Below, one piece after another: positions 1 through 44,107 of a stretch of 44,107 nt of DNA. The notes under the pieces are model-generated. The model saw nothing but the letters and a program-made list of their open reading frames with translations, was not told the origin of the DNA and ran no database searches. How positions within the stretch are numbered: the stretch's first letter is position 1; each line of letters starts with the position of its first letter. Source of the DNA: an uncultured Halieaceae bacterium (GTDB lineage Bacteria; Pseudomonadota; Gammaproteobacteria; Pseudomonadales; Halieaceae). The translations under genes and the position numbers were made by a program. Location of the stretch: positions 1 to 44,107 of the forward strand of contig CAJXNM010000024.1 in NCBI GenBank assembly GCA_913057135.1, in the 5' to 3' direction.

Positions 1-2
1 GC

Positions 3-78
3 GTCCCCTTCGTCTAGTGGCCTAGGACACCGCCCTTTCACGGCGGGAACAGGGGTTCGAACCCCCTAGGGGACGCCA
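3..78 (+). tRNA. tRNA-Glu (anticodon TTC)
   Basis: The 76-nt cloverleaf is complete with an encoded CCA. The acceptor strand GTCCCCT pairs with AGGGGAC. The anticodon stem CCGCC/GGCGG holds the loop CTTTCAC with anticodon TTC, and the T arm has GGTTCGAAC. It lies six bases upstream of the tRNA-Gly gene, so the two are probably co-transcribed from a promoter outside the window. Confidence 0.97.
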
Positions 79-84
79 TTTTCA

Positions 85-160
85 GCGGGAATAGCTCAGT
101 TGGTAGAGCGCAACCTTGCCAAGGTTGAGGTCGCGAGTTCAAGCCTCGTTTCCCGCTCCA
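85..160 (+). tRNA. tRNA-Gly (anticodon GCC), integration target
   Basis: The 76-nt cloverleaf has acceptor GCGGGAA, anticodon stem CAACC/GGTTG around TTGCCAA (anticodon GCC), T arm GCGAG-TTCAAGC-CTCGT and an encoded CCA. Its 3' half (116-160) recurs at 7595-7639 with two differences in the T loop, so this gene is the attachment site of the adjacent element. The 3' half inside the intact gene is next to the element and is therefore probably element-derived. The displaced copy at 7595 carries TTCGAAC and is probably the original host sequence. Both T-loop versions fit the tRNA consensus. Confidence 0.97.
116..160 (+). repeat. attL: 45-bp direct repeat (3' half of tRNA-Gly)
   Basis: This copy matches 7595-7639 at 43 of 45 positions, with mismatches at 141 and 143. 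The first 25 bases (116-140), which cover the anticodon loop and the 5' side of the T stem, are identical to 7595-7619, so strand exchange probably took place there. Confidence 0.93.
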
Positions 161-258
161 AATTTTCCTTTATAAATCAGCGTCTTACCAGATTTTCTGG
201 TCTGCCAGCCGACGGGCCATCATTTTCTATACCCAGCCCGTACCCAACGAGCAGGTAC

Positions 259-293
259 AAAAAAGCCCGGCTTGTGATCCACAGGTGCCGGGC
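259..293 (-). terminator. Intrinsic terminator after the capsid gene
   Basis: Read on the minus strand, a perfect 7-bp stem GCCCGGC/GCCGGGC (287-293 with 265-271) closes a 15-nt loop and is followed by six T (259-264). It lies about 85 bases past the capsid stop and would end the leftward transcript before the tRNA genes. The rest of 161-376 shows no gene that I can support. Confidence 0.85.
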
Positions 294-376
294 AAACCTG
301 CCGTCTCCACCAGCACTTACCGCACCATCGGCCAGGAGGAAGCCCTAAACGGTAAGCGCTGGGTCGGATCAATACG

Positions 377-2092
377 TTAAGCCGTCGTAACGTCCTTGAT
401 TGCAGCAAATGACTCCACGTTGCGAACCGCCACATCCAAATCTGACAACCCGCGAATCCTAATAATGTTCTGATCCATCTTGGTGAAGTTATCCACCAAG
501 AATTCGCCAGAGCTCCAGAAGCCCACAACAACATCACTCCAATTACCAAACGTAACCGCGCTGCACACGCTCGAGCTCGTGCCCTTGGTTAAATCGCTGG
601 GGCTGTTGGTGGTCGATAAGACGCTGTGACCGAGCACGCTGTTATCCCCATTCAAAATGAAGTTTGCCTCTACACCGCCACTCTGGCGCGGAGTCTGTCG
701 CATAGCTGCCACGACCTGGGGGTTGGTCACGAACGCGAGTGATCCCGTCAAAGCGTTCTGCTGTTCAACTTCAGAAACTAGATCGACAAGCGCCGCATAG
801 GTGATAGGGCCGCCATTAGTGCCAAGCGCGACCGAACCAATGCCATTCGTTTGCAACACGCCCGTCGGCTGATTAGCGCCACCGCCTTCCAGGATTACCG
901 CGTCAATGCTGCTTGCGATTTGGCGAGCCATATCCGCTCTTAAGAGCGCCTCTATATCGGGGCTGGACTGTTGGATGGTGCGTCTAGATATTTCCAAAAA
1001 CGACGCCACTGTCTTGGGTGATAGCGTGACCTGAGTAAACGACGGGGTGCTTTCGCTCAGTTGCCCGGTCTCCGTATACCAATTCGCGCTCGTGCCGGTG
1101 GAGGCTTTGGGCAGCGCCACGTCGCCCTCGAGGCCCGAGAGGGTGGTACAGCGCTCCAATACGACGCTCGAGGCCACCAATGCGTCGATAAAGCTGCCAC
1201 CGAGAACCGTAGTCTCCACCAAGTTAGCGCCATTGCTGGGGCTACCAAGCGTAATGTCGCGCTTGCTGTAATTGTTTAAAACCTCACCCGGCAGCACGAT
1301 GCTATCGGGGTGGCGAGCTCGCTTGCGAGTCGTTTCTAGCACCTCTTTTTCGAGCCCAGCCCGACGCCAGTCACCACTGCATTTCGCCTCAATGGCGCGT
1401 GCAAGACTAAAGTCTCGCGTCTCGCGCTTGCTCAAGCCGATGTCCTCGACATCGAGAAGATTTAGCGGTTTGTCCTCCAGTTGATCGAGAATAAACTCGC
1501 GGAACTGGGCGAGGCTCATGCCTCTCGATATAGCGTGCTCGGCCAGGTCCATTCGATTGTGACGCTTTGCGATCCCTACAATCTCAGTGGCTTCGCGCTG
1601 ATAGTTTTGTACGGTTTCCATGTTTGAATCCTTGTGACTTCGAATTTGTGTGATGCGGGCGCTCTGGTCAGCCGGCACCGATACCAGCGACACCTCTAGC
1701 AGGGTCCAGCTGGTAGCAATCGTGTGGCCGTATTTCTCTTGCGTCTCGTCGATGCGGTAACCGATCGAAACCGAGCGCAGAATTCGCGCCCTGGCGTCTC
1801 TCAGCGCCTCTTGCGCCCTTTCGCTTTCTCCAAAGCGCAATGTGCCGATGAGCTCGCCGTCTTGAATGCGAACGTCATCAACCACGCCAATAGGCGACTC
1901 GTCGGCCTTGTGAGCCAACAGCAGGGGAAAGGGGGAACGGGATAGGTCGATTGACTCTCGGTCGATCTGTAACACTTCCATGATGCCGTAGCGTGCTACC
2001 GGCGCGCTTGTGGCAAGTACAGCGGTTGCTGTATCACCATCGGCGCGAACCGATATTGGGCATTCAATGGAACGGTATTTGGTTTGGGCCAT
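377..2092 (-). CDS. Prohead protease-HK97 major capsid fusion protein
   Basis: This 571-aa protein joins two phage head proteins. Residues about 1-155 look like a U35/S78 prohead protease: the histidine in LLLAHKADE (H61), the serine in RSVSIGYR (S109), and the conserved LLEVSLVSVPAD. From about 158 a scaffold-like delta domain leads to an HK97-fold capsid, with RDITLGSPSNGANLV near the expected processing point and a region rich in NQPTGVL, FVTNP and GDNSVLG type motifs. The start at 2092 is chosen because GGAGGT lies six bases upstream; the frame is open further upstream to 2215. A second start at 1621 with AAGGA seven bases upstream could give a separate 414-aa capsid. It is the last gene before attL. 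The fold assignments come from motif recognition, so the catalytic residues are inferred. Confidence 0.9.
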   Translation of the reverse strand: MAQTKYRSIECPISVRADGDTATAVLATSAPVARYGIMEVLQIDRESIDLSRSPFPLLLAHKADESPIGVVDDVRIQDGELIGTLRFGESERAQEALRDARARILRSVSIGYRIDETQEKYGHTIATSWTLLEVSLVSVPADQSARITQIRSHKDSNMETVQNYQREATEIVGIAKRHNRMDLAEHAISRGMSLAQFREFILDQLEDKPLNLLDVEDIGLSKRETRDFSLARAIEAKCSGDWRRAGLEKEVLETTRKRARHPDSIVLPGEVLNNYSKRDITLGSPSNGANLVETTVLGGSFIDALVASSVVLERCTTLSGLEGDVALPKASTGTSANWYTETGQLSESTPSFTQVTLSPKTVASFLEISRRTIQQSSPDIEALLRADMARQIASSIDAVILEGGGANQPTGVLQTNGIGSVALGTNGGPITYAALVDLVSEVEQQNALTGSLAFVTNPQVVAAMRQTPRQSGGVEANFILNGDNSVLGHSVLSTTNSPSDLTKGTSSSVCSAVTFGNWSDVVVGFWSSGEFLVDNFTKMDQNIIRIRGLSDLDVAVRNVESFAAIKDVTTA

Positions 2093-2219
2093 GTATTCAC
2101 CTCCGGTAACTGCGCCCATACGAAAACAGCCTGCATAGCAGGTTGCGGTTTTTTGGGTTGCAGCTCCGCAGGTGACAGCCTGGGGGGCGATCGCCGGGTG
2201 ACGCCCGGCCAGCACAGTA

Positions 2220-2228
2220 AGTATAGCA
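2220..2228 (-). promoter_or_regulatory. Possible extended -10 promoter for the capsid gene
   Basis: Read on the minus strand, TGCTATACT is an extended -10 element (TGN plus TATACT), with no good -35. Transcription would begin near 2213, giving a leader of about 120 nt. That leader starts with a GCCGGG-CGTCA-CCCGGC hairpin (about 2192-2209) that could act as an operator or stabilise the RNA. Confidence 0.4.
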
Positions 2229-2272
2229 ATTTTGCCTACGCCTTTGATAGTAAAACCGGCAAAAATCGAGCA

Positions 2273-2300
2273 TTTACGCGGGTTTTAGGGCACATATAAT
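2273..2300 (+). promoter_or_regulatory. Possible rightward promoter in the satellite
   Basis: TTTACG (2273-2278), a 16-base spacer and a perfect TATAAT (2295-2300) form a plausible sigma-70 promoter. It faces right, against every gene of the element and towards the iteron array. No plus-strand gene follows. It could make an antisense or origin-activating RNA, or be chance in an AT-rich stretch. Confidence 0.3.
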
Positions 2301-2418
2301 ACGAACCGAAACCAGAGCGCCAAGCAGAAATATTACGCCGTGCTCGCGAAGCACCGGCCGCGGAATCCGCCCGGAAGGACCCATTGCACCCCCCCTGCCA
2401 GGGCCACCACAGCGCCCG

Positions 2419-2490
2419 GTGAACGCGTCCAGTCGCCGGTGAACGCGTCCAGAGACGCTGTGAACGCGTCCAGTCGCCGGTGAACGCGTG
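2419..2490. repeat. Four-copy iteron array, GGTGAACGCGTCC-type
   Basis: GTGAACGCGT begins at 2419, 2439, 2460 and 2480, so the period is 20-21 bp, about two helical turns. The first three copies continue CCAG, and copies 1, 2 and 4 are preceded by CG or CCG, so the full unit is about 20 bp. The GGTGAAC core resembles, as I recall them, the type I iterons bound by the P4 alpha primase-helicase. The array fills the gap just past the stop of the 129-aa gene. A replication or packaging site is inferred, not shown. Confidence 0.75.
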
Positions 2491-2493
2491 CGC

Positions 2494-2883
2494 TCAAGCC
2501 TCTGCATCAACCACCAGCGCATCAGCCGCCTCGATGATTACGTCAGAAAAAATGCCCCAGCCGCGGCCATGCCCAGCAAGGGCCGGCGATAGCTCATCCA
2601 CCGGTGGCAATAAGAACTGACCCAGCTGGGCCCTGGGCACGCCACTGATTTTTCGCCAGCGACTGCCGGGTACCCATAGAAAAAAATCTTTTTGCTTGTT
2701 GCCGACGTACACCCAGGCTGCGAAAACTTCCAAAGTGAGCGGCGAGACTTCGACGATCATACTCTGCCGAAAAAGCGCTTCGCGCTCGTCGGTATCACGC
2801 CATTCCGCCGGAATATGACAGGCGTCCTTAAAGCATCGCGCCACGTTGGTTGATCGCTTGTTGTAGCTATATCGCTTTGCCAT
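2494..2883 (-). CDS. Hypothetical satellite protein, 129 aa
   Basis: I do not recognise this protein. It begins with a basic segment (MAKRYSYNKRST), has a short hydrophobic middle (VFAAWVYVG), then aromatic and proline-rich stretches (FFLWVPG, FLLPPVDEL) and an acidic, alanine-rich tail. No signal peptide, transmembrane helix or zinc motif is visible. GGAG lies about six bases before the ATG. It stands between the ori-like region and the iteron array, upstream of the capsid gene, so a role in replication control, head assembly or redirection of helper packaging is possible, but this rests on position only. Confidence 0.7.
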   Translation of the reverse strand: MAKRYSYNKRSTNVARCFKDACHIPAEWRDTDEREALFRQSMIVEVSPLTLEVFAAWVYVGNKQKDFFLWVPGSRWRKISGVPRAQLGQFLLPPVDELSPALAGHGRGWGIFSDVIIEAADALVVDAEA

Positions 2884-2901
2884 TTTCTGCTCCGTTTTGA
2901 C

Positions 2902-3161
2902 TTACAACCTCAATGAGGTTGCAACAGGTTGTAATCGCCCTGAAACCCGCATAAACACTGGGTTTTTGGCCAACATTGCAACCTACCCCCGGTTTTCAAA
3001 CTATTTTTCGATAGCAACGCATATACCCCTTTAACTGCCTCTATCTATTTTTAGTTTGAATATTGGAATTAGGTTGTATGTTGTAGTAAATCGGCCTGAA
3101 AGCCGCATAAACACTAGGTTTTTGCCTACCTGCAACCTCATTACAACCTCAGTGAGGTTGC
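2902..3161. repeat. Symmetric palindrome/iteron region, candidate replication origin
   Basis: Two 17-bp palindromes, CAACCTCAATGAGGTTG (2905-2921) and CAACCTCAGTGAGGTTG (3144-3160), mark the ends, each preceded by TTA and followed by C. Inside are two direct repeats (about 2927-2985 and 3079-3139) sharing the core GCATAAACACT and flanked by GGTTGT and GCAACCT. At the centre, TTCAAACTA (2995-3003) and TAGTTTGAA (3052-3060) form an inverted repeat around an AT-rich stretch. At least eight GGTTG/CAACC units occur. Repeats arranged about an AT-rich core beside primase and helicase genes suggest an origin. The right palindrome overlaps the vapE stop region. It could instead be an operator region for the genes to its left. 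Confidence 0.7.
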
Positions 3162-4430
3162 GGAAGGATTCCTCATCGGCGGCATCCCGTAGCGACGGCC
3201 CTTGCCTTTCTCGATGCCTAGATTTTTCAACTGCTTGCCGAGCTCGGTAGGGCCAGACCGATTGGTGTTGGGCCAGCCAATTTCCTCGAGAATCTCAGTA
3301 CTGGTCTGCCAATCCGCACGCCCCGTGGCGTCAAAGTCGTAAACGTCCAGCAAGCGCTCGCGCATCGGTTGATCTTCGAACCCGTACACCACTTTGGCGT
3401 GCATGGCCTCTTCACCTGGCGTCAGCCACCACTGATCGCCGCCGGTGTACATTGCCCAGGCCTCGGCCCAGATCGCCTCTGCAAGCCCCTGAGGCCACTC
3501 AAATCGCCTAGTGACCGTCACAGGCCAGAACCGCCGGTTGCCGGTGTCATCGACGAGAAATTTCGGCTGATTCACCGTAGCGGCGAACACGGTACTGCGC
3601 GCCGACCGGGTAGCCTCATACGCGTAGGGTTTGCGTATCTCGTCGCACTGGTCAGTCAGAAAGGCCTTCATAGCCGCTATGTCGGACTTCTTAAATGTCG
3701 AATCGAGCTCGCCCAGCTCAATCAACCAATTTGAAGTCGCCGCGATCTTTGAGTCTTTGTTGCTAGGGTCGAGCGTACGCCCGAACGAACCATACTCGCG
3801 GATCGGCTCGGGTATTAGGTGATACAGCAGCGACGTTTTCGCAATGCCCTGCGCGCCGACAAGAGTTAACACGTACCCATACTCAGGTCGCGCACCGGAG
3901 ACCGCATGCTCGCAAAAATCGGTTGCCGCGCATGCTTGTATTAGCCATCGGTTAAGGGCCACACGCGCCCACTCTGGCGGCTCTAGGCCGGCCCCCTCAA
4001 TTAGCTGCCCGATTGGATCGGACACCCCCCCGGCGGGTAAATTTTTAATGTAGTCGAGCGGTGGATTTGACAGAGACAAGCGCGCCAGGGGGGCAAGAAA
4101 CCGACTGACCGCCACCGCCGGCAGTCCATGCCTCGCCGCCTCTGACTCGAGCAGCGCACGCACCATGTCGTAGTCGTTTTCATCATGGCCGACAGATCGC
4201 ACGTTGATTGCACGCAGACGCTTGTGGTGAACGTCCCAACAGACACTAATGCCGCAGCTGCTCAACAGCGCCGCGACATTTTCGGCAGTCGCCAACACGC
4301 GCACCTCGCCATTTTTCAGTAGCTTAACGTCGGGAAAATCGACCTCATCGAGCGCCGGCCCGCGCAGGCTGCTCAGTGTGAGTGGTTTAGTTTCAACAGG
4401 CTCCACTGCGCGCCCTGGTAGTTTATCCAT
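3141..4430 (-). CDS. VapE/VirE-type P-loop ATPase (satellite replication helicase)
   Basis: This 429-aa protein matches the virulence-associated E family, superfamily 3-like ATPases common in satellites and islands, where they are thought to unwind the element's origin. Walker A is GAQGIAKTS (192-200), the acidic Walker B is in WLIELGEL (235-242), and a GNRRFWPV motif (about 297-304) supplies candidate arginine fingers. The C-terminal 80 residues may form a winged-helix DNA-binding domain. The start overlaps the end of the primase gene by 8 bases, with GAGG seven bases upstream, so the two are translationally coupled and probably work as primase plus helicase. Confidence 0.88.
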   Translation of the reverse strand: MDKLPGRAVEPVETKPLTLSSLRGPALDEVDFPDVKLLKNGEVRVLATAENVAALLSSCGISVCWDVHHKRLRAINVRSVGHDENDYDMVRALLESEAARHGLPAVAVSRFLAPLARLSLSNPPLDYIKNLPAGGVSDPIGQLIEGAGLEPPEWARVALNRWLIQACAATDFCEHAVSGARPEYGYVLTLVGAQGIAKTSLLYHLIPEPIREYGSFGRTLDPSNKDSKIAATSNWLIELGELDSTFKKSDIAAMKAFLTDQCDEIRKPYAYEATRSARSTVFAATVNQPKFLVDDTGNRRFWPVTVTRRFEWPQGLAEAIWAEAWAMYTGGDQWWLTPGEEAMHAKVVYGFEDQPMRERLLDVYDFDATGRADWQTSTEILEEIGWPNTNRSGPTELGKQLKNLGIEKGKGRRYGMPPMRNPSATSLRL

Positions 4431-5232
4431 CGCGCAGCCTCACATAGTCGTTGTAATCGTTGTCGCCGGGTGCGCGATCTAGGCCGCTAAAATCGGGCAC
4501 ACGCCAGTCAAGGCCCGTTGCTTTTGCGGCCTTATGCCCGGCGTCGTCATCGTCAGCCATCACCCGTACAGGTCGCCTAGGGAATGCACGTACTGCCCAT
4601 TTGGCGACGTTGCCCAGCTGCCCGGCGCTGAATGCGACCACTACAGTGTCGCCGGTGTCTTCGTGCAGCGACGCGCCGGTGGCGAATCCCTCAACGATCC
4701 AAACCGAATCGCCGCCGGCAAAAGTAAAATTGACGCCAGCCTGGGGAGCGCCGGGCAAAAAGCCCTTCGTGCCGTCTTCGCCGATGAATTGCAGCGTGGT
4801 CAGCTGCCCTCGCCGGTAAGAGGGAACCACAAGCAAATTCCCGCGCCCCCTGACATTCCCTGGCGCATGCTCAAACTCAGTGCCCACGACGCCAATGCCG
4901 TGTGGCTTGATCCGCTTGCGTACCAGGTAGGGGTGATTAGGCTGTGCTGCTGTAGTTAAGCCCCATAGCTCAACCGCTCGAGCGTTAGGCGTCGGCATTT
5001 CGGCCACAACTTCAGCCCGGCGCGGCAGCAACGGTCGCTCTTGCTCGAGGCCCACAGCCTGCGCCAGGTCTTTGAAGTCGCACCCGTTGCGGCAGTGCAG
5101 CAGAATTTGGCTGTGGCCTTGCTTGATATGGAATCGGTCGGTTCCGCCACATAAAAGACACGCCCCCTCGTACTGTGTGCCATTGCGCCTGAGCCCCAAT
5201 CGTTGGGCTGTTTCAGTGATATTGGTAAGCAT
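4423..5232 (-). CDS. Zinc-finger/TOPRIM primase of the satellite
   Basis: This 269-aa protein has an N-terminal zinc-ribbon with C25, C28, C47 and C51 (CLLCGG and LLHCRNGC), as in DNA primases. A TOPRIM-like domain follows, with the glutamate in VWIVEGFATG (E181) and the acidic cluster in VMADDDDAG (227-230). It should make RNA primers at the element's origin. The start at 5232 has AGGTGA about eight bases upstream and puts the zinc finger close to the N-terminus. The frame stays open further upstream to 5412, but that part lies over alpA and looks non-coding. Confidence 0.88.
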   Translation of the reverse strand: MLTNITETAQRLGLRRNGTQYEGACLLCGGTDRFHIKQGHSQILLHCRNGCDFKDLAQAVGLEQERPLLPRRAEVVAEMPTPNARAVELWGLTTAAQPNHPYLVRKRIKPHGIGVVGTEFEHAPGNVRGRGNLLVVPSYRRGQLTTLQFIGEDGTKGFLPGAPQAGVNFTFAGGDSVWIVEGFATGASLHEDTGDTVVVAFSAGQLGNVAKWAVRAFPRRPVRVMADDDDAGHKAAKATGLDWRVPDFSGLDRAPGDNDYNDYVRLRDG

Positions 5233-5279
5233 CGTATAATTCACCTGCTGTCGGTCTTGGTCGGTCGATGGTTGCGTCG

Positions 5280-5315
5280 ATGCCGGTTGGGTAGTCCCCT
5301 GCCGGCATTTTTTTT
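5280..5315 (+). terminator. Rightward intrinsic terminator, antisense to the satellite genes
   Basis: ATGCCGG (5280-5286) pairs with CCGGCAT (5302-5308). The loop contains a further GGG/CCC inner stem, and eight T (5308-5315) follow on the plus strand. On the minus strand the hairpin is not followed by T, so it can only stop rightward transcription. It sits between primase and alpA, where no plus-strand gene exists. It would keep antisense RNA out of alpA and the integrase operon. Confidence 0.75.
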
Positions 5316-5320
5316 GCGCG

Positions 5321-5572
5321 CTAGGCCACCTGTGTCTGTGCTGTGCAATGCTGCTCACGGCATTGGGCAAGCCATCGATCGAGCTCTGCGCGCTCGTAAA
5401 ACACGCGGGCATTGCGTGATGCTTGCTTGTGGTAGGCCGGGGCTTGAACGCCGGCTAAAAGCCCATCGACGCGAGCGCGCCGCAGTGTGTATTGGCTATA
5501 GCCGAGATAGCGCGCCGCCTCGGCGGTATTTAACCGAGACGCAGCAGGGGATTCGTTGGTGTGGTCTTGCAT
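5321..5572 (-). CDS. AlpA/MerR-like helix-turn-helix regulator or excisionase
   Basis: This 83-aa protein has a winged helix-turn-helix of the AlpA/excisionase type at residues about 13-70 (LNTAEAARYLGYSQYTLRRARVD, then a wing with NARVFYERAELDRWLA). In satellites AlpA proteins activate excision and replication or act as directionality factors. GGAGGC lies five bases before the ATG, and a promoter plus an inverted repeat sit just upstream. It stands before the primase-helicase pair, consistent with a master switch. Confidence 0.85.
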   Translation of the reverse strand: MQDHTNESPAASRLNTAEAARYLGYSQYTLRRARVDGLLAGVQAPAYHKQASRNARVFYERAELDRWLAQCREQHCTAQTQVA

Positions 5573-5581
5573 GACAAGCCT

Positions 5582-5634
5582 CCATCGGTTTGTGTATCGA
5601 TGGGGCTAATAGTGGGGAATCGTTTGGGTCTAAA
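5582..5634 (-). promoter_or_regulatory. alpA promoter with inverted repeat
   Basis: On the minus strand, TTTAGA (5629-5634), a 17-base spacer and TATTAG (5606-5611) form a sigma-70-like promoter. Just downstream, CCATCG (5582-5587) and CGATGG (5598-5603) form an inverted repeat covering the start of the transcript. This could be an operator for a helper-phage or AlpA regulator, or a hairpin near the ribosome site. Confidence 0.5.
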
Positions 5635-5639
5635 TTTAC

Positions 5640-6113
5640 TTAGTTTTTCTTGTTTTTCTGAGTAAATCGATCAATGAACCATCGGTTTGCTTTGAAGTAT
5701 TTTGAGTGAGCATTGGCGACCGTTGAAAGCTGGACGTTGTGCTTCTGAGCCACTCGCCGTTTTACTTCATCCCTAGTCAGCCGGCGGTGTTTCTTTCTGT
5801 CATTGCACTTTATCGCCCGCTCATAGGCAAGGGCAAGCTGTATTTCCTTTTCACTCTGTACTTTGATCTCTTTGCCGTCTCGCACAACGGAGGCCTTGAT
5901 CTTTCGACCGCGTAGCAGCTCTGCTACGGCAAGCATGAATTCATCGTTTGGAAAGTCGCGCTCGAGTATGTCAGCAGCGGTGGCCTGTTGCTGCTCTTTG
6001 CTCATCTGCCGAATAGAATGTAGCTCGCCAAACCGCCGTAGCCGCGCTCTCAGGCCGTCGAGGCCTGACTTGAAAGAGGCCTCAATTTCCTCTTTTGTTA
6101 AATCGTCATCCAT
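5640..6113 (-). CDS. Hypothetical satellite protein, 157 aa, basic
   Basis: I do not recognise this protein. It is charged and helical: an acidic N-terminus (MDDDLTKEEIEASF), a central helical region, and a lysine/arginine-rich C-terminal part (KCNDRKKHRRLTRDEVKRR) followed by a segment that could be a helix-turn-helix (VAQKHNVQLSTVANAHSKYF). A DNA-binding role is likely. The start at 6113 is preferred, with GAGGGG about ten bases upstream; an in-frame ATG at 6134 overlaps the integrase stop. Either way it directly follows the integrase and is likely co-transcribed with it. Confidence 0.75.
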   Translation of the reverse strand: MDDDLTKEEIEASFKSGLDGLRARLRRFGELHSIRQMSKEQQQATAADILERDFPNDEFMLAVAELLRGRKIKASVVRDGKEIKVQSEKEIQLALAYERAIKCNDRKKHRRLTRDEVKRRVAQKHNVQLSTVANAHSKYFKANRWFIDRFTQKNKKN

Positions 6114-6126
6114 TGCCACAGCCCCT

Positions 6127-7401
6127 CTAGTCATCCAACACGGCCACCGCCGCCGAATAGTGCTCCGGCGCCAGGTGAGCGTAGCGCTCAGTCAATTTAA
6201 TATCTGAATGACCAAGCAACCCCTTTACCGTATAAATGTTCACGCCGCGCATCACTAGTGTCGACGCGTAGTGGTGCCGTAGGTCATGGAAACGGAAATT
6301 GTCGATCTTCGCCGCCTTGAGCACCGCGCCCCAAGACCTGCGGACATTGTCCAATTGACCGCCAGTGACAGGGCTCTTAAATACGAGGCCTTCGCGCTCG
6401 CCGGTCTGATTAGCCCACTGTGTTAGTGCATCGACCGCCTTTGCGGGTAAGGGCACATGACGCGTGCTTTTGCTCTTGGCTTTCTCGCCGATAACAGTCA
6501 CGCGCTTGGCTTGCAGATCGAGCTCCGACCACTCGAGACTCAGCGCCTCGCCTCGGCGCAAACCACTGTACATGCACAGCAGCACAATGGGCGTTAAGTG
6601 ATCGCCAAAGCCACCGGCAGGTATGGCCGGAAAAAGCTCGTAACCGCGCTCAGAGCGCCATTGGTTAGCGCTGTCGCGCTCTGCTATCAGCCTATCGTCT
6701 CGCTCGCGTAGGGCCGCCAGTAGGCGCTTTTCCTCGCTCTCGCTAAGGTAGCGTGTCTTTGGGTTTTTATCGCCTTTAATTTGCGCTAGTCCAGCGATTG
6801 GGTTGCTGTTCAGCATGCGCTTTTTCACCGCGACATTGAGCAGTGCTTTTAAAAGGCCCACGTCACGGTTGATTGTCGACGGCTTAATGCCGGCCTGGGC
6901 ACGCCTGCCACGCCAGTCTGTAACATATGACTCGGTTATTTCGGATAGGTCGAGATCAAGGGCACAGCGCCACTTGGCGCGTATATCTTGCACGATGGCT
7001 TTCCTGCTCTTGGTGTCTCTGTCTTGCAGGTATTTCTCGTAGTGTTGGTCGATGAATGCGCGCAGCGTCGAGGCCTTCTGCTTTTCGGCATCGGCGATTG
7101 ATTCTCGCTTGGCTAAATTCAGATCAAGCCCGGCAGCGACCTCGCCGGCCTTCTGCTTGGCGATCTTGCGCGCCTGGGCGAGCGCCAGTCGGTTGGCTCT
7201 GCCAATGGTGTAGGTTTTGTCCTTGTGATCTACCGGCGATCGATAGCGCAGGTCATAGGACACCGTACCCGTTGCAGACACTCGCACGATGAAACCCGTC
7301 TGCTCAGAGTCGTAAATCTTGTAAATCTTGCCGGTTGGCTTCAGTGACGCCACAAGCGTCTGAGTAATCCGCGTGCGTGTTTTGCTTTCTTTGGCAGCCA
7401 T
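6127..7401 (-). CDS. Tyrosine-recombinase integrase
   Basis: This 424-aa protein catalyses integration into tRNA-Gly. It has a DUF4102-type N-terminal arm-binding domain (about 10-95), a helical core-binding domain (about 110-200) and a catalytic domain with R282 (SGLRRGE), a lysine in the IGEKAKS strand, H372 and R375 (FHDLRHHYAS), H398 (LLGHSD) and nucleophile Y407 (ERYAHL). All catalytic residues are present, so it should be active. It is adjacent to the right att copy, distal to the intact tRNA. A TATATT box lies about 30 bases upstream, in the AT-rich att region. Confidence 0.97.
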   Translation of the reverse strand: MAAKESKTRTRITQTLVASLKPTGKIYKIYDSEQTGFIVRVSATGTVSYDLRYRSPVDHKDKTYTIGRANRLALAQARKIAKQKAGEVAAGLDLNLAKRESIADAEKQKASTLRAFIDQHYEKYLQDRDTKSRKAIVQDIRAKWRCALDLDLSEITESYVTDWRGRRAQAGIKPSTINRDVGLLKALLNVAVKKRMLNSNPIAGLAQIKGDKNPKTRYLSESEEKRLLAALRERDDRLIAERDSANQWRSERGYELFPAIPAGGFGDHLTPIVLLCMYSGLRRGEALSLEWSELDLQAKRVTVIGEKAKSKSTRHVPLPAKAVDALTQWANQTGEREGLVFKSPVTGGQLDNVRRSWGAVLKAAKIDNFRFHDLRHHYASTLVMRGVNIYTVKGLLGHSDIKLTERYAHLAPEHYSAAVAVLDD

Positions 7402-7464
7402 GCTGGTGTCTCCGCTTCACTGTGTACCCAAAATATACCCAGTAAAATGCAAACACAACAGCAA

Positions 7465-7529
7465 ATTGGCAAACGAAATTACATTAGAAAAAAGCGGACA
7501 ATTGGCAAAAAATGCCGTAATTACAGTAA
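7465..7529. repeat. Arm-type repeats beside attR
   Basis: ATTGGCAAA occurs at 7465-7473 and again at 7501-7509, 36 bp apart. Each is followed by AATTACA(T/G)TA (7477-7486 and 7519-7528). The TTGGCAA core is the reverse complement of TTGCCAA, the tRNA anticodon loop found in both att copies. Integrase or excisionase binding is inferred. The stretch 7402-7594 holds no gene and is AT-rich, as expected for an att arm region. Confidence 0.5.
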
Positions 7530-7594
7530 TTTAGCTAAATATCAGGGGGAATATGCGTGTGGTAATGGTGGGGCGTGTTTATAGTGGCATACAA

Positions 7595-7639
7595 TTGCCA
7601 AGGTTGAGGTCGCGAGTTCGAACCTCGTTTCCCGCTCCA
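7595..7639 (+). repeat. attR: displaced tRNA-Gly 3' half
   Basis: This is the 45-bp partner of 116-160, ending in CCA. It lacks the acceptor 5' strand, D arm and 5' anticodon stem, so it is not a tRNA gene. It carries the T loop TTCGAAC and is probably the original chromosomal 3' end pushed away by integration. Confidence 0.93.
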
Positions 7640-7642
7640 GCT

Positions 7643-8749
7643 TCACACTAGTGCGTAGGCATTAAACGACGCTAGCACCTTTGTTACCTCTTCCAGTCGT
7701 CGCTCAAAACTAGACTTCAACGCGCGCTCGTTGACACTGTGATCCCCGTCCCCGAACGGACCCCATCCATCGAGGGTGGTGACGCCCATATGGGCCATCT
7801 CATTGGCATCGCTGACCCCTCCCCGGCTTTCGGTGGGCAGGGTGATACCGAGCAGTTGGTTGAGGGTTTTGAGCCAAGCCTGCTGTGCCTCGGTCGGCGC
7901 CATGACCTCCCGTTGTAAATTGCCTGACAAGGTCTGTGTCACTCCGGGGACCCACGTGTGCGCGACAATATCGTCAAGGGCTGCAAGCACCCGATCACGC
8001 TCTTCAATCTGGGTGAATCGCAACTCAAGCTGAATACTTGCCGAGGGTGAAATGGTATTGGCACCGATACCCCCCTTCATCTTACCGGGGTTAACCGTTG
8101 TGCCTTGCTTAAGATCTGTTAACCCAATGAGCGCCTCAACGATGCGTGCCGCGGCCAAATTCGCGTTGTGGCCATCGGCGTAATGGTTACCCGCATGAGC
8201 GGCTTTCCCCGTACAGTCAATCGTAAAGGTGCCTATGCCTTTTCGACCTATCACCACCTCGTGGTTTAAACCCGCCGCCTCAAAATCCATACAATAGCTG
8301 TAGGCCGTTGCTAACTGGCGGGTCAAGGGTCGGCTATCATCGCTTCCCTTCTCCTCGTCGCTGACCAATAACACATCGATATTGGCAAGACCGCCAGCCT
8401 GCGCCTGCACCGCAGCGAGGGCCTGAACGGCTATCGCATTGCCCCCTTTCATATCACAGGCGCCCGGGCCGTAAATCCAAGTATCATCCTCGCTAAAGCC
8501 CTCGAAGGTACCCGGTGGGAATACCGTATCGAGGTGACCTAGCAACAACAGACGAGGCTGGCCCTGCACCACCGGCGACGTAAAATACAAATGATCACCT
8601 AATGCCTCCCTTGGGAAGCGCTCACAGTGTAATCCCAAGCGCTCTAGACTCTCTTGCATCAGTTGCCCGTACGCATCCACCCCCGACTTATTGAGGGTGT
8701 AGGAATTAATCTCCATAGCCGCTTGTAAAGAACGAAAGTCGAACGCCAT
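7643..8749 (-). CDS. M20 family metallopeptidase, carboxypeptidase G2-like
   Basis: This 368-aa cytosolic di-zinc hydrolase has the M20 residues in order: H72 and D74 (GHLDTVF), bridging D99 (GACDMKGG), catalytic E132 and metal-binding E133 (SDEEKGS), E157 (MDFEAAG) and the last histidine in GDGDHSVNE. A dimerisation domain lies in the middle (about 175-285). The acidic residue at the fifth metal position and overall pattern fit glutamate-carboxypeptidase-like members, but the true substrate cannot be told. The start at 8749 has AGGGG about nine bases upstream; an in-frame ATG at 8791 lacks a ribosome site. It is divergent from the ATP-grasp/M14 operon, suggesting a shared pathway, and it is the first host gene beyond the satellite. 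Confidence 0.88.
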   Translation of the reverse strand: MAFDFRSLQAAMEINSYTLNKSGVDAYGQLMQESLERLGLHCERFPREALGDHLYFTSPVVQGQPRLLLLGHLDTVFPPGTFEGFSEDDTWIYGPGACDMKGGNAIAVQALAAVQAQAGGLANIDVLLVSDEEKGSDDSRPLTRQLATAYSYCMDFEAAGLNHEVVIGRKGIGTFTIDCTGKAAHAGNHYADGHNANLAAARIVEALIGLTDLKQGTTVNPGKMKGGIGANTISPSASIQLELRFTQIEERDRVLAALDDIVAHTWVPGVTQTLSGNLQREVMAPTEAQQAWLKTLNQLLGITLPTESRGGVSDANEMAHMGVTTLDGWGPFGDGDHSVNERALKSSFERRLEEVTKVLASFNAYALV

Positions 8750-8892
8750 TGGGTCACGCCCCTGCCGGTTAAATTGCGATAGTTGGGTCATTAAATTGTT
8801 ACGAAATTACGCTTTTGTCACCTTTTTTTTAATGCAAACGTGCATAATCTGCCCAATTACTGTTCATTAACCGCGGTACGGAGCCGTAAGCC

Positions 8893-9825
8893 ATGAACTC
8901 AGTCATGATCCCCCCGGGCGATGGCCCCCTTGTTGGTTTGTGGATGTACCAAAACGGCGGCGGCGACAGTGTCGAAAGAAAGCTGGTATCGCGCCTTCAG
9001 GAACGTGGCGCCCGGGTCATTACCGGCCTCAATCTTGCACAGTCCATTGCCGGACAGGGAGAAATCTTGTGTCAGGGTTTTCCCGTCGAAAGCCTCGATC
9101 TCTTTCTCAGTTACAACGCGGGGGAGCAAACGCCGTTTCAGGTCTATCTCTATGAAACCCTGAACCGCTCCGTCACCTGTATCAACAGCTGGGAGGCTTT
9201 CAATCTCACCGAAGACAAGTTCCTAACCGCTCACGCGTTACATCGTGCAGGCGTGCGCACCACCGACTACCGTTTATGTCATCGGGAGGACATTGACGGG
9301 CTCAAACGGACTATTCGGGAATGGGATGGTAGAGTGGTTTACAAACCGGTGCACGGCTGGGGCGGTACGGGTATTTTCAAAATAGAAGACGAGCGTCAAA
9401 TCGACGTATTGATGCCGTTTATTCATCGCCTCGACATGCCGCACTTTTATTTGGAGCGGTTCATTAACTACGACAAAACTGACTATCGTATCGACATTGT
9501 CGATGGTCAGTTCGTAGGCTGCTATGGTCGACAAGCCCCAGACGATGATTGGAAAACCAACATAACCAGTGGCGGCTCAGTGATTACACGAGAGGCCAAT
9601 GATGCAGTGGTAGAGGTGGCGATTCGCGCCGCTGAAGTCGTGGGTGCTGACATCGCCGGGGTCGATCTTATTTACGATCTGGACGCCGAAGAGTATGTCG
9701 TGCTTGAAGTAAACGGCATTCCTGCATTTGCTACCCCGGAGCAAGAGGCGATGGGTATTGATTTTAACGACCGCAAAATTTCGGTGCTCACCGACTTAAT
9801 CGCGCGCAAGATAGGAGTTGCATAA
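8893..9825 (+). CDS. RimK-like ATP-grasp ligase 1
   Basis: This 310-aa protein belongs to the ATP-grasp superfamily, nearest RimK/LysX-type amino-acid ligases that join a carboxylate to an amine through an acylphosphate. Visible motifs are the NSWEAFNLTEDKF entry (about 98-110), VVYKPVHGWGGTGIF (nucleotide loop), FYLERFINYDKTDYRI, the WKTNITSGGS signature and the Mg-binding end VVLEVNGIPAF. No signal peptide is present. GGAG lies nine bases before the ATG. It is the first gene of a three-gene operon whose next start follows its stop by one base. Confidence 0.87.
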   Translation: MNSVMIPPGDGPLVGLWMYQNGGGDSVERKLVSRLQERGARVITGLNLAQSIAGQGEILCQGFPVESLDLFLSYNAGEQTPFQVYLYETLNRSVTCINSWEAFNLTEDKFLTAHALHRAGVRTTDYRLCHREDIDGLKRTIREWDGRVVYKPVHGWGGTGIFKIEDERQIDVLMPFIHRLDMPHFYLERFINYDKTDYRIDIVDGQFVGCYGRQAPDDDWKTNITSGGSVITREANDAVVEVAIRAAEVVGADIAGVDLIYDLDAEEYVVLEVNGIPAFATPEQEAMGIDFNDRKISVLTDLIARKIGVA

Positions 9826-9826
9826 G

Positions 9827-10969
9827 GTGTCTGATCTGCCCCGACTGGGTCTCTTGTACCTCGACCACGTACTACAGTTCTTCGCACCATCTAATTTCAA
9901 AGGCTGGCCCGACAAAATTGAGATCGTGACCTACCACTGGGGCAATGACAAAGAGCGATTTATCAAAGAAGTACGCCGAAAAAAAATCGATGTGCTCATT
10001 GGCAATATACCTGCCACCGCCTATGAGACCTTTCGCGGCATTGCCCGGGAACTGCCCGAGGTACGCTTTGTTCCCTCGCTCGACACCCAATTTCCCAACA
10101 AATCCAAGGAAAACGTCACGCGCTTGTGCGAGAAATACGACATTCCTATTCCTCCCACACAAATTTTTTACGACAAGAACGAGGCCTACCGGTATCTCGA
10201 TCGCACAACCTTCCCAAAGATCATTAAGAAGTCCTACGGTCCATCGAACTACGGTGGCTACTTTGTTCACAAAGTCGATACCGCCGCCGAGGCCAAAGCC
10301 CTGTTTGATGCGAAGGGCTATTTCCCCTACTACTTACAGGATTTTGTACCTATGGCCGCCGACATTCGCGTCATGCTGATCGGACATCGGCCGGTATGCG
10401 CCTTTTGGCGTCGTCCTGCTGACGGCGGCTGGCTCACAAACACGAGCCAAGGGGGCAATATGGATTACGCCGATGTTCCCCAGGAGGTGCTCGATTTATC
10501 GGTGCGGGTGTCCAAAGCAACCAAAGCGGAGTACTTCGCCTGTGATGTGGCTGTAGGAAAAGATGGCTCCCTCTCCATCCTTGAGTGTGCCACCGCTTTT
10601 GCCGCCTTCCCCTACATCAGAGACTGGATAGGCCAATATTTGGTGTGGCTGTTATCAGAGGGTAAATTCCGCAAACCGTGGATTCCCCTGTACAACTGGG
10701 AAGAGCTAGGCAAACTGAGCAGTCGTGTGCTGCGGCGTATGCGGCACATACACTTTGATCAAGACCCCAGTTTGTGCGCCTCCGAGACAGGGGAGATGTA
10801 TCAGGATTTCGATGAAGAACAGGGCTATCCGCTGGAAGTAATTACGCCAAGAGACAGCGAGGAATGGCCCAGCGAACAATGGCAACGCACTCCCCTCAAG
10901 AGCGAGCCAGATAGCTCCCCAGAGAACGACACATCGGGTAATCACGCGGTATCTAGGACCCAACCATGA
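9827..10969 (+). CDS. RimK-like ATP-grasp ligase 2 with acidic tail
   Basis: This 380-aa protein is a second, divergent ATP-grasp enzyme: FPKIIKKSYGPSNYGGYFV (nucleotide-binding lysine and loop), YYLQDFVPMAADIRVML, WLTNTSQGGNM (RimK-type signature) and the metal-binding end SILECATAF, in which the usual LEVN asparagine is replaced by alanine, so activity may be altered. The last 80 residues are acidic and proline/serine-rich, probably disordered. GTG at 9827 is chosen because AGGAG lies nine bases upstream; a TTG at 9818 is too close to it. It ends in an ATGA overlap with the M14 gene. Confidence 0.85.
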   Translation: MSDLPRLGLLYLDHVLQFFAPSNFKGWPDKIEIVTYHWGNDKERFIKEVRRKKIDVLIGNIPATAYETFRGIARELPEVRFVPSLDTQFPNKSKENVTRLCEKYDIPIPPTQIFYDKNEAYRYLDRTTFPKIIKKSYGPSNYGGYFVHKVDTAAEAKALFDAKGYFPYYLQDFVPMAADIRVMLIGHRPVCAFWRRPADGGWLTNTSQGGNMDYADVPQEVLDLSVRVSKATKAEYFACDVAVGKDGSLSILECATAFAAFPYIRDWIGQYLVWLLSEGKFRKPWIPLYNWEELGKLSSRVLRRMRHIHFDQDPSLCASETGEMYQDFDEEQGYPLEVITPRDSEEWPSEQWQRTPLKSEPDSSPENDTSGNHAVSRTQP

Positions 10970-13629
10970 AAAAACCCTACATCGGATACGCCCAGTTGTT
11001 GGCGTATCTGGAACAGGTCGCCCTCGAATTTCCAGATCTGATTAACGTCACATCGATTGGTGATACCTGGGAGCAGCGCCCGATCATGCTGGCAACCCTT
11101 AGCCTGGGCGCAGCTGCCGACACCAAACCTGCACTACTTTTCACCGGTACCATCCACGCACGGGAGTGGATTGGTATTGAGCTGGCGTACCACTTTATTC
11201 GCTACGTCACCCGGCACTACCGGTACAACCCACTACTGAGACAATCGTTAGAGCGCAGTGCCTTTTACATTGTGCCCTGCCTAAACCCCGACGGCTTTGA
11301 GTTTTCTCGCAAGCATTTTTCATTTTGGCGTAAAAACCGACGGGACAACGGTGATGGTACCTATGGGGTTGATCTCAATCGTAATTTCGGCATCCGATTT
11401 AAGGGACGCAGCGATACCAGTGCCAGCACGTATAGCGGGCCAAAGGCGTTTTCAGAGCCCGAAACCCAAGCACTGAAAAGCTTCGTAGAGAGCCATCCGA
11501 ATATCGCCGTTGCCCTCGACTATCACTCTCAAGGCAATGTGTTCTTCCCCGCCCACAAGTTCAATCACGAGGCGGAGGTCGATACCACCGACCTGAACAC
11601 GCTCTGTGCCAATATGGCATGGGAGATTCGTAAAGTTAGCGGCAGGCGCTACGGCATCCATCGGGGTAAACCACCGACTAACCTTATTAACGGTAGCCAG
11701 CGGGAATATCTATACCACAAGGGCATCCTCTCAACCGTCGTTGAGGTCGGCACTCGAAATATCCCCGACTACTTCGAGGATATGACCCAAAGCGTCAATG
11801 AAAATATCCCTGCACTGATTCATGCGCTCAGTGTTACCGCGAATTATGGGCCAAGTGCCCCTAGTCGGCCCCGTGATTTCAACTTACGTCAGGGCAGTGA
11901 TACGGAGCTGGAGCTCGAGTGGGACTATGACGGCAGCGATAGCGTCTATTTCGAAGTCTTCCGCAGCACCGAGCACAAATCCCACTGCAACGAAGAAACC
12001 CGCGTGGGCATCACCCGCAACCGGCACTTCACGGACATTCAATTAGAGCCGGGCACCAACTACTATTACAAAGTGCGCGCTGTCAGTGAGCCAAACGACC
12101 AAGCGGGCCCATTCGCACCTGAACTCAAGCTGCGCACCGAGCTCGCAGAGCACCAATTTCGCCGCACGATCTTTCCCGCGCCCCAAAAAATCGGCTACTT
12201 GTCGGAAAAAAACCAAAAGAAAAACCCCTCCCACTTTGGCCACAACTCCTTATTTGTGGGTGTCAGTCGCGGTCGCGGTGTCTGCTACGGGGTAGTGGAA
12301 TTTAATCTCGACCTGTTACCCGACGATGCTGAAATCACCCGTGCGGGCTTCAGCCTGTACCCAATGAATCGGGTTGCCGCCAAAATCGAGCGCTTCGGGG
12401 AATGGGGCATCGCTTTTCTCGACATTGATTCAGTTAACGATGTGACATCCTTCGATCAAATTCGCGACGCCCAGGTGCTGCACACCTCCAGCGCTATCGA
12501 GTCGGACAAAGTGCCCCAGGGTATCTGGTTAAACTGGCAGCTCAATGGTGCCGAGCGACGCTTGCTACAGCGACATATAGAACTGGGGCGGGTGCTGATT
12601 CGGGTTGAGGGCCCAACCACCCTGCCCCTGGGCGATGACAGCCAAATGATGCAATTCGATATTGGCTTTGGCCCGTTTGGTAATGGCATACATTACCGTC
12701 CCAGTCTTGACGTTGTCTTCAACCGTCGCCCCTCTCAGGTGGCGATTCGTCCCGTGTCTGTGCGCACAGTAACGCCCTCGGGGACTGACGATGACAAACT
12801 GATCGCGGGATTCAATGCTGATGGCGAGAAACTTTACGGACAAGCAGACTTCGTCTTAGGAGGTATGCCATCGCCCCAACGAACCGTCATTACCGAAGCC
12901 ACGTTGCGGCTGGAGAACACCTCTGTACCCGATGCGGATCAAGATATTCGATTCTCGGTGGAACTGGCGGCTGTGGCCGATGATGATTACAACAGCGTCC
13001 GTCAACGGGAACGCATCCAGTACATCGGCTACGAGGTCGATCGTGCAACCCTGGCCAAGCGCTCGGTGCATTTCTTCAAATTCGATCGGCTGTCCCGTCA
13101 AATTCTCGAGCAGTACTACGCAGAGCGACGGGATGTGCAATTCCTGATCCGCGCAACGACGGCGCTGAAGGACGGTAAGAATACCCAAGTAAGTTGGCGC
13201 AATGAGCCCTCCGAGCATCAACAGCCCGAGCTGCTCATAAGCTTCGTTGAGCGCCCGCGAACACCACCGCCGTCACCCAGTCATGTCAAAGTGACTATCG
13301 ATAACGGGGTTGCTCGTATCACTTGGCAATTGGCTGACAGCGAAGACTTGGTCGGCGCGATGGTGGTAAGAAACCGATTCCACCCGCCAAAATCCCCTTT
13401 TGACGGCGTCAAAATTTATGCTGGTCGCGACGGCTACACCAATGACCGGTTCGGGAACGCCAATATTCCCAAGTATTACGCGGTTTTCGCCTATGACACC
13501 GTGCCCCAGTATTCGACGCCGGCAGTGGTTCACTTTATCGATCGTAATGGTGTGATTGTGGAACCATCGCCGGCGCCTGATCTTGATGCTGAAACCGAAG
13601 AGCTGCTTCAAGCGAATCTAGACGATTGA
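10966..13629 (+). CDS. Large M14 zinc carboxypeptidase with FN3 and beta-sandwich domains
   Basis: This 887-aa protein opens with a full M14 domain: zinc ligands H64 and E67 (HAREWIG) and H187 (DYHSQG), substrate-binding N138/R139 (DLNRNFG) and general base E260 (VVEVGTR). A fibronectin type III-like domain follows (about 308-395), then two repeats resembling DNRLRE/CBM96-type beta-sandwiches (about 400-605 and 615-785), and a last FN3-like segment (about 795-870). No signal peptide is visible, although such accessory domains are usual in exported enzymes. It would remove C-terminal residues from a peptide or protein, perhaps reversing the work of the coupled ligases. Its start shares ATGA with the preceding stop, so translation is coupled. 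Domain edges are approximate. Confidence 0.88.
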   Translation: MKKPYIGYAQLLAYLEQVALEFPDLINVTSIGDTWEQRPIMLATLSLGAAADTKPALLFTGTIHAREWIGIELAYHFIRYVTRHYRYNPLLRQSLERSAFYIVPCLNPDGFEFSRKHFSFWRKNRRDNGDGTYGVDLNRNFGIRFKGRSDTSASTYSGPKAFSEPETQALKSFVESHPNIAVALDYHSQGNVFFPAHKFNHEAEVDTTDLNTLCANMAWEIRKVSGRRYGIHRGKPPTNLINGSQREYLYHKGILSTVVEVGTRNIPDYFEDMTQSVNENIPALIHALSVTANYGPSAPSRPRDFNLRQGSDTELELEWDYDGSDSVYFEVFRSTEHKSHCNEETRVGITRNRHFTDIQLEPGTNYYYKVRAVSEPNDQAGPFAPELKLRTELAEHQFRRTIFPAPQKIGYLSEKNQKKNPSHFGHNSLFVGVSRGRGVCYGVVEFNLDLLPDDAEITRAGFSLYPMNRVAAKIERFGEWGIAFLDIDSVNDVTSFDQIRDAQVLHTSSAIESDKVPQGIWLNWQLNGAERRLLQRHIELGRVLIRVEGPTTLPLGDDSQMMQFDIGFGPFGNGIHYRPSLDVVFNRRPSQVAIRPVSVRTVTPSGTDDDKLIAGFNADGEKLYGQADFVLGGMPSPQRTVITEATLRLENTSVPDADQDIRFSVELAAVADDDYNSVRQRERIQYIGYEVDRATLAKRSVHFFKFDRLSRQILEQYYAERRDVQFLIRATTALKDGKNTQVSWRNEPSEHQQPELLISFVERPRTPPPSPSHVKVTIDNGVARITWQLADSEDLVGAMVVRNRFHPPKSPFDGVKIYAGRDGYTNDRFGNANIPKYYAVFAYDTVPQYSTPAVVHFIDRNGVIVEPSPAPDLDAETEELLQANLDD

Positions 13630-13631
13630 CA

Positions 13632-14027
13632 CTAGTCGTCAGACTCTTTCTCAAGTTTGATCGATAAGCTATTGATACAATAGCGCAAACCGGTATCCGT
13701 GGGGCCATCGGGAAAGACGTGGCCCAGGTGCCCACCGCAGTTTTGGCATAAAACCTCGGTGCGAATCATGCCGTGGCTAGTGTCACGCGCCTCGGCGATG
13801 GTATTGGCTTGTGCCGGCTTGTCGAAGCTGGGCCAGCCGCAGCCAGCATCGAATTTACTGCCCGACTCGAACAGGGGTTCGCCACAACCGCGACAGCGAT
13901 ACACCCCTTCCTCGTTACAGTCCCAATACTCACCGGTAAAGGCCCGCTCGGTGCCCTTCTCTCTCAACACATGGTATTCATCGGGCGTTAACCGATCCCG
14001 CCAATAGCTGTCGTCTTGCTCGCTCAT
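13632..14027 (-). CDS. msrB: Peptide-methionine (R)-S-oxide reductase MsrB
   Basis: This 131-aa enzyme reduces methionine-R-sulfoxide in oxidised proteins, using thioredoxin. The structural zinc site is formed by CRGC (about residue 45) and CQNC (about 94). The substrate region is CGWPSFDKP, and the catalytic cysteine lies in [10 protein letters not shown] near the C-terminus. Length is normal for the family. AGGAG lies six bases before the ATG. It converges on the M14 gene with only two bases between stops. Confidence 0.97.
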
Positions 14028-14073
14028 GGGTCTCTCCTAAACCTTTACTGGGCTAACATGTTAGTGGGCTAAT

Positions 14074-14102
14074 ATTTTAACCAGTGAGTCACTCTTGTTT
14101 AA
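14074..14102 (-). promoter_or_regulatory. Likely msrB promoter
   Basis: On the minus strand TTAAAC (14097-14102) is followed after 17 bases by TAAAAT (14074-14079). The -10 matches at five of six positions and the -35 is weak. The leader to the msrB ATG would be about 40 nt. Confidence 0.45.
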
Positions 14103-14113
14103 CGGACAACGGA

Positions 14114-15256
14114 CTAGCGCCATTGTGTGCCTAAGCCGCATAAAACCTGTTGCTGAGCGATAGTAGGCATACCCGATAGCGTCAGTTGAGTTCCCCGCAG
14201 CTCTCCACGTAACGGGTAATGGGCACGCAGTCGATCAAAATCGGCGGCCATAACACCGGGATTTGCACAGGCACGTAATGCACGGTCGTCCTCTATAATG
14301 GGGTAGTGCTGCAATAATAACTGCTCGCACCAATCAGCCTGACGCAAATCAATAGCAGTGGCGTCGAACGTCCTTACACAGGACGTTTCTACTGGGGGCT
14401 GCTCGGCCATGAGCCCAGACCGCTGCAGGGCGCCCACCAACTGCTCTGTGGCCAACTCCTTGGCTAACTCGCTATAGCCGGCAATGTGCGGCGTTGCGAT
14501 CAAGGTATGGGCCAGTAGTTGTTCATCAATAGCCGGTTCATCGGGCCAAGTGTCGAGCACTAGCTGTGAGCCGCGCTCGACCAAACCATCTAATGCAGAA
14601 CGGGGAATAAGCCCACCGCGGCCAGCGTTGATAAGCAACTGGGGCGCAACGATCCGCTCCACCAAATGCTGGGACACTAGATGGCGGCTCGGCCAGGGTG
14701 GCGTGTTGTGTAAGCTGGCATGCAATGTCACGACCGATTGGGACAGGGCAGATTCCAAATCGGCTGCCGCAAGCTGAGAAGGCACGACCTGCCATGGATC
14801 CCAGACTGTGGGCCGTGCACCGAGTGCCAGCAGTAGCGTTGCCACGCGCTGACCCACCGCACCATACCCCACAACCCCGACTGATAAACCGCCCATCACA
14901 TCGGGCAGTCGTCCCGACGCAGCGATCGCTGTCATAACATACTCGGCGACCGCGTTGGCATTAGCGCCCGGCGCTGCCGCAACGGGAATACCCAACTCAG
15001 CAAGTGCCGGAACATCGATATGATCAGTACCCGCGGTAGCCGTGCCGACAAAACGCACGGGGGTGCCCTTTACTAACTCGGTGTCCACTCGGGTGATCGA
15101 GCGAACTAGAAGAATGTCACAATGCTGTAAGTGATCGCGAGTAATGCCCCTACCCGGCAGCTGGAGTATGTCCGGCGATAGCGCTCGCAAACCGGGGGTT
15201 AACGCAATATTGCTGTCGCAAACAATTTTCAGCACGGCATCGCCCAATTTACTCAC
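14114..15256 (-). CDS. pdxB: 4-phosphoerythronate dehydrogenase PdxB
   Basis: This 380-aa NAD-dependent D-2-hydroxyacid dehydrogenase oxidises 4-phospho-D-erythronate in the DXP-dependent route to pyridoxal phosphate. It has the GVVGYGAVG nucleotide-binding loop (about 130), the catalytic arginine in INAGRGGLI, an acidic partner in WPDEPAID and the histidine in IATPHIAGYS. The extra C-terminal dimerisation domain (about 290-380) separates PdxB from SerA. The GTG start overlaps the epmC stop as GTGA; a GTG seven codons later (15235) would also fit. Confidence 0.96.
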   Translation of the reverse strand: MSKLGDAVLKIVCDSNIALTPGLRALSPDILQLPGRGITRDHLQHCDILLVRSITRVDTELVKGTPVRFVGTATAGTDHIDVPALAELGIPVAAAPGANANAVAEYVMTAIAASGRLPDVMGGLSVGVVGYGAVGQRVATLLLALGARPTVWDPWQVVPSQLAAADLESALSQSVVTLHASLHNTPPWPSRHLVSQHLVERIVAPQLLINAGRGGLIPRSALDGLVERGSQLVLDTWPDEPAIDEQLLAHTLIATPHIAGYSELAKELATEQLVGALQRSGLMAEQPPVETSCVRTFDATAIDLRQADWCEQLLLQHYPIIEDDRALRACANPGVMAADFDRLRAHYPLRGELRGTQLTLSGMPTIAQQQVLCGLGTQWR

Positions 15257-15777
15257 CGCAGGGTTTTAGCGTGCGCCATCAGTGCTCGGTGGAAAAGAGC
15301 TGCGCGCTTAGGCAGACCCACGCGCCCATAATGATCAATCGCCTGTTGAATACGCCGCTCGAAGTCACGGCGAGCCTGTTCGGTTATTGGCAAGGACAAA
15401 TTATCGATACTGGGGGCAAAGGATAGGCCCAGCGCCGAACAAAACAGCGACTCTAAAGCCTGTGGTTTGGCCTCAACGGCGAAAAAGGCCGCTTGCTCCT
15501 GTGCGCTCCGATCGTCGGGGCTGTACCAATACCCGTAATCAACCAAACCACGACGCCCGGCACCCGCATGACACCAGTGGGCGACCTCGTGCAATGCACT
15601 GCGAGGATAATCAGCACGAAAATAGATAGTAGCGGGTGCTGAGGTCGTGGCGGGCTCGTACAAAGGCTCTACCGCCCCGCCTTTCAAACAGACGTTGTAG
15701 GATGATTTGAAAAGGCGATCGAACAGCGACTGCAATTCCCGTGCGCTGATAGGGTCAGCGGCTTCATAGTGAGCCAT
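15253..15777 (-). CDS. epmC: Elongation factor P hydroxylase EpmC
   Basis: This 174-aa protein matches EpmC (YfcM), which hydroxylates the beta-lysylated lysine of EF-P. The metal site is seen in ALHEVAHWCHAG (HE and H) and a downstream acidic residue in SAQEQAAFFAVEAK. Length is close to the E. coli protein (about 180). It overlaps pdxB by four bases and follows tusA by five bases, so it sits in a tusA-epmC-pdxB operon. The EF-P lysylation genes epmA and epmB are not in the window. Confidence 0.93.
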   Translation of the reverse strand: MAHYEAADPISARELQSLFDRLFKSSYNVCLKGGAVEPLYEPATTSAPATIYFRADYPRSALHEVAHWCHAGAGRRGLVDYGYWYSPDDRSAQEQAAFFAVEAKPQALESLFCSALGLSFAPSIDNLSLPITEQARRDFERRIQQAIDHYGRVGLPKRAALFHRALMAHAKTLR

Positions 15778-15782
15778 TGGGT

Positions 15783-16034
15783 CTACAGCGCCTTTCGAAT
15801 GGTGTAGCTGAAACGATCCTCAGTGTGCTCGGTGGACACTAGATCATGCCCCAGAAAGCGACAGAAATTTGCCACATCGCGCTCTGTCGATGGGTCCGTG
15901 GCTAGCAACACAATGGCTGACCCGGGGGCAGTTCGTCGCATCGCCGCGTGCAACATCATGACCGGTTCCGGACACTTCAAACCCGTTGCATCGATACGCT
16001 CGCTAATGGGGCTATCCACCGAGTCACCAACCAC
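15783..16034 (-). CDS. tusA: TusA/SirA-like sulfur-carrier protein
   Basis: This 83-aa protein has the CPxP hallmark of TusA (GLKCPEPVMML, cysteine at about residue 21), which carries persulfide from IscS to the TusBCD relay for tRNA 2-thiolation, or to other sulfur acceptors. The beta-alpha fold and the F-x-Y-x-I-R-K end (FSYTIRKAL) fit the family. The start is GTG at 16034, with GGAG somewhat far upstream. It lies between the exported methyltransferase and epmC on the same strand. Confidence 0.93.
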   Translation of the reverse strand: MVGDSVDSPISERIDATGLKCPEPVMMLHAAMRRTAPGSAIVLLATDPSTERDVANFCRFLGHDLVSTEHTEDRFSYTIRKAL

Positions 16035-16042
16035 GAACTACG

Positions 16043-16849
16043 TTACTCCGTTGGCTTACGGAAACGCAGCGTCATGCGATCACTCTCACCGATCGCCAGA
16101 TACTTCGCTCGATCCTTGTCACCTTCGCGTAACACGGGTGGCAGTGTCCAAACACCACCGGGATAATCTTTGGTGTCCCTTGGATTGGCATTAATGTCGC
16201 TACGTCCATCAAGCTCAAATCCGGCGAGCTCCGCAAACTCAATGACCTGCTCTTCCGTGACGTAGGCGGTCTTTTTCATGGTTTCGACGTCGGTACCGGG
16301 CTCACCACGATGCTGCACAATACCCAACACGCCACCGGGTTTGAGCACGTCGTAGATCGAAGCAAAGAACGCCTCAACCTGATTCATGCGCATCCAAGAA
16401 TGCACATTTCGAAACGCAACTGCCAAATCCACACTGTTCGCAGGTGCCGGCATCATACTCATTGGCGGCTGCAGGTAACTCACCTGCACCTGATGGTAAA
16501 CCTCGTTGTCAGCGCTTAGTTTTTGCAAAAAGCCCCCCAGGGAGCGTCGCGAGTAAGCGCCACCATTAGGATCATAATGAGCAGCAATAAGACGCCCGTT
16601 GTTCATCAGGAGCGGCGCCAAAACTTCGGTGTACCAACCACCACCGGGTGACACCTCTAACACTGTCATGCCCGGCTCCAGACCGAAAAATTCAAGGGTT
16701 TCCCGTGGGTGGCGCTCGCTATTGCGAGCAGCATTGCCCTCGTCTCGGTGATCCCCCTCCAGGGCCACTGACCAATCGAAATCAGCCAGTGCCAACGGTG
16801 CCAATAGCAAAGTGCCCACTAACAACAATAAAGAGCGAGTGACTAACAT
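16043..16849 (-). CDS. Exported class I SAM-dependent methyltransferase-like protein
   Basis: This 268-aa protein has an N-terminal signal peptide (MLVTRSLLLLVGTLLLAPLALA, cleavage near ALA-DF) followed by a Rossmann methyltransferase core: VLEVSPGGGWYTEVL (SAM loop), an acidic residue in AAHYDPNG, VDLAVAFRNVHSWM and VLKPGGVLGIVQHR. It fits the conserved group of predicted methyltransferases that carry secretion signals; a cytosolic cofactor in the periplasm is unexplained. ATG at 16849 has GGAG seven bases upstream, while the ATG at 16855 would be too close to it. It is the first gene of a run with tusA, epmC and pdxB. Confidence 0.88.
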   Translation of the reverse strand: MLVTRSLLLLVGTLLLAPLALADFDWSVALEGDHRDEGNAARNSERHPRETLEFFGLEPGMTVLEVSPGGGWYTEVLAPLLMNNGRLIAAHYDPNGGAYSRRSLGGFLQKLSADNEVYHQVQVSYLQPPMSMMPAPANSVDLAVAFRNVHSWMRMNQVEAFFASIYDVLKPGGVLGIVQHRGEPGTDVETMKKTAYVTEEQVIEFAELAGFELDGRSDINANPRDTKDYPGGVWTLPPVLREGDKDRAKYLAIGESDRMTLRFRKPTE

Positions 16850-16880
16850 GCACATTCTCCAGGTAAAAGTCGGGGTTTAT

Positions 16881-16910
16881 TCAACATTGGGTGGCGCAAG
16901 CCGGTATTAT
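16881..16910 (+). promoter_or_regulatory. Likely promoter of the GcvR-like gene
   Basis: TCAACA (16881-16886), an 18-base spacer and TATTAT (16905-16910) form a plausible sigma-70 promoter, 30 bases before the start codon, in the short divergent gap with the methyltransferase gene. Confidence 0.45.
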
Positions 16911-16939
16911 AGCGCGCACAATAACGACAGGAGCCCACC

Positions 16940-17458
16940 ATGCCACGTTACGTCATTACATTCATCGGCGATGATCGCACCGGCATTGTAGAGCAGCTTG
17001 CTGCCGCTATCAGCCATCATGGGGGAAATTGGTTAGAAAGCCGCGTTAGCCAGCTCGAGGGTAAGTTCGCAGGCATCATCTCAATAGAGCTAGATGGCAG
17101 CGTGGCCGAGTTAGAGTCAGCCCTGAAGCAGCTTCCAGCGGGCACGTGGAGCGCCCACGTTACGCCAGCTGATGGCACCCCCCCAGCCCAGGGTTCCAAT
17201 ATCTCATTGGCGCTGGTCGGCCCGGATCGAGCGGGTATCGTGCGTGAAATATCCAGCGCCCTAGCACAAGCGGGTATCAGTGTGGTGTCGATGGACACCG
17301 CCCTCGATAACGCAGCGTTTACTGGCGAGCCCCTGTTTCGCGCCACCTTGAAAGCGTATGCACCTCCGACAGTACCCTGGGAGCAATGGGCCGATCGGCT
17401 GTTCGCCATCGGCGATGCCATGGGGCTTGATATCGATCTTGATGACCCGTCTGGCTAA
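16940..17458 (+). CDS. GcvR-like protein with two ACT domains
   Basis: This 172-aa protein consists of two ACT domains (about 4-78 and 88-165), each starting with the ligand-binding pattern DRTGIV/DRAGIV. This is the architecture of GcvR, which binds glycine and holds the activator GcvA in check in the glycine-cleavage system. No helix-turn-helix is present, so it would act by protein contact. gcvA is not nearby, so the regulated pathway is uncertain. AGGAG lies six bases before the ATG. The stop overlaps that of the convergent small membrane-protein gene. Confidence 0.88.
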   Translation: MPRYVITFIGDDRTGIVEQLAAAISHHGGNWLESRVSQLEGKFAGIISIELDGSVAELESALKQLPAGTWSAHVTPADGTPPAQGSNISLALVGPDRAGIVREISSALAQAGISVVSMDTALDNAAFTGEPLFRATLKAYAPPTVPWEQWADRLFAIGDAMGLDIDLDDPSG

Positions 17459-17673
17459 TCGCGTCGCCGCCCTCGCCACCAAACCATAAGGGCCGCGGGC
17501 ACGACGGCTAGTGCGACCACCAAAGCAATACCAACCACCACCTGACCCAAAAGACGATAGAGATTAGCGGGGGGCACACCGACCAGATCGATTGCTCCCC
17601 AAAAAAGGGCGCCGCATGCCACCAGACCCAGAATCAGCGTGCGTGCGCGGCGGCGCGCTACCCGAGATAGCAT
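17455..17673 (-). CDS. Small two-helix membrane protein, 72 aa
   Basis: I do not recognise this protein. It has a basic N-terminus (MLSRVARRRAR), two hydrophobic segments (about 13-31 and 43-64) and a basic end (WWRGRRRD), so both termini should face the cytoplasm. It directly follows aroC (five bases after its start-side neighbour's stop is read in the other direction, 17674-17677 between the two), on the same strand orientation, and overlaps the convergent gcvR-like stop by four bases. Confidence 0.6.
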   Translation of the reverse strand: MLSRVARRRARTLILGLVACGALFWGAIDLVGVPPANLYRLLGQVVVGIALVVALAVVPAALMVWWRGRRRD

Positions 17674-17677
17674 ACTG

Positions 17678-18778
17678 CTAGGGATTACCTGCCGGGATGG
17701 CCGGTGTCCGTGTCACCACGTCAGCGTTTTGACCGCGATGGCGTAAGGCATGGTCTATCAGTACCAGTGCCGTCATTGCCTCGGCAATGGCTACAGCGCG
17801 AATCCCTACACAGGGGTCATGACGGCCGGTCGTAATCACGTCGGCGGCCATGCCCTCGACATCGACACTCTGACCCGGTATTCGAATACTCGATGTAGGT
17901 TTCAGCGCGATGCTGGCGCGCACAGTCTGTCCACTGGAAATGCCCCCCAATACGCCGCCGGCGTTATTGGACAAAAATCCATCGGGGCTCATCAAGTCGC
18001 GATGCTCCGAGCCGGTCTGTTCAATAGCGGCAAAACCCGCACCTATTTCCACACCCTTCACGGCGTTAATACCCATCAGGGCATGGGCAAGATCTGCATC
18101 TAAGCGATCAAAAACAGGTTCCCCCCAGCCCGCGGGCACACCCTCAGCATGCACATCAATGCGGGCACCGATAGAGTCGCCACGCTTATTCAGTGCTTGC
18201 ATATAGTTTTCAAGGACCGGTACCAATTCTGGGTCGCCGCAGAAAAAGGGGTTCTGCTCGACAGTGTCCCAGTTGAGCTGCTGGGCTTTGTGGGGCCCTA
18301 ACTGGCTAAGGCAAGCACGAACCACAATACCGTAACGCTGCGCCAACCACTTTTTGGCGATGGCACCCGCTGCCACCCGCATGGCGGTCTCTCGTGCCGA
18401 TGAGCGACCACCGCCGCGATAGTCTCGGATACCGTATTTTTGCTGATAACTGTAATCCGCATGGGCGGGGCGAAACAGATCTTTGATCTTGCTGTAGTCT
18501 TTTGAGCGCTGATCGGTATTGCGAATCAACAAACCGATCGACGTCCCCGTGGTAAGACCTTCGAATACGCCGGATAAAATCTCGACTTCGTCGCTCTCTC
18601 GCCGCTGGGTGGTGTAACGGGATTGCCCCGGCTTACGCCGATCCAGATCCCGCTGCAAGTCCTCACTGCTGAGGGGCAGTCCCGGCGGACAGCCATCCAC
18701 CACTGCCCCTAATGCGGGTCCATGGCTCTCCCCAAAGGTGGTGACAGTGAACAATTTTCCAAACGTATTACCGGACAT
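17678..18778 (-). CDS. aroC: Chorismate synthase AroC
   Basis: This 366-aa FMN-dependent enzyme makes chorismate from 5-enolpyruvylshikimate-3-phosphate, the last shikimate step. Signatures are [10 protein letters not shown] near the N-terminus, RPGQSR-like [31 protein letters not shown] in the middle and the final [17 protein letters not shown]. Length is normal for the family. It follows prmB by about 20 bases on the same strand; the pair is common in gammaproteobacteria. Confidence 0.98.
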
Positions 18779-18799
18779 ACCCCGATCCTCCCTGCGCCA

Positions 18800-19702
18800 T
18801 TATAGCCGCTGAACCCACTGCTCTGCCCGCTGTTTCATGGCAGCAATCTCGCTGCCATACAAAACGCACACGCCATGCCCGCCCACATCTGGGCTGAGCC
18901 ATGTAAAGATCTGCTCGGGGTATGCCTGCTCGAGTGCTGGCCAGCTATTACCGACCTCAAGAAAAAGCACACCGTCAGCGGTGAGTACATCTGCCGCTTG
19001 CAGCAATAGTCGATGCACTAAATTCAAACCATCAACCCCAGCTTCCAACGCCAAGCGTGGTTCGTGGTGATATTCAGAGGGCAAGGACGCCATATCCGTG
19101 GCATCGACATAGGGGGGATTGGCCAAAATGATATCGGCTTTCTGCCCCATAACAGGTGTGAGTAGATCACCCAAATGCAAGGCGACATTGCTCAGCCCAT
19201 GCAGATGCCGGTTCTCCTCCGCCAGCGCAAGGGCAGCAGTGTCGATATCGAGCAGTGATACGTGGGTATCAGGGAAGGTCCAAGCGGCGAGCAATCCCAA
19301 ACTACCGCCACCACAACAGACATCGATAATATGGTCGGGTGCACCTCCCTGCCACCAGGGTTCAAATGCATCGGCGATGAAGCCCATTATCGGTGAGCGA
19401 GGTATCAACGCCCGGGCGTCAGCTTTAAACAGCAGCGGTCCCAGCCATGCTTGCCCAATAATATACGCGGTTGGAAGACGCTGCTCGGTGCGCTGTCTTA
19501 AAAAAGCGTCTAACCGCTGCTGCGCCTCTAGGGGCCAAGGCCTCTCCAGGATTTCCGTGCCCGTTGTGCCCGGAAGCCGAGCCGCCGCCAGCACCAATGC
19601 CACCGCCTCGTCATGGGGTGAATCGTAACCGTGACCGCAATAGACGTCGGCATCAATGAGCGCCTGCTCGGCAGCCAGCAGCACTGTCCTAAAAGATGTC
19701 AC
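18800..19702 (-). CDS. prmB: Ribosomal protein uL3 glutamine methyltransferase PrmB
   Basis: This 300-aa SAM enzyme methylates a glutamine of ribosomal protein L3. It has the IDVCCGGGSLGLLAA SAM loop and the NPPYVD catalytic motif of the HemK/PrmC/PrmB group. Placement next to aroC and the N-terminal helical domain favour PrmB over PrmC. The GTG start at 19702 is preceded by GGGGG eight bases upstream. An in-frame ATG at 19738 would add 12 residues and reach closer to the divergent folE gene. Confidence 0.93.
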   Translation of the reverse strand: MTSFRTVLLAAEQALIDADVYCGHGYDSPHDEAVALVLAAARLPGTTGTEILERPWPLEAQQRLDAFLRQRTEQRLPTAYIIGQAWLGPLLFKADARALIPRSPIMGFIADAFEPWWQGGAPDHIIDVCCGGGSLGLLAAWTFPDTHVSLLDIDTAALALAEENRHLHGLSNVALHLGDLLTPVMGQKADIILANPPYVDATDMASLPSEYHHEPRLALEAGVDGLNLVHRLLLQAADVLTADGVLFLEVGNSWPALEQAYPEQIFTWLSPDVGGHGVCVLYGSEIAAMKQRAEQWVQRL

Positions 19703-19764
19703 TCTAAGCCCCCGGAACAAAAGCGCGCATGCTACCATCGCCGGCCGCGCTATGGAGGAAAACC

Positions 19765-20313
19765 ATGGAACAGCAATGGCGAGACATTATTGAATCAATT
19801 GGGGAAGATCCCAGCCGACCGGGCTTACGGGACACCCCAAGCCGTGCTGCTAAATCGTTCTCGTTCCTCACCCGCGGCTATCACCAAGACCTCGATAGCA
19901 TTGTGAACGACGCCCTGTTCCCCTCAGATTCCAGTGAAATGGTGCTGGTACAGGACATTGAGGTGTACTCACTGTGTGAGCATCACCTGCTACCCTTTGT
20001 TGGCCGGTGCCATGTTGCCTACATCCCCGACGGGCAAGTGCTCGGGTTATCCAAGGTGGCCCGAGTAGTCGACATGTTTGCCCGGCGTTTGCAAATCCAA
20101 GAACAGCTTACGGTGCAGATAGCCGATAGTATTCAGCAAGTGACCGGCGCTTTAGGGGTTGGGGTGATTATTGAAGCCGAGCACATGTGCATGATGATGC
20201 GAGGCGTCGAGAAGCAAAACTCAACCACCAAGACCTCGGCGATGCTCGGGAATTTCCGCTCGGATGCGCGCACGCGAGATGAATTTCTAGCGCTGTTACA
20301 ACTGCGGCGCTAG
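19765..20313 (+). CDS. folE: GTP cyclohydrolase I FolE
   Basis: This 182-aa enzyme turns GTP into dihydroneopterin triphosphate at the start of folate synthesis. It shows the zinc ligands in [13 protein letters not shown] (C and H) and the second cysteine in [10 protein letters not shown], plus [20 protein letters not shown] and the C-terminal [10 protein letters not shown]. The ATG at 19765 has GGAGGA five to ten bases upstream and gives the usual length. Its TAG shares CTAG with the stop of the convergent DUF4892 gene. Confidence 0.98.
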
Positions 20314-20939
20314 CCCCCTGCCGGTAGCGGTTTAACAATATCAACGTGCAAATACTGACGGTCAGCGGTACGAGCAGCGCTGAATAGGGTTAACCACACA
20401 CCATCGTCTAGCCGAAATGCCCGATAAGCCATAAATTCATCGCGACCGTAGAGCAGTCGCTCTTGATAAACCTTGTTAGCCCACTCGGCAGCATTGCCGC
20501 AGGCCCGGCCATCGCACTGCCATTGTAAGGCCGCGGACTCGCCGATGGTTTCTGCTAATGCGTTAAACAACTCGAGTACCGGTTCCCCCTCGACTTGCCA
20601 GGTAAGGCGCCGCCGACTGCCTGTGATGGCCTCCGATGACTCAAGTCGCCAGATGCCGGCAGTTTTTTTCATGGCGCCCAGAGGGATGGGGAACGCACGT
20701 ATCGATCCAGACGTATGGCTCCGTAGCTGGGTCGACCAATGATCATTAATACCTGCAATCCACTGATCTAGGTGCCGCTCGCTGGGAGTGACTGATTCAC
20801 CCCTGTTTTCCGCGCTGACCGCAGCCACAACAGAAGCCCACAAAACAATGATGGTCCCCAGAGTTGCTGTAACACTGCGCTGGATAACCCACACGTTACG
20901 GAGTACGTTTCCCAGTACCTGATCGCCAGACCAACCCAT
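20310..20939 (-). CDS. DUF4892-like exported protein
   Basis: This 209-aa protein has an N-terminal hydrophobic segment (about 24-42, [18 protein letters not shown]) that reads as a signal peptide, although preceded by an unusually long stretch. The rest carries the cysteine pair and surrounding pattern [17 protein letters not shown] and [14 protein letters not shown], which I recognise from the DUF4892 family. Some family members add an OmpA-like peptidoglycan-binding domain; this one lacks it. Function is unknown, presumably periplasmic. GGTGAG lies about nine bases before the ATG, 11 bases past the alpha/beta hydrolase stop. Confidence 0.78.
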
Positions 20940-20949
20940 CGATAATCAC

Positions 20950-21867
20950 TCACCGTCCAGTTTGGATAAAACCCTGTAGCCGTGGAGCCAACTCCGCAAC
21001 CGCAGCGGCCTCCATATGAAGGTGATGGGAGCCCGCAACTGTCTCACAAATGAAATGGGGCATTGTGTCTTGCGCCTCACGGAACATCTGCTGCGCCACC
21101 TCGGATACGTTGAAAAGGCCGTCACCTGCAAGGATACACAAAGTTGGCGCTGATACCGATGCATACAGCTGCCGTCGCTGCTCTGGCCCAAGACTCAAGG
21201 CCGAAGCACCGTACAAGCGCGGATCGTTACGTAAACGCAAGCCGTCGGGACACTGCTCTAGCGCTCTAGGCGCAAGCTTATAGGCGCTGTCATCACTGAA
21301 GCCGTACTGCCGGCGACGCTCGACAAACGCGTCAATGGACTCGAAATAACGCTCATCACGACTGGCATACTTCACCTTTTCACGAACAAAACGTTGCAGC
21401 TGATCGGCGGCGTCTCTCTGATCCAGCCAGGCTGGCAGCAGGCCATCGAGGACGATGACCCGATGGCAGCGTTCACCAAGGACGGCGGCCAACTGCAATG
21501 CAATACCCGCACCCCGGCTGTGTCCCATAATCGTCACAGACGGCGCATCGAGCAGGGCGACGATGGCCTCAAGCTGAGGTAAATCATCCCATATGTGGTA
21601 GGTAGCATCGGCGGATCGATGGCTAGACAAGCCATGCCCCGACAAGTCGAGGGCGACGACACGATACCCGCTCAGCGCAGGGGCCAGCACCGAGAACGAC
21701 AGGGCATTATCGAGCCAGCCATGCAGGGCCAGTACCACCGGCTGCCCTGGACTGCCCCAAGCCAACCCAGCGTAGGTCAGACCGTCAATTTCGTAAGATA
21801 GCTGCTCGGGCGCTGTCTCTGACACTATGTCGCGCGCTGTATCAGCCTCAGACACGGCGCGCGTCAC
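20950..21867 (-). CDS. Alpha/beta hydrolase
   Basis: This 305-aa cytosolic protein has the alpha/beta-hydrolase fold: oxyanion region LALHGWLDNALSF, LSGHGLS, nucleophile elbow MGHSRGAG (Ser in GHSRG), a probable acid in LAGDGLFNV and the histidine in AGSHHLHME. The substrate cannot be told; the pattern fits esterase, haloalkane-dehalogenase-like or BioH-like members. It overlaps sixA by four bases and precedes the DUF4892 gene, so it sits in an htpG-sixA-hydrolase run. Confidence 0.88.
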   Translation of the reverse strand: MTRAVSEADTARDIVSETAPEQLSYEIDGLTYAGLAWGSPGQPVVLALHGWLDNALSFSVLAPALSGYRVVALDLSGHGLSSHRSADATYHIWDDLPQLEAIVALLDAPSVTIMGHSRGAGIALQLAAVLGERCHRVIVLDGLLPAWLDQRDAADQLQRFVREKVKYASRDERYFESIDAFVERRRQYGFSDDSAYKLAPRALEQCPDGLRLRNDPRLYGASALSLGPEQRRQLYASVSAPTLCILAGDGLFNVSEVAQQMFREAQDTMPHFICETVAGSHHLHMEAAAVAELAPRLQGFIQTGR

Positions 21868-22331
21868 TCAAAAATGCTGGTGCGTGCTTGCACTAGGCTT
21901 GCCCCACCACGCGAGGGGGCGGTCACACGTAACGATGCCCAGCCTCCCGGCATCAGGGGGGCGAGCGCATCGTCGTCTAGCCAATACCAAATCAATTGCG
22001 ACACAAACGGTTGATGGGTGACCAACACCACATGATCACCACTGTCGGGTAGAAAGGACGCCGGCTTATCGATCATGGCGCCCGGTGCCAAGCCGCCGCA
22101 CTCAACCCTTGCACAATTCAGGCATTGCTCTAGTAGTTGGGCGGTTTGTGTGGTGCGCACTAAGGGGCTATGCCAAATCACATCGGGGGCCGCGAGCGCT
22201 TGCTCTTTGACCCACGTCTGCCAGTCGGCCACCGCTGCTTGCACGCTGCTGCTGCCCCTGGGCGTCAGAGGCCGCAGCTCGTCAGTTGCCGCCGTACCCG
22301 CTTCCCCATGACGCCAAAGTGTCACCAACAT
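21864..22331 (-). CDS. sixA: Phosphohistidine phosphatase SixA-like
   Basis: This 155-aa histidine-phosphatase (phosphoglycerate-mutase fold) has the catalytic RHGEA motif at residues 8-12, a second arginine in WHSPLVRTTQTAQ, and the second histidine in VVLVTHQPFVSQL. SixA removes phosphate from histidine on signalling or PTS proteins. It begins two bases after the htpG stop, so it is probably co-transcribed with it. Confidence 0.9.
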   Translation of the reverse strand: MLVTLWRHGEAGTAATDELRPLTPRGSSSVQAAVADWQTWVKEQALAAPDVIWHSPLVRTTQTAQLLEQCLNCARVECGGLAPGAMIDKPASFLPDSGDHVVLVTHQPFVSQLIWYWLDDDALAPLMPGGWASLRVTAPSRGGASLVQARTSIFE

Positions 22332-22333
22332 AC

Positions 22334-24235
22334 TCAGTCGCCACTCAGCTCAAGCAGCAGTTTGTTCAGTTTTGCCACGTAGCTTGCGGGGTCCTCCAGG
22401 GGTGAACCTTCCGCAAGGGTAGCTTGGTCCATGATCACTGATGCCAGATCCGCAAATCGGGCTTCATCTGGCTCTTTATCCAAGCGCTGAATCAGCGGGT
22501 GGGTAGGATTAATCTCAAGGATTGGCTTGCTATCGGGTACCTCTTGTCCCGCCGCTTCTAAGATACGACGCATCTGGTTCCCCATCTCGTGCTCGCCAAC
22601 CACCAGGCACGCGGGGGATTCGGTGAGTCGCATGGTGGGTCGTACCTCGGCTACGGTATCCCCAAGCACAGCGCTGATACGCTCAATGAGCGGTTCCGCG
22701 TCTTTCTTTGCCTGTTCAAGGGCCTGTTTTTCCTCTTCGTTATCAGCGTCGAGGGACAAATCCCCACGGGCTACGTCTTTAAATGACTTGCCCTCGTATT
22801 CCATCAAATGGCTCATCAGCCACTCATCGACACGATCCGATAACAGTAATACCTCGATGCCTTTTTTGCGGAATACCTCGAGGTGCGGGCTATTTTTAGC
22901 GGTCGCGTGGGTCTCGCCGGTTACGTACCACAGGGTATCCTGATCATCACTCATGCGCTCGATGACTTGATCGAGGGATACGGTTTGCTCTGGCGCATCA
23001 GTGTGGGTCGTCGCAAAACGCAGAAGCTTTGCAATCTTCTCGCGATTGGTGAAATCTTCGGCCGGTCCCTCTTTCAGGACTTGACCAAATACAGACCAAA
23101 ACGCCTGATACTGCTCGGGCTCGTTGTTAGCCATTTTTTGCAGCATATCGAGCACACGCTTGGTCAATGCCGATTTCATGGAATCGACGCTGGCATTCTG
23201 CTGCAGAATTTCCCGGGATACGTTCAGAGGCAGATCATTAGAGTCGAGCACACCTTTGATGAAACGCAAGTACAAGGGCAGAAACTGCTCCGCGTCATCC
23301 ATGATGAATGTGCGCTGGACATAAAGTTTCAGTCCCCGTGCCCCCTCACGATTCCATAGATCAAACGGCGCTTTGGCGGGCACATACAGTAACGAGGTGT
23401 ATTCCAGCTTGCCTTCAACCCGGTTGTGACTCCAGGTTAAGGGCGCTTCCATGTCGTGGGAGATGTGTTGATAAAAGCCCTTGTACTCCTCATCAGAGAC
23501 GTCACTGCGGCTGCGTGTCCACAGTGCTTTGGCCTCGTTAATGGCTTCCCACTCAGGTTCATCGTCCGCGCTTTTGTCCTCGTCATTGGCGGCCTTGGGC
23601 ATCATGACGGGCACAGCAATGTGATCGGAATACTTTTTAATGACGCTGCGTACTCGCCAATCGTTGGCGAACTCTTTAGCGTCTTCCTTCAAATGCAAAA
23701 TAATAGTGGTGCCCGGTTCAGCACGCTGCGAGGGCTCAATATCGAACTCAGCCTCCCCTGCTGACTCCCAGCGAGTAGCGTCATCGACTGCACTGCCGGC
23801 GCGTCGAGTAATCACCTCGACACGATCGGCGACAATGAATGACGAGTAAAAACCAACACCAAACTGGCCAATCAACTGGCTGTCCTTGCGGTCATCGCCA
23901 CTCAACTGCTCCAAAAACGCACTGGTACCCGATTTTGCAATGGTGCCCAGATTCTCAATGACCTCATCGCGGGACATACCGATGCCATTGTCATCAATGG
24001 TGACCGTATTGTTGTCGCCGTCGATGCTGACACGGATACGATACTCGCCGACACCCTCCGCCAGAGCGGCATCCTTTACAGCGGCAAAACGGTGCTTGTC
24101 GATGGCGTCCGAGGCGTTTGAAATCAACTCTCGCAAAAATATTTCGCGATTAGAGTAGAGGGAGTGAATCATCAGATGCAGAAGTTTCTTCGCTTCTGTC
24201 TGAAAACCCATTGTTTCCTTGGCGGCGGCTGTCAT
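22334..24235 (-). CDS. htpG: Molecular chaperone HtpG (Hsp90)
   Basis: This 633-aa cytosolic ATP-dependent chaperone has the GHKL ATPase domain with [18 protein letters not shown] and [11 protein letters not shown], the middle domain with [10 protein letters not shown] and the C-terminal dimerisation domain. Length is normal. AGGAG lies eight bases before the ATG, and a sigma-32-type promoter overlaps the end of the upstream transporter gene, so heat-shock control is expected. Confidence 0.99.
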
Positions 24236-24269
24236 AGCTGGTACTCCTGAAAAACTGAAGACGAACCCG

Positions 24270-24298
24270 ACATGGGGTCGAGTGCCAGAATTTCAACC
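24270..24298 (-). promoter_or_regulatory. Heat-shock (sigma-32) promoter of htpG
   Basis: On the minus strand GGTTGAAA (24291-24298), a 13-base spacer and CCCCATGT (24270-24277) match the sigma-32 pattern (CTTGAAA, 13-16 bases, CCCCATnT) closely. The start of the transcript would fall near 24262, giving a leader of about 27 nt. The -35 box lies next to the transporter stop at 24300. Confidence 0.85.
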
Positions 24299-24299
24299 G

Positions 24300-25781
24300 C
24301 TACCGCGTATTTAGCGATTGCCGGTAACGGTCTAGCTCCCGCCTGACGATGGGTGCTAGCAGGTACAAGCCAATGACATTAGGCACGCAGATAAAGAACA
24401 CCAGAGCATCGGAGAAATCGAGCACCGGCTGTAACTCAACACTACAACCCAAGGCGACGCAGAAACAAAAAAACAGCTTGAAGAGAAACTCCCCTGTACT
24501 GCCCTCACCCACTAGATAGGTCCAACCCTTTAGCCCGTAATAAGCCCACGCAATCATCGTCGAGAAGGCAAACAAAAAGCCCGCTATGGCAATGAAGACA
24601 GGCGCCCACTCGAAACGACGCTGAAACGCCAGTGAGGTCATTTCTATGCCGCCGAGACCCTGAAAAAACTCGGGTTCATAGTACATGGTGGTGACAATAA
24701 CGAGCGCCGTGAGGGTGCAAATAACCACGGTATCGATGAATGGCTCAAGCAGTGCCACGAAGCCCTCCGTAACGGGCTCACGGGTGCACACGGCGGCGTG
24801 GGCAATGGACGCCGAACCGATACCCGCCTCATTCGAGAAGACAGCACGCTGAAAACCGATGACCATGACACCAATTAGGCCCCCTGCCATGCTGCTCTGA
24901 TCGAAGGCGCCAGTGACGATAGCGCGCAGGGCGAAAGGCAATGCCTCGGCATTAAGCGCGATGACAACAAGGGCACCGATACAGTAGAACAGTGCCATGA
25001 ACGGCACGACTTTACTGGTTACCTTAGCGATCGACTTGATACCACCGATGATGACCAGACCTACGGCCAGCGCAAGCAGCCCACCAAAAAGCCATCCGCG
25101 ATCGGCCAGCCAACTGGCATGGTCACCACCGGTAATGGCCACAACCTGGCGGTACGCCTGATTCGACTGGAACATATTGCCGATACCCAGGCAACCGATG
25201 ACGATGCCGAGCGCATAGACACTTCCCAGCAGGCGACCGACGCTGGGTAGCTGCCGATCGGCTAATGCCCGCTCCAGGTAGTACATAGGCCCACCTGACA
25301 CACTGCCGTCGGGGTTTTCCCTGCGATACAGCGCGCCCAAGGTGCACTCGACGAACTTGGTCGACATGCCCAGAAACCCTGCGATGAACATCCAAAAGGT
25401 GGCACCTGGCCCACCAACGGAGATCGCTATCGCGACACCTGCGATGTTGCCGATCCCGACAGTTCCTGAGACCGCAGTCGATAAGGCTTGGAAGTGGCTT
25501 ACCTCTCCCGGTGCGTCTTTGCTGGCGGTGCCGCCGGTAACAATACGAATGGCGTGGAAGAACCCGCGAATGTTCAGAAACCGAAAATAAACGGTGAAAA
25601 ACACCGCCGCTGTGACCAGCCATACGACGACCAGGGGTACAGCTGTGCCGGCGACAGGCACACTGAAGAAAACCACCGCAGAGAGCGCCTGCGCCAGAGG
25701 TGCCAACCAGGCATTGAGAACGCCTTCAGAGGCGACCGCTGAGCTACTACCCAAGACGGCCATGAGCGAGAGGCAGGTCAT
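24300..25781 (-). CDS. AGCS family sodium:alanine/glycine symporter
   Basis: This 493-aa inner-membrane carrier takes up alanine or glycine with sodium. About 11 hydrophobic segments are seen, with the family motifs TVSGTVGIGNIAGVA-like (AVSGTVGIGNIAGVA), GPGATFWMF, NEAGIGSASIAHAA and a GGPMYYLE loop. The start at 25781 gives a signal-peptide-like N-terminus (MTCLSLMAVLGSSSAVAS). The frame is open to an ATG at 25904, which would add 41 polar residues and lacks a good ribosome site. The gene lies between the sucD terminator and htpG. Confidence 0.93.
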   Translation of the reverse strand: MTCLSLMAVLGSSSAVASEGVLNAWLAPLAQALSAVVFFSVPVAGTAVPLVVVWLVTAAVFFTVYFRFLNIRGFFHAIRIVTGGTASKDAPGEVSHFQALSTAVSGTVGIGNIAGVAIAISVGGPGATFWMFIAGFLGMSTKFVECTLGALYRRENPDGSVSGGPMYYLERALADRQLPSVGRLLGSVYALGIVIGCLGIGNMFQSNQAYRQVVAITGGDHASWLADRGWLFGGLLALAVGLVIIGGIKSIAKVTSKVVPFMALFYCIGALVVIALNAEALPFALRAIVTGAFDQSSMAGGLIGVMVIGFQRAVFSNEAGIGSASIAHAAVCTREPVTEGFVALLEPFIDTVVICTLTALVIVTTMYYEPEFFQGLGGIEMTSLAFQRRFEWAPVFIAIAGFLFAFSTMIAWAYYGLKGWTYLVGEGSTGEFLFKLFFCFCVALGCSVELQPVLDFSDALVFFICVPNVIGLYLLAPIVRRELDRYRQSLNTR

Positions 25782-25948
25782 AGCGAGCCTAAGGTGGCTC
25801 TGTTTACTCGCGTGCCCGAGGTGGCGCTGCCTGTGGGTCCTATCGACGGAATTGCTGCTACTTGGTTGCTCGGTCTTTACTGTCACTGCGTGGTCAGCTG
25901 CCATCGGCCTATCGATAAGCCATTAAGGCACGCCAAAATTGAGTTTGC

Positions 25949-25980
25949 AAAAAAAAGCCCGCTCGATTATTCGAGCGGGC
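25949..25980 (-). terminator. Intrinsic terminator of the sdh-suc operon
   Basis: A perfect 10-bp stem GCCCGCTCGA/TCGAGCGGGC (25957-25966 with 25971-25980), a 4-base loop and eight T in the minus-strand direction lie 20 bases past the sucD stop. It closes the long leftward TCA operon and isolates the transporter gene. Confidence 0.95.
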
Positions 25981-25999
25981 CGACGTGCTGATCACAGAC

Positions 26000-26872
26000 T
26001 TACCAGCCAGTGATCTCCCCCAAAGCTTTCCCGATATCAGCCAAAGAGCGCACGGTCTTCACACCGGCGTCTTCAAGTGCTGCAAACTTTTCGTCCGCGG
26101 TGCCTTTACCACCTGAAATAATGGCGCCCGCATGACCCATACGCTTACCTTTCGGCGCAGTAACACCAGCAATGTAGGATACGACGGGCTTGGTGACATT
26201 AGCCTTGATGAAAGCGGCTGCTTCCTCTTCGGCGGTACCACCAATTTCGCCGATCATAACGATGGCTTCGGTTTGTGGGTCATCTTGGAACATACCCAGA
26301 ATGTCAATGAAGTTAGAGCCCGGAATCGGGTCGCCGCCAATGCCAACACAGGTTGACTGACCGTATCCGGCATCCGTGGTCTGCTTCACCGCTTCATAAG
26401 TAAGGGTGCCAGATCGAGAGACGATACCCACCTTGCCGGGCAAATGAATATGCCCAGGCATAATGCCAATTTTACATTCGCCGGGGGTAATCACACCGGG
26501 ACAGTTTGGCCCAATGAGACGAACACCCAATTCATCACACTTCACCTTAGCGTCGAGCATATCGAGGGTTGGAATGCCCTCGGTGATACAAACGATGAGC
26601 TCAATGCCAGCGTTTGCGGCTTCCAGGATGGAGTCTTTACAGAAGGGTGCTGGTACATAGATAACCGAAGCCGTCGCGCCGGTTGCACTCACCGCATCGG
26701 CAACCGTATTGAAGACTGGCAAGCCGAGATGCTCCTGCCCGCCTTTACCGGGCGTCACACCGCCGACCATCTTCGTGCCGTAGGCCAGGGCCTGTTCCGA
26801 GTGGAACGTCCCCTGAGAGCCGGTGAAACCCTGACAAATGACTTTGGTGTCTTTGTTGATTAGAACGCTCAT
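26000..26872 (-). CDS. sucD: Succinyl-CoA synthetase subunit alpha
   Basis: This 290-aa subunit binds CoA and carries the phosphohistidine of the enzyme that makes succinate, CoA and ATP from succinyl-CoA. Visible are the CoA-binding [25 protein letters not shown], and the active-site histidine in [12 protein letters not shown] (about 246). It starts within the sucC stop (ATGA overlap), the usual coupling for a 1:1 complex. Confidence 0.99.
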
Positions 26873-28038
26873 TGGGCACCTCCGGCAGCGGCTACAACCT
26901 GTTGTGCAGCGTCGGTCAGACTGGTTGCAGCAATAATATTTAAACCACTGTCTGCCAGTACTTTCTGGCCAAGCTCAGCATTGTTCCCTTCCAAACGCAC
27001 AACCACAGGGATGGTGACACCAACCTCTTCGACGGCACCAATAACGCCCTCGGCGATCAAATCACAACGCACAATACCGCCGAAGATATTGATCAGAACC
27101 GCTTTGACGTTGTCGTCTGACAGAATAATTTTGAAGGCTTCGGTGACTCGCTCTTTGGTTGCACCACCGCCGACATCAAGGAAATTCGCCGGTGCACCAC
27201 CGTGCAATTTCACGATGTCCATGGTGCCCATCGCGAGGCCTGCACCATTGACCATACAACCAATGTTGCCATCGAGGGCTACATAGTTGAGCTCCCACTG
27301 AGCCGCATGGGCCTCGCGCTCATCTTCCTGCGACGGATCGCGCATGGCCTGAAGATCTGGATGACGATAGAGCGCATTCGAGTCCACAACCACTTTCGCA
27401 TCGAGACAGTGCAGGTTGCCTTCGGTGGTGATTACCAGTGGATTAACCTCAATAAGCGCCAGGTCTTTCTCTTTGAATAAATTGGCAAGACCTGTGAAGA
27501 TCTGCACGAACTGCTTGATTTGCACGCCCGTGAGACCCAGCTGGAATGCCAATTCACGACCCTGGTAGGGCTGAGGACCGACAAGAGGATCAATGATGGC
27601 CTTCAGAATCTTCTCGGGGGTTTCCTCGGCGACTTTTTCAATCTCTACACCGCCTTCGGTGGAGGCCATAAATACGATACGTTGGGTCGCTCGGTCGAGT
27701 ACCGCACCCAAATAGAGCTCTTCAGCGATATCGGTGCAAGACTCGACCAAGATTTTTGAGACTGGTTGACCGTTTTCATCGGTCTGATACGTCACCAGAT
27801 TCTTACCGAGCCAGGCTTCAGCAAATGCACCGACTTCTTCCGTGGTTTTGACTAGCTTGACGCCCCCCGCTTTGCCGCGCCCGCCGGCGTGGACCTGCGC
27901 CTTAACAACCCACATATCACCGCCGATTTTTTCGGCTGCTTCAACCGCGTCCTGCGGTGTATCGACGGCGTAACCGGTGGAAACCGGTAGACCGTAGTCG
28001 GCAAACAGCGCTTTGCCTTGGTACTCGTGAAGGTTCAT
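26869..28038 (-). CDS. sucC: Succinyl-CoA synthetase subunit beta
   Basis: This 389-aa subunit has an ATP-grasp domain ([12 protein letters not shown] start, [19 protein letters not shown] nucleotide-binding loop) and the C-terminal CoA-ligase domain with [18 protein letters not shown] and [10 protein letters not shown]. It follows lpd by 66 bases, a gap that holds a GC-rich palindrome (28071-28088) without a T run. Confidence 0.99.
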
Positions 28039-28104
28039 ATCCTGTCCCGTGTTGGTTGGTAGAAACGAATGGATCCCCCGGGGAATCCTGTGGCGCTCTT
28101 GTCC

Positions 28105-29562
<1,458 letters not shown>

Positions 29563-29569
29563 TTAGTGT

Positions 29570-30778
29570 TTAAAGTTGCAGCAAGATGCGCGCAGGATCT
29601 TCAATCAATCCCTTCACTGTCACCAAAAACTGCACAGCAGTCTTGCCATCGATCAGTCGATGATCGTAGGACAAAGCCAAGTACATCATTGGCTGGATAA
29701 CCACTTGGCCATCGATGGCAACGGGTCGTTCCTGAATGGTGTGCATTCCCAAAATACCCGTTTGGGGCGGATTAAGAATGGGCGTTGATAGCAGTGAACC
29801 GAAAACGCCGCCATTCGAGACGGTAAACGTGCCGCCTGTCATTTCGTCGATGGTCAGTTTCTTATCACGTGCTTTTAAACCTAAATCTCGGATCGCCGCC
29901 TCAACATCGGCAATACTCATGAAATCCGCATCGCGCAGTACCGGCACTACCAAACCATCATTGGTTGACACGGCCACACCAATATCTTGGTAGCCGTGGT
30001 ACACCACGTCGTTGCCATCAATGGAGGCATTGACTTCAGGGAAGCGTTTGAGTGCTTCACAACAGGCTTTAACGAAGAAGCCCATGAAGCCCAGTCGCGT
30101 GCCGTTGTGGGTCTTTTCGAATTGGTCTTTGTATTGTGAGCGCAACTTCATTAGCGGCGCCATGTTCACCTCGTTAAAGGTGGTGAGCATCGCTGTCTGT
30201 TGCGAGGCATCGAGCAAACGCTCTGCGATGCGGGCACGCATTCGAGTCATCGGAACCCGTTTTTCGATGCGCTCGCCAGTGGGTGCCTCGGGTGCTGCAA
30301 CCGCTGCAGGAACCGCGGTGGGGGCTGGTGCAGCCGCGGGCTTTGCTGCGATGTGTGCCAGGACATCTTCTTTGGTCAGGCGCCCACCTTTGCCGGTGCC
30401 TTTAATGGCGTTAGGGTCCAGGCCATGTTGATCCACCAGTTGGCGCACCGCGGGGCCCATGGGCAGCGCATCGGCCTCGCCCTCATTCGCAGCAGGCGCG
30501 GATTCGGCGGTTGCCTCGGCGGCCACCGGTTCTGCGACGACACCGGGCTCGAGAACGGCGAGTAATGCCTCGCTCTCGATCGTCTCGCCCTCGGGCACTG
30601 CAATACGAGTCAGCACCCCCGCTTCAGGCGCAACAACCTCCATCACCACCTTGTCGGTTTCAATTTCCACCAACAGCTCGTCACGGGCTACGGTGTCACC
30701 CTCGGCTTTGTGCCAGCTTGCAACTTCACCGTCCGCGACCGATTCGGGGAAAGCGGGTGCTTTAATTTCTATCGCCAT
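29570..30778 (-). CDS. sucB: 2-oxoglutarate dehydrogenase E2 (dihydrolipoyl succinyltransferase)
   Basis: This 402-aa core subunit moves the succinyl group to CoA. An N-terminal lipoyl domain carries the modified lysine in ETDKVVMEV (about 43), an alanine/proline linker follows, then an E3/E1-binding domain (about 106-142, [11 protein letters not shown] and [12 protein letters not shown]) and the catalytic domain ending in the active-site [17 protein letters not shown] lies before the ATG, 26 bases past the sucA stop. Confidence 0.99.
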
Positions 30779-30804
30779 GATTCCTGTCCTACCGTTGGCT
30801 GAGT

Positions 30805-33672
30805 TCAGTTACCCCAGGGCATTGGGCCCAGGGCTTCGTTGATAAATTGTTCCTGTTCGCGCAGGTGCAGCGCGGTGTATCCCGCCGATACCGAAGCGGA
30901 AGCCTCGCGGCCGGCATATCGCAAATAGACATCGACTTTGTGTTGCTGAATAACCCGCCGCATATGATGCTGACTGGCATACCAGGCGCCCTGATTCATG
31001 GGCTCTTCCTGACACCAAATAGCGTCTTCAATGTTGGGATACTGGCTGACGATCTCTGCCAGGTCCTCTCCGGGGAACGGATAAAGCTGCTCGATACGCA
31101 CCAGCGCCATATCGTCGATGCCACGCTCCCGACGTGCGGCCCGCAAGTCATAGAACACCTTGCCGGAGCACAGGATGAGGCGCTTGACCTTAGTCGGATC
31201 GAGTCCATCGGTCTCATCGAGCACCGTATGGAAGTGACCATCCGCAAGTTCCTCGAGGGTTGAGGTAGCTTCCTTGTGGCGCAGCAAACTCTTCGGCGAC
31301 ATCACCACCAAGGGCTTGCGCAACGGACGAATAGCTTGCCGGCGTAGCATATGGAAAACCTGCGCCGGCGTTGTGGGTATACACACTTGAATGTTGTGCT
31401 CAGCACACAATTGCAAGTAGCGTTCGAGTCGCGCTGATGAGTGCTCAGGACCCTGTCCCTCGTAGCCATGGGGTAACAACATCGTCAGACCACACAAACG
31501 TGACCACTTGTGCTCACCACTAGTAATGAATTGGTCAATGACCACCTGGGCGCCGTTGGCAAAATCGCCAAACTGCGCTTCCCAAATGACGAGCCCTTTG
31601 GGTGAGGTCGTGGCGTAACCATATTCAAACGCCAGAACCGCTTCTTCAGATAACAACGAGTCGAAGATGCGAAACGGCGCTTGCTCCGATGACAAGTGCT
31701 GCAGGGGTATGTACTGTTCGTCGCGCTTTTGGTTGTGCAAGACAACGTGGCGGTGAGAGAACGTACCACGACCGACATCCTGCCCTGTCATGCGCACGGG
31801 GAAGCCAGCGTCCAGCAAGGTGGCATAGGCCATAGTCTCGGCAAAGCCCCAGTTGATCTCTAGCGCCCCCGCGCCCATTTTGCGGCGATCCTCGAGAATC
31901 TTAGTAACCTGACGCTGCACCGAGAAACCCTCGGGTGCCACGTTGGCTCGCTCTGACAATTCCCGCAGGGTTCCGATGGGCACACGTGTGTCACAGTGCG
32001 CGGTCCACGCGTGGCCCAAATAGGGTGTCCAATCGACGAATAGCTCAGTGTTGGGCTCCATCACCAGCGAGCTCACCAGCGGCTCACCCCGATCCAAGGA
32101 TTCGCGGTAGCGCTCAGTGAGATCGGTATCCTCCTGCTCTGTTAGCACGCCCTCGGCAATCAAGCGCTGTGCATACAGGTCCCGGGTCGACGGGTGTTTT
32201 TTGATCTTCGAATACATCAGTGGTTGGGTGACCGACGGCTCGTCGGCTTCGTTGTGACCGCGACGGCGGTACCCCACCAAGTCAATGACAACATCGCGCT
32301 TAAAGGTGTTGCGGAAATCTACCGCCAGCTGGGTCACAAAAACCACCGCTTCAGGGTCATCGGCATTAACGTGGAAGATGGGCGCCTGAACCATTTTGGC
32401 AACATCGGTACAGTACTCGGTAGAGCGTGCGTCTTCCTGGCGACTGGTGGTGAAGCCCACTTGGTTGTTTATGACAATATGCAGCGTGCCACCGGTCTTG
32501 TAAGCACGTGTTTGCGACATCTGGAACGTCTCCATGACCACGCCCTGCCCCGCAAAAGCCGCATCACCGTGAATCACCAACGGCACTACCGTATCCCCCA
32601 GAGGATCCTGTCGTCGGTCTTGACGGGCGCGCACTGACCCCTCTACTACGGGGGCGACGATTTCCAGGTGAGAGGGATTAAACGCCAGGGCTAAATGCAC
32701 CTCCCCCCCCGGTGTCATGACATTCGATGAGAAACCCTGGTGGTACTTCACATCACCTGAATTTTGAAAATTAACGCGTCCCTCGAACTCGTCGAATAAC
32801 TCACCCGGGTTTTTACCCAGAATGTTAACCAACACATTCAAGCGTCCGCGGTGGGCCATACCAATCACGATTTCTTTGGCGCCGTAGCCCCCAATACGCT
32901 GAATAGCCTCAGACATCATCGGGATCAGGCTCTCGCCACCCTCCAGACCAAAACGCTTGGTACCGGGGTACTTTGAACCCAGAGATTTCTCGAGGCCCTC
33001 GGCCTTGATGAGGCGGCGTAGAATTTGAACACGCTGCTCTCGTGTCATCTCAGGCGCTGATCGAACCGACTCCATACGGCTCATAATCCAATGGCGCTGC
33101 TCGGTGTCCACGATGTGCATGAACTCAGCACCAATGGTGTTGCAGTAGGTTCGCTCCAGGGAATCGACAATTTGCTTCAGGCTGGCGTCACTGGTACCCA
33201 AGTAGAGCGAGCCCACCTGAAATACCGTGTCGAGATCAGCCGCGCTAAGTTGATGGAACCCCAGCTCCAAATCTGGCACCGGGTCACGTTTTTGCAAACC
33301 CAGCGGATCAAGCTTCGCCTTTTGGTGTCCACGCTGACGGTAGGCACCGATAAGCTGCAGAACCCGAACCTGCTTGCGCTCGTATTCGGTGGCCTGCGCA
33401 TCATGCGCCACCGTCGCCTCGGTGCGCACCCGCATTTTGCCAATCTTGGCGAACTGATCGCGGACTACTGAATGGGGCACGTCCTGCAAGCTCAAGGCTT
33501 GGGTTGCCACCTTCGGTAGTCGATCGAAATAATCTCGCCACTCGGGCGGGATAGCGTTGGGATCGCTGATGTAAGTCTCATATAGAGACTCGACGTAGGC
33601 CGCGTTGGTACCGGCAATGTGGGAGCTACTCCAGAGCTCCAGCATGCTGGGCAAGGGGGAAGCTTTCGTCAT
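30805..33672 (-). CDS. sucA: 2-oxoglutarate dehydrogenase E1
   Basis: This 955-aa thiamine-diphosphate enzyme decarboxylates 2-oxoglutarate and loads E2. It shows the N-terminal E2-binding segment ([17 protein letters not shown]), [27 protein letters not shown] with the ThDP/Mg region, and the C-terminal [18 protein letters not shown]. The ATG at 33672 is chosen because GAGG lies six bases upstream; an in-frame upstream extension to 33699 has no such site. A 223-base gap with a hairpin terminator separates it from sdhB. Confidence 0.98.
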
Positions 33673-33851
33673 AACGAACCTCGTCGAGCGACCTATCATT
33701 TGAGTGATAGTGTAGCTGCTGAGGTGACGCTATTTAAGGGATAAGCGGCGTTTCGATCGTTAAGATCGACGATTTTAAGCGTTTATTTGTCACAATAGTC
33801 CCTTGGCGACTTGCAGTCATAACCAATAGGAATGGCTAAAGGCCGCGCACC

Positions 33852-33874
33852 AAAAAGGGGCGCCGCAGCGCCTC
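33852..33874 (-). terminator. Terminator/attenuator between sdhB and sucA
   Basis: On the minus strand GAGGCGC (33868-33874) pairs with GCGCCCC (33857-33863) with one mismatch around TGCG, followed by five T (33852-33856). It lies 22 bases past the sdhB stop and could reduce read-through into sucA, so that sdh and suc differ in level. The rest of the 33673-33895 gap has weak promoter-like boxes, none convincing. Confidence 0.7.
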
Positions 33875-33895
33875 TTGCATAAGCTCAGACAAGAA

Positions 33896-34603
33896 TCAGG
33901 TCGCTCGGTTTAGCAACATTGTGCGAATGTGGCCAATAGCGCGGGTCGGATTCAGACCCTTGGGACATACGTTGACGCAGTTTTGAATGCCATGGCAACG
34001 GAATACGCTAAAGGGGTCGTCGAGTTTAGCCAATCGTGCATCGGTGGCCGTGTCTCGGCTATCGGCAAGGAATCGATAAGCTTGCAACAACCCGGCTGGC
34101 CCAATGAACCGGTCGGGATTCCACCAGAATGATGGACAGCTGGTAGAGCAGCAGGCGCACAGAATACACTCATACAAGCCATCAAGTTTGGCGCGGTCCT
34201 CAGGGCTTTGAAGACGCTCGATAGCCGGTGCTGGCGTGTTGTTCTGCAGGAACGGTTGAATCTTCTCGTATTGAGCGTAGAACAGGCTCATATCAACAAC
34301 CAAGTCTCGTATCACAGGCAGACCCGGCAGAGGGCGAATGACCAGTTTATTACCTTTAACGGTTTCTGACAGCGCAGTGATACAAGCGAGGCCGTTCTTG
34401 CCATTGATGTTGAGTCCGTCCGAACCACAAACACCTTCTCGACAGCTGCGACGGTAAGTCACACTGCTATCTTGATCGGCTTTGATCATCTCGAGTACGT
34501 CAAGCACCATGACGTCTTTTCCGCCGGTATCGACCTGGAAATCCTGCATGTAGGGGGCACTATCAACCTCAGGGTTGTAGCGGTAAATGCTGACCTGCAA
34601 CAT
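33896..34603 (-). CDS. sdhB: Succinate dehydrogenase iron-sulfur subunit
   Basis: This 235-aa subunit relays electrons from FAD to quinone through three clusters: the 2Fe-2S ligands in SCREGVCGSDG and the following C in GLAC, the 4Fe-4S set CILCACC with a later CP, and the 3Fe-4S set in CHGIQNCVNVCPKGLNP. The ATG at 34603 has AGGAG eight bases upstream; the TTG at 34621 is discarded. It follows sdhA by 21 bases. Confidence 0.99.
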   Translation of the reverse strand: MLQVSIYRYNPEVDSAPYMQDFQVDTGGKDVMVLDVLEMIKADQDSSVTYRRSCREGVCGSDGLNINGKNGLACITALSETVKGNKLVIRPLPGLPVIRDLVVDMSLFYAQYEKIQPFLQNNTPAPAIERLQSPEDRAKLDGLYECILCACCSTSCPSFWWNPDRFIGPAGLLQAYRFLADSRDTATDARLAKLDDPFSVFRCHGIQNCVNVCPKGLNPTRAIGHIRTMLLNRAT

Positions 34604-34624
34604 TTTCAACTCTCCTGACAACTA

Positions 34625-36388
34625 TTAGTAGGTGCGAATTTTGGGCTGGAAGGTATCGACCGTGCGAGGTGTGAAGTTCACGCCGCGCTTGCTAACACGC
34701 TTACCTTCCTTGTGATAAAGGGAATGGCACAGCCAATTCTCATCATCACGTTCGGTGAAGTCTTCCCGGGCATGGGCGCCGCGGCTCTCATTGCGCGCTT
34801 CAGCAACCACAGCGGTAGCCTCCGCCACTTCGAACAGGTTCTGCAACTCCAAACACTCAATACGCGCTGTATTGAAGGCCTTGGATTTATCATCGAGAGC
34901 CACGTTTTCAACGCGCTCACGCAAGGCTTCCAGCTTTTTAATACCCGCCTGCATGAATTCACCTTTGCGGAATACGCCGAAGTGATTCTGCATAATGCCC
35001 TGTAGCTCTTTGCGCAATGCAGCTACGTTTTCACCGCCTTTACGCTCATTCAATGCGGTCAGGGCAGCGTTGGCCGCTTCAATGTCACTGGCACCGGCGT
35101 CGCGCATTTCAATACCATCACGCAGTGCGTTTTCAATGAAAATACCGGATGCGCGGCCGAACACAACCAAGTCGAGCAGTGAGTTACCACCAAGGCGATT
35201 TGCTCCGTGAACAGATACACACGCCACCTCACCACAGGCGTAGAGACCTGGAATAACCTGGTCGTTGCCGTTGGCATCGACGGTAAGTGCCTGTCCATGC
35301 ACATTAGTGGGGATACCACCCATCATGTAATGGCAGGTGGGCACCACGGGAATGGGTTCTTTCACGGGATCGACATGCGCAAAGGTTCGGCTCAACTCGC
35401 AGATACCGGGCAGACGGGATTCCAGCACCTCTTCGCCCAGGTGATCGAGCTTAAGTTTCACGTGATCCCCATGTTCACCGCAGCCACGCCCTTCTAGGAT
35501 CTCAAGCACCATGGATCTCGCCACCACGTCGCGACCCGCTAGATCCTTCGCATTAGGCGCATAGCGCTCCATGAACCGCTCGCCGTCCTTATTAATGAGA
35601 TAACCGCCCTCTCCCCGGCACCCCTCGGTCACCAGGGTCCCAGCACCGTAAATTCCGGTTGGGTGGAACTGCCACATTTCCATATCTTGCACCGGTACGC
35701 CCGCCCGCAGCGCCATACCAACACCGTCGCCGGTGTTAATGTGGGCATTGGTTGTCGAGGCATAGATGCGGCCCGCACCACCGGTAGCAAACACGGTAGC
35801 CTTTGACTTCACGTAGACGGTTTCACCGGTCTCGATACAGATGGCGATTACACCGACGACAGCGCCATCTTGGTTTTTAACCAGTTCAGTGGCGAACCAC
35901 TCGTTAAAAAACACCGTCTCGTTTTTGACGTTATTCTGGTAAAGGGTGTGCAGCAGTGCATGACCGGTGCGATCCGCAGCCGCACAGGTGCGGGCTGCTT
36001 GACCACCCTCACCGAAATTTTTCGACTGCCCGCCGAAAGGTCGCTGGTAAATGCGCCCCTCTTCCGTCCTGGAGAAAGGAAGCCCCATATGTTCCAGCTC
36101 AAAAATAGCTTCGGGCCCGACCGAACACATGTACTCGATAGCGTCTTGGTCACCGATGTAATCGGAACCTTTGACGGTGTCGTACATATGCCAACGCCAG
36201 TCGTCATTGGGATCGGCACTGGCAATTGCACAGGTTATGCCCCCCTGAGCCGATACAGTGTGTGATCGGGTCGGGAATACCTTAGAAATAACCGCGGTCT
36301 TGTAGCCTGACTGGGCTAGCTGCAATGCAGCGCGCATACCCGCGCCGCCGCCACCTACGATCACGCCGTCAAATGAAATGGTTCTCAT
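34625..36388 (-). CDS. sdhA: Succinate dehydrogenase flavoprotein subunit
   Basis: This 587-aa subunit oxidises succinate to fumarate with covalent FAD. It has the dinucleotide loop [12 protein letters not shown], the FAD-linked histidine in [10 protein letters not shown] (H43), and the substrate-site residues in [14 protein letters not shown]-type HYMMGGIPT and [14 protein letters not shown]. The ATG at 36388 has GGAGG ten bases upstream. The 80 bases between it and sdhD hold nothing else. Confidence 0.99.
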
Positions 36389-36469
36389 TGCAATAGTGCC
36401 TCCAAAAAACGCTGTGCGCACGCCGCTGTTATAGCGAAAAACGGCGCCGAACCCAGCTGCAGGTCGCGA

Positions 36470-36829
36470 TCAACCCCAGATAATTTGTATAACCCATAAA
36501 ACGTAGATGATGAGCGCTAGCACGCTGCCCAGCTGGCAGAAGCGACGCAAGCCATTGCCGCGGGGACCCAGCATCCGCTCGGTCAGGTAGTCAGTGAATA
36601 CCGCCCAAAGACCAATCCATGCGTGGGCGCCAAGCGACAGCGCGGCCAGCAGGGTAAAAATACGCATACCCGTGGTTTCATTCATGGCTTTCCAAGACGC
36701 GTAATCGACACCACTGAGCAAGGTACCGCCGACACACAGGAAATAGGCGAGCAAAATAACCCCAGCGACCCGCTGTACAAGCCAATCTGAAAGCCCCGAA
36801 CGGCTAAAACTGGTTACCTGCGTTACCAT
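36470..36829 (-). CDS. sdhD: Succinate dehydrogenase membrane anchor subunit SdhD
   Basis: This 119-aa protein has three transmembrane segments (about 15-36, 53-75, 90-113) and, with SdhC, anchors the enzyme and binds quinone and haem b; a histidine in LSLGAHAWIGLWAV is the likely haem ligand, and YLTERMLGPRG is typical. The ATG at 36829 overlaps the sdhC stop (ATGGTAA) and has GGGGGA upstream; an ATG five codons earlier is possible. Confidence 0.95.
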   Translation of the reverse strand: MVTQVTSFSRSGLSDWLVQRVAGVILLAYFLCVGGTLLSGVDYASWKAMNETTGMRIFTLLAALSLGAHAWIGLWAVFTDYLTERMLGPRGNGLRRFCQLGSVLALIIYVLWVIQIIWG

Positions 36830-37212
36830 AGTAGGATCCCCCATACGACCGCCAATACAACCGCGAGCGTTATCACGATCTGAGCGCCGCGAACACCGCC
36901 TTCCATCGTCTCACCGACACCAAAATCCATAATGATGTGCTTAATGCCCGACAAGGCGTGATAGCTCATTGCAGTGGCGACAGCCCACATGATGACTTTG
37001 GCCAATGGCCCGCTGAGGGTTGCGGCCAGCGCATTGAAGGTCTGTTCCGAGGCAAGGCTCTGGTCCAGAGCCCACACCAAGAGGCCGCTGACGATGAATA
37101 AAAAGACTCCCGAGAGTCGGTGGGATATTGAGACATAAGCGGTAATCGGCAACTTCATCGAGCCAATGTCGAGATTTACCGGGCGCTTGTCTTTGCTAAC
37201 AAGTGGCTTCAC
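36823..37212 (-). CDS. sdhC: Succinate dehydrogenase cytochrome b556 subunit SdhC
   Basis: This 129-aa anchor subunit has the family start KRPVNLDIGSMKLPITAYVSISHRLSG, three transmembrane segments and the haem-ligand histidine region AMSYHALSGIKHIIMDFG. The GTG at 37212 is chosen because it gives the normal length; the frame runs further upstream to 37689 across the gltA coding region, which is not coding on this strand. It is the first gene of the operon, about 47 bases past the predicted transcription start. Confidence 0.95.
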   Translation of the reverse strand: MKPLVSKDKRPVNLDIGSMKLPITAYVSISHRLSGVFLFIVSGLLVWALDQSLASEQTFNALAATLSGPLAKVIMWAVATAMSYHALSGIKHIIMDFGVGETMEGGVRGAQIVITLAVVLAVVWGILLW

Positions 37213-37265
37213 AGGCAGTATCCATTGTTGCTTGACAGGGACAGGCTGGTTTCCAGCCGCGCCGG

Positions 37266-37294
37266 AGTATACGCTGCGCGACTTGAGCTGACAA
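37266..37294 (-). promoter_or_regulatory. sdhC operon promoter
   Basis: On the minus strand TTGTCA (37289-37294), 17 bases, and TATACT (37266-37271) make a strong sigma-70 promoter with both boxes at five of six. Transcription would start near 37259, giving a leader of about 47 nt to the GTG of sdhC. Confidence 0.85.
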
Positions 37295-37372
37295 TTTCGG
37301 CACAGCCACCAGCGTGTAGATCTGCGCGCTTGGGGCCATTGACCGTAACGCTTCCGCGATAAATGTGTAAAA

Positions 37373-37400
37373 TTGACACGCACGGCCCCAGACCTATAGG
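37373..37400 (+). promoter_or_regulatory. gltA promoter
   Basis: A perfect TTGACA (37373-37378) and TATAGG (37395-37400) are separated by 16 bases, with the start of the RNA near 37407 and a 31-nt leader before gltA. It is divergent from the sdhC promoter, with about 80 bases between the -35 boxes where shared regulators could bind. Confidence 0.75.
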
Positions 37401-37437
37401 TTTGGCGCTCCCTGTAATTGCCACCAGGAATGTTCCC

Positions 37438-38733
37438 ATGACTGACAAGAAAGCCACCCTCACGATTGATAACGGCCAGGGCTCCGTTGATACGTTTGAC
37501 CTGCCGATACACAAGGGCTCTGTCGGACCCGATGTTATCGATGTGGGCTCGCTGACCGCCAAGGGTTACTTCACGTTTGATCCGGGCTTCACCTCCACCG
37601 CTGCCTGTGAATCTGAAATCACCTACATCGACGGTGAACAAGGTATTTTGCTGCATCGCGGCTACCCTATTGAGCAACTGGCCGAGCAATCTGACTATTT
37701 AGAAACCTGTTATTTATTGTTGTATGGGGAGTTACCCAACAAAGCGCAGAAAGACGAGTTTGTTTACACCGTACAGCGTCACACCATGGTCCATGAGCAG
37801 ATTCGAACGTTCTTTAACGGCTTTCGTCGCGACGCCCATCCTATGGCCATCATGTGTGGTGTGGTCGGTGCCCTTTCAGCCTTCTATCACGACTCCACCG
37901 ACATCTCGGACGAACATCATCGAAAAGTCGCCGCTTTCCGATTGATAGCGAAAATGCCGACTATTGCTGCCATGAGTTACAAATTCTCGACTGGCCAGCC
38001 ATTTATGTACCCCGATAACAGTCTTAGCTACTCGGCCAACTTCCTGCACATGATGTTCGGCAACCCCTGCGAACCCACTGTCATATCGCCCACACTGGCG
38101 CGGGCCATGGACCGTATTTTCACGCTCCATGCGGACCACGAGCAGAATGCGTCCACCTCTACCGTACGTCTGGCGGGCTCCTCTCAAGCAAACCCCTTCG
38201 CGGTTATCGCAGCGGGTATTGCAGCCCTCTGGGGCCCATCGCACGGTGGCGCCAATGAAGCCGTGGTGAAAATGCTGGAGGAAATCGGCGACATCTCCCA
38301 AATCGACAAGTACGTCGCCAAAGCCAAGGACAAGGACGATCCGTTCCGTCTGATGGGCTTTGGACACCGGGTGTACAAAAACTTTGATCCCCGTGCCAAA
38401 GTCATGAAGCAGGCTGCCGACGAGGTACTGGCGGAACTTGGCATCCAGGACGAAATGCTGGAAATCGCCAAGCGTCTCGAGGAAATTGCCCTGCAAGATG
38501 AGTATTTTGTCGAGAAAAAACTGTATCCCAACGTCGATTTCTACTCGGGCATTATTCTGAAGGCCTTGGGCATACCCACTTCCATGTTTACGGTGATATT
38601 CGCCGTTGGCCGCACAGTAGGCTGGATAGCTCACTGGAATGAGATGATCTCCAACCCCTACCGCATTGGTCGGCCACGCCAGCTTTACACTGGTCACACC
38701 GCACGAGACTTTGTGCCATTAGACCAGCGCTAA
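37438..38733 (+). CDS. gltA: Citrate synthase
   Basis: This 431-aa enzyme condenses acetyl-CoA with oxaloacetate. It is the type II (NADH-sensitive, hexameric) form by length and by the N-terminal beta domain. Active-site regions are [11 protein letters not shown] (His), [11 protein letters not shown] (His) and [14 protein letters not shown] (His, with the catalytic Asp further on in DFYSGI). AGGA lies before the ATG at 37438. It is divergent from sdhC, the classic arrangement in gammaproteobacteria. Confidence 0.99.
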
Positions 38734-38751
38734 GCGCGAGAGGCTGTTGCT

Positions 38752-39879
38752 ATGGCTGTTGTTGACGCCGTCATTACAGGGACGGGGTTGTATACCCCCG
38801 CCCAATCAATCAGTAACGAGGAGCTAGTCGCCGCATTCAATGATTGGGTGGCTGCCTACAATGACCATCACGCGACAGCCATAGCGGCAGGTGAAATCCC
38901 CCCCAAGGAGCCCTCCTCCGCCGCTTTTATCGAGAAGGCCTCGGGTATCAAGTCGCGATATGTGGTCGATCGCACGGGCATTCTTGATCCTGAACGCATG
39001 ACCCCCAGTATCCCAGAGCGCGATAACGAGCAACTCTCAGTTATGGCCGAAATGGCCATATCAGCGGCAGAGCAAGCGCTGCACGATGCGGGATTACAGG
39101 GTAGTGATATCGATGCGGTTATTGTTGCCGCATCGAACATGCAGCGGGCCTACCCCGCCATGGCGATTGAAGTACAAAACGCCATTGGTGCTCGGGGATA
39201 TGCGTTCGATATGAATGTAGCTTGCTCATCTGCCACTTTTGGCATCCAGCAGGCACGCGACACGATCTGTGCCGGTAGTGCGCGTCGCGTACTCATGGTG
39301 AATCCCGAGATCTGTACCGGACATCTCAATTTTCGTGATCGAGACTCGCACTTTATTTTCGGCGATGTTGCCACCGCCGTTGTACTGGAGCGCAGTAGCG
39401 AGGACGACCCAAAATGCGGGTTTATTGTGCGCGATACGTGCCTACAAACCCTATTTTCAAATGCCATTCGCAACAATTTCGGCTTTCTGAATCGCGCCGA
39501 CCCAGCGAGTATTGGTCAAGATGACAAATTATTCGTCCAAGAAGGTCGGCGGGTATTTAAAGAAGTTTGCCCTGCGGTGGCCAAACAGATTAGCGAGCAG
39601 CTGACTGAGCTTGGCATTGCAACCACGTCGGTCAAGCGGTTGTGGCTACATCAAGCCAATCGCAACATGAACGACCTTATTGCTCGCAGGGTACTCGGCA
39701 GAGACCCCGACAGTGAAGAGGCGCCCATCATCCTCGACCGCTACGCCAACACCTCATCGGCGGGTTCGGTGATTGCTTTTCACCTGCACAAGCAGGATTT
39801 CCAGAAAGGTGATTTGGGTGTCCTGTGTTCGTTCGGCGCCGGTTACAGCATTGGCAGCGTCATTTTAGAGCGAGCCTGA
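38752..39879 (+). CDS. Beta-ketoacyl-ACP synthase III-type enzyme
   Basis: This 375-aa thiolase-fold enzyme has the KAS III catalytic triad: Cys in MNVACSSATFG (about 163), His in WLHQANRNMND and Asn in YANTSSAGS. It is longer than FabH (about 320), with an insertion near residues 30-70, and resembles the long FabH-like proteins of pseudomonads that condense medium-chain acyl-CoA with malonyl-ACP. That activity is inferred. It starts 18 bases after gltA on the same strand and may be read from the gltA promoter, linking citrate synthesis with fatty-acid synthesis. Confidence 0.92.
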   Translation: MAVVDAVITGTGLYTPAQSISNEELVAAFNDWVAAYNDHHATAIAAGEIPPKEPSSAAFIEKASGIKSRYVVDRTGILDPERMTPSIPERDNEQLSVMAEMAISAAEQALHDAGLQGSDIDAVIVAASNMQRAYPAMAIEVQNAIGARGYAFDMNVACSSATFGIQQARDTICAGSARRVLMVNPEICTGHLNFRDRDSHFIFGDVATAVVLERSSEDDPKCGFIVRDTCLQTLFSNAIRNNFGFLNRADPASIGQDDKLFVQEGRRVFKEVCPAVAKQISEQLTELGIATTSVKRLWLHQANRNMNDLIARRVLGRDPDSEEAPIILDRYANTSSAGSVIAFHLHKQDFQKGDLGVLCSFGAGYSIGSVILERA

Positions 39880-39892
39880 AGTAGGATTGGGG

Positions 39893-40954
39893 CTAAGTGC
39901 TCAAGATATTATCAAGGGCGGCGAGCAGCGCTTCACTCTGATCATCTGTACCCACGGTTATGCGCAGGTAGTCATCTATGCGAGGCTTGTCCCAGCGGCG
40001 AATAATGATGCCCTGGGCGCGCAGTGCATCGAAAATGGCTTTTCCCGAAACTGATGAGTGCCGGCAGAATACAAAATTGGCACTCGAGGGCAGTACCTCA
40101 AAACCAAGCTTCGCTAATCCCTTACTCAGCTGCTCGCGCGTATAGCTCACTGCAGTGCTGGCTTGCTGAAGCCAGCTGGCATCCTCAATAGCCGCCAGGG
40201 CAGCTGATTGAGCAATGGCGTCAATCGGATAACTGTTGAAAGAGTCCTTGACCCTCACCAACCCCTGAATCAAGGGCTTTGACCCCAGGGCATATCCTAG
40301 TCGCAGCCCCGCCAAACTGTGTGACTTCGACAAACTTCGGGTAATCAGCAGATTGTCATAGTCCGCCAACAGGGACACCGCTGACCTTGCACCAAAACCG
40401 AAGTAGGCCTCATCGACGACCACTAATCGCTGCCGATCGCTAGCCACCAGCTGCTCCAGTTGCTCGATGGATAGAGCTATGCCAGTGGGCGCATTGGGAT
40501 TCGCGAGTAACAGAGGGCCCGGTGCTGCACACATGGCGGGCACGTTGATATGAAAATCATCAAGTAACGGTACTTCGTTCAGCTGCATGCGATAGAGCTG
40601 GGCCCATACAGGATAAAAGCTGTAGGTGATATCCGGGGCCGAAAAGGTTGTCGATGAACTGATTAACGCTTGAAAAACATGGGCTAATACTTCGTCGGAG
40701 CCGTTGCCCACAAAGACCTCATCGACCGCAAGACCGGATTGCCGAGCAATAGCTGAGCGCAAGGCAATGCTGTCAGGGTCGGGATAACGCCTTAAAGCAT
40801 CGGGCTCAATAGCACGAATGGCTTGTAACACGGCCGCCGAGGGCGGTAACGGATGCTCGTTAGTATTGAGCTTAATCAGATTGCTCAGTTTGGGCTGCTC
40901 GCCGGGGATGTAGGGGTGTAGCTGACGGGTTACGTCACTCCAGAATTCGCTCAT
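39893..40954 (-). CDS. hisC: Histidinol-phosphate aminotransferase
   Basis: This 353-aa PLP enzyme (aminotransferase fold I) carries out a late step of histidine synthesis. It shows LNTNEHPLPPS, NPNAPTG, the tyrosine/aspartate in VVDEAYFGFG and the PLP lysine in RSLSKSHSLAGLRLG. The ATG at 40954 has AAGG six bases upstream and gives the usual length; the frame is open to 41008. It stands apart from other his genes and may use the PhoU transcript or its own promoter. Confidence 0.95.
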   Translation of the reverse strand: MSEFWSDVTRQLHPYIPGEQPKLSNLIKLNTNEHPLPPSAAVLQAIRAIEPDALRRYPDPDSIALRSAIARQSGLAVDEVFVGNGSDEVLAHVFQALISSSTTFSAPDITYSFYPVWAQLYRMQLNEVPLLDDFHINVPAMCAAPGPLLLANPNAPTGIALSIEQLEQLVASDRQRLVVVDEAYFGFGARSAVSLLADYDNLLITRSLSKSHSLAGLRLGYALGSKPLIQGLVRVKDSFNSYPIDAIAQSAALAAIEDASWLQQASTAVSYTREQLSKGLAKLGFEVLPSSANFVFCRHSSVSGKAIFDALRAQGIIIRRWDKPRIDDYLRITVGTDDQSEALLAALDNILST

Positions 40955-41036
40955 AGAGGGCCTTTTAGCACGACTGAACTGCGGATCGACTCGAGGGGCC
41001 CGCAGCATACCTCAGCCAGATCGAATGGCACAGGGA

Positions 41037-41750
41037 TCAGTTGATCAGGTTGCGAAGCCCCTCGTTATCCGCATGACGTATGTCGACGCCTCTCGCCAAA
41101 TAAACAACCTGCTCGGCAATACTGCTGGCGTGATCACCTATGCGCTCTAGGCTCCTCAAGGCCCACACTTGCTCCATAAGGTATTCGATGTGGTCCGGGT
41201 GCGTGCGCATAGCTTGCTGTAGCTCGGTCATAGCGCTGTGGTAATCATCGTCGATGTCGGCATCACTCAACACCACCTTCACCGCTTGCTCGACGCTCTG
41301 GCGTGCGAAAGCATCCAATGATTGTCGAAGCATACGGTTGACATGATTAGCAATGCGTCGAAAGCGCAACTCCGTGGGCTGTGGACTCTGTACGGGAGCC
41401 AGCTTGATCGCAACGCGCGCCACTTTACTGGCCTCATCGCCAATACGTTCAAGATCGGTGGTGACTTTAGCGATGGCGATAATGAGCCGCAGGTCGCTCG
41501 CGGCCGGCTGGCGCCTAGCGAGTATACGTGCACATTGTTCATCGATTTCAACTTCTAGTCGGTTGATCGATCGATCAATGAGAATGGCCGCCTCGGCGGG
41601 CTCACTATCGGTTTGCAGTAACGCTTCAGTGGCCAGCTCTATCTGATTTTCGACTTTGCCACCCATTTCCAGCAAATCGTTTTTGATCGCATCGAGCTCG
41701 GCATTGAACTGGGCCGATATATGCTGCTTGTAGCTTAGCTTTTCGCTCAT
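41037..41750 (-). CDS. phoU: Phosphate-signalling protein PhoU
   Basis: This 237-aa protein has the two repeated three-helix PhoU units (about 18-105 and 120-215), with the metal-binding motifs around the conserved ARILARRQPAASDLR and the LERIGDEAS / LERIGDHASSIAE pair. It restrains the PhoR-PhoB system and Pst transport when phosphate is plentiful. The ATG at 41750 gives the family start MSEKLSYKQHIS. It follows pstB by 22 bases. Confidence 0.98.
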   Translation of the reverse strand: MSEKLSYKQHISAQFNAELDAIKNDLLEMGGKVENQIELATEALLQTDSEPAEAAILIDRSINRLEVEIDEQCARILARRQPAASDLRLIIAIAKVTTDLERIGDEASKVARVAIKLAPVQSPQPTELRFRRIANHVNRMLRQSLDAFARQSVEQAVKVVLSDADIDDDYHSAMTELQQAMRTHPDHIEYLMEQVWALRSLERIGDHASSIAEQVVYLARGVDIRHADNEGLRNLIN

Positions 41751-41772
41751 TACTTGATCGCCACCCCGCGAT

Positions 41773-42594
41773 TCAACCGTATCGACCTGTGATGTAGTCC
41801 TCTGTGGCGCGCTCCACGGGATTAGTGAATATCCGATCGGTCTCATCGAACTCCACCAACTTACCGCCATTCATGAACGCCGTCCAATCCGAAACCCGTG
41901 CTGCCTGCTGCATATTGTGGGTGACGATAATAATGGTGTAGGTGTGTTTCAGTTCGTAGATCAGTTCTTCGATTTTTAATGTCGAAATGGGGTCCAGGGA
42001 AGACGCGGGTTCATCGAGCAGTAACACCTCGGGCTCAATAGCGATGGTGCGTGCCAGCACCAGTCGCTGCTGTTGACCCAGAGACAATCGCAGCGCACCC
42101 GTGTGCAGGCGATCCGATACTTCATCCCACAGCGCCACATCTCTGAGAGCACGCTCAACGATCTCATCAAGGTCGCGCTTGCGCCTGATGCCACCAATAC
42201 GTGGACCGTAGGCGACGTTATCGTAAATGCTTTTGGCAAAGGGGTTGGGGCGTTGAAACACCATGCCAACCCGCCGGCGTAAAGCAGTTACATCGGTGGC
42301 CGCTGCAAGGACATTATTATCGCCCACATAAATGGCACCGCTGTAACGACAGCCTTCAATCGTGTCATTCATGCGATTAAAACACCGCAGTAAGGTGGAC
42401 TTACCGCAACCACTAGGCCCAATGACGGCGGTCACCGCACCTGCCGGAATATCGAGATTAATATCGACCAGCGCCGACCCATTTCCCGGGTACGACAAGG
42501 ACAGTTGCTGCACCACTAAACCAGGGGGGGTACGTGCCGCTGTGCTTTGAAACTGCGACGCTTGGATGAGTGCATCCCGTTGCATATACGGCAT
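41773..42594 (-). CDS. pstB: Phosphate ABC transporter ATP-binding protein PstB
   Basis: This 273-aa ATPase powers phosphate uptake. It shows Walker [10 protein letters not shown] (about 57-65), the Q-loop region [15 protein letters not shown], the signature written LSLGQQQRL rather than the commoner LSGGQ, Walker [14 protein letters not shown] and the switch histidine in [10 protein letters not shown]. The serine-leucine change is seen in some PstB proteins and need not impair it. It lies six bases after pstA. Confidence 0.98.
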
Positions 42595-42600
42595 TGTCTA

Positions 42601-43623
42601 TCACTCCTCCGATAGAGCCTGGTAACGATCCCGAAGCCGCTTGCGCAGCAGGACAGCAGTAAGATTCAGCAGCATGACCAACCCCACTAACAGAACCGCC
42701 GCAGCACAGATTAGTCCAAGACGCCCCTCGCCAACATTGGCATGGGCGGCCACATCGTAAATAAAAAACCCCAAGTGCATGAACTTTTGCTCGAATGCAA
42801 TAAACGGTGCCTGTAACGACACCGGCAGGGTTGGCGCATATTTCACAACCCCTACCAACATGAGGGGCGCCACCTCCCCCGCTGCGCGGGCAATAGCCAA
42901 AATCACGCCGGTAAGCACCGATGATCCCGCCGCTGGCAATAACACGCGTATGATGGTTTCAAATCGAGTGGCGCCCAAAGCGTAACTACCCTCGCGCATA
43001 GACGTGGGCAATCTGGCTAAACCCTCTTCACTGGCAACGATCACTACGGGTAAGGTCAGTAGGGCCAGCGTCAGTGATGCCCACAATAGCCCGGGCGTAC
43101 CAAAGGTTGGACGCGGTAGGGTCTCTGCATAAAACCAGCCGTCAATCTCACCACCCACCGCGTACACAAAAAAGCCCAAGCCGAAGACCCCAAAAATTAC
43201 TGAGGGCACCCCCGCCAGATTCTGAATCGCAATGCGTAACAGTTCGGTATACCAGGTATTTTTGGCATATTCACTGAGATATACCGCTACCAACACGCCC
43301 AACGGAGCAACAATAACGGTCATCAAAATAATCATAATCACCGTACCAATAATGGCGGGTAGCATGGCCTCGATACCGAGCGAGGCAGAGGGTTGAAACA
43401 GAAGCTGCTGCAAGTTGCCCCAAAACCTGACCAGCACCCCACCGGATGCCATACCCTCGGCGGTTAGCCAGCTACCGGCAAACCACAAAAGCAATCCAAG
43501 AAAAGCGCCTGCGGTTAACACGGAGAGGGTTACCATGGCCGCCGTGAGCCAAATCATCAGCGTGCCCAACACCCGCTGCCAGCGCCGCTGTCCGGGTAGA
43601 GATTGGCCCGTTGCCATTATCAT
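42601..43623 (-). CDS. pstA: Phosphate ABC transporter permease PstA
   Basis: This 340-aa inner-membrane permease has about six transmembrane segments and the ABC-permease coupling loop EGLARLPTSMREGSYALGATRFETI. The start ATGATAATG overlaps the pstC stop as ATGA; the second ATG at 43617 is an alternative. It forms the channel with PstC. Confidence 0.96.
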   Translation of the reverse strand: MIMATGQSLPGQRRWQRVLGTLMIWLTAAMVTLSVLTAGAFLGLLLWFAGSWLTAEGMASGGVLVRFWGNLQQLLFQPSASLGIEAMLPAIIGTVIMIILMTVIVAPLGVLVAVYLSEYAKNTWYTELLRIAIQNLAGVPSVIFGVFGLGFFVYAVGGEIDGWFYAETLPRPTFGTPGLLWASLTLALLTLPVVIVASEEGLARLPTSMREGSYALGATRFETIIRVLLPAAGSSVLTGVILAIARAAGEVAPLMLVGVVKYAPTLPVSLQAPFIAFEQKFMHLGFFIYDVAAHANVGEGRLGLICAAAVLLVGLVMLLNLTAVLLRKRLRDRYQALSEE

Positions 43624-44107
43624 AGGACGGAGGCTTCAAGTGCCCGTAGCCGTCGCTTAAAAAGCTGGGCCGCGGTGTTGAAGACAAAGGTAATGGCAAA
43701 CAGTAACAGTGCAGCCAGAAACAGCACGCGGTAGTGTGCACTGGCCACCGAGGCCTCGGGTAACTCCATGGCCAGCGTTGCCGCGATACTGCGCACCCCC
43801 TCAAACAGGGCACCCTCGCTGAGAGGCGCATTACCCGATAGCAGTAGCAAGATCATGGTTTCGCCGCAGGCGCGACCAAACCCGAGCATAATCGCCGCGA
43901 TGATGCCGGGAAATGCCATGGGTAAGACAACATCGCGAAAACTCTGCCAATGGGTGGCGCCCAGAGCCAAACTGCCGGCGGCCACAGAGCGTGGCACCGC
44001 ATTAATGGCATCTTCCGCCAACGAAAATAACGTGGGGATAATGGCAAATCCGAGGGCTACAGCAACCAGTACCGCATTGCGTTGACGCACGGGAATACCG
44101 TATTCCA
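43620..44107 (-). CDS. pstC: Phosphate ABC transporter permease PstC (3' part)
   Basis: The last 161 codons of pstC run in from the right edge. The coupling loop SLAEDAINAVPRSVAAGSLALGATHWQSF and the conserved GRACGETMILLLLSGNAP are present, with two to three transmembrane segments. The start and the upstream promoter, probably with PhoB boxes, and any pstS lie outside the window. Confidence 0.95.
   Translation of the reverse strand, partial: EYGIPVRQRNAVLVAVALGFAIIPTLFSLAEDAINAVPRSVAAGSLALGATHWQSFRDVVLPMAFPGIIAAIMLGFGRACGETMILLLLSGNAPLSEGALFEGVRSIAATLAMELPEASVASAHYRVLFLAALLLFAITFVFNTAAQLFKRRLRALEASVL

Follow-up and report, generated by a model that had tools for sequence, protein, structure and literature searches.

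The closest described precedent for the element reported here is SaPIbov5, in which a lone HK97-fold capsid homologue, Ccm, co-assembles with the capsid protein of the helper phage (PMC5052747, PMC8569155). SaPIbov5 and other cos-type SaPIs are integrative and carry no portal or large terminase of their own, their capsid homologue working with the portal, terminase, and tail of the helper, and in models Ccm has a shorter N-terminal segment than the helper protein; our element is likened to them on these points by description and not by sequence. SaPIbov5 differs in that no protease was identified in it, that Ccm cannot replace the helper capsid protein, and that the host belongs to another phylum (PMC5052747, PMC8569155). 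Among Gram-negative PICIs, EcCICFT073 and PmCI172 are reported with a capsid-protein homologue and share with our element an integrase, an AlpA/MerR-type regulator, and a primase/rep gene; their origin lies 3' of that gene, where our element has a possible one. No protease-capsid fusion is named for them in the available text, and EcCICFT073 is packaged in full-sized capsids (PMC6092414). PISP, a satellite-plasmid of Vibrio TG93, has a capsid and head maturation protease together with a small terminase and a MerR-like regulator, and the available text names no portal or large terminase. It is, however, a plasmid in which no integrase was detected, its capsid belongs to PF03864, and relatives are reported only in Vibrio (PMC13230959). 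The cf-PICIs also encode their own capsid and protease but add a portal, connectors, the large and the small terminase, and HNH (PMC10690885). Finally, PICMIs are likewise small, integrated, and found in marine gammaproteobacteria, although a typical PICMI has no capsid remodelling genes and adjoins fis (PMC10803314).

Positions 116-7639 of the window (the whole 44,107-nucleotide stretch analysed) hold an integrated element of about 7.5 kb at a tRNA-Gly gene of a marine Halieaceae chromosome. SaPIbov5 offers a precedent for a lone capsid homologue that uses a helper portal and terminase (PMC5052747, PMC8569155). An earlier note on this DNA had set such an arrangement apart in principle from classic PICIs, a distinction drawn too sharply given that SaPIbov5 carries a capsid homologue, that PmCI172 and EcCICFT073 are reported to do so, and that the Vibrio PISP has capsid, protease, and TerS genes. 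We consider it probable that the element is a PICI-like integrative satellite whose self-maturing capsid protein forms, or reshapes, a small shell mounted on the portal of a helper phage, which would also supply the large terminase and tail.

Gene content of the integrated element

ARAGORN, Pfam, and PHROG assignments bear out the gene content read from the letters in the earlier note, namely a tRNA-Gly element with an att pair, integrase, AlpA, primase, VapE, two proteins of no recognised family, and a protease-capsid fusion (Table 1). All seven genes lie on the minus strand. As read from its sequence, the element is integrated and has its own regulator, a replication module, and a protease-capsid fusion under selection. 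Integrase with att pair, AlpA-like regulator, and primase/helicase module are among the features by which Gram-negative PICIs are recognised, while a PF05065 capsid, chromosomal location, and att pair distinguish the element from PISP, and its capsid and tRNA-Gly site distinguish it from PICMIs.

Table 1. Features of the element and its integration site, in window coordinates.
Feature	Position	Strand	Basis
tRNA-Gly(gcc), integration target, whose 3' part forms the left att copy	85..160	+	ARAGORN; Rfam tRNA 69.5 bits
att copy within tRNA-Gly	116..160	+	direct repeat, 43/45 bases identical to 7595-7639
Peptidase_S78 prohead protease - HK97-type major capsid fusion	377..2092	-	Phage_capsid E 1e-37; phrog_617 E 2e-102
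Structured leader directly before capsid start	2097..2176	-	outer stem over ribosome-binding site; inner hairpin, then U-rich stretch
129-aa protein before capsid gene	2494..2883	-	unmatched in Pfam (E 0.01) and PHROG (E 0.001)
Possible replication origin	2902..3161	unassigned	two direct-repeat pairs around AT-rich stretch, directly 3' of helicase gene
VapE-type (D5-like) replication helicase	3141..4430	-	PF05272 E 1e-41
Toprim primase	4423..~5232	-	PF13362 E 2e-10; start codon picked by reading sequence
AlpA/excisionase-like HTH regulator (HTH_17)	5321..5572	-	PF12728, phrog_66
164-aa protein overlapping integrase gene end	5640..6134	-	unmatched in Pfam (E 0.01) and PHROG (E 0.001)
Tyrosine integrase	6127..7401	-	PF00589 E 7e-28
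Second att copy, tRNA-Gly 3' end	7595..7639	+	direct repeat of 116-160

Position and layout make the region next to the helicase gene a possible replication origin, its repeat pairs enclosing a stretch of 37% GC (2969-3088). Rfam searches of the window (permissive) and of seven loci (gathering score) returned tRNAs only. A flanking peptidase gene was found in one of 51 genomes of the genus (E 1e-60), which is the window's own, so that this route yielded no empty att site.

The 164-residue protein has a weak match to phrog_5366 (E 0.008), and alignment of the integrase-adjacent proteins of the different elements is not convincing. Relatives of the 129-residue protein occur in the C10 element (53%) and, weakly, in L034 (21%; phmmer E 1e-4). 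A two-row profile of this protein matched the window's genome alone among 140 genomes and missed the weak L034 relative; a pattern scan of viral contigs gave no relative, and neither did phage records at E 0.01. A fold search with its AlphaFold model (mean pLDDT 70) gave nothing at E 0.001.

The capsid gene and its relatives in other elements

The protease-capsid fusion is the sole recognised morphogenesis gene of the element. It is under strong purifying selection, as judged from a dN/dS of 0.069 between the window and C10 copies, and not under the relaxed constraint (dN/dS near 1) that the earlier note had allowed for. Moreover, the predicted catalytic His, Ser, and Glu residues of the protease domain are kept and invariant. 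The structure prediction for the capsid protein was poor (mean pLDDT 56) and was left out of our reasoning.

Searches with the capsid (query 377-2095, which extends one codon beyond the ATG at 2092) found a match in 12 of 140 genomes of the family. Surroundings were examined in eight of the 12, leaving out four with weak partial matches, and five of these eight genomes hold seven capsid-only elements, three of them, including the window's, in a single 2.9-Mb genome. The distant capsids of G115 and G127 (25-26% identical) are accompanied by TerL and portal genes, and the match in G086 lies on a 4.2-kb contig. The suggestion that relatives might all carry terminase and portal genes, this copy being a deletion, therefore does not hold. 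Custom profiles place a portal near 152 of the 209 loci that encode a capsid of this type, although they miss some portals, given that seven viral contigs without a portal match are not satellites. Nine of the 209 rows encode an integrase but no portal or TerL; L161 duplicates L034, which leaves eight distinct elements. Because the eight were selected for these absences, their uniformity partly reflects that selection. A capsid-bearing satellite lacking terminase and portal is thus no one-off, and beyond the three in the window's genome the set includes four more in Halieaceae and one in Microvirga. An att pair could be identified in six of the eight, a weak one in one case, and the elements retain replication genes.

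In the capsid tree, which includes 32 phage rows, seven satellite capsids fall in two groups that phage capsids separate; one group has support of 100/100, and the other, which takes in an unclassified row, 100/98. These observations bear on whether the element is what remains of a prophage or capsid-forming PICI after loss of the packaging genes. In favour of such an origin, this capsid family mostly occurs alongside TerL and portal. Eight elements are in the same state, however, across two capsid groups plus Microvirga, and the att pairs, replication genes, and low dN/dS also count against it, so that we regard a remnant as very improbable. A recent deletion product is disfavoured by that dN/dS, the shared layout, and the two capsid groups, and the reduced capsid-forming PICI proposed in the earlier note is unlikely because the layout is present in two separate groups.

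The scaffold-like segment of the fusion is 143-158 residues long in all four clade-1 satellites, compared with 170-192 residues in 10 of the 11 other clade-1 rows; one clade-1 row that lacks the protease part measures 137. Clade-2 satellites have segments of 185-196 residues, inside the phage range. Since the short form is confined to one clade it represents one event, and it suggests a smaller shell for clade 1, the clade of the capsid described here.

Missing packaging genes and the predicted helper

The components that separate cf-PICIs from this element were not found in the window element; none of its genes matches terminase or portal families in Pfam or PHROG, and neither a TerS nor a packaging site was recognised. 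Similarly, no TerL, portal, or connector came up among 56 ORFs selected across the eight elements (all 18 Pfam families listed; 25 of 34 PHROG families listed). Nu1-like TerS genes are present in L036, L037, and L038, and belong to the PHROG family of the L041 TerS, which lies in a locus that also has a GpA terminase and lambda-family portal.

We also considered a resident helper prophage. The whole-genome search, which covered four portal and terminase families, gave no match to PF04860, PF05136 (portal), or PF03354 (TerL_ATPase) in the window's genome, and a single 61-residue match to GpA_ATPase PF05876 that falls below the cut-off and contains an internal stop. PF05136 is present in two of 140 family genomes (G050 and G115) and in none of the five satellite-bearing ones. 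Judged by these families, the predicted helper is not resident. By eye, the ORFs around the sub-threshold PF05876 match resemble cytochrome oxidase genes.

Proposed mechanism

On infection by a helper phage, the element would excise and replicate. A tailed phage that has a GpA-type terminase and lambda-family portal is the probable helper, because this module usually accompanies the capsid type in phages. The satellite capsid protein would then assemble on the helper portal, making up the entire shell or sharing it with helper capsid protein, and the shell would be matured by the protein's own protease domain, filled by the helper large terminase, and delivered by the helper tail.

The mixed form, in which the satellite protein contributes part of the shell (e.g. 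pentamers), forces a small capsid, and leaves the helper capsid protein essential, follows a mechanism known for Ccm of SaPIbov5, whose delta domain is modelled as 44 residues shorter (PMC5052747, PMC8569155); the shorter scaffold-like segment of clade-1 satellites is in line with it. No protease was identified in SaPIbov5 (PMC8569155), whereas the one fused here keeps its predicted catalytic residues, which fits a protein able to mature its own shell. In addition, the nearest non-satellite capsids found are less than 50% identical, which may limit co-assembly. On this evidence, a mixed shell has somewhat less than an even chance of being correct. Formation of the complete shell from satellite protein is suggested by a single gene under selection that holds a complete set of protease, scaffold-like segment, and capsid, like its counterparts in phages with the same fusion, and by the grouping of satellite capsids by themselves in the tree. 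It would require the capsid interface to fit a foreign portal, and although credible, a complete shell on the helper portal is an outcome on which we would stop a little short of betting.

It is also conceivable that the protein poisons helper assembly and is itself not packaged, or that it forms a portal-less, encapsulin-like compartment. Ccm by itself blocks its helper (PMC5052747) and the element has no portal gene; the kept prohead protease and the TerS genes of three relatives nevertheless indicate DNA packaging, and we judge this explanation improbable.

The structured capsid leader

Returning to the PICI-like satellite, the capsid gene may be gated by its structured leader and turned on late. 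RNA folding of 2094-2200 gives a z of -3.06, and the leader is identical over 80 nt to that of the C10 element. The capsid gene itself shares one 71-nt identical run with C10, making the leader identity weaker evidence, since recombination may account for part of it. Alignment of four leaders was poor and gave no common sequence motif; an 11-mer common to C24, C10, and L162 was rejected because it is present in L045 too and may be chance. Unexpectedly, RNA structure in the leaders of most satellite capsid genes is unusually pronounced when compared with controls.

A bolder proposal, which we offer tentatively and think rather unlikely as a whole, is a family of shell-swapping satellites in which one gene for protease, scaffold segment, and capsid would give a complete, self-maturing small shell docking on a foreign helper portal. 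This arrangement would have evolved at least twice, three such elements would coexist in one genome, and a terminator-like or ribosome-hiding leader would couple capsid expression to the helper.

Significance and spread

Elements of this kind widen the satellite gene repertoire between remodelling of a borrowed capsid and carriage of a whole head. Should the shell prove complete, they would offer a natural test of capsid/portal interchange between tailed phages and of what determines shell size. The presence of three capsid-only elements in a 2.9-Mb marine genome would indicate satellite pressure in Halieaceae, of which we found no report, perhaps from helpers that are not resident as prophages. 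An initial scan of genome contigs was negative and a second one gave four loci, and spread outside the family is accordingly poorly sampled. Phage records hold no close DNA of the element. Capsid relatives are present in 18 plasmid records, three of which were inspected, and in 183 phage records, all of the latter less than 60% identical.

Capsid-only elements in the window's genome and elsewhere

The integrated element in the window (C24), from a member of the marine gammaproteobacterial family Halieaceae, had been described in the earlier note as a satellite with a capsid but without terminase or portal, and this description holds in that neither was recognised among its genes (see table). 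An AT-rich stretch (37% GC) between two direct-repeat pairs lies directly 3' of the helicase gene and is a possible origin. Besides C24, the same genome contains two further capsid genes of this type, on contigs C10 and C30, and one 37-residue partial match. The C10 capsid is 94% identical to that of the window, and its element also encodes an integrase and a protein related (53%) to the 129-aa product of C24, the remaining genes being different; the C30 capsid is 39% identical. Both elements differ from C24 in their sites and replication genes. Because the 24-nt repeats flanking the C10 element (7.7 kb apart) are only 20/24 alike and no tRNA gene was found beside them, this att pair is less certain. 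A profile of seven satellite capsids (C24, C10, C30 and, from further family genomes, loci L034, L036, L037 and L038) matched at full length nowhere in the family but at its seven source loci, which lie in five of the 140 genomes; matches in six other family genomes at E 1e-10 were partial or weaker. The eighth element, L163, resides in Microvirga antarctica, and phrog_4523 is the best match of its capsid. A second att copy was searched for at L034 and not found.

Coordinates and flanking features of the capsid-only elements and associated loci
Feature	Coordinates	Strand	Remarks
C24 element	window 116-7639		
tRNA-Gly(gcc)	window 85-160		
att copies	window 116-160 and 7595-7639		43/45 bases alike
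Seven C24 genes		minus	integrase, 164-aa unknown, AlpA-like HTH, Toprim primase, VapE-type helicase, 129-aa unknown, protease-capsid fusion
Two 30-nt direct repeats	window 2419-2489		four copies of GTGAACGCGT within (by eye); between 129-aa gene and capsid leader
80 nt preceding capsid start	window 2097-2176		identical in C24 and C10
C10 element	L005:4972-12724		
C30 element	L006:8743-17599		tRNA-Ala; exact 51-nt repeats, 8.8 kb apart
L034 element			adjoins tRNA-Ser
L036 element			one end tRNA-like (by eye), other beyond contig edge
L037 element			tRNA-Cys; exact 45-nt repeats, 8.8 kb apart
L038 element			tRNA-Ala; 62-nt repeats, 95% alike, 9.9 kb apart
L163 element			tRNA-Gln; 86-nt repeats, 98% alike, 10.8 kb apart
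Small sigma-70 region 4 proteins	L006:9602-9826; L034:10226-10411		just after capsid gene
Second integrase-like and helicase-like genes	L034:283-3498		across tRNA-Ser; perhaps a neighbouring island
Two ORFs inside L038 element	L038:6186-7381		resemble IS3-type transposase pair (by eye)
bSEFIR protein	L038:11106-11876		PADLOC E 4e-76
Weakly TIR-effector-like protein	L163:15717-16730		E 8e-9
L162 capsid	L162:2205-3941		
L253 fusion gene	L253:6827-8917		

Portal and terminase genes near the capsid

We used our own profiles for two kinds of large terminase (TerL) and two kinds of portal to classify 209 loci with this capsid type, most of which come from viral contigs among the matches listed by pattern scans, with many near copies. 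A portal lies within 9 kb of the capsid at 152 of these loci. In nine rows an integrase is present but both portal and TerL are absent; these represent eight elements, given that L161 repeats L034. Portal, TerL and integrase are all missing from 39 loci with less than 2.5 kb of upstream DNA, and from seven viral contigs with more (L051, L147, L148, L206, L212, L239 and L240); these seven were not counted as satellites because long, mostly unnamed ORFs surround the capsid and there is no integrase match. Two loci have TerL with no portal match. A further 56 ORFs selected across these eight elements, 5 of them in the window, matched 18 Pfam and 34 PHROG families; no TerL, portal or connector was seen among the former or among the 25 PHROG families listed. 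Order-wide, the capsid profile at E 1e-40 matches 9/390 genomes, two being carriers already named, and a portal is present at the loci of all seven others. Distant capsids (25-26%) in family genomes G115 (L040) and G127 (L039) are accompanied by TerL and portal; at both loci an integrase, an HK97-type TerL, the capsid and a small portal fall within about 10 kb, a gene content that would suit a different type of element, either satellites that form capsids or small prophages.

Selection and descent of the capsid gene

Comparison of C24 with C10 gives dS 0.77 and dN 0.053 for the capsid gene, a ratio of 0.069 (protease 0.074, middle 0.071, capsid 0.064) rather than the value near 1 that the earlier note had linked to relaxed selection. 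The columns of His62, Ser110 and Glu134, which we take to be the catalytic residues of the protease as predicted, are invariant in 40 of 42 rows, that is, in all rows reaching them. The capsid tree comprises 42 of 195 rows after non-satellite rows were thinned at 70% identity and short or weak matches and L161 were omitted; L163, aligned only in part, is absent. In this tree, whose other rows are 32 from phages and 3 unclassified, the seven satellite capsids fall into two groups, one with C24, C10, C30 and L034 (support 100/100) and one with L036, L037, L038 and the unclassified contig L162 (support 100/98). Since starred branches of the tree require at least two label changes, the capsid-only state is old and either arose twice or arose once with one reversal. 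This does not fit a recent deletion, and the possibility that all relatives carry terminase and portal, the window copy being a deletion, is contradicted by the other capsid-only elements. L162 is a 3.9-kb contig of Gammaproteobacteria MAG J047 with the end of a helicase-like ORF upstream of the capsid (by eye) and no portal between; short as it is, it probably holds a further capsid-only element.

Assembly of the shell and the helper

For elements whose parts, integration, recurrence and selection are established, we infer that the capsid would be expressed late and that portal, large terminase, connectors and tail would come from a helper. In SaPIbov5, the capsid homologue Ccm takes the pentamer positions of a T=4 shell in which helper capsid protein is present too, with the portal in part of these particles, and Ccm cannot replace the helper protein (PMC8569155, PMC5052747). 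By analogy, the satellite capsid might assemble alongside helper capsid protein. In contrast to Ccm, however, the present proteins have a protease fused to the capsid, and for this reason formation of the whole shell by the satellite capsid seems about equally likely. The protease and the capsid core are separated by 158, 158, 156 and 143 residues in satellites of the first group. That clade has 11 further rows (10 phage, 1 unclassified), of which ten have 170-192 and one, without the protease part, has 137; satellites of the second group have 185-196, inside the 137-236 spanned by phage rows overall. A shorter delta domain of Ccm has been proposed to favour small capsids (PMC5052747), and by this precedent the short segment is only suggestive of a smaller shell, one clade representing one event.

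A Nu1-like small terminase (TerS, phrog_57) is encoded in L036 (E 8e-6), L037 (E 3e-25) and L038 (E 9e-12), and none was found in C24, C10, C30 or L034. The same family occurs at L041 beside a GpA terminase and a lambda-family portal, which suggests a helper of this type for the three satellites, in analogy to SaPIs, where a satellite TerS redirects the helper's large terminase (PMC6092414). PF05136 portals occur in 2/140 family genomes, neither among the five carriers, so that helpers may be virulent, rarely resident, or equipped with another portal type.

Structured capsid leaders

The C24 and C10 leaders are predicted to fold into a long stem over the ribosome-binding site, enclosing a hairpin and then U-rich sequence. 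For 150-nt leaders ending at gene base 10, the mean folding z of the eight satellite capsid genes is -2.96, versus -0.60 at the starts of 35 other genes within these elements (p 2.8e-4, Mann-Whitney) and -0.82 at the starts of 32 capsid genes from phages, which are approximate (p 1.3e-3), the effect having been noticed post hoc in the close kin C24 and C10. Unusually stable RNA folds precede the capsid genes of the window, L005, L006, L036, L037 and L038; the leaders of L034 (z -1.3) and L163 (z -0.3) are unremarkable, and 3/32 phage leaders reach z -2.9 or lower. No Rfam family matched the satellite leaders. The structured leader may gate capsid expression or, alternatively, mark a packaging site in DNA.

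Related reports, plasmids and cargo

Some marine satellites in the VEIME paper (Eppley 2022) reportedly have capsid-assembly genes, and the present elements may therefore overlap with them. We found no publication whose title or abstract describes protease-capsid-only satellites in Halieaceae; the comparison literature comprised PMC5052747, PMC8569155, PMC6092414, PMC13230959, PMC12409344, PMC10690885, PMC10803314, PMC11389934, PMC10187409 and PMC12324425. The 12.5-kb Planctomyces plasmid pPL62-4 (NZ_CP011277.1, L252) has a capsid gene as the sole structural gene in its annotation, along with genes for a sigma-like protein and a P4-type primase; a Pfam scan of 7 of its 17 listed proteins gave no portal or terminase. 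On a Sphingomonas paeninsulae plasmid (L253), with no portal or terminase annotation within about 7 kb either side, an annotated prohead protease/major capsid fusion lies near an AlpA gene and is followed by a cement-like protein. The bSEFIR protein of L038 and the TIR-effector-like protein of L163 are probable anti-phage cargo.
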